A stretch of 64,000 nt of DNA from Tetraselmis striata (lineage: Eukaryota > Chlorophyta > Chlorodendrophyceae > Chlorodendrales > Chlorodendraceae). The stretch spans positions 1 to 64,000 of the forward strand of contig VCJN01000828.1 of assembly GCA_006384855.1 (NCBI GenBank), given 5' to 3'. The position numbers and the translations under genes are program-made. The notes under the pieces are model-generated. The model saw only the letters and a program-made list of their open reading frames with translations, did no database searches and was not told the origin of the DNA. Position 1 is the first letter of the stretch. Every line of letters starts with the position of its first letter. Positions 1-64,000 of the stretch are shown one piece after another.

Positions 1-1812
1 GACCTTGTGCACGAACTGTCCCCCCCCGTCTGCGGGGGTGACCCTCACTCCATGCTCGCCAAGCACCGCGAGCTCGTGCAGCACCTCTAACAGTATTTTG
101 CCCATGTTGGGCGGCTCCGGGGGGCCAATGAGTGCGACTGGGTGCCAGTTGCTCCTGGAGGTCAGCATGTGGGGCGGCATGTCCTCACACCTGATCCCAA
201 CCCCGGTGACAGACTGGGTGGCCCGAAGGTGCGACAGGAAGCCATCATCTGTGAGTGTGTAGATCCCGTTGTCGGCATGGAGGAAGTTTCCCGCGGCGAG
301 GCCGGTGCCGTGCCCGCCTTCATTCAGGCGCTCCGCCTCCGACGAGGCGCGGAAGGCGTTGATAGACACGTCCGTCCCCTTCTTCCAGCAAGCGTACCAC
401 ACAGGGTCTCGGAACCAGCCCTTGATGATGTCCACCACGCTCAAGACGTACCAAACCCGTGCAGCCGCGAGCTTCAGGGACTGCGGCGTGCGGATAAACC
501 TGTCGGCATTGCACTCCGGGCAGTGCTGGTCGGGGAGGTTCGCCCATTCGGCAGCCTTCCCGGGCGCCCCGCTGAACGCCACGCACCCCTTGGGGCACAT
601 GTGCCGGACATATCTGGATGTATCAGGCACGTGCATGCATCGGGAGGCGAGGAGCGTGAGGGGCCTGACACCCCAAGACGCGCCGCGTCAAGCACGCACC
701 CAGGCACATTCCGGCCGTACCCGCAGGAACTTCCGCATCGCCTTGTGGCTGCGTGGCACGGCCATCCCACCCCAGGTGAAGCCGGCGGGCATGATGTCAT
801 GCAACAGCTACCACTCGCTGTCAGCGGAGTTGTTGGAATTCTTGCTCTTCACCTGGGCCGAGCACTTCATGACTGCAAACGTGAGGGCATTCGTCTCGGA
901 CCCCGGCACAACAGCAGACTCCCACGCCCGGAGATGCGCCTCCTCCTCCTCCTCCTCCTCATCGCTCGTCCACCCGGCGCCAGCCGCGTCCCCCCCCCCC
1001 CCTTCCCAACCCTCCTCTTTCGCATTCACTGGACTGGTCATCGCCTTCAGGGACGGTTACCAAGCGAGCCTCCCCGTCCGCATCCACAGGGGGGTGCTCC
1101 TGAGCAGCCGCCATAGATAGCCTTCACAACCTGCCACGCCGACCGGGCGGGTGCGTGTGATTCCATACAACCGCAGGTGAGTGGTGCCACCAGCACGCAG
1201 GCCGGGCCCACTCACCTCTGAACGTAGAAGGTCCACAGTGTCACCCTCCTCGAAAACAGCGCGCCACTGGGTCGCCCCGCCGTAGTCCTCCAACACCCAA
1301 TCGGTAACAACGCCGGTTATCACGCCGTAGTGCCATACTCCCCGGAACTTCTTGGCGATGACCTTCATGTAGAAGTCACCGGGATCGCCTTCCCGTATCA
1401 CACCCTCATCGGCGGCTTCCACGCCCGCCGGCGGCCACGCAGGCGCGTCGATATCCATACCGCCTTCGCCAACGGGGTCCTCCCCCACGCCCATCACATC
1501 GTCCACCTTCGAGCCGCCGTCGTCCGAGACCGGCGCCGGCGGGGCGTTTCCGACGGCTGCAGCTAATCCTGCTGCCGCCCATGCTGCTGCTGCTGCTGCT
1601 GCCGCTGCTGCCGCCCATGTTGCTGCTGCTTGTGATAAGGCGGCCTTGCGGCGCAACTTAGCCGCACGCTTCAACGAGTGGCTAAAGTTCGGGAATTTTA
1701 GGAAGTGCCGGTCTCGCGCCATCTTATCACATGTGCCCGCCATGGTGCCCCGGCAGTGCTTGCATGAGTACACGCCATCCGACACACTCGCTATCCATTC
1801 CTTTGCCGGCAT
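1..1812 (-). CDS. CACTA (En/Spm) transposase: BED zinc finger - Tudor-like - TNP2 domains, 3' end cut by window edge
   Basis: Exon 1 (1216-1812) starts at the Met shared by three family copies (MPAKEWIAS). It has a BED-type finger (CKHC ... RDRHF) and then a Tudor-like barrel (FRGVWHYGVITG ... WRAVFEEGDTVDLL), and ends at AG|GTGAGT. Exon 2 probably starts at 1099 after TGCTCAG. An acidic stretch (DEEEEEEE) follows; then from about 806 to 1 comes a TNP2-like domain (Transposase_21): GFTWGGMAVPRSHKAMRKFL, the zinc pair CPKGC ... CPEC, and SNWHPVALIGPPEPPNMGK. TNP2 would cut and rejoin the element's termini; BED would bind DNA; the Tudor-like fold might bind chromatin (inference). The reading frame shifts across the G tract near 1000 and a stop follows NNSADSEW (808-810), so this copy looks mutated or misassembled. 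Confidence 0.7.
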
Positions 1813-1827
1813 GCCTGCTGCCGCGCG

Positions 1828-1859
<32 letters not shown>

Positions 1860-1877
1860 GGGGGGGGGGGGGGGGGT
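1828..1877. repeat. poly(G) tract, about 50 bp, nearly pure
   Basis: A nearly uninterrupted G run lies just upstream of the transposase start codon. On the coding strand it is poly(C) and gives a spurious poly-proline extension. The same position carries poly(G) in the B copy (55406-55434) and C copy (61570-61594), so the tract belongs to the element and varies in length. Confidence 0.9.
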
Positions 1878-2137
1878 TGAGAGTTGGGGTGGATGTAACC
1901 CACCACCGGCAGGCAGCACAGATGCGAGTGCGCGGCTGTCCGCGCTTGATCACCGGCTGTCAGCGGTGAGCGGCGGTGACCGTGAGGCGACCCCGTACTT
2001 CATGCGCGTGCTGGGGCGTTACACAATCATCAGCAATTAGGGCGGCTGCATTAAAACGCGCACCTACGAACACCACCTACCGCCTAGCTACCACCTAAGC
2101 TACCGGACCACCTACATCCGCCCACACCTCCGCCCGT

Positions 2138-2209
2138 CGTGCCGCACATCGCCGCACACAACGTGCCGCACATCGCCGCACACAACGTGCCGCACATCGC
2201 GCGCATACA
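2138..2209. repeat. 24-bp tandem repeat, 3 copies
   Basis: The unit (GTGCCGCACATCGCCGCACA plus CAAC) is repeated three times in the subterminal region of element A. Element C has a single related unit at about 61838. CACTA elements usually carry subterminal repeats that bind transposase; that role is inferred here. Confidence 0.7.
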
Positions 2210-2484
2210 CGTCGTGGGGGCGCGCGCGCGGGACTGCACCGATACATCGTACTACTACTCGCGCTGCGACTACGCAAATAAGCGTCAATACACCGGGCTA
2301 ATATCGGGTGTATATCGCCGCTTATCTTTATGTTCACGCACACCTAGCGACGGCAGTAGTTGCCCACTCCGCGATCTGTATATCGCGCAGCAGCGTCGCG
2401 ACGGTACGTACGCGCGACGCCGCCTGCTTCGCAAGGATATCAATCACAAGAGGCGACGAAGTGTCACCAGTTGCACCACCCACC

Positions 2485-3308
2485 ATGGCACTATCGATGA
2501 CACCCCAGAAAAGGGCCAGGATGGTGGAGCCATGTACACGCACCCAACTAGCATACGCGAGCGTGGAGGAGAACACGCTACAATATAGACTCACCGACGA
2601 GGACATAAGAGGGGAATACATCCATCTCCCCGGCGGCTGGACTCCCACCAAGTCCAGCAACCCGGCCCTTTACCGCTCCATGCGCCACGCTTGGCACTGG
2701 CACACTTTGCTGGATGTCGGCGCGGACGCGCTCGCCCAGTACAAGCTCTTCGTGCTTGACCAGCCCGATCTGGACGGGGACATCGTCGACGCTGATACGC
2801 GTCTCACATACCTCCGCGGTTCGGATTCGGCGTGGCTGCAAGGCGCCGAGGATATGAGATCGCTGCGAAGCAGGCCGTTGTACTCGTCGAGAACGATGAC
2901 GACGGGGCTATGGAGCCTCTCCTCGCTAGGGCCCACGCGGAGCAGTTCCCGCTGTTCCAACTCATGCGGCTGACCGCACGCATGGTGCAAGAAGCCCTCA
3001 CCCACACATGGATTCAGACGGACAGATTCAGCCGGTTCATGTCCGACATCACAAAGGAAGCCCACAAGTGGGAGACAGACAGAGCGGCAATCCCCGGGAG
3101 CACGCACCACGTCGGGTCTTTCCTCCCCTATGCCCCTTTGACATGGACTGCGACTTCCCCGCCGCGGCTTGCGCACATGGAACCCATTCATGAGTGGCGC
3201 GAGGGGTATTTCTCAACGGTAAGCCCAAGGAGGCACAGTATCCTCACAGCTTCCAGGGAACACTTGGCGCGGCTTCCAACTGTGGCAGACCTCACGAAGG
3301 TGCCCTAG
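2485..3308 (+). CDS. Hypothetical gene carried only by element A, frameshifted
   Basis: Not recognised. The first frame runs from a Met at 2485 (MALSMTPQKRARMVEPC) to about 2832 (TYLRGSDSAW); the coding-like signal then moves one frame over (RRRGYEIAAKQAVVLVENDDD) and continues to a stop at 3306-3308. The product would be about 270 residues, soluble and without an obvious catalytic motif. It lies between the transposase gene and the right terminus, on the opposite strand, inside a segment missing from element C. It could be captured host DNA or a small gene of a second element inserted in A. The change of frame may be a real lesion or an assembly error. Confidence 0.35.
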
Positions 3309-3478
3309 CCGCCCACTAAAGTCTAAATTTCAAATGTATAGAAAGTTAGGCAGGAGCAGTTTTGTGGTGGGCACCGCCCACAACGGCGAAGTGATGCCCC
3401 GCCAGTGTAATAAAAGCATCCACTGGCCCAGCGCCTCTGCGACACCGGCCCACACCTCCGCCGTGACTGCCGCGCAAG

Positions 3479-3511
3479 CCATGATCGCATGCCGGCAGCC
3501 TGCGATCATGG
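3479..3511. repeat. Perfect hairpin, 11-bp arms
   Basis: CCATGATCGCA (3479-3489) and TGCGATCATGG (3501-3511) are exact inverted copies around an 11-nt loop. It lies in the non-coding part of element A's extra segment (3309-3735), where I see no gene. Confidence 0.7.
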
Positions 3512-3993
3512 TTTGCCAGGCACTCCCGGCACCGTGCCGGCACATGCATGCTGTGCCGCAACGCTACGCGCGAACTAAGCACCATTGATGTGCGGGCACG
3601 CACGGGCTTCGCGAGAGTCGGCCGCCGCACCGTGTCAGTACTTATCGTGATTACTCCTTGGCAGGGGCCGGGGGCGCGGCCCGCCAGCGTGGCGCACCGC
3701 GACGCCAGCGACCCCTCGTTGGCAGCGATGTGCGGCGATGTGCAGCGAGTACGTGCAGCCGCCTGTACTTAGCCCGGGTGCTCCGCGTCGGCGGGCGACA
3801 CGCGAGCCCGCGTGCGCATATCAATTTGATGAAATTATGGAAACGAGAAAATCATATAGTACTTACAGGTCGCGCGCGATAGTCGTCGCTACTCGGTATG
3901 AAATCCACGTCCCTCGTCCGTCCCGTATCGTCCCCGTATGTCGTCGTTCGTCACCAGTAGGGCACACTTGCGTCACATCTGAATCTCACAGTG

Positions 3994-4233
3994 GCGGGCG
4001 GGCAGCGTAGCGCCGTGGCCCACGCGCAGTGCTGACGAAGCGCCCAGCGCGCGCCGCGTTCGAGGCCTCGTCCTTGCCTTGGCGGGTCGAGGCCGTCGAC
4101 AACAATAGTTGGTGCCTTAGTTACTCGCGTTTTGCGGGCGACGGGCGAGCGGGCTGTTGCCTCATGCCGCGTCCGCGGGCGATTCGGTACCCGAGACCGC
4201 ACCATCGCGGTCAAACCATGTAACTACGAGTGC

Positions 4234-4265
<32 letters not shown>

Positions 4266-4455
4266 TCCCATGGGCCTCTTGCCAGTCTCTTGGACTGACC
4301 GACGACTTACATGATGGCCGGCTCGTTGTGTAGGTCGGCCCTGTGGCAGGGATGGCATGGCACCACCGCCGGCGGCTGTGCCTGACGCCTTTGTATTGTC
4401 CGTGGTTTATTCGGAATCCGAACTACGGTACGGGTTACCGCGGGAAGCGGTGTTT
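3994..4455 (+). repeat. Dispersed repeat, copy 1 (inverted copy at 36667-37135)
   Basis: About 460 bp match the reverse complement of 36667-37135 along almost the whole length, including the internal homopolymer (C run at about 4237-4264 here, G run at 36874-36898 there). Homology starts exactly at the base after element A's right terminus, so A was inserted inside or at the edge of this repeat. No convincing open frame is seen. Confidence 0.75.
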
Positions 4456-4481
4456 TCACACCTCAGGCAGAGGAACTTCCG

Positions 4482-5827
4482 GTGATGCCCATGGGAGAAG
4501 AGGTCGACAAGGATGAGAAGGTCTGGTTGAACACGGAGCTTTGCAAAACTTGCATTGTGGAGGGGGACTTCAAGGCTCCCGCGACAAAACAAGCCGTCGC
4601 GGACGCCATGTCGGCAGTTTGTGCAAGAACGGCAACAGTCTTCATTGCCGACGCGCTTTTCGGAGCTGGTTCGCACACATGGGACTCGAAGAATGCTGCG
4701 TGGGGTACGGACGACTTCAACGACGTGTTTGCTTTCGCCAGGCAAGACACCCCCCACAACCCGGGTGCGTAGACGGCTGTGCTTTCATTTATCTCATTCC
4801 CGATTTTCCCCGCGCAGGCAGTTGAATATCCTGACTTGATCTTCTGACATCCACACTGCTCTCGATGGGTGCCATTTCTTCATTCACCTCTCGGACCAGC
4901 AACTTGGATCCGCAATCACAGCCGTGCAAAAACAAGGTGAGGACCTCATCTATCACGTCCTGACTTGGGCCAAGGATTGCGGGATGAAGATGCATGGGCA
5001 GTTCTCTGCGTCACGACTCTGAGTACTACCTCTACGTCAGGAAGCCCCCGCCAAGCATCATAGCTGATAACATCCGTTTCGATGATCCCCGAAGGTGAAA
5101 TTTGATCCGTGGAAAATAGCTGGTTGGTATTTATTTACTCGCTAAGCCGGTTATGCCTTTCCAGGTTCTCTACATCCATCATGTTGGGTCACTTCAAAGA
5201 CAGTTCGAAATTGAAGGACGAGAACAGACAGACGGTGAACAAGTACCAAAAGCCTATCGCTCTCTTCGCCAAGCACCTTAAGATGGCGGCAACAGACGGG
5301 ACAACAATCGTCGACGTCACAGCCGGAACCGGGACATCCGCGGTGCGTGCGGGGCGCAACCTGGGTGAGTGACAATGGGATCAACATAAAAAAATTACGC
5401 CTTGTGCAGTTTGCCACGCCTTTTCCAGGTCGCTGCGGCCTTTTCCGTGTGGTGGGACCATATGCATCCGAGCTACTCGTTCACACACAGGAACTTGAAG
5501 ACGATCCTCATTGACAACCGGAGGACGCAAATCGCTGGGATGAAGTCCAGGATGACCTCATGGTTCAAAGAGAAGCCATGGGACGAGACGCAAAGACTGC
5601 GTCCAGATGACTTCGAGAAGTGGCCGGGTCTACCACTTCCAATGACCGAGGGAGAGGAGCGGGCAGAGCGTGCAGCGGCTGAGAAGAGGAGGCAAGAGGC
5701 GGCAGAGCGTCGAGGGGATTATGTGCTCGATGATGATATGTCGTACAATTCCGCAAAATTAGCCGCTCATATGCTTTGTCCCGGCTTTGACGGAGTTTCA
5801 GCCCCCGACGGGACAAACTACTTGTAG
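4482..5827 (+). pseudogene. Decayed beta-class DNA N6-adenine/N4-cytosine methyltransferase-like gene
   Basis: The order of motifs fits the beta class of PF01555 enzymes. First comes a motif IV region, VFIADALFG (4620-4660), where a DPPY-type catalytic motif is expected; it reads DALF. Next is GCHFFIHLSDQQLGSAITA and an HDSEYYLYVRKP segment, then YQKPIALFAKHLK and the SAM-binding motif I, VDVTAGTGTSAVRAGR (about 5307-5355). Two introns are credible: 5095-5164, with RR restored at the join, and about 5365-5429 (CTGG|GTGAGT to TTTCCAG). The frame is lost near 4853, 5029 and 5510, and the catalytic motif is atypical, so it is probably inactive. Such enzymes methylate DNA in bacteria, phages and some eukaryotes. 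A low-complexity EERAERAAAEKRRQEAAERR helix closes the C-terminus. Confidence 0.6.
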
Positions 5828-5947
5828 CCGTCACGTCCCCCAGCCTTCTTATTTGTCCCTGTTTGGACAGTTTCATCCCCCGATGGCGCAAACTTCTTGT
5901 AACCATCCCGTTTCCTTCACTCTTCTGATTTGTCCCTGTTTGGACGG
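5790..5947. repeat. ~78-bp tandem duplication
   Basis: Two imperfect copies end in the shared string ATTTGTCCCTGTTTGGAC (about 5850 and 5933). The first overlaps the 3' end of the methyltransferase-like gene and supplies its stop region. Confidence 0.6.
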
Positions 5948-7778
5948 AATTGGTTTCCCAGACTTGGCACAAAATGAACCAACCGGCATTCATAATAGCT
6001 TTCAATCCCGCTGCTGCCCCCAAACCCTAATTTAGACCTAACCACAATGCACCGCGTGCCTCGGTGCAAAATAGGTTGCATTACTGTTTGCACGGAAGCC
6101 GGGGCAGGCCGCCACCGCAGAGAGCGGAGAACTGCCGCCAGCGCCGCGTCCCCAGTCGCTCACGCCCTGAGGCGCCAAAAAGGCGATGCGTTGCACAACT
6201 CGTAGGGATTGCGCACAGTCTTGACTGCCCTATGGGGCGGAGATCAGAAGGCGGCAATGACATTTAGTCAGCTTCGTTCGCCCCCGTGTTATATATTCCG
6301 GCAAGTCCAGCCACAAAGCAACTACGAATATAGGGAAGATTACCGCAAACAACATCAAGACCGAAATACACACCAAAAGGGCTAAGAAAACCACATTGGG
6401 GCATAAAGTGGGAAGATCAACGTGTATTTCAGCAAGATCACCAGCAGCCGCAAAGAGGCCAAATAACTGCATCATGCCCTAGGGGCTGTAGCTGTGGCCT
6501 AGGCGGACAAGAGGCAGAAGTTGAGGGCAGAGTATGATGACCCTAGGAAGGGTACCACACCACCCCAACTAAGTTGGGAGACAAAAACAGATCAAGTTCG
6601 GCATTTAAAAAGGATAAATAAATGCAGACGCCGCCGGATGTGATCGGGAACCCTGGGGGGGGATCGCTACCATATGCGGATGGGGAATGAAAAATCAGGA
6701 CTTATCAGAACGCCCAAGGGCGCCGGAGAAAAGTATATCCAAAGTCGGGTGATGGGAATTCACATCGGTTAAATGAGGATAAATCATGGCAACCGAGGCA
6801 CCTGCCATAATTATCAGAAAAATAGTTGTACTAATATTCGGAGTTGCGGAATTCTCCGGGTTCGGCAAAAAGGGATTGCACGGGGTCATTCAGACGTTGG
6901 CTCCATCATGAGAACATTGTCCGAAAAAATGCCTGCATATACCCTGTCACCGGACTACGGGGGGCACCCAATCTGCCCCCTCCAATCACCCCCCTTGTAC
7001 AATTGTCACACGCATGTAGTAAAGATAGTACTGCATAGGCGCACGTAGGTAGTATTGATATTTTTTCTTTTGAAATGGGGCCATCATATGATGCGCAGTA
7101 TGTATGATATATATACCACATATGAATAAACGAAGCATAGCATAGCATGAGTTTGCAGCACATTATAGTGCCAGGGCCATGCCCGGTGCACGTGCCCGCA
7201 TGCTGTGTGATATGACAATTTCGGTACACAGTGATATCGTAGCCAAATCCGTTCATGGAATCAATAAATGTTAGAAAATAGCAAGTGATGTAACTTTGAG
7301 TTGTATTCTTGTTCGTCAATTGTACCTGCACAATGCTGCATCCTCATAGGTAGCTAGGGCAGTCCCGGTACGGCTGACTGGGGCTTGCAAAAAGTCATGG
7401 ACCTGTTGTACGTGTCACGCTTCGCTGCACTACATGGCGTTACCTTCCTATTATTGCCAAGGATGGCAGGCAATGCTCAAGCAATATCATGCTTAATTAA
7501 CGCTGTGCAAGCTGGACAACAAAGCTGAATCCATATGTGTTGTACACATTGCCTACCAAATGCTTTGAGTGAGGTAACGAACACAATGTGTGGCATGAAC
7601 ATCATGCATGGCATGCGGCCCCTCCCCCCCCCCCAAATACCTACTCCCCTGCGCCTCCACGCATGGGCAAATTGATGCATGCTTTACATGTCATGCTACA
7701 ACATGTTACTGCAGGCGCTGTTTGCCTGCGATGTTCGAATCGCCACATGTGCCTGCCAGCTTGCCAGGGTGTGCTGCT
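5948..7778. other. Lower-GC intergenic stretch
   Basis: This 1.8-kb stretch is visibly richer in A/T than its surroundings and has no long open frame on either strand. The only coding-like traces are the minus-strand hydrophobic segments listed separately (6230-6889). A short C run lies at 7624-7635. It separates the methyltransferase remnant from the HSP60 3' end, so its right part may hold HSP60 3' UTR and polyadenylation signals. Confidence 0.5.
6230..6889 (-). pseudogene. Possible remnant of a polytopic membrane protein (amino-acid-transporter-like)
   Basis: Two minus-strand frames contain clear hydrophobic helices. The upstream one (6695-6889) reads TTIFLIIMAGASVAMIYPHLTD and ends at a plausible GTGAAT donor. 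The downstream one (6230-6475) reads LLVCISVLMLFAVIFPIFVV. A short piece LFGLFAAA between plausible splice sites could join them. The order helix - YPHLTD - LFG - helix resembles the late helices of SLC38/AVT amino-acid transporters, but this rests on pattern memory only. No start or upstream exons are seen, so it is at best a fragment. Confidence 0.25.
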
Positions 7779-10392
7779 CTAGTACATGTCCATACCACCC
7801 ATGCCGCCCATGCCACCCGGAGCGGGGCCGGAAACATCATCCTTAGGTGCCTCAACAATGATGCATTCGGCGGTTGTCATGATGCTAGAAACGCTTGCCG
7901 CATCCACAAGAGCAGTGCGGACTACCTTCAGTGGGTCAATGATTCCAGCGCTAATCATGTTGCAGTACGTGTCATTGGATGCATCATAGCCGAAGGCGGG
8001 GTCGTCCTGTCCAAGCAGCTTCTCCACAACCACGGCACCTTCAACACCGGCATTCTTCGCGATTGTCTTCACAGGCATCTTGACAGCCTCTTGGATGATG
8101 CGAATGCCAACTTGCTGGTCAAAGTTAGCGGCCTCGTTTTTGAGGTCCTGCAACCCCCTGGCTGCATAAAGCAGGGCAGTGCCACCGCCTGGAACAATGC
8201 CTTCCTCTACAGCAGCTTTGGTTGCGTTGAGGGCGTCAACAACACGGTCCTTTTTCTCTCCAACCTCAACTTCAGAAGCACCACCGATTCTCAGAACAGC
8301 AACGCCGCCTGAGAGCTTGGCAAGGCGCTCGAGCAGCTTCTCCCTATCCAGGTTGGTACACAAGCTTCTCAGAAATCAGGCTGCAGATGCTACAGCACCT
8401 TGGATTGAGATATTGGGCTTGGTTCTGGATAAGCACAGCTACAGAGTGACCAAACAGGTTGCATACCGGTCATAGTCACTCTTTGTCAAGTCGGCTGCTT
8501 CACGGATCTGGTCACAGCGATCGCTAATGTCAGCCTTGTCACCGGCGCCATCAAGGATAATTGTGTCTTCCTTGGAGATGGTGACTTTCTTCGCCTGCCC
8601 AAGCATGGAGAGGTCCACGTTCTCTAGCTTGTGACCAAGATCCTCGCTGACAACCTAAGTAGAGCACAGAGCCTGCTGTTAACATGCCTGGCAGAAACGC
8701 GCTGCCATGGTGCATGTGATATGTGTCGTGATATGGGACGCATGCACATCTGCTGCGTCGGCGTACCTGGCCACCAGTCAAGACGGCAATATCTTGCAGG
8801 TTGGCTTTGCGATTGTCGCCAAAGCCAGGTGCCTTCACGGCACAGAGTTTCACCCCGCCGCGGAGCTTGTTGACAATCAAGGTGGCTAGTGCCTCGCTTT
8901 CTACATCCTCTGCAATGATGAGAAGTGGGCGCTGTGTCTTGATGGCAGCTTCCAGGACAGGAAGGAGGGACTGCAGGCTGTGCACGCATAGAGAAGTTTG
9001 CATCTTAATAGTAACGGGCACACTGTTAGTAAAACAGGAGGGATGAACTGTTTCAAAGTGCAGGACGTGGCCTACCCTGAAATCTTTTTCTCCACTATCA
9101 AAACGTATGGATTCTCCAGCTCGGCTTTCATGGTCTTGTTGTCAGTCATGAAGTATGGGGATATGTACCCGCGGTCGAACTTCATCCCCTCCACTACTTC
9201 CAGTTCATTTTCCAGGGTTTTGCCATCCTACAACCATTTCAATACATGCCAGTGCTTAGCTGTGGCCCATTTGTGGGTATATAGGCAGGTACTTAGGGAA
9301 TGGATTGCAATGCTACATACCGCAACAGTGATCACACCCTCCTTGCCAACCTTCTCCATGGCCTTTGAAATCAGGTCACCAATTTCCTTCTCGCCGTTCG
9401 CCGAAATGGTCCCCACCTACGCACACAGCCCAAACACTGCTCACAAGGATCCGGCGTAATGCAGGCAGCTGCTGCCAGTGCGAGCGTGAATGCAGTAATT
9501 CACAATACCTGCGCTATCTCCTCGGCAGTGCTAATCATTTTCGCGTTTCTCTTCAGAGAGGCAACAACATGATCGACCGCAAGGTTGATGCCCCGCCGAA
9601 GGTCCATGGGGTTCATCCCGGCCGCAACAGACTTGCAGCCCTCCACAAGAATTGCTCTTGTCAGCACGGTAGCAGTTGTGGTACCTATTGCATGGGTAGG
9701 CAATCAGACAGCAATTATGTGTAACCGATGACGCAGCATCCTCCATCTGGTGATTCAGACTATCTGCAATCGGCCAAGAAAGGCGCATGTATCCTATGGC
9801 AGCATCGCGTACCATCGCCCGCCACATCATTTGTGGCTGAAGCCACCTGCTTCACGAGGTTTGCACCAACATTTTGAAACCTGTCCTTGAATTCGATGGC
9901 TTTTGCTACAGTCACACCATCCTTTGTGATCTTTGGTGAGCCAAATTGCTGCTCAATCACTACGTTCCGGCCCTGGCAGACGGAACGCACATCTAAATTA
10001 GCCGGCACCGCTAGGAATCACGCGAATCATTCATGCAGGCGGCCGTGGCGGCGCTGCAGTGTTTACCTTAGGACCCAAAGTAACCTGCACTGCGTCTGCG
10101 AGTTTTTCCACTCCAGAAAGAACAGCAGCTCGGCAGTCTACACCGAAGCGAACGTCCTTGGCCGCGCCTCTGAGCTGCTGCAGGGCGTGCGCCTGCACGA
10201 GGAGCGCCACGCAAGTGCCACCAAGCGCAACAGTAAGTCCATAACCTGGGCATTGATTGACTCGCGCCGAGCACGTCAGCATGCAAGGTCTCACGACAGG
10301 TACACCGGCCAACTCGTCGTCGCTGTTCGAAATCACAAGGCCATTGTGTAGCGGCATTGCGACAGGGAAAGTGTGTGTGGGGGTAAAGGGGG

Positions 10393-10425
<33 letters not shown>

Positions 10426-10573
10426 GGGCGATAACGGCGCCGAGCTCTGCAGGGATTCCCCCCTGCCCCGTGTCCTCGCAGTTCCCCGGCAGCGACATAG
10501 GACTAGCCGCCGAGTCCGGACCCACCGCACGGCGCCCCCCAGTTGGAGTGACGAGACGAGATAGCGCTTGCAT
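7779..10573 (-). CDS. HSP60: Mitochondrial chaperonin HSP60 (Cpn60), nine exons, intact
   Basis: Exons, in coding order: 10526-10573, 10067-10192, 9813-9972, 9509-9684, 9321-9416, 9076-9227, 8767-8977, 8467-8654, 7779-8343. All introns are GT-AG and phases match, giving 573 residues, the usual length. The protein forms the ATP-driven double-ring folding chamber of the mitochondrial matrix. Seen: a basic Ser-containing N-terminus ([16 protein letters not shown]) fit for transit, [25 protein letters not shown], the ATP motif [56 protein letters not shown], and the tail [12 protein letters not shown]. The tail and KDVRFG point to the mitochondrial rather than plastid type. The start is chosen for the in-phase short first exon; an alternative upstream Met exists at 10600. 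Intron 1 contains a G tract of about 30 bp (10390-10424). Confidence 0.93.
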
Positions 10574-11023
10574 GTTGCCGAAGTTGTCACAAGCAGTCAC
10601 AACCGAGCGTGTAGCTTGTCACGGAGTGTGATGTCCCAGGTGCTTCTTCACCCGACAGCCTCAGATCACATCCGGAGATCAGCTGGATCACGGACGGGTG
10701 ACGAAGATTCCAGAGGCGCTCGGGCGCGATGCCACGCGCAGCGTGCGGCGGCGGCGGCGGCGGCGTAGTAATGAATGTAATGAATGTAGTATATGCAGGA
10801 GGTAATCCTTAGTGGTACATATATGTAATATGATCTAAAATTCTAAACTCAAGTTTATTTATGGCGGGGTTTTCTTCTTTCCTAACCGCTTTTATTCCGC
10901 CGCCGGCTATCGTTGCTGCTAAGTGGTACGGGTTACTAGTTATCCTGTCGCTGTGTGGCCCGTTAGGCCAGTAAGAATTGTTAGTGTGTTCGTCTGGGTG
11001 CCAATATCTTGCTCAAAACAGAA

Positions 11024-11058
<35 letters not shown>

Positions 11059-11314
11059 TTTGGTAGCTGGCCCTGTCTGGCCCAAAGTTTTGATGCTATT
11101 ATATTACTTTCCGCTTTGCTTACCGGCTCCACCTATTAACCGCCATACCGTACGGGTACGCACCGTACAACCCTCACCAGCACTGCCACCGCCGGCGCCG
11201 CCTCCGGTGCGGCTAGGCCGGCATGCTCATGTCAGCCCGTGCGCAAATACCTACTAGTCTCTTACAACAACGTCTACCTCACGTCGCCGGCCTTTGGCTT
11301 GGATAGCTGATACC
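10574..11314. promoter_or_regulatory. Shared upstream region of HSP60 and the DDE-like gene
   Basis: The two genes are transcribed away from each other, so this 0.74-kb stretch should hold both promoters. It contains a (GCG)n run (10745-10766), an A/T-rich part (10770-10870) and a 35-bp G tract (11024-11058). I recognise no specific factor site or heat-shock element with confidence. Confidence 0.4.
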
Positions 11315-13189
11315 ATGTCGGTATCCACCAGGCACACCGTGAAGGTGGAGGTGAAGTGGGACGGCAAGGCGCTTTCCGCTAGGCCCATGCTCTATCCCCT
11401 AGAGCAGGATTGGCTAGAGTATGCAGTGAACCGTACCGTGCGCGGCATCCTAGAGTATGCAGTGAACAGTGGACCCTAGCACGTCCGTTGAGCTCGATGA
11501 ACGCATTGCAGTGGTCGTCGTGGAGCATGAATTGTCCAGCTCGCCATCCTCGGGCAAGAAGAGCCGGCGTGTGACTGGCTGGCGAGTCCGGTGGCAGCCG
11601 CATGCTCATAACAACCTGAGGGACGTGATGGACGAGGTGCCCGCTCGGCACTTCAATTTCGACATGACGCTACAGGAAGTTCGACGCGCCCGCACTCGGG
11701 TGGCAGGCGCCACTGCTTGGTTGGGCTGCTTGTTGCTGGCAGCCCAACCAAGCAGTACTACCTTGCTGCAAGATCCCCCATAGATGCGAAAGAGAGGCTT
11801 CACAACCTGATTTTGGACTGGCTAAAAGAGCGCAAGGCCGGATGGACAAAAGCGGAGGCTGCCGTTGAGGGGAAGACATTAATGCTGAATATAGCTGCGG
11901 CTTTGTTCCCTCTGACAACGGCAATGTTCGACGTGATGTCGGACCCCAAAAACTCAGGCACGTATCAACCTATATATGTAGTATGCTTTCCTTTGCACGA
12001 ACTTGCTAGCCTGCCTGCCCTGCTACGTGCGCACTGCCTCCACGTAGTGAGCATCGTCCAGTCCCGTCCCCTCCGGCGAACAACCCTACACGGGCGCCCG
12101 CGCTGTCCTACTCTCGGCACTCACTGTATGTGTCTTCTCCTTCGTACCGCAGCTAAACCCTTTCCTATAAAGGGTTTAGCGGAGGCAAAAACCCGATCCA
12201 CCAAAAACCCTAAAACCTGAAGAAATTCTTCGGCCACAAACAAGAAGACAGGCACGGCAAAGCAGTCATGGAACGACTCGACCTGAGCTCAAGGGATTTC
12301 GGATCGGTTTTCAACAACATCGAAAACGTGCCATGGATGGAGCGGCGCAAGATGTCCGAAGTGTGCGTCATGTTGCAAGATCTCCAGAGGTATGTCGACC
12401 GCTATCGATGGCGCATGGGCGGCTGCGAGAACCACAGACACGCTAAGGTGCACACCGCATCGGCGCCACTGCGGGGGGGTAACAACCGCCGCAAAGTACT
12501 CCACTGTGGAGGCTCTACGCCTCGGCGAACTTCCACACTCGACGATGGCGTAGCTGGACCGCAAGCTGGAAGCCCTCAGCACCGTCGCGTACGAGATCAT
12601 CAACGTCAACAATTACATTATTGGCATGAATGCCAAACAACGTCACAACTTCATTCTTCGTCTCAAGGACGACATGTCCTACCCTTTCCAACTCTGGAGC
12701 TGGATGAAGGGCGGTAGTGCAGCACGCGTATCATCGCATTTCTTGTGGCGCATCCCGCACAAAAAAGAGAGGCAACGTATCGAGGGTGACCCTGCCGCAT
12801 TCGCCGAGAGAGACGCTCAGATACATGCAGGGGAGGCTAAGGCAGCTGCCAACGTCGCCGTGCTGAGCATGCAGCAGACGAAGCACTACTCAAGAGCGGT
12901 TCGCACCGCCTATGTGGCATCTGTGGTCCATCCAAACTTTGTGCACAGCAAGACCGCCGACAGAGCAGTTTGGCGCTTCATCACTTGCCACTCACTCCCG
13001 GAGACTACTGCCGATGGCGATGAAGCTTGCTCGGTTGCGCATATTGCTCTGAGCTCTGGGATGCAAGATTTGGTGTATGATCTGCGGCTGTTGAATGGGA
13101 AGACAAAAAACAAAGCTTTTGATCCCTTTTGGGCTGAGCTAAAGGCTCAGCCCATTCTTACATCGCGGTTCATAGCAGGAGGCATGGTG

Positions 13190-13226
<37 letters not shown>

Positions 13227-13523
13227 CCCCCCACCCCCAACGCCCCCGCCCCTTCGCTCTATTATGACAGTATTTGTTGCATACATACACTAGCACACAT
13301 GTATGAGTTGTTTCATGTAATGCATTCAGCAGGAACTTCATGCCTTTCGCAATATCTGCGGAGAAGCTTATTGCAAAGGTGAAGCTTTCACTAATGCAAA
13401 ACCACAAACATAATGGCAAGTCACTAGCGCAGCTGGGAATCGTAATTCTATCTATCAACACCGAGGCATTGCAGTTTGCACCCCCATCTCCGAACGTGGC
13501 GCCAGCTGCGCGGTATACATGTG
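11315..13523 (+). CDS. DDE-like transposase-family gene, 5' part (exons before the LTR insertion)
   Basis: Coding-like blocks run from MSVSTRHTVKVEVKWDGK (11315) through ELDERIAVVVVEHELSS, ERLHNLILDWLKERKAGWTK (from about 11785), MERLDLSSRDFGSVF (12268) and KLEALSTVAYEIINVNNYII (from about 12560), to a long open block 12626-13190 ending LVYDLRLLNGKTKNK and FDPFWAEL. The block FMPFAISAEKLIAKVKLSL (13336-13520) closes at ACAT|GTGAGT. Introns with long poly(C) (13193-13227) separate blocks. The pattern matches a widespread uncharacterised family of algae and cnidarians known to me only by its later motifs; see the 19090 and 35398 segments. Frames change several times, partly at introns, so exact exons are unsure. 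A duplicated CTAGAGTATGCAGTGAAC (11414, 11450) breaks the first exon. Confidence 0.5.
11712..11756. repeat. Perfect hairpin, 18-bp arms, 9-nt loop
   Basis: ACTGCTTGGTTGGGCTGC (11712-11729) is followed after 9 nt by its exact reverse complement (11739-11756). It lies at the end of a coding-like block of the DDE-like gene. It could form an RNA stem in the transcript or be a tiny foldback insertion. Confidence 0.85.
12152..12180. repeat. Perfect hairpin, 12-bp arms, 5-nt loop
   Basis: GCTAAACCCTTT and AAAGGGTTTAGC flank CCTAT. It is followed by A-rich repeats of AAAACCC type (12186-12212), reminiscent of short telomere-like CCCTAAA words, in what is probably an intron. Confidence 0.75.
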
Positions 13524-13569
13524 AGTTTTTCTTTTGTCGGTGGTCACCTTCTATTTATATTTATGTACG

Positions 13570-13992
13570 TGTGAGGTACAGTAATGCCCTAATGCAATTA
13601 GAGGCAAGAAGGCAAAGGTTGTAAGGAAACAATATCGAATGTTACAGGATCATCAGCTGGTTCAGCTATTTATCGGCAGTCAGCAGCACATAGGCAGAGC
13701 AGCGGCAGAGCAGTTCAGCGGTCCGTCTTGGGCATATCGGAAATATAGCATCGGGGAATGTCAGAAGCAGCATCGGGGAATGTCAATAGCATTATCGGGG
13801 AATGTCAGTACCAGCATTGGGTACGGTTAGTAGTAGCATCGGTGATTGGGATTGATAATGATAAATGGTATGCGTACATGTTACAGTACAAGTTACAGAA
13901 GTACGGCAGGTAGCGATATGATATAGGAAATGATACTAATATGAGATAAGTGGTTATGTGGGTATAGTGCAGGGTTAAGTGTAGTCCTAACA
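13570..13992 (-). repeat. 3' LTR
   Basis: The 423-bp copy closest to 13570 matches 18618-19040 at about 97 percent. It contains short internal repeats of the type GCATCGGGGAATGTCA. Confidence 0.93.
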
Positions 13993-16900
13993 TTCCTTCC
14001 CCTCACGGAAAAAAATGTTACGGTATTTTCAAGGGAAAGCGGGTCGGATATTTGGAATGCAAGTTGCGGTAGTGTTGTGTGTGGAATAAGTCGCGCAGGG
14101 GCTGAGATTTGTCTGCATATAGGTGTAGCGTATCAACACGACGAAGATTTTAATATGGTTCCCATGAGTCATGGGATCCGTCATAGCCTTGCCCACGGAC
14201 TAGGAACAGAAGCGCATCCCGTGGGAGTAGTGAGTCAAGGTTATCGTTGTTATATTCGATACGGTGGTCGAGGATTCGATCTATGATAAATTCATCTGCT
14301 GGCAGAGCAGTTCGACCACACACTGTCGGGTGGAACACCAGGGGAGTGACAGCGACGAAGGCGGGAAATGTGAAACACATGGTGGCATTCCATTGTGGGG
14401 GGTAAACGTATGTGGTAAGCTTGAGGTGAAATTTTACGAACAATGGGATAAGGGCCAATAAAACGTTGCCGGAATTTTTCAGTTGGTTGATTTCGTAATA
14501 GGAGGTGTTCAGTGGACAACCATACCTTATCACCCTCAAAAACATTCTTCTGGTCGGGTACGGTTGTTTGCATAAGCTTTTTGGTATTCGTCGGCTAATT
14601 TCAGCTGTTTGGTCATAAGGGCATGAGTATCATGTATAGTATGTAAGAGGTCAAGGTGTGGGTGGTTAGTATTCGGGGTTTGGTGCAAGGGACTGGCAGA
14701 GGTTAACGGATTTAGGTTATACACGGCTTCAAAGGGAGTGTAATTTGTGGTGGAGTGGGTGGAGTTATTATATGAGAATTCAGCAAGAGATAGGGCATTC
14801 AACCAGTCGTCATGATTTTTATGCACAAAAGCGCGAAATATTTGTTCAACAGTGCGGTGGGTACGTTCAGTTTGGCCGTCAGTTTCAGGGTTATATGAAG
14901 ATGATATGTTTTAACTTTGTTTTGAGAGAGCGAAATAAGGATTGCCAAAATGCGGAGGTAAAACGAGGATCACGGTCGGAAATGATAGTGCGGCACAGGC
15001 CGTGATGACGGTAGATGTTATTTAGAAACAGTTTGGCCAATTGGGGAGCGTCAATAGACATGTCGCAGGGAATAAAGTGGGCTTGTGTCGAAAAGGTGCA
15101 GACAAAGGTCGCAATAGCATCATAGCCGTCTTGTAAAGGGAGGCTTGTAATAAAATCCATTGAAATAATCTCCCAAGGTCGAGAGGCTTTTGGTAACGGA
15201 AATAATATACCGGGTGGTTTTTGGGTATGTAGAAGCCTTAATGCGTTGACAGGTGGGGCAATGTTTGCAGTATTTGTTTTTATATATCTTCGCTCATGCG
15301 TGGCCATCAGAACGTTTTTGAAATATTTGAGTAAAGTGCGTCGGGCGTCCGGGTATCCAGCAGTATCATGATATTCGTGTATTATAGAGTGCATGATTTG
15401 TTTATCGGCAGCATGTATGCATATATTTTATCAGCCATCCAATAAAGGTTATCGGTAGAGTCAAAGTTGACATCGACATGAATACGGGGCCTGAATAATT
15501 TGCATCAATGCTATAGCCGTGGCGAATACGGTTAAGCAGTGAGGAGTCAACTTGCAGGTGACACATAAACGAGAGAAAATCATGCATATCCTCTAGTTCG
15601 GAGTTAAAGTAATTTTCCTCTGCGGCGAGGACATCATGTTTAAGATTAGGTCGGCGGGATAGGGCGTAAGCTTCATTTTGACTACCTTTGCGGTAAAGTA
15701 TTGACAGAATAGGTTTTTGAGTGCGGGTTGAGATGGCAAGATAAGGTGAAATGTCAGAGAGCCAGAGGGCGTGGTGGCGGCCGAGGGCATCTTGAGTTGG
15801 TAAATGACGTTAGGTGGCATGATAAGTGATTATTGTAATGTTAGCAGCACCTTCGACATAACATCGCCATTCTTTAAGCGTGCAGACAACACCCAATAGA
15901 TAATTTGTGTGAGCAGGTGTAGTATTTTGGCAAAGTTAGCGCACGGGCGTAATCTGTTGGAATTGTCTTTATGCAAAAGAACGGCGCCTAAAGTGTATTT
16001 ACTGGCATCCGTGGATATGACGAATTCCGCGTCAGGACCGGTCTTAGGACTCATTCATTAGTACAGGGGCAGAGCAGAGCGCGTGTTTCAGTGCATTAAA
16101 CGCAGTGTGTTGACGTACGCCCTACTCGAAATTTGTCTTTTTGCGAGTAATGTCGTAAAGGGGTGTAGCTAAGTGAGCGTATTTGTGTATGTACCGGTGG
16201 TACAAATTGCAAGAGCCAAGGAACTGCTGGACCTGCTGAACAGATCGTGGCGGGGACCAGTTTTTAACGGCGGAGACTTTATCTGCAGAGGGACGTAGGC
16301 CAACTTTGCTGACCATGTGCCCTAAGTATTCGAGCTCGTGTTTTACCGAAAAAGCATTTTTGGTAACCGTAGTCGTATATCATTCTGCGCCAGTAAGCCG
16401 AGTGTGATGTGAAGATGGTTTATATGAGGTGTTCGTCGAGGGAGTTGCTGAAAATCAAAACGTTGTCAAGGTAAACGAGGATCAAGGTGTTTTTGTGAGG
16501 CTGTAGAACATGGTTCATCCAGCGTTGGAAGGCAGAGGGGCGTTTGTGAGGCCAAAGGGCATTACTAGTAGCGTCATATTCTTTTATAATTGCGCAGAAA
16601 AAATACAGTATTCGGATCTCTCCGTTTTATCTCACGAGCCATAGCATTAGCGTGAACGATATCGACGTTAGATTCGCGCGGGACTGAGTAGGGCAGATTA
16701 TTTCACTGCCATCGGGAAAAGTTAATTTACCGGTCGGCCGATCAATATCGGGGTTGTGCGTTTTTAGGAAGGACATGCCCAGAACACAGTTGAACGAGTT
16801 ATGTAATGTAGTAATGATGAATTCAATTGTAACCGTATAACCGTTTATATTCAACTTGAGGGTGCATGATTTAGCCGTGAGAGACAGGCGGTCATCAGTC

Positions 16901-18617
16901 ATGACGACCCGTATTTTATTATTTAGAGGTTGAGAGGGTAATTTGTTTAGGCGGACATACCTATCAATATTAATAAAGCTAAGGGTAGCGCCGCTTATCG
17001 AGTATCATAGTAGCGGGCGGTAAAGCAGGATGTTCAGTTAGGGTCGGTTGCGTAACAACAGATTGGTGTCGTTCATAGACGTTATATAAAGGACTTTTCT
17101 GTTTTAAAGCGGGGTTGGTGCGACTTGACCCGGGCACGCGGGATGTATGTCTTACCTTGAGATTCGTAGCTGGGGGCTTTGTAGTCCTCAGTGGCCATGA
17201 CATAATTTATGGCAGCAGCCTCACGTTCTTCGATGGTGCTATCTGCGAGGTATACGTCAACTATCCACTGTGTGGGTGGCATTGGCAAGTCCTCAGTGGC
17301 AGATGTGGCAGTGTAGAACAGGTACTCGCGGGGTAGGGATGGAGTCGTTTGTACTTTTCAGTATAGGGGTACAAGATTTCCCTAAGTCAGAAGACCAGCG
17401 GGGCAAAATGATTATAGCACGGGTGTTATAAGGTGATTCCTGAGTCTCAAAATGTTCGAGAATTGGTAATACCGATTCGTCGTACGGTGGAGTTATTCGT
17501 ACAGTATGACAATTGCTGAAGTGGAGGTAAAGGGTTTATCCTTAGAGCAGTACTGAGGGCAAACAGCGTCAAACGCAGAGGCACAAGCGTCCATAGTTTA
17601 TGGGACCATATGTTTAGAGTTAAGTAGAGACATTTCAGTTGTATCAAAACGAGTAGAGTCAGGTGGGCAGGCAGTTGGTCGTTTTATAATCTTTTTAGCC
17701 CGCCGTTGTTTAGCGTACTGGCGTTGGCGGAATTGTCGAATAGCAGAACGTTTCTCAGTACGAGACAGGCCCTCGGTTGGATTATCCGCAGGGATGGCAA
17801 AGTCAGCGGCAGACAGGGACCTACGAACCTGCTCGCTGGTGAGCGACTCTGGTTCGTACGACTCGGTGGGCAATACCGAGGAGGCCTCAGCTTGTGCATC
17901 AGCCACTAGGGCGGCGGTAGCCGGGCTATTCTCGTCCGGATTCAGTGCCATTGGAGATCGGGCCTCAGAGGTCGGGGGATAACACGGCGGAGCTGGGACA
18001 AATTCGATTGAATTATAATTCGAATGCTGACAGCATACTCCGCCCCAACCCGTCATTGGTCATTCAGGTTCATGGCCTCAAGACCCTTAGAGGTTTCGGT
18101 GGCAGCCACTTTAGCTTGCTAAGCTTTTGTCAGCGAGGTTAGTCTCAGGGCAGACTATAACAGAATGGCCTACTTTACTATAGCCAGAGCAGGTTTCAGT
18201 ATAACGGCAATATCCGGCCAAGCCATAGCGGCGAATTCAGCGTCGACAGTTTCAAGGTGGCAACGAAGGGTGTCCAGGGTAGCAGCTGGAAGGCTCGGAC
18301 GGCGTCGATCGGTAGGGATGTCGTTGGCAGGGGAAGCGTGCGGGCGCGGCGGTGGGGGGGGGGGGGGGGGGGGCGAAGTTACGTCCATTGGCGATGCGTG
18401 GATGATGTCCGTGGCTAGGGCTCGGGTTGTTGGTTTGGCCAGCTAGGCCCGGATCACACGGGCCACCGGGCGGTGTCAATCTGTACTTCGATGGTTAGCG
18501 GCAGCGGCGGCGGCAGTGACAGGCTGGTCGTTCACGATGGCGGGGGGGGGGGGGGGGGGGGATCATACGCGGTGGAAGCGCGGCGGGGATCTTTAACCAG
18601 AGCTCGAACGAAACCAA

Positions 18618-19040
18618 TGTGAGGTACAGTAATGCCCTAATGCAATTAGAGGCAAGAAGGCAAAGGTTGTAAGGAAACAGTATCGAATGTTACAGGATCA
18701 TCAGCTGGTTCAGCTATTTATCGGCAGTCAGCAGCACATAGGCAGAGCAGCGGCAGAGCAGTTCAGCGGTCAGTCTTGGGCATATCGGAAATATAGCATC
18801 GGGGAATGTCAGTAGCAGCATCGGGGAATGTCAGTAGCAGTATCGGGGAATGTCAGTAGCAGCATTGGGTACTGTTAGTAGTAGCATCGGTGATTGGGAT
18901 TGATAATGATAAATGGTATGCGTACATGTTACAGTACAAGTTACAGAAGTACGGCAGGTAGCGATATGATATAGGAAATGGTAATAATATGAGATAAGTG
19001 GTTATGTGGGTATAGTGCAGGGTTAGGTGTAGTCCTATCA
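18618..19040 (-). repeat. 5' LTR
   Basis: This is the partner of 13570-13992, at the 5' side of the element in its own orientation. It is followed outward by the target duplication GTACG (19041-19045). Confidence 0.93.
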
Positions 19041-19089
19041 GTACGGCAGTATGTGCACATGCCATGTGCCGACGTTTGGAGTTTCTCAA

Positions 19090-19767
19090 CAAGCATGCTG
19101 AAGTTGGTGCACATGGTGTTGTGCCGTACGTTGCGGCAGTGCCACATTGACTCCTACTACAGCGCAAAGAACCAGAAGAAAATCCGACAATACTCTGTGC
19201 TGGTGAAGAACATGCTAGATGATGCCGGTTATCCATACGTGGTGGTAGCATACGTGTCGTCAGATGATAACGCGAAGATTGCCATCGGCGAGCCGAAGCT
19301 GCCCATTGCCTTGTCTGACAGGGGAAAGGCTAGCTGTGTGCCAATCAGCGATGACGGCCAACCCTTTAACGATGCAGGCGATCATGAGTACTCCGGCCAG
19401 TCTCTTGTCCCTTATGTGAACCTGATATCTGAGATGTATGTGCCCGAGGATCGCAATGTGGACAAAGCGAAGCCCGCCGTATACAAAGGTGACCACTGCA
19501 TGGAGGGATGTTTTTATACTAATGTGTGTGCTCAATGAATGCATGATGCATGTTAATATTGAAATACTTTTGTCGATATCTGCAAGTGTTCATATGATGT
19601 ATCATGTTTTGCGTTGCTCAGGTACATCTCACGTATGTGACGCTGAAGGACGCCGTCTTCCTGGCATCAACTCATGTGCGGCATATGACAGAGTTGTGGG
19701 AGGATCTGATGGTCCAACTGTGAGGACTGCCACACCCTGAAGGTGTTTGTGGAAGTGTTCACCGATG
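19090..19767 (+). CDS. DDE-like gene, middle part (between the LTR element and element D)
   Basis: The segment reads LCRTLRQCHIDSYYSAKNQK, then YVVVAYVSSDDNAKIAIGEP, LPIALSDRGKASCVP and VDKAKPAVYKG (to about 19487), an intron, and TYVTLKDAVFLASTHVRHM (19625-19720), ending KVFVEVFTD at 19767 after one frame change. SSDDNAK..IGEP is the first acidic signature of an uncharacterised DDE/RNase H-like family found in algae, sponges and cnidarians (recalled pattern, not a search). The reading is interrupted exactly at 19767 by element D and resumes at 35398. It is joined to the 5' part by the intron holding the LTR retrotransposon. Confidence 0.65.
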
Positions 19768-19802
19768 CACTCGTCGAAACGTGGTCCGCTTAACCGCGCT
19801 TA

Positions 19803-20463
19803 CCAAATAGTAAGCTCGAGTAAGCGCATGTATTTAGCTTAACCTCCGCTTAACGTTGAGCGCCACAGTACTTTATTTCAGGCTGGAGGCATGTGTACGG
19901 CAGAGATGTATTGCACCGAGTACTAGAGAATAGCGTGACGAGTAGCGCCACGACTACAGGTAGTCGCGAGTCATCACTATAGGGCATCGGCAGTACCAGT
20001 AGTCGCACCAGTAATTCACACCAGTAGTCGCGAGTCATCCGTATAAGGTACGGCGGGAGTGGCACAGGTACCGTACTTTGCGATACTATAGAAATTACAA
20101 AAGCGCGGCAGTAAGCGCGACTACTCGCGAGTAGTCGCGGGGGTTCAAACATAACAGGCGGGGCCTGCATTACTGTTCGCTACATACCGACAACGTTATA
20201 GAGACATCGGGAATGAATTTCATGCGGGCGGCGGATGGTTCGAGGTTTTATCAGAACAGAAGTGCCAGGCTGGATGTTACCAACCCAACAGCCAATGAAA
20301 GTGGAGCTTCTAACTGTAGTTAAGCGCGTTTAAGCACGCTTAATCCTATCTGGCAAATTTAACAGGCGATTATCGGTCACTTTCAGTTTTATGCAGGTGG
20401 GGTCGGACACTGTGCGAAAGTACTGTGACACAAACCAGAAAATGTAATTACATGGGACCTCTA
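19803..20463. other. Left subterminal region of element D
   Basis: No gene is seen. The stretch is full of short motifs such as AAGCGCG, GCTTAA and CGACTACTCG / GAGTAGTCGCG, scattered in both orientations. Similar words occur near D's right end (35250-35380) and near 63890-63960. They look like transposase-binding subterminal repeats, by analogy with En/Spm. Confidence 0.5.
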
Positions 20464-21382
20464 GCTAGTGCCCGCGGCCGCCGCCGCGGCGCGGCGGCCT
20501 GCTACTGCTGCCCGGGGGCTGCGCTACGGTGGGCCTCTTCTGCTCGGTCTGCCTCGCCCCTGTAGCTGCGGCTTGTGGGGTGGTGTTGTCTATTACCATG
20601 CATGCCATCCGCTGCCCTCGGCTAAGGTGTTGGCTGCTCGTGGGCTGCTTACCTGTTGCTGCCGCTCGCAGATGCGCTTGCTTGTGTTGACGCCGAGCTT
20701 GCATCCTCGCCGTATCAACGAAGTTGGAGGTCACACGCACACGCCCAGCTGAAGCTGTTTGCATGTTGGTCATATCATGCAGCGGGGGGGGGGGGGGGGG
20801 CTCGAGCAGCACGGGGGACGGGAGCAGGACGACTGAACTGGGGAGGGGGGCTGGAGCCGGTAGATTGCTTGTGCAGTGGGTTGCCGTTCATGTCGATGCC
20901 GGACCTAAGTTAAAATAACAAAAAACAAATAATTTAGTCGTTGTGACGTCGTCACCACATGCATAAGGCAGCGTGCGTGCAAGCGGCTAGCACCAACTGC
21001 ACAGACATCTCGGACTCACCTTTCCGCGGCGGGGGTTCTGGTAGGGTTGGCATCGCCTTTATCCGCCGAGGAGAGAGCACTGCTGATCAAAGCGGCAGCC
21101 TCCTCGACCTCGGTCAAGTAGGGGGGTAGGGTGCTGGAACCTATTGCCGGCAGCGTAGCGATATTCAGCTGCCACCAACTGCTCCTTACCCCAGTGGCAC
21201 ATGAAACGTGCTTCGTAGCTCCTGTCCGTCGAGTCTTCAGCGTCCTCCAGGCACGTGTACACGTTCATGCCTTGCACTGCCTCGCGTGAGGTGTTGTTGA
21301 AAGCGCAGAGGCGTGCAAGAGTCAACGGCCCGCCTACCTTAACCTCGGCATCCTCGGCTGACAACAACCTGGCGCACGTCAC
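20464..21382 (-). CDS. Unrecognised minus-strand gene of element D
   Basis: An upstream exon (to about 21020) reads MNVYTCLEDAEDSTDRSYEA and EQLVAAEYRYAAGNRFQHP, then, after a frame change in a G/C run near 21125, LTEVEEAAALISSALSSADK, ending at a good donor, GGAAAG|GTGAGTCC. A downstream exon (20464 to about 20780) is basic and Gln/Ala-rich (RMQARRQHKQAHLRAAATGK), preceded by a poly(C) tract on the coding strand. No catalytic motif is seen. Its place near the left terminus parallels the 49517-50884 gene of element B, so a DNA-binding accessory role is possible but unproven. Confidence 0.4.
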
Positions 21383-22284
21383 ATGGTGGAGGAGGGGCAG
21401 CCCCTGCGGTAGGGGAATGTCCTGAGGCGGCCCATACTCCGCCGGCGGGGGCTATCTTCGCCGGCGGAGAGAAACGCTGCGCCTCCAGAGTCGTCATGGT
21501 GGCTGGAAAGGGGGGGGGGGGGGCGATGGTGTTGATTGAAGTGCTGGCGGACTCCTGCGGGTCGTGCGACGACTACAAGTACGGGCGGTATACTAGTCAA
21601 TACTACTGTTGCTGTCATCATTATCACTTGGTGACTAAGTGATATATGTAGAACCCGGTAAGAAGTGATGCGGTGTAGTATTAATGTACTGTATATCAAT
21701 ACCTTATTGTGATTACGGTACCTGGTACCTGGGTACCCGGGCCGACACAAATCAGCATGCCGACGCACAATACCACAACCCATAAATAATGCTGTGAACT
21801 ACCAGCAACATGGAGATGCATCAGCACACGATCAAAATATGCATGGCATAACATGAAATGCTCAAAACTGCATAGTACATGCACATATAATCTTGTTTGG
21901 TTACAACGCTCGATGAGGTATGATATTACGCTCTATCGCGGCGCCCAGAATGTCAACGCACATTGCGCGGCATGATGTCTCATGTATGACATGCCTGAAA
22001 AATCATTAATGATGCAGATTTAAATGAATGTAATTGACAGACAAGGTTTGGGAAAGAAATATGTTTTTCCAGTACGGGTTGGAAACCGCAGACCCACCCG
22101 GCGCCTATATTCATTTTTCCTGCGCCAGCCATATTATTCTACGTGAAAATACTGCGCAGCAACTTGATGTACTAACACTCAGGACAGTAGCCTACCCTGC
22201 GCTGCCATGCCCCCAGAGACATTTGAAGCGCTAATCATGCATGCTTATGAGCCGCAATGCATGCTGAATAAACACGTGATGTTG
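21383..22284. other. Non-coding stretch of element D
   Basis: No credible gene. The left part has a 14-bp G run (21510-21523); the rest is A/T-rich, with short palindromes around GGTACCTGGTACC (21718-21730). Confidence 0.4.
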
Positions 22285-23153
22285 TTACGGCAGCTCTGCA
22301 GCGCCGCCATCGCCATCGTCCAGATCATTGTGGGAAACGGCGGTGTCCTTGGCATGAGAGTGCTTCACATAGGAAGCCCACCTGGTGAAAGCTAAATCAA
22401 CAGTATCATGCCAGTGTCCAAACAAAACATGAGATAAGTGAAAGCCGGGCAGTTGGAGGGCGTTGCTGACATACCTCAATATCTGCATGGGCGCAGCATC
22501 AGCAACGGCCATCTCGCGCCGCCGACCCCTGCCAGCAGTGTTGGCGGAAATCGCCTCTGTCCAGGTGTATGTGACCAGCCTGCCTTGCGCGATGATGAGT
22601 GGGAAGACGAAATCCGGCCGGAAGACTGCATTCACTGCGCCGTCCCAGATCCTGGTGCTGATTGGTCTTGATAGAAGCCAACGCCAACGGTAAGCGTCTC
22701 CAACTGCGAAGACAATTGGAGGCGAAGCCAGGAGGTTGTCTAGGGCGTAGCACTTTGCCGCAACGAAATAGCTTACTTCAATCTGAAGATCTCCTGGAAC
22801 CTATAATGGTTCTCTCCCTCTGCAGCCCCAGTTGGCCCAAAGTCCACACTGGCTCTCGGTTGAGTAGTCTGCGGTATGTAATGGTCCAGGGGCCGAAGGA
22901 CTGCACCCCAGTTCTCCCACAGCCGGGCTGTGTACACCCATGCATTGCCCTTCGACCAGCGGCTTACAAGCAGTATACATTGTAGGATTCCTGGTCCGGC
23001 TTCATCGCCATCATGCGGCCATAGTACGTTAGCCTGTAGTAGTCCGGCGGATGATAGATGTAAGTGTGCTTTGAATGCTGCTAGACTATCACACAAGGCA
23101 TACATGCATGTGGGCAGAAATATAAAGCACTTACTTGATATTCGCCGTATCAT
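22285..23153 (-). CDS. Unrecognised multi-exon gene fragment
   Basis: Minus-strand coding-like pieces: DYYRLTYYGRMMAMKPDQES ending at CTT|GTAAGC (about 22972); RWSKGNAWVYTARLWENWGA (22860-22960); YALDNLLASPPIVFAVGDAY (22690-22770); and PDFVFPLIIAQGRLVTYTWT (22540-22615), running on to RREMAVADAAPMQILRYVSN. The residue mix is that of a real globular or membrane-associated protein and the splice signals are plausible, but I do not know the family. It lies inside element D and may be a captured host gene fragment. Shadow frames on the plus strand (22438-22985) are less protein-like. Confidence 0.35.
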
Positions 23154-23204
23154 CCCTCAGGGGGAAAAAGGGCGATTATTGAGTCAAAATGGGCACATTT
23201 CTGG

Positions 23205-23266
23205 ACTCAAAATTGCACCCCCCTTAACTCAATATTGTACCCCTTCTGGGGGGTGCAAATTTGAGT
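23205..23266. repeat. Hairpin, 19-bp arms with one mismatch
   Basis: ACTCAAAATTGCACCCCCC (23205-23223) pairs with 23248-23266. Related words (GGGCACATTT, GACTCAAA) recur at 32100-32150 in the same element, so this may be the end of a small dispersed foldback repeat. Confidence 0.65.
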
Positions 23267-23552
23267 TACGCCTAACAATGTACGAATGTACTGTGAAACT
23301 GGCTTTTGACACATTCCTTTTCTTGCCAACACTGTACGAGGTACTATTCAGTGAAATGAACATGCACTATGTACTACACGCCTGTCCACCGCCCTTTGAC
23401 GAGATGCGTCGCTACCCTTCCATGCTAACCGTTTTTTTGGCCTCGAATGCTACGCCGCCACTATGCTTCCCACTCATCTACCCCTCGCAAAGATCCCTCG
23501 CGCTTGTATATTCTTTGAGGCATCTTAACGCTTCTCGGTGCACAAAAGCATG

Positions 23553-24219
23553 GCAAACCGTCTTGTGCGTGGCGGGACATCTGCGGCTGCACTTGGCTTT
23601 GACCCAACGAGCAGGGCTCTCGACACACTGCTAGTGACCCCCATGGCGCAAGATTCTCCGCAGATGCACTTGCGTTCCGGCAGGAGGGCGTCTCATGCGC
23701 CAATACCCACGACTCAGCCCATGAGGCCCCTGCAGCCGGGCGGTGGGCAACATGGAAGCGGACCGCTATGGCCCCGGGCCGGAAATTCGCAGCCTTCGCC
23801 TCACGGCGAGCCTCAGCCTGACCCCCCCAAGCCTCAAGGTGTGCCACCTTTGGACCCTTTCCCAGGAGCGACTCCAACGGTACGCGGACTCGCATCTTCG
23901 CTCGCATCTCTCATCAGGGCGCCGTGGGCTGCATTAAGCGCACCTCGCCGTCGCGCATCTCGACATGAGTGGTGACACCCGCCCCGTTTCCCACCCGTTT
24001 CGTGTTTTCGTCCTTGTCTGCCAACGACCTCTAACACCTCATGCACGATCCGCAGTACCCGATGACCTCAGACTGCAAGGGAGGGGCAGAGACGAGAGCA
24101 CGGTGAACATGCGGGCCTTCTTGGCCTATGAAGACCACCGGCTTGTGTACAACGAGCTGCGGGGGATTTGCAACGAGTATGTCCAAGAAGCTGACCGGCA
24201 GATGCGAATATCGTCATGG
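23553..24219 (+). CDS. Unrecognised gene start, cut off by the satellite array
   Basis: The first exon opens at MANRLVRGGTSAAALGFDPT (23553) and contains MHLRSGRRASHAP followed by a Pro/Gln-rich linker. It ends near GAGTG|GTGACACC (about 23974). After an intron ending ATCCGCAG, the second exon (about 24056-24219) reads STVNMRAFLAYEDHRLVYNE and ICNEYVQEADRQMRI before a stop. The satellite array begins about 200 bp further on. A Pro-rich start with an LRSGR word is common in transposon-encoded structural proteins, but that is weak evidence. One possibility is that the array was built by amplifying a later exon of this gene. Confidence 0.4.
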
Positions 24220-24420
24220 TAAAATGGCCCGGCAAAAGCCCTCGTCATGGCAGACCCGGACTGCGGCTCGGGTCCTCCCAATGTCGACGGCGTGGCGGGG
24301 AGGGGGGGAAGGGAGAGGAGGGGGGGGGGGTTGGGGGCTTCTCCTCATCATCTTTCTCAATTGCTGCGCGCCACTCACTGCCGTGAGGAGGGGGCGAGAT
24401 GTGACAATTGTCGACGCCTT

Positions 24421-27400
24421 GAAGTTGGTCGTCGGACGAGATTCGGCGACTTTAAGGGCGCATCTCTCGGAGCGCCTCGGCAAGCAACGTGGGTTCATGG
24501 CGGCGGCGAGAGATGCGGCACTGGAACCCGGAGGCCCACATTGGGGACGACGGGTACGTCCTCCCGGACGTCAAAGCAGCGGTGGCTGAGGCCACCGCTG
24601 AACCGACGGACGAGCAAGAGATGCGGAGGGTGGAGAGAATTTAAAGGCGGTAGAGGGTGGGATTACCCGCATCTCCGCGGTAGGGGCATATGAGCGCTCG
24701 CATCTCTCGCGTACAAACCCGTGTACTGTCGCTCCTAGCTCTTGTAACGCTGCCCAGTGCAAGGATCCCTTTGTCGTTGTCACGTCGCCTTGGTTCACTC
24801 ACCTGAATTTGCTCCTACCGCTGCTGGCGGCCTACAAGGCGGAAATCTTTTGCGTGCAGTTTCCGAGCACCTACTTGACGCAAGGGCCCCGCCCGCAAAT
24901 GAACTACCTCCACAGCCCGTTGACAGCGGGTCGTGTACTTCTCATCTCGTCAAAGCACCCATGAAACCCCGACACCAACGGACGCGCCTTGTGGTTGGGC
25001 GTCGGAAGAGATTCGGCGACTTTATAAGGGCGCTTCTCTCGGAGCGCCTCGGCAAGCAACGTGGGTTCGTGTATGCGAGACAGCGAGAACCATGGCGGCG
25101 GCGAGAGATGCGGCACTGGAACCCGGAGGCCCACATTGGGGACGACGGGTACGTCCTCCCGGACGTCAAAGCAGCGGTGGCTGAGGCCACCGCTGGCACG
25201 ACTGGCGAGCAAGAGATGCGGAGGGTGGAGAGAATTTAAAGGTAGAGGGTGGGATTACCCGCATCTCCGCGATGGGGGAATATGAGCGCTCGCATCTCTC
25301 GCGTACAAACCCGTGTACTGTCGCTCCTAGCTCTTGTAACGCTGCCATGTGCAAGGATCCCTTTGTCTTTGTCACGTCGCCTTGGTTCACTCACCTGAAT
25401 TTGCTCCTACCGCTGCTGGCGGCCTACAAGGCGGAAATCTTTTGCGTGCAGATTCCGAGCACCTACTTGACGCAAGGGCCCCGCCCGCAAATGAACTACC
25501 TCCACAGCCCGTTGACAGCGGGTGGTGATCTTCTCATCGCGTCAAAGCACCCATGAAACCCCGACACCGACGGACGCGCCTTGTGGTTGGTCGTCGGAAA
25601 AGATTCGGCGACTTTATAAGGGCGCATCTCTCGGAGCACCCCGGCAAGCAACGTGGGTTCGTGTATGCGAGACAGCGAGAACCATGGCGGCGGCGAGAGA
25701 TGCGGCATTGGAACCCGGAGGCCCACATTGGGGACGACGGGTACGTCCTCCCGGACGTCAAAGCAGCGGTGGCTGAGGCCACCGCTGGCACGACTGGCGA
25801 GCAAGAGATGCGGAGGGTGGAGAGAATTTAAAGGTAGAGGGTGGGATTACCCGCATCTCCGCGGTGGGGGAATATGAGCGCTCGCATCTCTCGCGTACAA
25901 ACCCGTGTACTGTCGCTCCTAGCTCTTGTAACGCTGCCATGTGCAAGGATCCCTTTGTCTTTGTCACGTCGCCTTGGTTCACTCACCTGAATTTGCTCCT
26001 ACCGCTGCTGGCGGCCTACAAGGCGGAAATCTTTTGCGTGCAGATTCCGAGCACCTACTTGACGCAAGGGCCCCGCCCGCAAATGAACTACCTCCACAGC
26101 CCGTTGACAGCGGGTGGTGTTCTTCTCATCGCGTCAAAGCACCCATGAAACCCCGACACCGACGGACGCGCCTTGTGGATGGGCGTCGGAAGAGATTCGG
26201 CGACTTTATAAGGGCGCATCTCTCGGAGCACCCCGGCAAGCAACGTGGGTTCGTGTATGCGAGACAGCGAGAACCATGGCGGCGGCGAGAGATGCGGCAC
26301 TGGAACCCGGAGGCCCACATTGGGGACGACGGGTACGTCCTCCCGGACGTCAAAGCAGCGGTGGCTGAGGCCACCGCTAAACCGACGGACGAGCAAGAGA
26401 TGCGGAGGGTGGAGAGAATTTAAAGGCGGTAGAGGGTGGGATTACCCGCATCTCCGCGGTAGGGGCATATGAGCGCTCGCATCTCTCGCGTACAAACCCG
26501 TGTACTGTCGCTCCTAGCTCTTGTAACGCTGCCATGTGCAAGGATCCCTTTGTCGTTGTCACGTCGCCTTGGTTCACTCACCTGAATTTGCTCCTACCGC
26601 TGCTGGCGGCCTACAAGGCGGAAATCTTTTGCGTGCAGATTCCGAGCACCTACTTGACGCAAGGGGCCCGCCCGGAAATGAACTACCTCCACAGCCCGTT
26701 GACAGCGGGTCGTGTACTTCTCATCTCGTCAAAGCACCCATGAAACCCCGACACCAACGGACGCGCCTTGTGGTTGGGCGTCGGAAGAGATTCGGCGACT
26801 TTATAAGGGCGCTTCTCTCGGAGCGCCTCGGCAAGCAACGTGGGTTCGTGTATGCGAGACAGCGAGAACCATGGCGGCGGCGAGAGATGCGGCACTGGAA
26901 CCCGGAGGCCCACATTGGGGACGACGGGTACGTCCTCCCGGACGTCAAAGCAGCGGTGGCTGAGGCCACCGCTGGCACGACTGGCGAGCAAGAGATGCGG
27001 AGGGTGGAGAGAATTTAAAGGTAGAGGGTGGGATTACCCGCATCTCCGCGATGGGGGAATATGAGCGCTCGCATCTCTCGCGTACAAACCCGTGTACTGT
27101 CGCTCCTAGCTCTTGTAACGCTGCCATGTGCAAGGATCCCTTTGTCTTTGTCACGTCGCCTTGGTTCACTCACCTGAATTTGCTCCTACCGCTGCTGGCG
27201 GCCTACAAGGCGGAAATCTTTTGCGTGCAGATTCCGAGCACCTACTTGACGCAAGGGCCCCGCCCGCAAATGAACTACCTCCACAGCCCGTTGACAGCGG
27301 GTGATGATCTTCTCATCGCGTCAAAGCACCCATGAAACCCCGACACCGACGGACGCGCCTTGTGGTTTGTCGTCGGAAAAGATTCGGCGACTTTATAAGG

Positions 27401-29835
27401 GCGCATCTCTCGGAGCACCCCGGCAAGCAACGTGGGTTCGTGTATGCGAGACAGCGAGAACCATGGCGGCGGCGAGAGATGCGGCACTGGAACCCGGAGG
27501 CCCACATTGGGGACGACGGGTACGTCCTCCCGGACGTCAAAGCAGCGGTGGCTGAGGCCACCGCTGGCACGACTGGCGAGCAAGAGATGCGGAGGGTGGA
27601 GAGAATTTAAAGGTAGAGGGTGGGATTACCCGCATCTCCGCGGTGGGGGAATATGAGCGCTCGCATCTCTCGCGTACAAACCCGTGTACTGTCGCTCCTA
27701 GCTCTTGTAACGCTGCCATGTGCAAGGATCCCTTTGTCTTTGTCACGTCGCCTTGGTTCACTCACCTGAATTTGCTCCTACCGCTGCTGGCGGCCTACAA
27801 GGCGGAAATCTTTTGCGTGCAGATTCCGAGCACCTACTTGACGCAAGGGCCCCGCCCGCAAATGAACTACCTCCACAGCCCGTTGACAGCGGGTGGTGTT
27901 CTTCTCATCGCGTCAAAGCACCCATGAAACCCCGACACCGACGGACGCGCCTTGTGGTTGGGCGTCGGAAGAGATTCGGCGACTTTATAAGGGCGCATCT
28001 CTCGGAGCACCCCGGCAAGCAACGTGGGTTCGTGTATGCGAGACAGCGAGAACCATGGCGGCGGCGAAGAGATGCGGCACTGGAACCCGGAGGCCCACAT
28101 TGGGGACGACGGGTACGTCCTCCCGGACGTCAAAGCAGCGGTGGCTGAGGCCACCGCTGGCACGACGGACGAGCAAGAGATGCGGAGGGTGGAGAGAATT
28201 TAAAGGCGGTAGAGGGTGGGATTACCCCGCATCTCCGCGGTAGGGGCATATGAGCGCTCGCATCTCTCGCGTACAAACCCGTGTACTGTCGCTCCTAGCT
28301 CTTGTAACGCTGCCATGTGCAAGGATCCCTTTGTCTTTGTCACGTCGCCTTGGTTCACTCACCTGAATTTGCTCCTACCGCTGCTGGCGGCCTACAAGGC
28401 GGAAATCTGTTGCGTGCAGATTCCGAGCACCTACTTGACGCAAGGGCCCCGCCCGCAAATGAACTACCTCCACAGCCCGTTGAAAGCGGGTCGTGTTCTT
28501 CTCATCGCGTCAAAGCACCCATGAAACCCCGACACCGACGGACGCGCCTTGTGGTTGGGCGTCGGAAGAGATTCGGCGACTTTATAAGGGCGCATCTCTC
28601 GGAGCACCCCGGCAAGCAACGTGGGTTCGTGTATGCGAGACAGCGAGAACCATGACGGCGGCAAGAGATGCGGCACTAGAACCCGGAGGCCCACATTGGG
28701 GACGACGGGTACGTCCTCCCGGACGTCAAAGCAGCGGTGGCACCGCTGAGGCCACAGCTGGCACGACGGACGAGCAAGAGATGCGGAGGGTGGAGAGAAT
28801 TTAAAGGCGGTAGAGGGTGGGATTACCCGCATCTCCGCGGTAGGGGCATATGAGCGCTCGCATCTCTCGCGTACAAACCCGTGTACTGTCGCTCCTAGCT
28901 CTTGTAACGCTGCCATGTGCAAGGATCCCTTTGTCTTTGTCACGTCGCCTTGGTTCACTCACCTGAATTTGCTCCTACCGCTGCTGGCGGCCTACAAGGC
29001 GGAAATCTGTTGCGTGCAGATTCCGAGCACCTACTTGACGCAAGGGCCCCGCCCGCAAATGAACTACCTCCACAGTCTGTTGAAAGCGGGTCGTGCACTT
29101 CTCATCGCGTCAAAGCACCCAAGAAACCCCGACACCAACAGACGCGCCTTGTGGTTGGTCGTCGGAAGAGATTCGGCGACTTTAAGGGCGCATCTCTCGG
29201 AGCACCTCGGCAAGCAACGTGGGTTCGTGTATGCGAGACGGCGAGAACCATGACGGCGGCGAAAGAGATGCGGCACTGGAACCCGGAGGCCCACATTGGG
29301 GACGACGGGTACGTCCTCGCGGACGTCAAAGCAGCGGTGGCTGAGGCCACCGCTGGCACGACTGACGAGCAAGAGATGCGGAGGGTGGAGAGAATTTAAA
29401 GGTAGAGGGTGGGATTACCCGCCGCATCTCCGCAGTGGGGGCATATGAGCGCTCGCATCTCTCGCGTGCAAACCCGTGTACTGTCGCTCCTAGCTCTTGT
29501 AACGCTGCCCTGTACAAGGAGCCCTTTGTCGTTGTCATGTCGCCTTGGTTCACTCACCTGAATTTGCTCCTATAGCTGCTGGCGGCCTCCAAGGCGGAAA
29601 TCTATCGTGTGCAGATTCCGAGCACCTACTTGACGCAAGGGCCCCGCCCACGAATGGACTACCTCGACAGCCCGTTGACAGCGGGTCGTGTACTTTTCAT
29701 CGCGTCAAAGCACCCATGAAACCCCGACACCAACGGACGCGCCTTGTGGTTGGTCGTCGGAAGAGATTCGGCGACTTTTAGGGCGCATCTCTCGGAGCAC
29801 CACGGCAAGCAACGTGGGTTCGTGTCTGGTCCGTG
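24421..29835 (+). repeat. Satellite array, ~592-600-bp unit, about nine copies, with a 1779-bp higher-order repeat
   Basis: Equivalent points recur at 24757, 25349, 25941, 26536, 27128, 27720, 28317, 28917 and about 29512. Units one to three are repeated nearly exactly by units four to six at a spacing of 1779 bp, a higher-order repeat. Each unit keeps open frames, for example TSPWFTHLNLLLPLLAAYKA followed by PSTYLTQGPRPQMNYLHSPL and ALWLVVGRDSATLRAHL, which look like a real protein segment. Unit length is usually not a multiple of three, so the array is not one long gene. Later units (28317 onward) diverge, and the last is degenerate. Confidence 0.92.
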
Positions 29836-29989
29836 ACAAGGGATTCATGCACCTTGAAATTCGCTGCCATAGCTCCCTGGGCAATACCTCATTAATCGTA
29901 ATCAACAATCACAACAAATCATTCTCAACCGCAGATAAGAGTTTAATCGACTTCTGTCCGTCGATTTCACAAACCGCACTTCCTTTGCT

Positions 29990-30125
29990 AGCGCGGCCGG
30001 GGCGGCGGGGCGCCAACGCGCGGCGGCCGGGGCAGCGGGGCGCCAACGCGCGGCGGCCGGCGCAGCGCGGCGCCAACGTGCGGCGGCCGGCGCAGCGCGG
30101 CGCCAACGCGCGGCGGCCGGCGCAT
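29990..30125 (+). repeat. 30-bp GC-rich minisatellite, about 4.5 copies
   Basis: The unit reads roughly GGGGCGCCAACGCGCGGCGG followed by CCGGGGCAGC. The same unit in the opposite orientation occurs at about 59960-60100 inside element C. Confidence 0.85.
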
Positions 30126-30136
30126 GTTGGTGATTC

Positions 30137-30905
30137 ATGCAGCCCCGCATACTAAATGGTTTGCAGCCATCTGCGGTGCAGCCGTCTGCGGACTGCGGTG
30201 CAATCATGCTTAAAGGCAGCATCTGCGGTGCAGCGCTGCAGCAATCTCCGGCGTGCCGCCAGCACATATCAGGTATCAGCCCTACTGCCTTGCAAACTGC
30301 ATAGTATCGTCAAGCCGGTGCGTGTTCATATCCGTTCTATGCCATGCAGCCCCGCATACTAAATGGTTTGCAGCCATCTAGGCAATTAAAGCATGCCTTA
30401 AGGCAGCATCTGCGGTGCAGCGCTGCAGCAATCTACGGTGTGCCGCAAGCAAGTATCAGATATTAGCCCTACTGTCTTGCAATCTGAATAGTATCGTCAA
30501 GCAGGTGCGTGTTCACATCCCTTCTATGCCATGCAGCCCCGCATACGAAATGGTTTGCAGCCATCTAGGCAATTAAAGCATGTCTGAAGGCAGCATCTGC
30601 GGTGCAGCGCTGCAGCAATCTGCGGTGCAGCGTTGCAGCAATCTGCGGCGTGCCGCCAGCACATATCATGCATTAGCCCTACTGCCTTGCAATGTGTATA
30701 GTATCGTCAAGCCGGTGCGTGTTCACATCCCTTCTATGCCATGCAACCCCGCATACGAAATGGTTTGCAGCCATCTAGGCAATTAAAGCATGCCTTAAGG
30801 CAGCATCTGCGGTGCAGCGCTGCAGCAATCTGCGGCGTGCGGCGAGCAAATATCAAGTATTAGCCCTACTGCCCTGCAATCTGTATAGTATTGTAAAGCA
30901 TATGG
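30137..30905. repeat. ~190-210-bp tandem repeat, about four copies
   Basis: Units start at GCAGCCCCGCATAC (30137, 30344, 30533, and in changed form 30741) and contain GGCAGCATCTGCGGTGCAGC and CCTACTGCCTTGCAA. No gene is supported. Confidence 0.8.
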
Positions 30906-30959
30906 GCAATTAAATCCCCTTGTTGTCATAAAAATCCTCATACTGGAAGGTTGCCGAGC

Positions 30960-31869
30960 CGGCTCTTTACCCCCCACCGTCTTGGTCGACGACCGCTACT
31001 ACCAGGTCGTAGCGGCGCCGCGTCAGGCTGGCGGGTCCTCTAAGCCCGCATCTCAACCACCGCCATCGGGGTCCGGCGGAGATGGCTCCCAAAACGGCGC
31101 TGCAGCAGGTCTCTTGATAGAGCTTCGAGCTGCTCCGCCCCTCCCTCGAGCAGGCTTGGTCCCTCGGAGACTGCCAAGCCGCCGAGTGAGCCTCAACCTT
31201 CGAGTGCGACGAAGCGCCCGCACGGTGCGTTGAGCACGGGAGGCAAGACCAGCTTGTCGCCCATTAAGGTGCGCAAGAAGCATTCCAAGAAGCGCGGGCC
31301 GAGTCCTCCTTCAAGATGGCGATAGAGTTGGAGGACGACGACCCTTCCAGGCGCCTAAGCCGAAACGCGAAGCCACGTCAAGTCGTCAGGCGCCTTCGGG
31401 TGCCGCTGGTGGGAGTCGCAGGGTCACATCTTCCCGTGGCGGTTCCGCATCTCCCCCTCCCCGACCCGCATCTCCGCCTATGGAGGCAAGAGCAGCAGCT
31501 TGTCGCCCATTAAGCTGCGCAAGAAGCCTTCCAAGAAGCGTGGGCCGACTCCTCCTTTAAGGTGGCGAAAGAGTTGGAGGACGACGACCCCTTCCAGGCG
31601 CATAAGTCGAAACGCGAAGTCACGTCAAGCCGTCAGGCGCCTTCGGGTGCCGCTGGTGGGAGTTGCAAGGCCACATCTTACGTGGCGGTGCCACATCTCC
31701 GCCTCCCCGACCCGCAACTCCGCCTAAGGAGCCCTTATCTCGGGACGCGAAGCCCGCACCGCCGCCTGCGCCGACATCTCGCCCCAACGCCGCGTCGCTG
31801 TCAGCAGGGTTCAGAGGTAGCATCTCGTTGCGACGAACACAATCTCTGAGGTCGGCGATAGACTCGTAG
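30960..31869 (+). pseudogene. Pro/Ser/Arg-rich coding-like region with an internal ~241-bp duplication
   Basis: Segments around LSPIKVRKKHSKKRGPSPP, MAIELEDDDP and SSRQAPSGAAGGSRRVTSSR occur twice (31257-31497 and 31498-31740). The composition suggests a disordered, basic nuclear protein, but the frames are not continuous and no domain is recognised. It lies in element D between repeat arrays and is probably decayed. Confidence 0.3.
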
Positions 31870-32829
31870 GCCCGGGGCGTCTTCTCTGCGCGAGTGAGGC
31901 TCGATTTCCAGGCTTGAAACGCGAGTCGCTACGCCCTCGCGTCCGCAATCTTCCAAGGTGAGACGGATAGCACTTTACGCGACTGAGGGCGCGAAAAGGA
32001 AACGCCGATGTGCCATTTTTAGTACTCTCATATAGTATTGCATTGCACCTGAAATGTGACCGAAAAAAGGGTACATATCCCAGCCTAAGCGATCACGTGG
32101 GGGCACATTTTTGAGTCCATGAATTGGACCGTTTTGACTCAAATATGTGCCCTGTACCAGCCCTCAGGTGCTGTACCCGCAGCCCATCGGGGGCATACTC
32201 ATCAACGTCCTACTTGAAGAGAGCGGCATTGAGGTCATGCACATTGACGCCCTCCTCGCAGAAAGCTCCCTCAACCACCTTCGCGCTGACTGCGCGACCC
32301 ACTGCATCTTGTTGTGCGTGGCAATTCTTCGCCGCTGCAGGTCCCCTCACACTGCCCCGATCCCGCCGCATGCTGACGAGCAAATCATTAAGAGGAGCTC
32401 GATATCCTCCAGTCACATCTGTCCGCGCCAACAGCTAGGAGTGAGAAAGCATTTGATGCAATTACACACGACTAGTGGGCCAATGCCCAGAGGAAGGGGG
32501 GGGGGGGGGCTGCTTCACGACCTCTACAGCAAAAGCCCTCTCGGGATCCTTGCTGCACTTGCCGACAATGGTCTTCCAGAAGAACCTAACCTACACACAG
32601 ACAATATCGAAGGATTATCCAGCGAAGCGTCGATTTTTCGGCGGTGATCTTTATTGCCGTAGTACGGGTACCTGTATAGTGCAGCGGATCGGGCCTATAG
32701 GTGCATGACTAAAGCGCTTATCTACTGGCATGTACTACTAAGTACTATTATCCACCCACCCACCCGCCCACCCGCCCACCCACCCACGGTCCTTAATTAC
32801 ATAGCCGTCCGAATACGATCTCGCGGTTG
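31870..32829. other. Mostly non-coding stretch of element D
   Basis: There is a short coding-like plus-strand piece at 32170-32310 (GGILINVLLEESGIEVMHID) without a credible start or continuation. A G run lies at 32498-32510 and a CCCACC-type simple repeat at 32753-32788. The words at 32080-32150 resemble those at 23160-23230. Confidence 0.35.
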
Positions 32830-33300
32830 GGAGGTACTGGTACTCGCTACTCGCTGCTGGTAATGGAAAGAACAACTCTAGTACTTCAAAGCGCTGGCAA
32901 TGCGAACGCTCGCTGCTGGTACTGGTACTCGCTACTCGCTGTTGGTACTGTTGGTATTGGTACTGGTGTGAAATACCAAAAGGCAGTAACAAATCCACCT
33001 ACTGGTACTGGGACAGATACTCGCTACTCGCTGCTGGTAATGGAAAACAAAACTCTGGTACTTCAAAGCGCTAGCAATGCGAGCGTACATTCTCTTGACG
33101 CTCTCCCTGTAACCAAAAAGATAGACATGCGAACGCTCGCTGCTGGTACTGGTACTCGCTACTCGCTGCAGGTATTGTTGGTATTGCTGGTACTGGTACT
33201 CGCTACTCGCTGCTGGTAATGGAAAGAAAAAACTCTGGTACTTCAAAGCGCTGGCAATGCAAACGCTCGCTGCTGGTACTTCAAAGCGCTGGCAATGCAA
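32830..33300. repeat. Complex tandem repeat of GGTACTGGTACTCGCTACTCGC type
   Basis: Blocks of (GGTACT)n CGCTACTCGCTGCTGGTA alternate with ACTTCAAAGCGCTGGCAATGC, in four to five rounds of uneven length. It has no coding meaning and lies just left of the BED/Tudor gene of element D. Confidence 0.8.
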
Positions 33301-33380
33301 TTCATGGAACTGTAGGCCAGTGATATAGAACCCGTTCTTTTCAAATTTTCTGAAAAATCGACGCATCGCTGATTCAACTG

Positions 33381-34986
33381 TCAAGTTACTTCATATGAGA
33401 TGCTGAATGGATACATAAGATGCCTCATTTGAGGCACATGGTGTGTGGAAGGGGGTGGGGGGCTCACAGCCCTCTCGAGGCACATCTCCACCTCACGCGT
33501 TGTGCAGCCACGCTTATCCTGAGCCGCCCGCCTACAAACCAGCACGTGTAGATTGCTACACATCAGGCGGTTACCATCGCACATATGCTCACAAATCTTG
33601 GCGATAGGCAGCTCGTAGACCGCCTTGACGCCAAGCAGGTCGACGAGCGCAGCCCCGATGCTCGGACGCTTCGGGGGCGGCTTACCCAACAACTCGTGGG
33701 AGAAGCAGTCCGGAAGTAGAGCCCTCCGTAGCGCCCTTCCTAGCCCTTGTCATCCTCGGTACCATGCTCAGACTCGCCGCCACTACCCTTAGAAGGACAC
33801 ACAGCAGCACCACAGTCAGCAACAAGTAGACGGGATAGGGTCTTGTCCAAATGCACCTTGGTGAAGCCGCGCGCTGTGAATAGCAGCAAATGTGTGATAC
33901 GGCTTACCTCTTTGGCACCGCCTTCAACAGTGCCTTGAAGGCGCGGTTCCCGTTCCTCCTCTCCCTCATGTCTTCCTCCTCTCCCCCCGTCTCGTCCTTG
34001 TCGCTGCCGTTGAGGCTGGAGAGAAATCCAGTCGGTTCGCGTTCTTCATCGTCGCCCTCCCAAAAGGCATCGCCGTCAGCAAGAGCCAGACCCCGCTCCG
34101 CCCTCTCCTCATCACCACCCGCCCGGTCCTTCGTAAAAGAACTGCGAAGCGGAATCTGGGCCATGCCCCTGTCGCTGCCAGCCGTATCGTCGATGTCCAT
34201 ATCGCTGCCAGAACCGTCCGAGGTACTGTCTAATTTCTAGAAACACCGACGAAGTAATAGGTCGCGCAACAAGCGACAGTTGCATTTCGCGCGCATACTG
34301 TAACAGAGCGGAGGACACACCACATGGTTAGTTGGTTACCGATTGGTGAAGAGATGTGCTGGGTGGGAGGCGACAAATTTGGGTGGGATGACGCAATAAG
34401 CACGCGTGTATGGAATACAGTCTCATGAGAAAGCAACATGGCATTACCTGCCGTCGTGATGTCGCACCTTAACCTTGTTGACAGGGAGCATGGATGTGCC
34501 GACAACCTCGGAGTGATGAGACGACAAGAACCGCACACCGACCCATTGTCCCACATTATTTCGTAGGTCGGGAGCGTTCGGCTGTTCTTCGCGCGTGCGG
34601 GGTCGGCGCAAACGTCGGGTAGCCGGTGCGGCGGGTGGTGAGGGCGGGGCAGTCGATTCGGGCGAAGACGGCGGGGCATGCAGCACTGCGGGTTGCGATG
34701 CGGTATTGGTCTTCAACTGCGTGAAGGGTTGGGAGGAGTTATGGCAAGCGTCGGTTAAGGGTGCCATGGCAAACTGGAATCCGCACACTCGCAGGCACTC
34801 ACCGACAGTAAGCGGGCTCGCTCCACCGAGCATGCGTCGTTAGCTGGGTGTCTGGGGTGTTGTACTTTGAAGTGGCGGGTATTCCCGGCGAGGTGACTTT
34901 TGCACACACGGCACTGGACCGTGAGGTGTCCGCTCGGATTATCGCATACATGGAAGACGCTGAGATCTCGCTTTGCCGCGAGGCAT
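33381..34986 (-). pseudogene. BED finger / Tudor-like protein gene of element D (family 2)
   Basis: The start is taken at MPRGK (34986), matching MPRGG in the copy at 63574. A BED finger (VQCRVCKSHLAGNTRHFKVQ) lies at about 34860-34925. An exon at 34444-34833 ends with a Tudor-like strand pair, WVGVRFLSSHH ... KVKVRHHDGR, and a donor GGCAG|GTAATG. Acidic exons follow (33904-34200, FWEGDDEEREPTGFLSSLNG), then KRPSIGAALVDLLGVKAVYE (33600-33690). The same exon order occurs at 62139-63574. BED fingers bind DNA in transposases; Tudor folds often bind methylated or modified tails, so chromatin reading is an inference. The first exon has a frame change, so this copy is probably damaged. No TNP2 domain follows it. 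Confidence 0.6.
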
Positions 34987-35360
34987 CGCGACGAGGGTGC
35001 GCTGAGGGGGGCGGCTGTGGGATAGCGAGTGGTTAGATTATGGGCGAGAGCGGCGGATGATAAGCATGTCAGCCGAGGGATGATAGAGGTAGTCGCTCCG
35101 CCGCAGCGTCAGGCCCGCCGCGCGGTGACGCGCCATGGCGAAGTGCGCTTGCGTGGGCCGGCCGGAGGGGCATCACGTACCGTTTCACATACGGGTACTG
35201 CTGTGGCGTTGAGACCTCGCGGCGCATGTACTGGTGGCATGCATGGATAAGCGCGGATAAGCTCGGATAAGCTCAAGTTCAGCGGGAGTAGTCGTCAGGG
35301 TATACGAAATACGGTTCTAGTACAGTAAAAATGAGCACGAATACAGTAGAAATACCGTAT
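34987..35360. promoter_or_regulatory. Upstream and right subterminal region of element D
   Basis: It holds repeated GGATAAGCTC words (35247-35275) and a TACAGTA-rich stretch similar to 63930-64000, next to the right terminal repeat. It should contain the promoter of the BED/Tudor gene and transposase-binding sites, by analogy with CACTA elements. Confidence 0.45.
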
Positions 35361-35397
35361 TAAGCGCGGTTAAGCGGACCCCGTTTCGACGAGTGTG

Positions 35398-36680
35398 GCG
35401 GCCCTGATCACAACTGCAATGATGTTAGCTATACTCGTACCGAAACTCAGCTGCCCGGTATCGATACTAGTATAGCGCGGTATACCAGTACTCGGCTGCC
35501 CGTGTACCGGATGTATGGCTATACATGCGGTTGCCCGCATGTATGTGACATGATCGGATCTTTTGAATTGCTTTCACTGGTTTCGGAGCCTTGGCTGCGA
35601 TTCAGGAGGTCACTGGTTCATAACTCCCTATCACCCGGAGAATCGAATCAGTCGTCCATGGATGGGACAGGATGGAATGTGAGCTATACTCGTACCGATA
35701 CTCGGCTGCCCGGTATCGATACTAGTATAGCACGGTATACCAGCACTCGGCTGCCCATGTACCGGTTGTATGGCTATATATGCGGTTGCCCGCGTGTAGC
35801 ATGTATGTGACATGATCCGATCTTTTGAATTGCTTTCATGCAAGCATCTGTCTGTTCAGCATGCTATGTTGGCATTCTTCATCTTTACGGGGCTGATCTC
35901 CATGGTAGTGGGTCGCACAACGCCGTTACGGAGCTGGGCCAACGAGGCGGAGCGTGTGATGTCAGTCATGAATCTCGGTCTGCATGGCTGGACTATGTGT
36001 TTGAGAAGCTCATGAACACATTGGGCGGCATGACTGCTATTCGCAAGGCTGACAAGGACAGCCAGAAGGCCGCTGCTGAGCGAGCGAGCAAGCAAGCGCA
36101 ACATGAGTGGTCTGCCGCCACCGCCGCCGCTGAGGGGGCGCACGAGCAAGGCGCCATCGCAGCCGATGAGGAGACACAGCAACCGTCTACCACCGCCGCC
36201 GTTGAGGGGGCGCACGAGCAGCCCGCCACCATCGCCACTGAGGAGGCGCAACCGCAGCCCGCCACCGCCACCGCTGAGGAGGCGCAGCCGCAGGGCGCCA
36301 CTGCAGTTGCTGAGGAGACACAGCAGCAACATGTCACCGCCGCTGCTGAGGGGGCGCACCAGCAGCCCGCCACCACCGCCGCTGAGGAGGCGCACTAGCA
36401 TCCAACCACCGCCGCCGCTGAGCAGGCGCAACCGCAGCCCGCCACCGCCACCGCTGAGGAGATACAGCAGCAACATTTTTTTCAGGGTCAGTGACGTGGA
36501 GATGCTCGAAGATGAGGTGCCACATCCGCAGCGGTAGCAACAATAGTCCTCCCCATTAGCGCAGCTCAGCGTGCCGATGTACGATGGTACAAACTTCATC
36601 AAGGCGGTGTATGAGGCCAGCATCGCAGCAGCAATGGCCATCATTGTGGCACAATTCAAGCAGCCACACCGCTTCACGCA
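35398..36680 (+). CDS. DDE-like gene, part after element D: second and third acidic motifs plus a variable repeat
   Basis: The exon resumes as GGPDHNCND and ends at 35423 (GAT|GTTAGC). After an intron, the next exon starts at 35845 (AAG|CATCTG) and reads HLSVQHAMLAFFIFTG, MVVGRTTPLRSWANEAERVM and SVMNLGLHG. After one frame change it runs on as EKLMNTLGGMTAIRKADKD and a coiled Ala/Glu/Gln region with imperfect 16-17-residue repeats (36093-36470). TDGGPDHN and WANEAERVM supply the second Asp and the Glu expected of a DDE/RNase H-like nuclease. A last block, YDGTNFIKAVYEASIAAAMA (36577-36660), stops where the dispersed repeat begins. The function as a transposase is inferred from motif spacing only. 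Confidence 0.6.
35434..35838. repeat. Two ~145-bp direct repeats inside an intron
   Basis: 35434-35575 and 35685-35838 are near copies (CTATACTCGTACCGA ... CATGATCGGATCTTTTGAAT) about 250 bp apart. Each contains GGTATCGATACTAGTATAGC-type palindromic words. They enlarge the intron between the GGPDHN and NEAERVMS exons. Confidence 0.7.
36093..36470 (+). repeat. ~48-51-bp coding minisatellite (Ala/Glu/Gln-rich)
   Basis: About eight imperfect units of GCCACC/GCC GCT GAG GAG GCG CA type encode repeats such as ATAAAEGAHEQ and ATATAEEAQPQ. One unit carries an in-frame TAG (after AEEAH, 36396-36398). Confidence 0.75.
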
Positions 36681-37135
36681 GTAACCCGTACCGTAGTTCG
36701 TAGTTCCGAATATACCACGGACAATACAAAGGCGTCAGGCACAGCCGCCGGCGGTGGTGTCATGCCATCCCTGCCACATGGCCCACCCACACAACGAGCC
36801 GACCACCAGGTCGGTCGTCGGTCAGTCCAAGAGACTGGCAAGAGGCCCATGGGATGGGGGGCCGGGAGACGGCGGGGGGGGGGGGGGGGGGGGGGGGCAC
36901 TCGTAGTTACATGATTTGACCGCGATGGTGATGTCTGGGGTACCGAATCGCCCGCAGACGCGGCATGAGGCAACAGCCCGCTCGCCCGTCCCCCGCAAAA
37001 CGCGAGTAACCCAGCCACCAGCTATTGTTGTCGACGGCCTCACCCGCCAAGGCAAGGACGAGGCCTCGAACGCGGCGCGCGCTGGGCGCTTCGTCAGCAC
37101 TGCGCGTGGGCCACGGCGCTACGTTGCCCGTCCGC
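36667..37135 (-). repeat. Dispersed repeat, copy 2 (inverted relative to 3994-4455)
   Basis: The reverse complement of 3994-4455, with the G tract at 36874-36898 matching the C tract there. Sequence continues on both sides here, so this copy acts as an unoccupied site for the point where element A sits in copy 1. It lies within the DDE-like gene's 3' part and interrupts its reading. Confidence 0.75.
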
Positions 37136-37141
37136 ACGCCG

Positions 37142-38290
37142 GGCGCGATGGCGCGGTCGCCTCGTTGGAGTCGCACCTGGCGGCCGCCCAATCAACATCA
37201 CAGGAGCAACAGCTCGCATGCCGGAGCGCGGAGGAACGGCTGGCTGAGCTGCAGGCTGAGGTGATGCAGCTCGGTGAGGGCGAGCGGTGCCGCGCGCCGA
37301 TCAGCCTGCTCGGGCGGTACATGACAAGGACAAGGAGCTAGCCGGCATGCGCGTCTCACAAGTTTGTAAAGGGCATCGTGGACAAGACATACACCAGCCC
37401 GTGCTGCAAGAAGATGATCCGCGATGTCCCCCCAAAGAAGATCAAGAACGAACTGAGGGAATTTGCAAGACTGCATGCTGCGGAGAGGTGTGTTGTCTCG
37501 AATTGTTTTGCAGCGTTTGCATATGTATTAATCTGTTTCGTGCTGACCGGCAATACTATGTTGCTGATTGCTTCTTAACTATATGCACATTGCAGGTACC
37601 TCAAGCCCCCATTGCTACATACACATCTAAGCCAAGCATAAGATACATGATCTTCTGCACATCAACCTCCGCATCACAGCGGGCCTAACTTACCCAGCGG
37701 TAAGCGCCTCCGATGATGTGAAGGCGCAGACCGCCTTGGAAATCTGCACGCCGCTCTGGGAGCTGCTGCCGGAGCCCTCGTGGACCCAGCGCGCGCACTT
37801 GGCACCGCCCAGCTGCCACCTCTGCACATGCAAGAGGCTCGCACACAACAGGTCAAGCAGGTGGCAGAGAAAGTCGTGCAAGCATTTGTCAATGATGCAG
37901 GTGAGAATGACGCTGCCACCGTGTACTGCCACATTTTGCAGTGCCATCCATGATTGCATAAGCTAGTATGGCGACCTACTGAACTGTGAATGTCACGAGT
38001 CTGAGCACGCTCATCACTTGGTCACAAAGACTGCCTACCGGAGGGGCGTTGCTAAGCACCTAGAGTTCAGGGTATGGGAAGGTCCTTGGCCACATGAAAA
38101 TTCACGAAAGCCACCAACATGAGATGCCCGCACCAGAGCGACCGAAGCGTGCCCCACATGGCAAGAAGCGCGCTACACCCACTAAGAGCCCCCCCCCCCC
38201 TCCCCCCCCGCCCCCCCCCCCCCCCCCCCGGGCACTAAGCGGGCTGCGCCCACGGGAGCCACAGCATCGCAGCCATGCCCCCCCATAGAA
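37142..38290 (+). CDS. DDE-like gene, probable 3' exons
   Basis: Coding-like pieces in order: a coiled coil, ASLESHLAAAQSTSQEQQLA and RSAEERLAELQAEVMQLGEG (37150-37285); FVKGIVDKTYTSPCCKKMIR and NELREFARLHAAE (37360-37490), ending at a GTGTGT donor; an exon after ACATTGCAG (37595); SASDDVKAQTALEICTPLWE (37700-37770); QVKQVAEKVVQAFVNDAG (37850-37903), ending at a GTGAGA donor; a Cys/His piece, LNCECHESEHAHHLVTKTAY (37980-38040); and KRAPHGKKRATPTKS before a poly(C) tract (38191-38230). The plus strand and order suit continuation of the DDE-like gene, but I cannot show that all belong to one transcript. The Cys/His cluster could bind zinc. Confidence 0.35.
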
Positions 38291-38351
38291 GCATTGTAAT
38301 AGCTTTTTCATGACAATTGCGATCCAAAGTTTGAGATATGTAGTGAAAAAG

Positions 38352-38708
38352 TTACAGCGCGCGGCTAGCGCCTGGCCGCCGCCTTCCTATCAGCGAGCAT
38401 CTTCTTTCCCTCATGCACTCTCTTGCGCTACTCTCCCTCAAGGCGGGCACGAGCATCTTTAAGCATGCCGGCATCCCTAAGCAAGCCATGCTGGGGGACT
38501 CCGTGTTGCTAATACCGCCGTACTTGCCTACCGTCCCATCGGCATGCCGGGGCTTCCGACCGTCTGGCTGCCTTGGGGTGGGAGAGCGCGGGTGGATGCC
38601 GGCGTCCTGCTTGCACGGCCGGCAGAGCGTGCCGGCCAGTATCCTGAAGGGCGGGCCGGGGACGACAACAGAAAAGTTAGAATGGCGTGTAGCGAGTACG
38701 ACTGGCAT
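38352..38708 (-). CDS. Small hypothetical minus-strand ORF
   Basis: A 118-residue frame rich in Pro, Cys and Arg, with FRILAGTLCRPCKQDAGIHP and RESSARECMRERR. No family is recognised. An opposite-strand frame of similar length exists, but the minus-strand composition is more protein-like. It could be the last exon of the 39068-40912 gene. Confidence 0.25.
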   Translation of the reverse strand: MPVVLATRHSNFSVVVPGPPFRILAGTLCRPCKQDAGIHPRSPTPRQPDGRKPRHADGTVGKYGGISNTESPSMACLGMPACLKMLVPALRESSARECMRERRCSLIGRRRPGASRAL

Positions 38709-39067
38709 TTCTAGTTAGTTGTAATTATCAACCACCCAACCCCACCGCCATCGCACAGGAACGTTGCGGCGCTCACTTGTAGAGCAGGCCGGCGGGCTGC
38801 CCGCCATCGACGTCCGTGATGTTAAAGGCCTCCGCCTCGGCGAGGCAGGGCAAGCAGTAAGCGGCGCCGCGTTCACTAGGCCGCCAGCCTGTCTCGTAAT
38901 TATAATGTAATACCCTGTATTTATCTGGTAATATTACTTGTAGTATGACACTTGTATGTAGTCATTTACGTACTCGTGACTCGCAATAAACTCGTACTCG
39001 TAATAAACTGCATCAGGCGCATATCACACGTACGTCCTCGCGACGCTGCATCCAACGCGGACTATTT
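38709..39067. other. Intergenic stretch
   Basis: I see nothing coding. It includes an A/T-rich part with TACTCGTACTCGTAATAAAC words (38960-39010), possibly 3' processing signals for the genes on either side. Confidence 0.35.
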
Positions 39068-40912
39068 TTACATCTGCCCCTTGAAGCCCGACAATCTCGA
39101 TACGCTTTGGCCTAATCCGCGATAGCGCGCGCGCGCGGCAGTGCTAGTGAGCGGGCGCGCGGCAGTGGGCGGCGTGGCGCGCGGCAGTGGGCGGGCGGAA
39201 TAAATTACTTGCATCCGGTTTTGACTAGGACCGCCTCGGCGGCCGGCCTGCGGCTCGCGGGTGGCCTCAACGGCTACGGCGGCCCGGCGGCCGGCCCGCG
39301 ACCCGAGCGCCCCACCGCCCGCCCTGGCCCCGGCACCACCCCGGCCCTGGGCCAGCCCTCCAGCCGCCGGCTTGGCGGGCTGCTTGGCCTTCTTGGCCGG
39401 GGGCTCCGGGCTACTGCCCTCGTCGACGTTGTCGGTGGGGACGGCTTGCGTGGCGGCCAGGTTCTTGACCGCGTTGGTGTTGTGCTTGATGATGCCGCCC
39501 GCCCGCTTCTGCTGCTGCGCCAGCACGCCCACCAAGCCGTGGAGCTTTGGCGACGCAACTGTGCCCGCCAGCGGCAACGACACGATCTTGTTGCGCTGGA
39601 CACTCGATACGATCGGCTTATTACCGCCGAACGTAGGGACTGGACGGGAGTTTGACACAGCAACTGCGAAAGTCAGTATGCGTGTTGATTGCTTGTCGTG
39701 GCGGCAGTGGTTGTGTAATCGAACAAGTGCGGAAACAAACGCGACTCAACTGCGGCTTCCCAATGCGGCGTCACCTCGCAGACCTCCTCCTCGCCCTTGA
39801 ACATCACGTTAGCATGGGGGCACTTGCCGGCTTGGTAGTACCTCCCCAGTTCGCTATGGTGCCATGCCTCTGCAAAGTCGAGGGCCTTCGCGAGCCCGTC
39901 CGCGCTCGGCAATGGTCCCTTCTTCCTACCTCCTTGGCTGTCCTTGCCCTCATCCTGGAAGTAGTACCGAGCGAGGTAGTTCCTCACGTTCCCCATGCTT
40001 CCTGTACATCACGAGGTGCACCGTCAGCACGGCCCACAAGGATGGTCACAGTGGGGTTGGGAGGAAGGGGGAGGGGGTGCACTCTCGGAACGCGGCAATG
40101 ACAGCCTCCTTGGCGTAGACGACGTTGCCAGCTGTGTAGCCAGCACGGTAGTTGAAGGTAGTGCAGCAGATTCGCTCGGTGTACGGGGGCGCGGCGATGG
40201 GAAACCTGTGCGTCTTCTTCAGAGAGTAAGGGATCCCCGTCTGAGTGTCGCGCGGCCAGCATTCGTCAAAGACAGCCGAGAGCACCGCCTTGTCCTTCGC
40301 TGCAAGAGCAAAAAGCAATACGCGGCACGGGGCGGTCAACGCCTGTGAAATTCAAATCCTCCACGCAGTCATGTCAGCCACTCGCCGACTCAGTGTACCT
40401 TTCAGAGTGGACTGGAGCCCCCGGCTCGTAGTGAGAGTATGGGATGGACCGTCGGTGGAGGCGTTCTTAACGCCAGTGCCCAAGTTAGATCCTACGGCGG
40501 GGGGGGGGGGGGGGGGGGGGAGGTGTGGCGCCGCCTCGGGGGCTAGGTTCTAGATCTGGGCACGCGTCGCGTCGGATACGCACGAGGTAAAATACAGCGT
40601 GACGACACCCGAATCGGACACTTGAAAACATGCCTCAAGCAGGTGCTTCTTGCCGGCTACGTCGTACTGCTTTGGCTCAGCGCTGTTGTTCAGTATGTCT
40701 ACGAAAGCATAGCCGAACGCGTCCTCGCCCTGGGGTTGCTCTGGGTGAACGCGGATATGGCTATTGGTCGCCTGGCCGTGGAACAATGCATGCCGCACGT
40801 CCTCAACGATGCAGCCCGTGCTGCACAGAGCACCGAGTGGTATGGTCATCCCCTCAGGCCTCACAGCTTTGCCGTAGGGTGTGCATGGAATTAGCTTGGC
40901 GTGGGTGGCCAT
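39068..40912 (-). CDS. Unrecognised spliced minus-strand gene
   Basis: Blocks in coding order: MATHAKLIPCTPYGKAVRPE with AFVDILNNSAEPKQYDVAGK (40550-40912); SNLGTGVKNASTDGPSHTLT (about 40400-40495), ending AAAG|GTACAC; after TTGCAG, KDKAVLSAVFDECWPRDTQT and RICCTTFNYRAGYTAGNVVY (40046-40300), with a matching phase; GNVRNYLARYYFQDEGKDSQ and ALDFAEAWHHSELGRYYQAG (39673-39996); and after TTTCGCAG a basic Pro/Ala-rich tail (39068-39650) with PPAKKAKQPAKP, a possible nuclear signal. An intron near 40499-40520 holds poly(C) on the coding strand. The phases that match support a real gene. It sits beside the DDE-like gene and could be its partner in one element, but no domain is recognised. Confidence 0.45.
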
Positions 40913-41268
40913 GATGGAGGGTGCGTGCTGGGGGATGAGCAGCTACGGTACTGTCTACCGGGTGCGAGTGTGCGTCAGGCGGCGCAGCTGCTGCTTTAGT
41001 AAAAAAACACCAAGTCCGGCGCCGCGCGCCTAGACGACTTATCATCGCGCTCCGCTGTTAGCGCACTCCGGCTTGTTGTGTAATCATCGCGTAATGTCCC
41101 ATATATATCCCGTATTTGTTTGCATGAGGACACATTTGACACACACTTGCGACAGAACCGCAATTCGGCCGTAGCTAACCCTTAACGGGGAATGATCTCG
41201 TAATCTGGCGTACTCCGCTTCTAAATCGACTGCACGTGTCTACTGCACAAGCCCAAACAGTAAGACAA
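40913..41268. other. Stretch without a gene, left of element B
   Basis: It should contain the promoter of the 39068-40912 gene, which is transcribed to the left. No motif or repeat is recognised. Confidence 0.35.
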
Positions 41269-41308
41269 CACAGTGAGAATGAGATGTGACATACGGGTGA
41301 CGAAGCAC

Positions 41309-41310
<2 letters not shown>

Positions 41311-41361
<51 letters not shown>
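41311..41361. repeat. (GA)n microsatellite = (TC)n tail of the LINE
   Basis: About 25 GA dinucleotides lie directly against the left target duplication. LINEs of several clades end in simple repeats rather than poly(A), which fits. Confidence 0.9.
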
Positions 41362-41364
<3 letters not shown>

Positions 41365-41589
41365 CATTACAATCATAAATGAATTGGCGTGGCTAAAGGG
41401 CATCACGCGGCCCGTGGGTCCGAATTTAGAGCCCTAATTAAACCCAAAATAAATGTACCGACGGACAATTATCCGGCGGGGGGCAGCTGATACTACGGGA
41501 CAGCCAAGCTCTGTATAACAGAGGGCTGCCAGGTCAGAACTGTCCCGTGCGAGCTGTCGCGCGCCCTAACCTCGTTCACACCAACAAGG

Positions 41590-42741
41590 TCAAGGCGGCT
41601 TAGGGCGGGCCGGTCGGGGCGGGCGCCCGTCCCGATGTATAACCGAACGTTTATTCTGCTGCGGGCGGTGCATTCTCGTCGCGTCCGTCTTCCGCTTGCA
41701 CAGGATCTCGGCACAACGCGGTCCAGGCGGGGCGGGCGGGGGAAGGGCTTCGGGGGGAGATGGTCTTGGGGTCTTCGAGGCCTTCATCTGTTGACGCTTG
41801 GAGGTAAGGGTTTGTCTGTTATGCGCGCTCCGATGGCGGAGCAGCTGTACCAGGCGGGTCGATGTAACCCGTCGTACATCCTGCAGGAGGCCTCGGAGCG
41901 GCGTCCGCACCGAGCGCGTCGAGCCAGTCGCCAGCAGCGAGCTGAGGGCTGCCTCCGTTTCGGTAAGTAGACACCCCGCTACCCCCACCGGGACAACCAC
42001 TAGCGTGGCGGAGCGCCAGCGGGTGCGGAGGGCGGATAGGAGGGGCTCATATTTAGCCTCTTTCGCTGTTTTCTTATCGGCGCATCTCAGGTCTGCGCAG
42101 CAGCCGACTTCCACCAGGACGAGGTCACAGTCCTGGGGGTGGAAGTCGGCGCCAGGCCTAGGGTCGGGGAGCACGGGGACCCCCCGGGCACATACAATGT
42201 CCGGGCGGGCCCCACAGCCTTGGTCTCGAAGTGTTAGAAGGTCCGCTGTTGGCAGGACCCAGGGAGGGATGTCCCGGGGCACATCGGGCGCGCCCAGCCA
42301 CTCCGCCACATCCGGGCGGCTCTCCGGGTAGTCATGTAGGTCAAGGCACACATCGTAGTGCCGAATATCGGGCTGTGCGTGTCCCGGAGGGGGTTGGCAG
42401 GGTGATACTGGTACATATTCTTCCCCGTCCGTGGGCAGATGTATATCTTTACAGCCCGCATCACAGGACACTAGCTTGAAGCAGCCAGCCCAGTGAGCTT
42501 CACCCCCTTTCGGGGAGCTGCGCTGGAGGGCTAAGCTAATAAGGCGGACAATAGCGTTATGCCGATCGATGTAGAACCCCGCAAACCTAGGGCACCCACC
42601 AGCCAGGTGGGTGCTTGAGTCGTCCATCCCGCAATGTGGGCAGGCCTCAGTTTCGCAGTGTCCGCATAACTTGGCGTGTTTACCAGTGTAAAACTGCCCG
42701 TGCAGGAATTTGAGGAGGAAGCCGCCCGCCCCCTGTGTCAC
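41590..42741 (-). CDS. LINE ORF, C-terminal part: CCHC zinc knuckle and restriction-like endonuclease
   Basis: The frame of 383 codons begins near the end of the upstream frame (overlap 42680-42741), probably after a one-base shift at about 42738. Cys34, Cys37, His45 and Cys50 (CPHC, then H in STHLAGGC, then C) form the CCHC knuckle that precedes the endonuclease in R2-type LINEs. The endonuclease core shows ARPDIVC (Pro180-Asp181), LVLVEVG (Glu211) and KEAKYEPLLSAL (Lys230-Tyr231), the PD...E-x...K-KY pattern of restriction-like LINE endonucleases, which nick the target to prime reverse transcription. The tail is basic and Pro-rich. The assignment rests on motif order and position. Confidence 0.75.
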   Translation of the reverse strand: MTQGAGGFLLKFLHGQFYTGKHAKLCGHCETEACPHCGMDDSSTHLAGGCPRFAGFYIDRHNAIVRLISLALQRSSPKGGEAHWAGCFKLVSCDAGCKDIHLPTDGEEYVPVSPCQPPPGHAQPDIRHYDVCLDLHDYPESRPDVAEWLGAPDVPRDIPPWVLPTADLLTLRDQGCGARPDIVCARGVPVLPDPRPGADFHPQDCDLVLVEVGCCADLRCADKKTAKEAKYEPLLSALRTRWRSATLVVVPVGVAGCLLTETEAALSSLLATGSTRSVRTPLRGLLQDVRRVTSTRLVQLLRHRSAHNRQTLTSKRQQMKASKTPRPSPPEALPPPAPPGPRCAEILCKRKTDATRMHRPQQNKRSVIHRDGRPPRPARPKPP

Positions 42742-45700
42742 CGGGTTTGGGCATGCGGGTGAGCTGGCGGAAGAGGCTAACCAGGTGAGGCGCTGTCAGG
42801 CCCTCATCCCCCAAGGAGCGGTCGATCAGGGACTGATAGAGGCAGGGTCCCGCCGAGTACCTAGAGACCCGAGGGAGGGTTAGTTTTGCCACTACCCGCG
42901 GGGTAGGGACGGGGCGAGGGGGGGAGTCCTCCGCGGTCGGGGCCTCGGGGCCGTCCGACAGCGGGTGGGACCTTGAGGGGCAGCTGCCAATGCGGGGCCA
43001 GAACCGTGGCAGATAGTCTACCCTGCCAACATCATAGTCCAGTATCGGGGATGTATGGTCAGGGGGTTGCTCCTCCAGCAGCTCCGCTACTACAGACTTT
43101 GCAGCTGCGTCCGCCAGTTCGTTGCCTCGCACATCGGCGTGGGCCGGTACCTTTCCCAGTGTAAGCGTGTGGTGCGGTGTGTCTAGGTGGCGCCCCACCG
43201 CCAGCGCGACGGCCTGGAGGAGGGGGCGGTGGATGTCTAGCCTGTAGGCTTCCGGCTGGCGACAGAACCCCGCCACCTTCAGGAGGGAGACTTGGCTGTC
43301 CGTGAGGATACGCAGGTGAGGCTTGTGCGGGTGTAGCAGTATCGCTTGATGTATCGCGGTAAGTTCAGCCCTTAGGATCGTGTTGTTGACCCCCACTCCG
43401 GTGGCATTTAAGCGGGTGCAGTGGCCCGTGTCCGCGTGTATAACAGCGGCGCCCAGAAATCGGTGCCCCTTTCGTTTCGAGCCATCTGTGTACGCAAATG
43501 TGCTAGCAACCCATATGTGTACAAAGGGTGGGGCCGACGGGGGGAGAGGTACCGGCTGGGACGGGGCATCAGGGGCCGGGAGCGGCTCCCGAGGGCGGTC
43601 GGGGGCGGGGTAGGTCGCCCGCAGCCATCCGGTCACATGCTGAGGCTTTGTGCCCGCACAGGCCACGGCGGAGGGCGGAGGGCGCGGCGCCGCAGCGGTA
43701 TGAGGGTCACCCCGACAGCGGTCTGATGCGGGGCCAGGTGTTGAGACTGCGTTGGAGAATATCCAGGTGAGTTGATTAACATCTATGCACTGCCCCAAGA
43801 GGTGGCGACGGGCAGGCTCAGAGAGGTCAGGGTGGGCAGTATCCCCCACGTGCATCCCCATCATAGCCTCGCGTACATCCGCATCAGGCTCCACTAGGGC
43901 ACTTAGCAGGGGGCCTCGGTGCATCAGTCCCAGCGCGGGGCGGCCATTAGGCTGTACGCGATATGCATGGGAGCCTGGGTAGCATACAAACTTAGGTAGT
44001 ACAACCTGGTCCCGGCCCGCTGCGTTGACCGGGTCACAACCAGTAACATTGAAACCCAATCGTAGTGTTTGCGTCTGCCACAGCGAGATACCTGCTGCCC
44101 GTAGGGCAGTATTGATCGAGGTGTCGGGGGCACGAGGGAGGCGCGCATAGGCACTCTCCAACGCTCCCGGCAATGCGAGGTTGTGCCAAAATATAGCCTT
44201 CCGGGCGGCGTGAGAGCCGCACGGTGGGGCATTCACCACTATACCGGTTCCCAAAAGGGAGCGGACTTCCGGGTATTTCGCGGCACCAGGGACGTTTTCG
44301 AGCACATATGCCACCCCATCCCGTTGGGTGTACATCAGGTGGGATATTATATTCACCGCGCTACCCAGCGCAGTGCTGCGGGCGTCTCTTAGCCCTTTAC
44401 GCGTCCCTGCGACGGAAAAGGGCTGGCAAGGAGGCCCAGCGACCACCACATCTGCCCCCAGGGGGAGCGCAGTACGTAAGATTTCTGGGGTGATAGAGTT
44501 TATATTCCCAGGTAAGGAGGAATCCCAACGTTCCACAGCCTGGGAGGAAAGGAGCTGCGGGTAGCGGTGCTGTAGCCGTTTTATTCGGTGGCTAACAGCC
44601 TGACGTGCATCCGGGTAAATATCGGCCCATACGTATCGAGAGACACGGTAGCCAGTTCGGAGGAGAGCCTCTAGGCCAGTGCCGATGCCGGCGCACAGCT
44701 CCAGGACCACAAGCCCTCTGTCTTTAGGGAGGTAGTGTGGGGAGCGCATGCGGTCATCGTGTAGGCTTTGCGGTCCAGCCCAGCGCTGGGGTAGGCCCCG
44801 TAGGTGTAGAGCCGAAGGCTGCCCGGCTCGAGCGGGGGGCTCCATTCGGGAGGGAGGGGTCGCGGCGGAGGGGAACATCTCGACGTGTAGGTCCAACTGG
44901 CCGCTCATGGAGCGGAGAGCGGTGGCTAGAGAAGTTTCTGCCTGCGTTAGGTCAAAGTAGGTGTCCAGGCCCGCGGGATTAGCAACCAAATAGATGTCCA
45001 CAGGCCATTTCGCTCCAGGGGTGCTCTCGGCAGCGGTCGGGTCCTCTGGGGAGCGGTCGGAGGGGATGAAGTGGAACGCCTTGCGGGGAAGGGTGCACAA
45101 GAGGTGGACTTCCGGGTGGGAGGTGATCTGGGCATGGAGGTGGGGGGAACCCTTCCATCGGGGAAGGACGAGTGCGCATCGGAAGGGCGTGTGCCCCGCT
45201 GCATCACAAGAGAGCAGTGCATGGAGCATGGCCGCACGCATATCTTCCGGGACGTATTCCGGGTTGGCGATACAGGACCCGGTCCATATGTGGGCATACG
45301 CATCTGGTATGGCACCAAAGGCACTATCCTCCGCATACGCAGAGCAGTACGTAGAGTTGGCAGAGATGTGACAGTTAAGCGGGCTAGCAAACAGTTCAGT
45401 GCGTGTAGAGCAGCAGTCCCGCAGGGCCTGCATGACCGGCAGTGGTATAGCCCAGTGGTTGCGCAGGTTCGGTTTACGCCCCTGTGGGAGGTCCTCAGGC
45501 GCTGTAATTGAGTACCGGAGGAGCAGACTGCTGAGGGCAGTTAGGTAGGAGGCTTGAAAAGATGGGGTACTCCAGGTGTGAGGAGGCTGATCTGACTGGT
45601 GACAGTAGTGCTGCCAGGCAAATCGATACCGTTCCGGGGTGAGAGTGCGTTGGGTCACAGCCCGGCCCACCGGGTCACAGATCCGGACTATGGGCCCAGC

Positions 45701-46555
45701 ATCCGTGTGTACTGTGTACGCCGCATAATGGCCTGTAGCCGGGGCGTCCCGATCCGGATCTATAGGATTCAGGGCGATATTAAACCGTTGGCCGTAGACC
45801 GGGAGGGGCTGCAGGGGTATCGGGCGGGGAACAGCTGTCCTCCCTAAACGGCGTGCGGCGTATATTTCGCGGCATCGGGCCTGTTTGGCCCTTGCCAGGC
45901 AGATCGCTGCGGAGCGCCTGCCACGCCGCTGCCGGACCCTGCCATGTAGTGGTAGGTTGGTCACGTCACATGGTTCTGGGTAGTGTTCAGCCTGGGGCGA
46001 GGCCGAGAGGGGTATACCAGGGGGCGGGGAGGGGGGCAGAGAGGCCGGTTGCTGGGGGGAGGGCGGCGTCTCCGGCGAGCGGCGTCGCTTCCGTCGAGGG
46101 GGAGAGCCTAGGTGGGGGAAAGGCCTCGTGCGGCGGGCCCGATGTAGGACCGGGGTACGGGCCAGCTGCCTCCTCACGGTCGGGGGAAAGTAGAATTCCA
46201 TACGGACAGGTGTAACATGATTGGAAGACACATCGTCACGGTGTGTTGGCGGGGTTGGGGCGCTAGAGGACACCGCAGCTGCAGCCATGTCCCGTTGGCA
46301 GGTGACCAGGGAGGGAAGTCGAAGAGGCCCCCGTCTCCACCGTGAGTGGACTTTAGGGGGGATTCTGAGACTATCAACGGCTCGTACGTTTAGGAGGCTG
46401 GGGAATAGGGCAGTCCGTGCCTGCTTAGAGTCCGAGAGCAGAAGGGACTGGAGAAACACCCAAGCCTTTCGCGTACGTAAGGTGTTGGCACATGCCGGGA
46501 CGGTACCATCCAGGAGGGCATCTGTCCACCCTTTAATCGTGACATGAGCACGTGA
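42680..46555 (-). CDS. LINE ORF, central part: PCIF1-like methyltransferase, C5-cytosine methyltransferase and RNase H
   Basis: This is an uninterrupted frame of 1259 codons from Met 46459, open upstream to about 46555. Residues ~300-500 resemble PCIF1/CAPAM (mRNA cap m6Am methyltransferase): FASPLN, TYCSAYAED, then ANPEY at 398-402 where PCIF1 has NPPF. Residues ~583-903 form a C5 DNA methyltransferase: motif I ELCAGIGTG, catalytic PCQPFS (Cys678), YVLENVPG (Glu721), and ARKAIFWHNL, AGRDQVVLP and ARRHLLGQCI as in DNMT3-type enzymes. Residues ~986-1120 form RNase H: YTDGS (Asp992), RAELTAI (Glu1032), LTDSQ (Asp1054) and GNELAD (Asp1117). All C5-methyltransferase and RNase H key residues checked are present. 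Likely roles: cDNA second-strand processing, and methylation of new copies or host DNA (inference). Confidence 0.88.
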   Translation of the reverse strand, partial: SRAHVTIKGWTDALLDGTVPACANTLRTRKAWVFLQSLLLSDSKQARTALFPSLLNVRAVDSLRIPPKVHSRWRRGPLRLPSLVTCQRDMAAAAVSSSAPTPPTHRDDVSSNHVTPVRMEFYFPPTVRRQLARTPVLHRARRTRPFPHLGSPPRRKRRRSPETPPSPQQPASLPPSPPPGIPLSASPQAEHYPEPCDVTNLPLHGRVRQRRGRRSAAICLARAKQARCREIYAARRLGRTAVPRPIPLQPLPVYGQRFNIALNPIDPDRDAPATGHYAAYTVHTDAGPIVRICDPVGRAVTQRTLTPERYRFAWQHYCHQSDQPPHTWSTPSFQASYLTALSSLLLRYSITAPEDLPQGRKPNLRNHWAIPLPVMQALRDCCSTRTELFASPLNCHISANSTYCSAYAEDSAFGAIPDAYAHIWTGSCIANPEYVPEDMRAAMLHALLSCDAAGHTPFRCALVLPRWKGSPHLHAQITSHPEVHLLCTLPRKAFHFIPSDRSPEDPTAAESTPGAKWPVDIYLVANPAGLDTYFDLTQAETSLATALRSMSGQLDLHVEMFPSAATPPSRMEPPARAGQPSALHLRGLPQRWAGPQSLHDDRMRSPHYLPKDRGLVVLELCAGIGTGLEALLRTGYRVSRYVWADIYPDARQAVSHRIKRLQHRYPQLLSSQAVERWDSSLPGNINSITPEILRTALPLGADVVVAGPPCQPFSVAGTRKGLRDARSTALGSAVNIISHLMYTQRDGVAYVLENVPGAAKYPEVRSLLGTGIVVNAPPCGSHAARKAIFWHNLALPGALESAYARLPRAPDTSINTALRAAGISLWQTQTLRLGFNVTGCDPVNAAGRDQVVLPKFVCYPGSHAYRVQPNGRPALGLMHRGPLLSALVEPDADVREAMMGMHVGDTAHPDLSEPARRHLLGQCIDVNQLTWIFSNAVSTPGPASDRCRGDPHTAAAPRPPPSAVACAGTKPQHVTGWLRATYPAPDRPREPLPAPDAPSQPVPLPPSAPPFVHIWVASTFAYTDGSKRKGHRFLGAAVIHADTGHCTRLNATGVGVNNTILRAELTAIHQAILLHPHKPHLRILTDSQVSLLKVAGFCRQPEAYRLDIHRPLLQAVALAVGRHLDTPHHTLTLGKVPAHADVRGNELADAAAKSVVAELLEEQPPDHTSPILDYDVGRVDYLPRFWPRIGSCPSRSHPLSDGPEAPTAEDSPPRPVPTPRVVAKLTLPRVSRYSAGPCLYQSLIDRSLGDEGLTAPHLVSLFRQLTRMPKPGDTGGGRLPPQIPARAVLHW

Positions 46556-47366
46556 GCACGCGGGATGGACACTTCGAAGGTGTCAGTAGCTGTTTCCAGG
46601 TGGTAAGGCCCGCCTCCCAAAGGGGCGCAAGGCGGGCCGGGAGCAGCTCAACATGGGGGAGAGCTGCGGCCCGCGCCGTAGCTGAGGCCACACAGGTCAT
46701 AGGGAAGGCAGTGGTAGCGGTGGAGAGAAGCTCCCGGGCAATATCGTTGCCCTGCCAAAGTCTGTCCGCGTCTCCTCCGAGATAAACGCCCGCTTGGCGT
46801 AGGATCGCGATACCGCGGCAGAAGGGGCCAGCCTCACTCAGGTGGGCAGCACTGGCCGGCCACCGGGCGTAGCACGGGGCCCTGGCTCGGAGCACGGCCG
46901 TCGCGAGGCGGCCGATGGGGCCAGTATTGTTTAGGATATCGGTGTAGGAAGTGGACAGAGCGCCGACGTAGTCCGACATAAGTGAGGGCACGCCCAGGCC
47001 TAATTCCGCAGCGGGAGCCTGTAGACCCGCGGTAGGGAAGCTACGTGGGAGTTTAAATATGCGTCGGGTCAGGCTAGCCATAGCTGCATCCATGGCCGCT
47101 ATGTCCGATGGGGCAAGGTGCGCGGTGGCCCAGGTATGGCGCAGCTTGGACCTAGTGGCATATTGAACTAGAGTATGTCGCACCCCGTCTGGCAGCGTGG
47201 TGTGCCGTACTAGGGAGAGGGCATCCTGCATCACCGTCTTGGCCCAGGCGACTGCGGCATCTGGGGACAGGTCCGCAGGGACCTGCACCCCCAGAAATCC
47301 GCCTTTGAGGCAGCCGTGGGGTCCCATGGGAGGGAGGCCGTGCCCGCCTAACGTGAGGTGGGACAT
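46533..47366 (-). CDS. LINE ORF, segment after the RT palm (thumb/connection)
   Basis: A 277-codon frame with GGFLGVQVP, a Leu/Ala-rich helical stretch (SLTRRIFKLPRSFPTAGLQA, ELGLGVPSL) and FCRGIAILRQAG. The composition matches the region between RT and RNase H in many LINEs. It joins the upstream RT frame and the downstream 1259-codon frame only through frameshifts near 47370-47440 and 46545; the downstream frame continues as HVTIKGWTDALLDGTVPACA. Confidence 0.7.
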   Translation of the reverse strand: MSHLTLGGHGLPPMGPHGCLKGGFLGVQVPADLSPDAAVAWAKTVMQDALSLVRHTTLPDGVRHTLVQYATRSKLRHTWATAHLAPSDIAAMDAAMASLTRRIFKLPRSFPTAGLQAPAAELGLGVPSLMSDYVGALSTSYTDILNNTGPIGRLATAVLRARAPCYARWPASAAHLSEAGPFCRGIAILRQAGVYLGGDADRLWQGNDIARELLSTATTAFPMTCVASATARAAALPHVELLPARLAPLWEAGLTTWKQLLTPSKCPSRVLTCSCHD

Positions 47367-47385
47367 GCGGCTCCGGACTGCCTCC

Positions 47386-48900
47386 TCACGGTCGCGTATG
47401 GACAGATGGGCTAGGGCGGTGACCCACGCGGTAGTCGCATTTAGATATGCTAGGCTTTATGCCGGACCAGTTGCAAAAGGCATTGAGTTTATTGAGTTGG
47501 ATCTGCAGGCTTTGTAGGTCACTGGCAATGAGGGTGGTATCATCCGCGTACATGACGTGGGGGATGTCCGAGTCGGGGTCGTTCACTGTGGCTACGGGAA
47601 TGTATCCCCGGAGTCCATTCTCCAGCCACAGGGAGAGAGGTTCCGTCATGAGGAGGTAGAGCAGGGGGGAGAGTGGATCACCCTGTAGGGTGCCACTCTC
47701 CACCCGCACCGTATCCGTTAAGCCCCGGGGGGTTATAAACGAGGTCCGGGAGCCGGAATATATGGTATGGACTATAGAGATCAGGTATTGGGGAAGTCCC
47801 AGGTCTCTAAGAACTCGTATCAATTGGGTGTGGTTAATAGAGGGGAATGCCCCTTAAAGTCGATGTACGCCAGGTAGGCGTCGCCTTTGCCTGCCATGGC
47901 ATCCTCTAGCACTAGGGAGAGAGTGGTCACGGCTTGCCCGCCATTTTTGCCTTTCTGGAAGCCAACCTACCTGGAGGGGGGATAGTATGCCCTTCCTAGT
48001 GACCAGATCAGAGGTGAGGTCAGTAAGGATAGTCGTCCACAATTTGTATATAGCATTGGCCAGGCTAATGGGACGGTAATTGTCCACGAGGAGCGGGTCG
48101 CCCTTTTTATATAGGAGGCAGGTATGGCTATGTAGCCATGGGTCGGGAGTGTGCTGGCTGAGCAGCATCGCCCGGAACAGGAGCTCCAGTGCATCGTGGA
48201 AGGGCTGTGGCATGCAGCGCAGGATAGTTCCTGGGACTTCGTCCGGGCCCGCGGCTTTGTTATTGGGGATGCGCGAGACCGCATCCGTATACACAGACAG
48301 TTGGTACCCGTCCCGCAGCAGCGGGGAGCCCGGGGAGGCCGGACCAGGAAGCGTGATGGGGTCCGGTGCCCCCGGGGACTCCCACGGATAGGGTGCTGAG
48401 GGGTGTACCTCTGGGTTGGGAGCGAGGGCTGTTTGCTGTGCACGGTGGACCTCAGCTTTAACCGCATCGGGGGTGGTGTGTACCACGCCGGTGACAGGGT
48501 CTCGGACTGCAGCAAGGGCGATATGATGGCCGGCCCTGCGCTGTAGAATCGAGAGGGCACGGGCGGGCTGCGAGACAGCCATTTTGTTAATGTAGGAGTT
48601 GAAGCGGTCTCTCCGAATTTTGGAGAAGTCGCGGTCGAGGCTTTTAGCGGCACACTTTAGCACCCGGAGTACTCCGAGCAGACCCTCCGCAGCTACGGCG
48701 GTCTCCGGGTTCTGCCCTTCACCGGCAGGGGAAGGGAAAGAGGCAGCAGGGTCGTCGGGGTCAATACTCAGCGCTGCACAGTGCGCCCGCATGGCGGCGT
48801 CCCAATCGAGGACGATGGGGGCGTAGCACGGCGCACGTAGTGGGAGGGGATGGATGAGGCCAACGGTGCGTAAGGCCCGGGCAGCAACGCGGGCGCCCAC
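47386..48900 (-). CDS. LINE ORF, reverse transcriptase
   Basis: Two frames joined by frameshifts near 47855 and 47990. The first, from Met 48900, has IRRDRFNSYINKMA, NNKAAGPDEVPGTILRCMPQ, HTCLLYKKGDPLLVDNYRPI and SLANAIYKLWTTILTD, which are RT motifs 0-2 of LINEs. A short bridging frame gives VGFQKGKNGGQAVTTLSLVL and AYIDFKG (catalytic Asp of motif A). The second has ESGTLQGDPLSPLLYLLMTE (motif B) and MYADDTTLIA (YADD, motif C, about 47539-47550). There is no N-terminal apurinic endonuclease and no N-terminal zinc finger within the copy, consistent with an endonuclease at the C-terminus. Confidence 0.88.
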
Positions 48901-49516
48901 TATGTGTCTGTGTCTGATTTTCCCAACCCTGGGGAGGTAGGAGGACGAAGCACTACTACTAGCGACTCTGATTTATTTGTGAAGGCTGCTGCTGGTGGCG
49001 GCATGTCCATCCAGTTACGTACGAGTACATCCGGCGTTATTGCCGGCGGGCGATAAACCTTTTTTGTAATCATTGTGGTAGTCGTATTAGCGCGGTGACG
49101 CGTTACATGGCACGTATAAGGTACGAGGTTGTCCGTGTAGTACCGGGTAGTACGCGATATATTTATTAAGCCGGTACCGGGTATCTAGTACGAACCCGGG
49201 CGCAATGACGAATCGTCTTGTGGGTAACTACGACTATTAGTACATGGGAGCGCGAATCTCAGCCGTACTATTCGGCCAAAGTGGGGAAATTCGTGTACAT
49301 TGTAGCTAGTACTGCGGAACGGGCCTGCCCGCCGTCCGATCAAAGGTCATCAGACAGGCGGTTTGGCTGCCATGTTTGGCCAAAGAGTGCTCACGTTACA
49401 TAAATATTTGCGAGGGGGAGGGGGGGCAGGCAGCGCTTTGCCGAAGAATGTTTGAATTACAATATTCGCGACAGCTGCCGTCGGGGCGTGTGGCGGGGGG
49501 GGGGGGAGGGGGGGGG

Positions 49517-50884
49517 CTACTGCTTGTTCTTGTTCTTGTGTGCCCGGGGGACCCGCCGCTTCGACGACCTCGCTGCCTCCGCCTCCGCATCCGACTCCGA
49601 CTCCGCCTCCGACTCCGCGACCGTCAGTTTCTTACCTCGGCGCTCCTTCACTGGTCTCTTCCGCTTCTTGTCGGCGTCCGACTGCTTCTTGTCGGCGGCG
49701 TTCATCCAGCACAACTCCTTCTCAGTTAGGGGTGGGCGGGGCAGCGGCGCGTCCGGAGGGAGAACGGCGGCCGTCAGTGTCTTCACCACCCCGGGAGGCT
49801 GCGCCGTTGACGACGCCGCCATGAGCTTCCTTGCCTTGGCGTCGGGACGCCCCCTGTGCCCAAGCGCCCACAACAAGCCACAATCGTTTCGCCTCCAAGC
49901 AGCTGAGGACGCGGCCTCCTCGGCCACCACGAGTTGCGCCGCGGGCACTGTGGAAGCCTTGGCGTTTAGGTGGGCCTTACGGCGCTCCCGGACGAGCCTG
50001 CGCGCGGCACAAGTTAGCCACAAGTAGGTGCGTGCTTATGTAGAGGGTGGAGTGTTTTGTTGCATGCCCACCGTGTCACGCGTTTCCTCATGTCTTTCTC
50101 GTCCTCCTCGATGCCGGCGGCGCGGACACGCGAGACAACAAGGCCCGCCGCCCAGTCAGGGGCAACAACCTCGCCCAACGCACCTTGCACCGGCAAGTAC
50201 ACGTCGTCATCATCTCGTGGCCATACGGCCTGGATCTCTGCACGCATGACAGTGATGGTGTCGGTGCTGGCGCGCGACCTTGTTGAGGAGGACGAGGCAG
50301 CCCCAGCATCGCTAGAGGGGTCCGTGATGCCGGTGCGATTTGCGGGCGTAACATAGAAGGCCAGCACCCCCTCTGGCACCGTGTACGGCGCGGCCTCGAG
50401 TTGTTGTCGCAGCGGCCCCCCGCCGGATTGGTTCCTAAGCCGGGCTGCAAACTCTTGCAGAGGTGCGCCCCATGAACCCTTCCCGGCGTCGTCTTCTGAG
50501 GGGTAGACCGCAGATCTGCTGGTTACGACTTTGCCGCGTGGGCAACCATTGTCTCCACGGACTGCGCCGCGAACACCAGGCATAAAGGCACCTTTGCAGG
50601 GGTTTTCTTTGTGATAACGATGGCTTTTGCCCGGGCTACGAGGTCTGCCATGGAGCTGTGAGCGGTGAGCGGGGGGGGGGGGGGGGGGGGGGCGAGGTGG
50701 AGAATCTAACACCCAGTCGACGACCGCCTTCCGGAGCAGTCAACGACACAGCGGAGGCGAGGAGCAGCGCCACTACTATTGATATGCACGTATTGTGAAG
50801 GGCTAGTCGGTGCGGCATTGTGTCGGGGTAATTTCGCAATGTATATTGTTGAAGCACCACGGCGTAATGAATACGTGGTTTCAC
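49517..50884 (-). CDS. Basic/acidic minus-strand gene of element B (possible DNA-binding accessory protein)
   Basis: The start at MPHRLALHNTCISIVVALLL (50884) gives a hydrophobic first exon ending near GGCGGTCGTCGACTGG|GTGTTA (about 50715). An intron with a ~20-bp poly(C) tract and acceptor ATGGCAG follows, then KAIVITKKTPAKVPLCLVFA, a frame change near 50530, and a long frame with LQEFAARLRNQSGGGPLRQQ, YLPVQGALGEVVAPDWAAGL and IEEDEKDMRKRVTRW (50014 onward). Another block, WLTCAARRLVRERRKAHLNA to KKRKRPVKERRGKKLTVAES, ends in an acidic (EAESESDAEAEA) and Lys-rich tail. The family is unknown. Its place near the left terminus recalls the second, DNA-binding protein (TNPA) of CACTA elements. 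A damaged copy lies at 56167-56903. Confidence 0.45.
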
Positions 50885-51139
50885 CTAGTGAATCCGGGAT
50901 AATATATGCGGTAGGGCGCGCGTGTATATGTGCGCGACGAATGTGCGCGGATGTGCGCACCGTTGTGCAGTAGCGGTGTGCACCGATGTGCACGAAGATG
51001 TGCACGACATGTAGGGGCGGGAACGGGTGAGTGTTCGCCGCTCCACCCAGCGCCGCAAATCCCCGTGCGTGGGCACCCAAGACCCCCCCCCCCCCCCCCC
51101 CCCCCCCAATAAACCTGCCGCCATGTCAAACAATGTTAA
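50885..51139. promoter_or_regulatory. Divergent promoter region of element B
   Basis: It lies between the minus-strand gene start (50884) and the plus-strand Ulp1-like frame. It holds repeated GTGCGC / GATGTGCAC words (50930-51010) and a ~26-bp poly(C) tract (51083-51108). No TATA-like box is certain; ATATATGC at 50903 is a candidate for the leftward gene. Confidence 0.4.
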
Positions 51140-51907
51140 TTCCCCGAGCTCCTCGCTGAGGAAGATGCGACGACGAGGTTGCAAGCCTACCTCGAGCGGT
51201 GGCTACAGGATGGTGGTACCTATGACCCCGTACACCTGGAGCTGTGGAGGCTTCTCGGACAAAACGCCGCGCAGGCCTTGCTGAAAAAGTTCCCTAACGC
51301 GGTCCCGCATATGAACGCTCCCGGGCTGCTAGAGGTGGGTTTGTTGTCGCACATCGCACAAGACCTGGTTGGTTTCAGCGAAGGACGCGGCGGAGCGGAA
51401 GGGAGTACAAACGTCGTGGTTCTGAGCATGGTGTCCGGGGACAAGGCCTATCTGCGCAGGAAGTTGTTGGGAGAGGGCGATAGCATTGGGTAGTGGGAGA
51501 TGGACGTGCGAGCACAACATGCAGCCTTCCGGCGGGCCCATTGCTTCCAGAACCCTCCCCCGGCGGCCCACCCCTTATCGGACGTGCGCACCTTCGTGAT
51601 TCCGGTCTGTTTCTCCATTCACCTCACTGCCTTGGTGGTGGACGCTGCGGGAACCGAGCCCCTAGTCTTCGACTCGGTGGGTCACGCACCCAAGCAGCAG
51701 CACACGCTGATCATGTCCATGTTCCGTGAGTTCGTGACCCGGATGATGAAGTCGCCTGATCTGGGGGTGCCTGCCGGCTTGTGCTGGGAGAACGTGACAC
51801 ACCTCCTGAGAGTAGCGGAGGCGAAGGCTCGCACTATCCCCATGGCGGTGGACCAGCGACAAGATGACAATTGGACCTGCGGGTGGCGGGTGTTGTTCTT
51901 CATCTAA
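51140..51907 (+). pseudogene. Ulp1-like (C48) cysteine protease gene of element B, one in-frame stop
   Basis: The frame reads FPELLAEEDATTR, LQAYLERWLQDGGTYDPVHL, VVVLSMVSGDKAYLRRKLLG, then an in-frame TAG at 51491-51493, and continues in the same frame as AAFRRAHCFQNPPP to the stop at 51905-51907. The C-terminal part matches the Ulp1/SENP pattern: FVIPVCFSIHLTALVVD (His), LVFDSVG (Asp), and VDQRQDDNWTCGWRV (Gln and catalytic Cys). Ulp1 enzymes remove SUMO; Ulp1-like genes are known passengers of plant MULE and CACTA elements. The true start is unclear, because a TAA precedes FPELL and the upstream MSNNVNSPSS lies in another frame, perhaps joined by splicing. Confidence 0.6.
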
Positions 51908-51910
51908 TGC

Positions 51911-54112
51911 TTGCTGAAGTTGAAGCCCGAGGACGAGCGTCGCGCCGCACTATTGCGCATGGGGACGTGCGTGGAATTCAGCACGAAAGCCATGGAAAGC
52001 TTTCGCAATAACGTTGTGCAGCAACGGGGTGCCCATGACGGCGTCATCCATGCTCCTACTGACACGGACATCGTCCCCATGGACTTGTGTGCGCGGGTGG
52101 ACAAGCCCAAGGATGGCATGCGACCGTTCACGCCCTGGGCTGCAATGCGCATTCCCCAGGTCCCCCCCCCCCCCCCCCCCGCCCCTGTTGGCATGTAGCG
52201 CTTGGCAAGTAGCATGCAGCGCTGACACATAGTGGGGGGTGAGCACGTGCGTGGGCCATACAACCCGCAGGTGCGAGGCTGGAAGTCTGTCACCATGAGG
52301 GCGACAGTGGCGCTAGTGGAAACAGTCCTGAAACATGATCCGTTAGGCCTTGTCCAGCAGGAGGCGGCCGCGGGGAAAGCACCGGAGCCGGCGCTGAGCC
52401 CGGTAAAGGAGGTTCGATGAAGGGATGCACGGGCATCCTCCATGCTCCAGCTGGTGTGTTCTTTGCAGCGGCCGCGTTCTATTTCGACAACGGCAAGCGG
52501 CGTACCTCGAAGTGCAAACGGTGCGTGGCGGCTGAAGTTGGTCAGCGGCGCAAGTCTACCAAAAGGTTGAAAGGAGCGGGAGGTTCTTCGAGCGTGCCAC
52601 CCGCCGTGCATGAAGGCGGCGCCCCGGCTGGCGTCTCCCAGCCAATGGAGCTGATATCTCCCAGCCAAGCCTTGCGGGCGCGTTTCATCGGCAACAAGCA
52701 GTTGCAATCGGGCCAGCCCACGCCGTTTAAGTTGGACCTGACTGACGCCCAGAAGACCTTTGCTGGAGATGGCGATGGAGTGTCTGGTCGACATGTCAAG
52801 TAAGCAATTGAACGAAATGGGCTTTGGCATTCAGGGCGGGCGCATCCATATATATGCAACCCCCCCCCTAAAAACATGATGCCTTGCTGCTGCCGATGCC
52901 CGCCTTGGCATGACGTGTGTGTGCCCCTGACACCAACATGTCATCTTGCCCCCGGAAGACCTGCTGGACATTGCGGACCACACGCAGGTGAAGCCGTATG
53001 ACGGGGAAAAGGAGGGAAAAGTCGACCCGTGGAAGCTGTGGCATTGGGCAAGGAGTTCGCCAGAGACCTGGGTCGGCAAAAAGCAGAGTCACATGAAGAG
53101 GTGCCCCCCCCCCCCCCCCGCCCCCTTCAACCCCTGACCCGTGCGTCGCTTATTCTGAGCGTGTGCCTTGCATGATGGCCTTGTTTGCCGCCTTGCTGGA
53201 ATTGCGGCGCGCTTTCGTGGCTGGTGCCGAGAAGGCCGGCGAGCTAGCACCATGGTTTTGGTCGTGGCCGGTGATCGCGTTGCTGTTCACCCCGGCGGAT
53301 GCCCCCGCTCAGCTCACCACATTGATGGGCAGGCTCCAAATCTGCGGGCCATCCTTGCATGCACGTGCCACTGCCGCCCCACTGAGGTGTACCGCGGGCC
53401 AGAAGTGAGCTTCACAGATGCCGTGAAGCACATTTGGTACCCGGTGCGCCCCCCCCCCCCCCCCCACCCACCCAGGCCGGTGGCGGGGGCGGGGGCGGGG
53501 ACTGAGTGCCATCTATGTGTTGACATGAAAAGGGCCACGAGGATCACTGCCTCACGGAGAGGACGCTGGCGGAGACAAATCCGGGAGCTGCCGACTTCAT
53601 CATGAGCCACAAGAACTTGATGCAGCCCCTGGAGGACTTGGAGCGTGCCATGGGTGTCCCCGAGGAGGACAGGCCCTACATGGAACAATACCATGGGTAC
53701 ATGTTTGGGTCGGACACGACCCACCGTGGGCCCGCGGGCGCCCCATTTGAGCTGCCCGGCGGTAAACCCTGTCCCAAGTGTCGCGGGCGTGGCAATGTCC
53801 GCTTGTACGGGCAGGGGCACATTCTGGGACTTCCCGGCTGCGGCTGTGCGGACGACCCTACCCATTACACGCCGTTCCTGGCAGCCTACAACGAGGCACT
53901 CTACCCACACATCACACCCCGCAGTGATGATGCGGAGAAACGCAATCACGACAATATGCGGCCCACTTCGGGGATCATGCTGTGTTGCCAAACCATTTGT
54001 ACAGTGACGAGGACTACGCCAGCATCCATGCCAGAGCGAAGGAGCTGCGGCTTGTTGCTGAGGCTGCGGCTCCTGCTACTGCCGCTGCCGCGTCCATCCC
54101 GCCGTAGACAAA
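51911..54112 (+). CDS. Unrecognised multi-exon plus-strand gene of element B
   Basis: Coding-like exons: LKPEDERRAALLRMGTCVEF to FTPWAAMRIPQ (51911-52158); VRGWKSVTMRATVALVETVL (52240-52420); FYFDNGKRRTSKCKRCVAAE and QSGQPTPFKLDLTDAQKTFA (52417-52803); ILPPEDLLDIADHTQVKPYD and PWKLWHWARSSPETW (52945-53100); ILACTCHCRPTEVYRGPEVS (53340-53440); KPCPKCRGRGNVRLYGQGHI and YTPFLAAYNEALYPH (53602-53950); and YSDEDYASIHARAKELRLVA to IPP (53995-54108). Exons 1, 4 and 5 are each followed at once by GT and a long poly(C) run. Cys clusters (CKRC, CPKC) suggest zinc binding. It follows the Ulp1-like gene on the same strand and may be the same transcript. The family is unknown. Confidence 0.4.
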
Positions 54113-54558
54113 CGATCGTGTCTGGCAGCACCGCCCGTGCTTGTAAATAAGCGACAATGGATCACGTCATGCTCCGGTTGTACTCCTACACTTCCTCCAC
54201 TTTGGCGGGTGGGGGGGGGGGGGGTCCTGTCCTTATTACTTGCATCGGTGGCCGTGCTGGATATGGAGGTCACCGGGCACATCGCGTGGTTTCGGAGCAG
54301 CTCATGCGCACCTCCTCGTCGTGTTTGCAATCGTCGCTCTAATCCAATGCAGGGTGAGTAGCGGGACACTGTGCCCCCCCCCCCCCCTCCCCCCCCCCCC
54401 CCCCCTCCCCCCCCCCCGGGTTTATGTAAACGAATATCTAGCCGTGCACGCGCCGCAATCGGTACCCAATGAGCGGGGTATGTGATAGTGGTTTCGGAGC
54501 AGTGCAAGCATTCCGTGCGTGTGCACAAGCACGTACGACTGGGAATGAGGCGGGGGTT
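54113..54558. repeat. Segment shared by elements B and C (with 57140-57569)
   Basis: This stretch, from about 54113, is nearly the same as 57140-57569, including two homopolymer tracts of different length (54209-54224 versus 57242-57262; 54375-54418 versus 57413-57430). It contains a short plus-strand frame, MDHVMLRLYSYTSSTLAGG, with a GGGTGAGT donor at 54351, possibly the first exon of a small gene. Confidence 0.6.
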
Positions 54559-54642
54559 GCGGATGGAGTGCATCGGCGGTGCATAAAATACCGTGTTCCT
54601 GGGTTTTGGCTGCATCGGACGCCGTATTCCCATCCATCCGGC
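54559..54642. repeat. Left arm of a foldback (MITE-like) element
   Basis: It matches the left arms of 57570-57799 and 57938-58164 (GCATCGGACGCCGTATTCCC). The right arm is missing: the sequence passes directly into the BED/Tudor gene copy at 54643. Confidence 0.7.
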
Positions 54643-55461
54643 CTTCATGGACGGTTACCAAGCGAGCATCCCCGTCCGCATCCACAGGGGGGTGCTCCTA
54701 GGCAGCCGCCATAGCCTCCACAACCGGCCACGCCGACCGGGCGGGTGCGTGTGATTCCATACAACCGCATTTGAGTGGTGCCACCAGCACGCAGGCCGGG
54801 CCCACTCACCTTTGAACGCAGAAGGTCCACAATGTCACCGTCCTCGAAAACAGCGCGCCACGGGGTCGCCCCGCCGTAGTCCTCCAACACCCACTCGGTA
54901 ACGACGCCGGTTATCACGCCGTAGTGCCATACTCCCCGGAACTTCTTGGCGATGACCTTCATGTAGAAGTCACCGGGATCGCCTTCCCGTATCACGCCCT
55001 CATCGGCAGCTTCCACGTCCGCCGGCGGCCACGCAGGCGCGCCGATGTCCATACCGTCTTCGCCAACGGGGTCCTCCCCCACACCCATCACATCGTCCTC
55101 CGAGACCGGCGCCGGCGGGCCGTTTCCGACGGCTGCAGCTACTCCTGCTGTTGCCCCTGCCGCTGATGTTGCTGCTGCTGCCGCCCTGCTGCTGCTGCTT
55201 GTAATAAGGCGGCCTTGCGGTGCAACTTAACCGCACGCTTCAACGAGTGGCTACAGTTCGGGTATTTCCGGAAGTGCCGCTCTCGCGCCGTCCTTTCACT
55301 ACTGCCCGTCACAATGCCGTGGCAGTGCTTGCATGTGTACACGCCATTCTTCGACACACTCGATATCCATCCCTCTCCCGGCATGCATGCTGCCGCGCGC
55401 GCGCGGGGGGGGGGGGGGGGGGGGGGGGGGGGGAGTTGGGGTGGATGTAGCCCACCACCGG
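54643..55461 (-). CDS. BED finger / Tudor-like transposase exon, element B copy (truncated)
   Basis: Exon 1 is 54810-55384, starting MPGEGWISS, with the BED finger CKHCHGIVTGSSERTARERH and the Tudor-like WHYGVITGVVTEWVLEDYGG, ending before GTGAGT. It is the orthologue of 1216-1812 and 60996-61551. A short second exon (54643 to about 54703, ARLVTVHEG) is cut off by the foldback arm, so no TNP2 domain follows. A poly-Ala/Gln stretch differs in length from the other copies. Confidence 0.65.
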
Positions 55462-56081
55462 CACTGTGAGATTCAGATGTGACATACGGGTGACGAAGCA
55501 CTACTACTAGCGACTATTATTTATCCGTGAAGGCTGCTGCCGGTGGCAGCACGTCCATCGAGTTACGTGCGAGTACATCCGGCGTTATTGCCGGCGGGCG
55601 ATAAATCCTTTTTGTCATCATTCTGGTAGTCGTACTAGCCCGGTGAAGTGTTACATGGCACTGACGTATAAGGTACAAGGTTGTCCGTGTAGTACCGGGT
55701 AGTACGCGATATATTTATTAAGCCGGTACCGGGTATCTAGTACGAACCCGGGCGCGATGACGAGTCGTCCTGTGGATAACTACGACTATTAGTACATGGG
55801 AGCGCAAATCGCAGCCGTACGTATTTGGTAACAGTGGGGAATTTTGTGTACATTATAGCAAGTACTGCTGAACGGGCCTGCCAGCCGTCCGATTCAAAGG
55901 TCATCAGATGGGCGGTTTGGCTGCCATGTTTTGCCAAAGAGTGCTCACGTTACATAAATATTCGCGAGGGGGAGGGCGGGGGCAGGCAGCGGTTTGCCGA
56001 AGAATGTTTGAATTACAATATTCGCGACAGCTGCCGTCGGGGCATGTGGCGGGGGGCGGGGGGGGGAGGCGGGCGGGCGTG

Positions 56082-56112
<31 letters not shown>

Positions 56113-56166
56113 GCCGCCCGCCGCACCCGCCGGGGGAGTGAGGGGAGGGGGGTAAGGGGGCGGGGA

Positions 56167-56903
56167 CTACTGCTTGTTCTTGTTCTTGCGTGCCCGGGGG
56201 ACCCTCCGCTTCGACGATCTCGCTGCCTCCGCCTCCGCCTCCGCCTCCGCCTCCGCCTCCGCCTCCGCCTCCGACTCCGCCTCCGACTCCGCGACCGTCA
56301 GTTTCTTACCTCGGTGCTTCTTCACTGGCCTCTTCCGCTTCTTGTCATCCGTCAATGTCTTCACCACCCCGGGAGGCTGTGCCGTCGACGACGCCGCCAT
56401 GAGCTTCCTTACCTTGGCGTCGGGACGCCCCCTGTGCCCAGACGCCCACAACAAGCCACAATCGTTTCGCCTTTAAGCGGCTGAGGATGCGGCCTCCTCG
56501 GCCACCACGAGTTGCGCCGCTGGCACTGTGGAAGCCTTGGCGTTGAGGTGTGCCTTACGGCGCTCCCGGACGAACCTGCGTGCGGCACAAGTTAGCCACG
56601 AGTGGGTGCGTGCTAATGTGGAGGGTGGAGTGGTTTGTTGCGCGCCCACCTTGTCACGCGTTTCCTCATGTCTTTCTCGTCCTCCTCGATGTCGGCGGCG
56701 CGGACACGCGAGACAACAAGGCTCGCCGCCCACTTTTGCCCGGGGGGCGAGGTCTGCCATGGCACTGTGAGCGGTGAAAGGGGGGGGGGGGGGGGGGGGG
56801 CGGCCGAGGTGGAGAAACTAACACCCAGTCGACGACCGCCTTCCGCAGCAGTCAACGACACATCGGAGGCGAGGAGCAGCGCGCCACTACTATTTACATG
56901 CAC
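56167..56903 (-). pseudogene. Shortened copy of the 49517-50884 gene in element C
   Basis: The same start region (LLASDVSLTAAEGGRRLGVSF), intron and IEEDEKDMRKRVTRW block are present, but about 500 bp of the middle exon are missing. The tail holds a hexanucleotide expansion (GCCTCC)n at 56222-56270 that lengthens the EAEAEA run. It is clearly a deletion derivative. Confidence 0.6.
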
Positions 56904-57569
56904 GTATTGTCGAGAGCTAGTCGGTGCGGCATTGTGTCGGTGTAATTTCGCAATGTTTATTGTTGAAGTAGCACGGCGTAATGAATACGCGGTTTCACCG
57001 AGTGAATCCGGGATAATATGTGCCGTAGGGCGCGCGTATATATGCGCGACGAATGTGCGCGCGCAGCGTTGTGCGGCGGTGTGCGGCGGTGTGCGGCGGT
57101 GTGCACCGATGTTAATATAGTGTGAATATTATATCGGCCGTAGACGATCGGGTCTGGCAGCACCGCCCGTGCTTGTAAATAAGCGACAATGGATCACGTC
57201 ATGCTCCGGTTGTACTCCTACACTTCCTCCACTTTGGCGGGTGGGGGGGCGGGGGGGGGGGGTCCTGTCCTTATTACTTGCATCGGTGGACGTGCTGGAT
57301 ATGGAGGTCACCGGGCACATCGCGTGGTTTCGGAGCAGTTCATTCGCGCCTCCTCGTCTTGTTTGCAATCGTCGCCCTAATCCAATGCAGGGTGAGTAGC
57401 GGGACACTGTGCCCCCCCCCCCCCCCCCCGGTTTATGTAAACAAATATCTAGCCGTGCATGCGCCGCAATCGGTACCCAATGAGCGGGGTATGTGACAGT
57501 GGTTTCGGAGCAGTGCAAGCATTCCGTGCGTGTGCACAAGCACGTACGACTGGGAATGAGGCGGGGGTT

Positions 57570-57799
57570 GCGGATTGAGTGCATTGGCGGTGCATATAAT
57601 AGCGTGTTCATGGGGTTTTGGCTGCATCAGACGCCGTATTCCCATCCATCCGGCACGGATTGTCCGGTTTTCACACATTTGTGTGTTAATATAGTGTGAA
57701 TATTACGTGTCTTTTACGCCGGGTGGATGGGCATCCGGCGTCCGATGCACCCCAATTATTTGCAGCACGCTACTCTACGCACCCCAACGCACTCCGCAA
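57570..57799. mobile_element. Foldback MITE-like element, copy 1
   Basis: Imperfect inverted arms of about 95 bp: the left arm reads GAGTGCATTGGCGGTGCAT ... GCATCAGACGCC, and the right arm mirrors it (GGCGTCCGATGC ... CCAACGCACTC). The spacer contains CACACATTTGTGTG. No coding capacity. Confidence 0.7.
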
Positions 57800-57937
57800 G
57801 CCCCGCCTCCATCCGCGTCGGAACCGATAGTATGTGTTGTTGTGTGCGCACATCGTGACAACATTACACGGTGGCAGTTGCAATTAGCGGTGGATAATGT
57901 GAAGGCGTTTTCGAAATCGACAGAGAATGAGGCAATC

Positions 57938-58164
57938 TGGCGGAGTGCATTGGCGGTGCATAGAATAGCGTGTTGCTGGGGTTTTGGCTGCATCGGACGC
58001 CGTATTCCCACCCATCCGGCACGGAATGTCCGGTTTTCACACATTTGTGTGTTAATAGTGTGAATATTACGCGTCTTTTACGCCGGGTGGATGGGCATCC
58101 GGCGTCCGATGCACCCCGAATCTCACCAACACGCTACTCTACGCACCCCCAACGCACTCCGCCA
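57938..58164. mobile_element. Foldback MITE-like element, copy 2
   Basis: It has the same structure as copy 1, 139 bp away: TGGCGGAGTGCATTGG at the left edge mirrored by CCAACGCACTCCGCCA at the right. No target duplication is evident. The spacer piece GTTAATAGTGTGAATATTA also appears alone at the deletion joint of element C (57112-57135). Confidence 0.72.
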
Positions 58165-59142
58165 GCCCCGCCTCTTTCCGCGCAGGTCCTACGTTCCATT
58201 GTATGTATATACATACGTACATGTACTGCTCCGAAACCAGCCCAAACTTAATGAGTGCACAAGTGTAAACGGGGGGGGGGGGGGGGGGGGGGGGGGGATG
58301 TGGCGGCAGGGCAACCACTCACACATACCCCGGCGATGCATGACAGATATTACATGCCGTGGCGGGTCGGCGGGCCGACCCGGCGGGCCGACCCGGCGGG
58401 GGTGTGGGGGGGGGGGGGGGGGGGGTCTATTCAACTACACGTGCGACGGTGTCGTTTCGTGGAGCAGTATATGTGCCCGGCCTCATTCATACCGCCCCCT
58501 ACCTGCGCTGCATGGTCCACCCCTACGAATTACTTAGCACAAACCGCCATTACTTAATAGGAACCTAGCACAGCCATGCTTATATGCCCGCTTTGCCGAT
58601 CAACTTCTACGCACTTTCCGTCCCTCAACCGCCGGACATGGGGGTTAAGCCGCCAGCCTCGGCAGTTGCTTAGCCCGACTTGGCATCCCGTACCGTGTCC
58701 ATGGCTTCGCAGCTCTGCCGCCGGCACACGCCGAGTCCGGCGCTTGCTGCCGCGGGGTTGCGCACGCATGCACGCACGGTAATACGCCGCCGACGCCGCC
58801 ACGCTTACTTCCACCACCTTCGCCAGCCGCAGCTTCGCACGCCGTTCCGCCAACATACGAAACGCACGAATCCCCCCCCCCCCCCCCCCGCGTCATGTAT
58901 AATATAGTCGAGGCGACTATGCGGGGCGCAGCACACGCCGCGGCGTGGGTCGGCGGAGCGGCATGCGGCGGGAGCCCTAATGGCCGGGCAGTATCGACAC
59001 CCACACATGCACCGCCGCTCACCTCCGACGCGGATGAACCGCCTCCCAAAGGAAACATGCCGGTTGGTGGTAAGCCCAGCAGGCGTGGGGTGCCGGCGCC
59101 GGTACTGGTGCGACGGAGCTGTCGCATCAGGAACCGCACCGC
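58165..59142. other. Stretch without a supported gene
   Basis: It contains G/C tracts (58270-58298, 58407-58425, 58869-58890), a tandem GGCGGGCCGACCC (58366-58396) and GC-rich sequence open in several frames on both strands. None has convincing protein character, including the long minus-strand frame that overlaps 58805-59776. Confidence 0.4.
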
Positions 59143-59787
59143 ATGTGGAGCAACACATGGCGGTGCCGGCCCCACCTATGTCTAGGGCCACCTCCTCACA
59201 ACACCCCGCCACGACGGCGTCGGCCACCGCCGACGGCGCCGTTGCGGGGGGGGAACGCCCTGCCAGGCGACGATGATGCGCCTGCTGCGCCGCGTCAGGA
59301 GGCGGAGGAGGCCGTGGTCGAGGCGACTGATCGGGCTGAGGGGGTTGTTGAGGCGAGCGAGGCTGCGCTCGCGCCACCGGCCCCGCAGCCACCTGCGGGA
59401 CATGCCGACTTGCTCGTCGCCATGTTGACCGGAGCACTACCAGCAGTGGCGGGAGGCGGCCACATGCACTATCATGTGCGTGTCCTGGCCGGACGCCCGT
59501 CATGCGTGGACTGCGGCCAACGGACGGACTGGGAGTGTTGTTGCGACGGCACCCCGGCTTTGTGCGGCCCCAAGTACCCATGCATGGCGACCCGTCAGCG
59601 GGCAGTCCCCTGCTCGACCACGGCCACGGTGAGGGCGGAGTTCCGCCATGCCAGGGACGCGTTCCACGACGCGACTCGCGCCGCCGTGTGTGAGGCTTCC
59701 GAGAAGGCACGCGCGGCTGGTAGGGTGCGCAAGGTGAGGCGGCGGACGGCCCGGGAGATGATGGAGAGCGAGACATGCCGTCAGTGA
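59143..59787 (+). CDS. Cys-rich ORF, possibly the C-terminal zinc region of a piggyBac-like transposase
   Basis: The frame ends with GHADLLVAMLTGALPAVAGG, a cysteine cluster (CVDCGQRTDWECCCDGTPAL followed by CGPKYPC) and a basic helical tail (FRHARDAFHDATRAAVCEAS). C-x2-C ... C-x-C ... LC ... C followed by a basic region recalls the C-terminal Cys-rich domain of piggyBac transposases, but no DDD catalytic core is seen upstream. The N-terminal third is low-complexity Pro/Arg/Ala and may not be translated. It could equally be a small zinc protein of element C. Confidence 0.35.
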   Translation: MWSNTWRCRPHLCLGPPPHNTPPRRRRPPPTAPLRGGNALPGDDDAPAAPRQEAEEAVVEATDRAEGVVEASEAALAPPAPQPPAGHADLLVAMLTGALPAVAGGGHMHYHVRVLAGRPSCVDCGQRTDWECCCDGTPALCGPKYPCMATRQRAVPCSTTATVRAEFRHARDAFHDATRAAVCEASEKARAAGRVRKVRRRTAREMMESETCRQ

Positions 59788-59879
59788 AGTCGGGCGCAAT
59801 GATATTGGGTGGGGCACACGGGCGTGTAACACTTGCACTTTGCGCGTACTGCTGGGTTACATCCAGGCGGTGTCACACT

Positions 59880-60690
59880 ATGCAACCGGAAAGGCTGCGT
59901 TGCTACTGCAAACGATGCTACGCCTCACTCGGTAGCAACCGCTGCCCCGCCCATCCCACTCGCCTTGGCGCCGCGCTGCCCCGGCCGCCGCGCCTTGGCG
60001 CCGCACTGCCCCGGCCGCCGCACCTTGGCGCCGCGCTGCCCCGGCCGCCGCGCCTTGGCGCCGCGCTGCCCCGGCCGCCGCGCCTTGGCGCCGCGCTGGG
60101 TATCGAGTCCTCCCCTCCCTGGTGAGCGCGTCCACCTGCGCCTTGCTCTCGGGGCCGTCCTCCTCCGTCACCACATTCTGCAACCCCCACCGCGTGACGA
60201 ACCACGCAGCTCCTTGCAGGCGCTTGTACATGTGCCCAAGCACCGCCAGTCGCGACACCGAACGCACCACCGATGGGGACGCGAGCTCCTTCTCGGTCAT
60301 GATCGCCTTCACCCGGGCCTCCTCGAACAACGGACCGGCGGTAAGAATGGAAAACGTTTCCATGTGGTGCAAGCAGTCCTCCATGACCCAGCCGGACTGC
60401 ACCGTCACCTTGCCTGACCCTGCAGTCATGGAGGGAATGCCGTCACGCCCACGCCCACGCCCACGCCCGGGGGGGGGGGGGGGGGGGGTTACCTTTCGAC
60501 TTCTTGGACACCGCAAACGAAGGGCGCAACCCGCGTCCAAAGTTGCTAGGTATCGGGACTAAAGCATGGCGCCGGTCTTCCTGCTTCATAGCTCGGAATC
60601 CAATGTGGCCCTGCACGGTGACAAATTTCCTCCGGAAGTCCCTTTCCAAGCCAAAAAAAAAACAGGTGGAACGGCGCGAGGGGGAAGAGG
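59880..60690 (-). CDS. Spliced minus-strand gene of element C, family unknown
   Basis: The upstream exon (to 60493) reads LERDFRRKFVTVQGHIGFRA and RRHALVPIPSNFGRGLRPSF, ending KSK with donor AAAG|GTAACC. The intron 60420-60492 is a poly(C) run directly after the donor, followed by (CGTGGG)n and acceptor ACTGCAG. The downstream exon (from 60419) joins in phase and reads VTVQSGWVMEDCLHHMETFS, LTAGPLFEEARVKAIMTEKE and VLGHMYKRLQGAAWFVTRWG, ending in the minisatellite repeats. The in-phase join and globular composition make it a real gene. Upstream continuation toward the BED/Tudor exon is blurred, but NLFPLAPFHLFFF (about 60680-60720) precedes it. By position it could be the C-terminal part of the element's transposase. 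Confidence 0.5.
59960..60100 (-). repeat. 30-bp GC-rich minisatellite, about five copies
   Basis: Unit CCTTGGCGCCGCGCTGCCCC plus GGCCGCCGCG; this is the reverse complement of the unit at 29990-30125. On the minus strand it encodes ARRQGAAAGA repeats at the C-terminus of the 59880-60690 gene. Confidence 0.88.
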
Positions 60691-60830
60691 TTGACCATGC
60701 TGACATAGCCAAGGACCACATGCACATGGCACACGCCATGGCAGCCAGTGTTCTGCTTGGCCTCCGCCAGCCGGGTTGTGTTGAACGCACGCCGGGCAAG
60801 GTGCGTGATTCACTGGACAAGTCATCGCCT

Positions 60831-61551
60831 TCATGGACGGTTACCAAGCGAGCATCCCCGTCCGCATCCACAGGGGGGTGCTCCTAGGCAGCCGCCATAG
60901 CCTCCACAACCGGCCACGCCGACCGGGCGGGTGCGTGTGATTCCATACAACCGCATTTGAGTGGTGCCACCAGCACGAAAGCCGGGCTCGCTCACCTCTG
61001 AACGCATAAGGTCCACAATGTCACCGTCCCCGAAAACATCGCGCCACTGGGTCGCCCCGCCGTAGTCCTCCAACACCCACTCGGTAACGACGCCGGTTAT
61101 CACGCCGTAGTGCCATACTCCCCGGAACTTCTTGGCGATGACCTTCATGTAGAAGTCACCGGGATCGCCTTCCCGTATCACGCCCTCATCGGCAGCTTCC
61201 ACGTCCGCCGGCGGCCACGCAGGCGCGTCGATGTCCATACCGTCTTCGCCAACGGGGTCCCCCCCCCACACCCATCACATCGTCCTCCGAGACCGGCGCC
61301 GGCGGGCCGTTTCCGACGGCTGCAGCTACTCCTGCTGCTGCCCCTGCCGCCGCTGCTGCTGCTGCTTGTAATAAGGCGGCCTTGCGGTGCAACTTAGCCG
61401 CACGCTTCAACGAGTGGCTACAGTTCGGGTATTTCCGGAAGTGTTGCTCTCGCGCCGTCCTTTCACTACTGCCCGTCACGATGCCGTGGCAGTGCTTGCA
61501 TGTGTACACGCCATTCTTCGACACACTCGATATCCATCCCTCTCCCGGCAT
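60831..61551 (-). CDS. BED finger / Tudor-like transposase exon, element C copy
   Basis: Exon 1 (60996-61551) starts MPGEGWISS, has BED finger CKHCHGIVTGSSERTAREQH and Tudor-like FRGVWHYGVITGVVTEWVLE, and ends E|GTGAGC. Exon 2 would begin at about 60881 after CCTAG (EHPPVDADGDARLVTVHEGD), as in element A. Downstream of 60831 the sequence differs from A, so the TNP2 core has been replaced or deleted. The upstream region 61640-62138 is close to 1954-2200 joined to 3735-3993 of A. Confidence 0.68.
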
Positions 61552-61599
61552 GCCTGCTGCCGCGCGCGCGGGGGGGGGGGGGGGGGGGGGGGGTTGAGA

Positions 61600-62138
61600 G
61601 TTGGGGTGGATGTAGCCCACCACCGGCAGGGAGCACAAATGCGAGTGCGCGGCTGTCCGCGCTTGGTTCAGCGGTGAGCGGCGGTGACCGTGAGGCGACC
61701 CCGTACTTCATGCGCGTGCTGGGGCGTTACACAATCATCAGCAGTTAGGGCGGCTGCATTAAAACGCGCACCTACGAACACCACCTACCGCCTACCACCT
61801 ACCGTACCACCTTCATCCGTCCACACCTCCGCCCGTCGTGCCGCACATCGCCGCACACCGCGGGGTCAGCGATGTGCAGCGATGTGCAACGAGTACGTGC
61901 AGCCGCCTGTACTTAGCCCGGGTACTCCGCGTCGGCGCGCGACAGGCGAGCCCGCGTGGGCATATCAATTTGATGAAATTATCGAAACGAGAAATGCATA
62001 TAGTACTTTACAGGTCGCGCGCGATAGTCGTCGCTACTCGGTATGAAATCCACGTCCCTCGTCCGTCCCGTATCGTCCCCGTATGTCGTCGTTCGTCACC
62101 AGTAGGGCACACTTGCGTCACATCTGAATCTCACAGTG
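61600..62138. promoter_or_regulatory. Upstream and right subterminal region of element C
   Basis: It should carry the promoter of the BED/Tudor gene. It shares with element A the strings ACCACCTACCGCCTA, GATGTGCAGCGATGTGCA and TCAATTTGATGAAATTAT, and ends in the terminal repeat. Duplicated GCGATGTGC words are candidate transposase-binding sites. Confidence 0.5.
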
Positions 62139-63574
62139 TTGCCTAGGGCGGTGTTTAGAATGTAGAGTATCTCTTCATACGCAGCGGTGGGCAGCTCGTA
62201 GTCGGCTTTGACGCCTAGAAGGTCGACAAGCACACCCCCGATGCTCGAGTTCTTGGGGGGCTTGCCAATCAGCTCGTGGTTGAAGCACTCGGGTAGCTCG
62301 CGGTCGTCATCGGGGTCCTTCATTCGTACCATTGCCCACCTGATACCGGCAAAACACACGTCGTCAGTGTGGGGAGGAAAGGGCGGTGCAAGCCAGGTAG
62401 GTTGCAAGCAGTTTCAGCGGGCAGTTGGATGCTGATGAGCACTACGCCGAAGACGGGGCCTACCTCTTCGGCACCGCCTTCCTGCGTCGCTGCCTCGGGC
62501 TGTTGCCGTTGTTCTCCCTCCTGCTCCTCGTCTTCCTCCTCTGCTGGCTCCTCATCCGTCGTATCATCGTCGCTGCCGTTCAAGCTTGATAGAAACCCTG
62601 CCGGTTCGCCTTCTTGCAGGTCGTTGTCCTCCCAGAAATTGTCGTCCAGTAGCCTACCAGCACGATCCGGCTCGCCCATCGCACCCGAGTTAGCGGCCAC
62701 AACCGGACCGCCCGGAACCGGTTCCTCCTCCCCGTTGCTACCGAGGTCGTTCCGGTTGCCGGCAACGTTGTCGACTTCCATAGGGGCGGGCGGCTCCTCC
62801 GAGCTGCCACCGTCCAAGGTAAAGCATCGAGAAAATATTTGTTCGCGAAGGGCTGACAGTTGCATCACGCGTGTGCTGTAAAAGCGGCCACGGGGAAAGC
62901 ACATAACAAGGCGATGTCATCTACTGGTGGGTCGAAGGTTAAAGTGGTTGGGAGTTGAAGCGGTAGGCCAGCAAGAGGGCTTGGGGCGAGGCACAAGTGG
63001 GGCATTACCGTCCATCGTGATGCCGCACCCTAACCTTGTCGTTGGGGAGCGTCGCAGTGATGACCATCTCATTATGGTTTGACATGAACCGAACACCAAC
63101 CCATCGGCCGACGTCATTCCTCTGGTCAGGAACGCTGCGTTGGGCTGCCCGAGTTCGGGTTCGGCGCGGACGAGGGGGTGTCGGTGTCGCGGGGGGAGAC
63201 GCAGGGGCGGACGGCTCGAGCGACGCTGCTGGCTCATCGAGCGCTTGCGACGGCGAAGAGCCTACTGTTTTTTTCATCTGAGAAAAGGGGCGGGGGGTGA
63301 CCGTTACGTTGAGGGCTATGCATTCATGCGTGCACTCCATACATCGCAGACCTACGTGTTAGCACTAACGGGCACTTGCCAGTAAGCGGGGTTGCTCTGC
63401 CGAGCAGGCAGGGTTCGCCGCAGATTTGAGATGGCGCTCTCTGAAGTGGCGGCTGGTCCCGCCGAGTGTCTTCTTGCACACCCGGCACTGCACCCCAACG
63501 ACCTTGCCATGTGCATTCTTGCTATGTTGAAAGATGGTCCTCGAACTGACTCCTCGCTGGCCGCCGCGAGGCAT
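62139..63574 (-). CDS. BED finger / Tudor-like protein gene, family 2 element E (cut at its 3' side by element C)
   Basis: The start is Met 63574 (MPRGGQRGVSSRTIFQHSKN), with BED finger VQCRVCKKTLGGTSRHFRER (about 63445-63500). A second exon (63005 to about 63300) ends VGVRFMSNHNEMVITATLPN and KVRVRHHDGR, a Tudor-like barrel, just before a GTAATG donor. A third (about 62450-62820) is acidic: NFWEDNDLQEGEPAGFLSSL and DEEPAEEEDEEQEGEQ. A fourth (62139 to about 62340) reads SSIGGVLVDLLGVKADYELP and stops where element C's right terminus begins. The exon order matches 33381-34986 of element D, and most frames are open, so this copy looks better preserved. Its continuation is not found on the far side of C. 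Confidence 0.65.
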
Positions 63575-64000
63575 CGCACGGGGGACTGGCTCGAAGCCAG
63601 TCGCGGGTTACGCACGGTGAGCAGCTGGGAAAATGGGCATGATGAGCGGCACTTCCGTCGGACTTATATCACGACAAGCAGCGCGGCGCAGCCAGCACTT
63701 CGTCAGAACTGGTACGGTACCGGTACTCGCGCCACGTCATCTTCTGGCCGACTAGCGCCGAGCGCCCTCGCGCGCCCGTGTAGCGGGTACTCGAGGGGCG
63801 AAAAGTGCGCAAGGGACTCATATCACGTACCGTTAGCGTACGGGTACTGCCATGGCAGTCATGGCTCGGCGCGGGTACTCGCGACCACCGCCGGATAGGC
63901 GGACATTAGCTGACCGTAAGCGGATATAGGCGAGGGTTAGGCGCGGGTGATACGGAATACAGTAATCGTACAGTAAAATTGAGTACGGATACAGTACAAG
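63575..64000. promoter_or_regulatory. Upstream region of the family 2 BED/Tudor gene, toward an unseen right terminus
   Basis: The last 110 bp (GGATATAGGCG, TACAGTAATCGTACAGTA, GGATACAGTACA) resemble element D's right subterminal region (35240-35360). The terminus itself should lie just beyond 64000. Confidence 0.5.

Follow-up and report, generated by a model that had tools for sequence, protein, structure and literature searches.

A non-LTR retrotransposon (LINE) of Tetraselmis striata joining reverse transcriptase, PCIF1-family, C5-methyltransferase and RNase H domains with an RLE-like C-terminus

The window analyzed here is a 64-kb stretch of the Tetraselmis striata genome (assembly GCA_006384855.1, contig VCJN01000828.1, positions 1–64,000); loci designated by C and a number lie elsewhere in the same genome. 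The sequence-based check for a green algal host consisted of one RuBisCO small-subunit match. A preliminary description, made from the sequence alone, had proposed that an element spanning positions 41311–48943 was inserted with a 12-bp target duplication. Both the span and the duplication were borne out: the limits of the insert follow from the 12-mer GACGAAGCACTA, which flanks its two ends, and the window also contains a paralogous empty site, from which the joined flanks differ by two single-base gaps only (one of them falls at the artificial join, whose position at the duplication was wrong by one base). It is the minus strand that carries the element, a point not made previously. The (CT)n tail found at its 3′ end also terminates, in shorter form, the copies at C2687 and C596. 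The longest direct repeat detected in an LTR test of the window copy (positions 40800–49500) was 34 nt long (74%).

As shown in Table 1, ORF2 of the window copy is split into five open pieces (a–e) in differing frames. Comparison with the open copy at C2687 (13,737 bp, flanked by a 14-bp target duplication) revealed five frame-breaking indels and no stop-converted codons (0 of 2442 compared). The architecture of a single protein is therefore visible only at C2687, where all of the domains are encoded by one uninterrupted frame of 3505 codons (counted stop to stop), and not in the window copy. The latter (from 48942) is truncated at its 5′ end and begins at position 6156 of the full body; the open frame of piece a extends past the end of the element, to position 48972. 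Neither piece a nor piece c alone gave a Pfam match; the C2687 counterpart of piece a overlaps RVT_1 (1.5e-25).

Table 1. Features of the element and its target sites within the window.
Feature	Position	Strand	Evidence
Inserted element, 5′-truncated, 7633 bp	41311..48943	-	12-bp duplication and empty paralogous site
Target-site duplication GACGAAGCACTA, element's 5′ side	48944..48955	.	repeated 12-mer
Target-site duplication GACGAAGCACTA, element's 3′ side	41299..41310	.	repeated 12-mer
3′ tail, (CT)n on element strand	41311..41362	-	tandem repeat 41310–41362, 100%
Paralogous empty target site	55462..55609	+	aligned joined flanks; blastn 90% and 93%
ORF2 piece a, pre-RT and first part of reverse transcriptase (RT)	47857..48943	-	open frame
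ORF2 piece b, RT with YADD	47389..47853	-	RVT_1 3.5e-15 (Pfam)
ORF2 piece c, post-RT region	46536..47456	-	open frame; colinear with C2687 ORF2
ORF2 piece d, 1300 codons, PCIF1-like, C5-methyltransferase and RNase H	42683..46582	-	open frame, Pfam
PCIF1-family domain, NPEY replacing NPPF	45122..45550	-	PCIF1_WW 3.4e-15
C5-cytosine methyltransferase domain, ELCAGIGTG/PCQPFS/ENV	43688..44770	-	DNA_methylase 5.1e-9
RNase H domain	43091..43498	-	RNase_H 4.4e-11
ORF2 piece e, C-terminal, CCHC and RLE motifs	41593..42795	-	open frame; colinear with C2687 ORF2
CCHC motif CPHCGMDDSSTHLAGGC	42592..42642	-	sequence motif
PD...VEV...KY, restriction-like endonuclease (RLE) motif	42049..42207	-	sequence motif

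The matches to RVT_1, PCIF1_WW, RNase_H and DNA_methylase all exceed the curated Pfam cut-offs (56.5 bits versus 31.1 in the case of PCIF1_WW, PF12237), which confirms each of the four domains named in the preliminary description; the motifs that it listed (SPLN, YCSAY, NPEY, ELCAGIGTG, PCQPFS and ENV) are present in the translation, and the outcome of no PCIF1 or DNMT match, which it had envisaged, did not occur. The CCHC and PD...VEV...KY motifs were likewise found, but for this part there was neither a Pfam family above cut-off nor a PDB sequence match. The same C, C, H, C spacing recurs at C1440 and C1704, which belong to a sister LINE family, and C1440 retains both CCHC and the PD, E and KY residues at 26% identity. 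The preliminary description had missed an APE endonuclease and the sister LINE types described below.

The 5′ part of the C2687 copy, missing from the window copy, contains ORF1 (no Pfam match) and, within ORF2 upstream of the RT, the APE endonuclease (Exo_endo_phos, 4.4e-7; 30.3 bits versus a cut-off of 24.5). This match was obtained only when the isolated segment was used as the Pfam query (the longer protein gave none), and the segment had no match in PDB. A cysteine protease, suspected by eye in the N-terminus of ORF2, was dropped, Pfam giving no match. Single-sequence structure predictions were uninformative, with mean pLDDT values of 33.5 and 36.6.

A second near full-length copy (99.25% identity) was identified at C596, with a common 12-mer on both sides; its 5′ end is less clean, since about 40 bases separate the 5′ duplication from the first matching base. 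A further copy, at C2172, shares its flanks, duplication and truncation point with the window copy (99.5% over 8.7 kb), and the two were therefore regarded as one insertion, allelic or duplicated. This reduced the initial count of four independent copies to three, with three different duplications of 12, 14 and 12 bp. The RT and methyltransferase parts, whose constant separation in other copies would have spoken against the preliminary description, are kept together in the other insertions. No relative of the 1300-aa frame was confirmed in viral contigs (0 of 3 pattern matches) or in prokaryote genomes (0 of 15).

The RT matched 10 distinct PDB sequences at 1e-3: three named R2 (9nl2, 9nl3 and 9dou), four named LINE-1 ORF2 (9k6g, 8uw3, 8sxt and 9hdo) and three named just reverse transcriptase or RNA-directed DNA polymerase (8gh6, 8ibw and 8c8j). 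The R2 proteins were nearest (2e-24), compared with 3e-13 for L1. The non-LTR type of the RT, together with the target-site duplication and 5′ truncation, supports the identification of the element as a non-LTR retrotransposon (LINE) which joins RT, PCIF1-family, C5-methyltransferase and RNase H domains with an RLE-like C-terminus. Since the C2687 copy carries APE besides these domains, it resembles the dual-endonuclease Dualen/RandI LINEs, a likeness based on domain content in which RLE is recognized by motif and APE and RNase H by Pfam. According to the accessible text of the sources, Dualen encodes APE and RLE, RNase H occurs in Dualen/RandI (PMC4640811), and the eight tabulated green algal RandI families finish in short repeats without poly(A) (PMC3747384), as the present element does in (CT)n. 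It differs from them in its PCIF1 and DNMT domains; the word “methyltransferase” is absent from the accessible text of PMC4640811.

Apart from the four copies, the genome contains 29 more PF12237 matches, of which four were inspected (C1704, C1440 and two at C2023). C1704 and C1440 represent a sister LINE family, in which RT and PCIF1, along with an RNase H-CCHC or CCHC-RLE part, are colinear with the element; a GGDFQ motif is located upstream of the RT, and no DNMT was found. The amino acid likeness between the two LINE types is 35–37%. Of the two C2023 matches, one showed PCIF1 alone within the surrounding 3.5 kb, and the 3.2 kb upstream of the other gave no ORF1 or ORF2 match. Another sister, at C1398 (33–36% aa), is decayed: the post-RT region, PCIF1 and DNMT are colinear and in the same order, while the RT core and the RNase H/RLE part were unmatched and DNMT motif IV is gone.

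PCIF1/CAPAM is the cap-adjacent m6Am methyltransferase, and NPPF is its catalytic motif. The homology of the LINE domain to the PCIF1 methyltransferase core is apparent both from PF12237 and from PDB: the window domain matched PCIF1 chain 6irx (9e-7), NPEY being aligned with NPPF, and a profile of four PCIF1 domains of this genome (two from LINEs, two other) matched PCIF1 structures at 1.9e-41. NPEY is present in the window LINE, C1704, C1440 and C2023, and is replaced by NPEH in the decayed sister at C1398, whereas NPPF is found in the host-like C1756 and in C2385. The LINE-embedded domain thus departs from PCIF1/CAPAM in the catalytic motif itself, so that any activity is putative and its role may be binding instead of methylation. 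Among 51 stretches of viral contigs, no PCIF1 relative was confirmed, and none of the open-licence papers listed in literature searches concerned a PCIF1-bearing LINE.

In the C5-methyltransferase domain, motifs I, IV (with the catalytic Cys) and VI (ENV) occur in canonical order; motifs VIII–X were assigned by eye, and the alignment of motif X to DNMT3A was non-significant. In an alignment of eight DNMT rows, E-N-V and the motif IV cysteine are present in all eight and P-C-Q in five, the copia-B rows having PCCE instead of PPCQ. The domain is 34–36% identical to methyltransferases that LTR-element frames of this genome encode, and it groups with the DNMTs of the copia-type elements found there. 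Twenty-seven distant DNMTs were detected in viral contigs, seven of which entered the DNMT tree. The best result of a single-sequence PDB search was the DNMT3A catalytic chain (8e-4 for the whole chain, spanning motifs I–VIII, but only 0.059 for the best single stretch), followed by HhaI (0.0012). With profile A1, HaeIII, HhaI, the tRNA(C38) methyltransferase (DNMT2 type) and DNMT3A all fell within 5e-6 to 6e-5, and motif IV reads PCQ in the element versus PCN in DNMT3A. Consequently, of the earlier designation “DNMT3-type C5-methyltransferase”, the second part stands, while assignment to the DNMT3 subfamily is plausible but unproven, as other types score comparably.

Retrotransposon DNMTs, one of them in a LINE, have been published, and perform de novo CG methylation (PMC5890265, as far as its accessible text goes). 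According to the same text, SymbioLINE-Dnmt of Symbiodinium combines a LINE with a DNMT and has a target duplication but no poly(A), as does the element described here; its DNMT, of an orphan lineage, is mostly encoded by an ORF that precedes the one for RT, whereas that of our element is part of ORF2, between RT and RNase H and beside PCIF1, a protein unmentioned in the main text of PMC5890265. A DNMT3 domain lies within the retrotransposon polyprotein in SymbioDIRS-Dnmt3 and KnitGypsy-Dnmt3 (PMC5890265), and a copia-embedded DNMT3 is indicated by the naming of Copia in the accessible text of PMC12344493. These resemble our element in their polyprotein DNMT, and copia-type elements with related DNMTs occur in this genome, but they belong to other retrotransposon orders, with no PCIF1 or dual endonuclease mentioned in the text available.

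The preliminary description had further suggested that the element methylates its own DNA and perhaps its RNA. This remains a proposal: the copies showed no excess of CpG transitions (18/51, 8/32 and 8/27 transitions, versus 29% expected), and NPEY stands in place of NPPF. The CpG observed/expected ratio is 0.82 in the element versus 0.97 for the window outside it, the two differing in G+C. Values of dN/dS between copies, which rest on few changes because the copies are near-identical, were 0.85–0.97 over the shared part of ORF2 and 1.29 for residues 1–1056 in C596; being near 1, they give no selection signal for the recent copies.

The reading that we prefer, with a probability of about 0.5, is that of a dual-endonuclease LINE that marks its own DNA and either marks or reads its own RNA, its PCIF1 and DNMT domains following RT and preceding RNase H in ORF2. 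The ORF2 protein would bind the capped mRNA from which it was translated; its PCIF1-like domain would recognize or N6-methylate the cap-adjacent adenosine, which may favor this RNA as template or protect it. An endonuclease would nick the target, where the RT would copy the RNA (target-primed reverse transcription, with duplications of 12–14 bp), and RNase H would strip the RNA away. The C5-methyltransferase may then mark cytosines of the new DNA while this is still bound, so that the copy would enter the genome pre-marked.

Chance nesting of unrelated genes inside a LINE, or a chimeric contig, might be suspected from the frame breaks in the window copy, but was rejected as hardly credible, given the identical order in three insertions with three duplications, the one open frame at C2687, and the PCIF1-DNMT pair in the divergent sister at C1398. 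It is unlikely, though far less so, that the domains are passengers, captured once and carried along after their usefulness was lost. The dN/dS values near 1, the loss of DNMT motif IV at C1398 and the existence of LINEs with no DNMT found would agree with this, while the PCIF1 motifs retained across the divergence of the LINE types and the open DNMT in the 3505-codon frame argue against it; so does the comparison of C596 with C2687, identical at about 1005 DNMT sites but with 10 changes at about 993 PCIF1 sites, a contrast noticed post hoc for which gene conversion is possible.

Alternatively, the methyltransferase domains might be active but work on the host instead of the element's own copies, the PCIF1-like domain on host mRNA caps or the DNMT on host chromatin, blunting silencing or altering expression. 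PCIF1 proteins target the cap-adjacent adenosine of mRNAs generally, but LINE proteins act mostly in cis. The genome has at least 123 scored DNA_methylase places, two profiled of the 29 DNMT-only matches being located in copia-type frames, and the accessible text of PMC5890265 argues that retrotransposon DNMT copies could alter the host methylome of Symbiodinium. Both domains of our element, however, share a frame with RT and RNase H and are located between these two, which places them at the site of copying; an action on the host is rather improbable. Slightly better placed, but still doubtful, is a non-catalytic PCIF1-like domain that reads RNA with a cap or an initial adenosine, helping to choose the template or to finish the 5′ end, with the DNMT as the only enzyme of the two. 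The change from NPPF to NPEY is common to the two divergent LINE types and thus looks kept rather than decayed, and the host-like PCIF1 retains NPPF; on the other hand, the motif still has its asparagine and its first proline, and other N6-methyltransferase families tolerate changes in NPPF-type motifs.

Under the preferred reading of self-directed marks, a single element unites RNA-mark and DNA-mark domains with those for copying and cutting. Only tentatively, it can be proposed that a PCIF1-type writer of RNA cap adenosine was gained first and spread through several LINE families, and that a DNA writer shared with copia elements was acquired later, bringing both marks into one complex. Since this genome also has LINE relatives with PCIF1 in which no DNMT was found, and copia elements bearing a DNMT, the acquisition of one domain can be set against that of the other within a single host. 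Why genome parasites carry enzymes used to silence them is posed as an open question in the accessible text of PMC5890265. If active, the PCIF1-like domain would be a LINE-borne RNA cap-modifying domain; m6A, as stated in the title of PMC8324889, facilitates LINE-1 retrotransposition.

Analysis of the 224-Mb assembly (2903 contigs, the window being contig C653), using as query the 1300-aa ORF2 frame of the window copy, revealed at least 37 matches (36 of 4639 candidates were scored). Seven of these represent copies of this LINE, located on C653, C2687, C2172 and C596, one is a decayed sister element (C1398) and 29 correspond to the DNMT part only (35–38%). In the full copy on C2687, ORF2 is a single open frame of 3505 codons (counted stop to stop), which is preceded and overlapped by an ORF1 frame of 1091 codons; the element body (13,737 bp) lies between 14-bp duplications (TATTCCCTTATGTA), and its first nucleotide is A, in this single case. 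Pfam analysis of this ORF2 identified RT (1.5e-25), PCIF1, DNA_methylase and RNase H. The RT and methyltransferase parts are therefore joined in one frame here. The preliminary description would have been contradicted had other copies always shown them apart. An APE endonuclease (Exo_endo_phos, 4.4e-7) was detected when its segment was searched alone; it was absent from the search of the longer protein and from the PDB search. The N-terminal region of ORF2 appears cysteine protease-like by eye, and had no match in Pfam.

In the window copy, RVT_1 (3.5e-15), PCIF1_WW (3.4e-15), DNA_methylase (5.1e-9) and RNase_H (4.4e-11) all scored over the curated cut-offs, confirming the four domains originally read from the sequence. 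The CCHC and PD...VEV...KY motifs, described at the same time, are indeed present in the C-terminal piece, which gave no Pfam profile over the cut-off and no PDB match. The anatomy of the element (its domains and their arrangement) is nearly certain.

Location of the element, its insertion sites and associated features
Feature	Position	Remark
LINE, window copy	41311–48943	minus strand, read in the direction 48943 to 41311
Target duplication GACGAAGCACTA	41299–41310 and 48944–48955	both sides of element
Uninterrupted paralogue of target	55462–55609	same window
(CT)n end, window copy	41311–41362	
(CT)n end, C2687 copy	C2687:23436	
(CT)n end, C596 copy	C596:59332	
Second occurrence of window 40801–49500	C2172:112663–121364	99.5% identity, flanks included
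ORF2, C2687 copy	C2687:12680–23194	
N-terminal region of this ORF2	L009:3751–4650	residues about 191–490
Divergent PCIF1 homologue	C2385:649364–649810	NPPF
C5-methyltransferase match	C2385:456294–456905	

The duplication on both sides of the window copy, together with the uninterrupted paralogous target, demonstrates the limits of the insertion, and these ends are the same as those proposed earlier. The copy on C596 is near full-length (99.25% identical) and is flanked on both sides by a 12-mer of its own, about 40 bases separating the 5′ 12-mer from the first matching base. Since the C2172 copy shares with the window copy its flanks (99.5%), duplication and truncation point (body position 6156), it represents the same insertion, which leaves three independent ones; the two occurrences of this region may stem from haplotypes that were assembled separately or from a segmental duplication. 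In all three insertions, the only cases available, the element ends with (CT)n and the adjoining duplication starts with TA on the element strand. The coding part of the window copy is split between different frames, with five open pieces in all. Comparison with C2687 revealed five frame-breaking indels, one of them common to C2172, and no codon turned into a stop among 2442 compared (0/2443 for C2172, 1/3497 for C596). The breaks could be assembly errors or very recent decay, either explanation being possible.

The two METHYLTRANSFERASES are the PCIF1-like domain and the C5-methyltransferase of the element. The former matched PCIF1 structures at 9e-7, with NPEY aligned with the catalytic NPPF, and a profile built from four PCIF1 domains of this genome, two of them from LINEs, matched them at 1.9e-41. 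NPEY is common to LINE types that are only 35–37% alike, and thus looks kept.

PF12237 gave 39 genomic matches, of which 29 exceeded the cut-off. Six of these rows have no other LINE part within the surrounding 3.2–3.5 kb (C1756, C2385, two on C1771 and two on C2359); NPPF is present on C1756, which carries a host-like gene, and on C2385, whose homologue is distinct from it. The latter contig also carries a C5-methyltransferase match. Four rows are copies of the element, and four of the 29 others were inspected (C1704, C1440 and two on C2023). Colinear parts were identified on C1704 (RT, 34%; PCIF1, 37%; RNase H through CCHC, 28%) and C1440 (RT, 34%; PCIF1, 30%; CCHC-RLE, 26%), with no DNMT match between PCIF1 and the part after it. 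Upstream of RT, both contain GGDFQ, a motif that an APE would have; the remaining APE motifs of the search pattern were not found there. On C2023, PCIF1 was the only part found at either row. The sister element on C1398 retains the post-RT region, PCIF1 (with NPEH) and DNMT (motif IV lost) in order, at 33–36%; RT core, RNase H and RLE were unmatched in the 10 kb examined. PCIF1 paired with DNMT is therefore no one-off accident. The simplest reading, though not proven, is that PCIF1 was gained first and DNMT later; loss of DNMT is a possible alternative.

The C5-methyltransferase domain occupies residues about 2456–2800 of the C2687 ORF2, and its motifs I, IV and VI align in canonical order. 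A single-sequence PDB search placed DNMT3A first (8e-4 for the whole chain, 0.059 for the best stretch) and HhaI second (0.0012), and with an eight-row profile HaeIII, HhaI, a DNMT2-type enzyme and DNMT3A scored alike. Since DNMT3A is not set apart, the label C5-methyltransferase was preferred to the DNMT3 type initially assigned, which is no more than plausible. In a transcriptome survey, none of the green algae covered had an identifiable DNMT3 (PMC9998398), which counts against this identity in a green alga. In an 18-row tree, calculated without host DNMT3 and with a program warning of long branches, the LINE DNMT clusters with eight DNMTs encoded in other frames of the genome (95/97; order within the group unsettled), and seven viral DNMTs and one free-standing DNMT fall outside. 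Profiling of two of the eight grouped elements, both among the 29 DNMT-only matches, showed them to be copia-type (RVT_2, a mark of copia, and SH3_retrovirus). DNA_methylase scores at no fewer than 123 places in the genome, and C5-methyltransferases occur in long frames (up to 2164 codons) on C1014, C193, C427, C1471, C1860, C1901 and others. In one subgroup of these (3/8 aligned rows), motif IV reads PCCE instead of PPCQ. A free-standing 325-codon C5-methyltransferase frame, matching profile positions 1–320 of 324, is present at six places (C1993, C776, C1647, C2337, C355 and C1455) and possibly represents another mobile or viral family.

The preferred reading is that one RT complex acts on both its own RNA and its own new DNA: it would read or mark the cap-adjacent adenosine of the RNA via the PCIF1-like domain, and its DNMT would methylate cytosines of the new DNA at the insertion site. 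Analogy makes the DNA mark likely: retrotransposon DNMTs have been shown to methylate CG de novo (PMC5890265). Because of NPEY, the weakest step is the RNA mark. Several results were counted as evidence against activity: the copies show no surplus of CpG transitions between them (18/51, 8/32 and 8/27, versus 29% expected), the element has a CpG observed/expected ratio of 0.82 and the remaining window one of 0.97 (at differing G+C, 0.64 and 0.57), and dN/dS between copies is 0.85–0.97 over the shared ORF2 part and 1.29 for residues 1–1056 of C596 (0.18 to 1.93 for single domains, each from a handful of changes). Either the copies are of too recent origin, or they evolve neutrally once inserted. 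AlphaFold prediction without relatives gave no usable structure.

Published retrotransposons with a captured DNMT comprise a LINE, DIRS and Gypsy elements (PMC5890265), and Copia is also mentioned (PMC12344493). No LINE with a PCIF1 domain appeared among the open-licence papers listed on PCIF1 and retrotransposons or non-LTR elements, or on Dualen and methyltransferase. One match to the RuBisCO small subunit, at position 67.8 kb of a contig, is in keeping with a photosynthetic host. Dualen is distinguished by combining APE with RLE (PMC4640811), and its families are present in every core-Reinhardtinia species of one comparison (PMC8226300). In green algae, RandI families have ends made of short repeats that are not poly(A) (PMC3747384). 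With an APE by Pfam, a putative RLE by motif and a (CT)n end rather than poly(A), the element works like the Dualen/RandI group and probably belongs near it. Its RT matched R2 (2e-24) better than L1 (3e-13) in the PDB.
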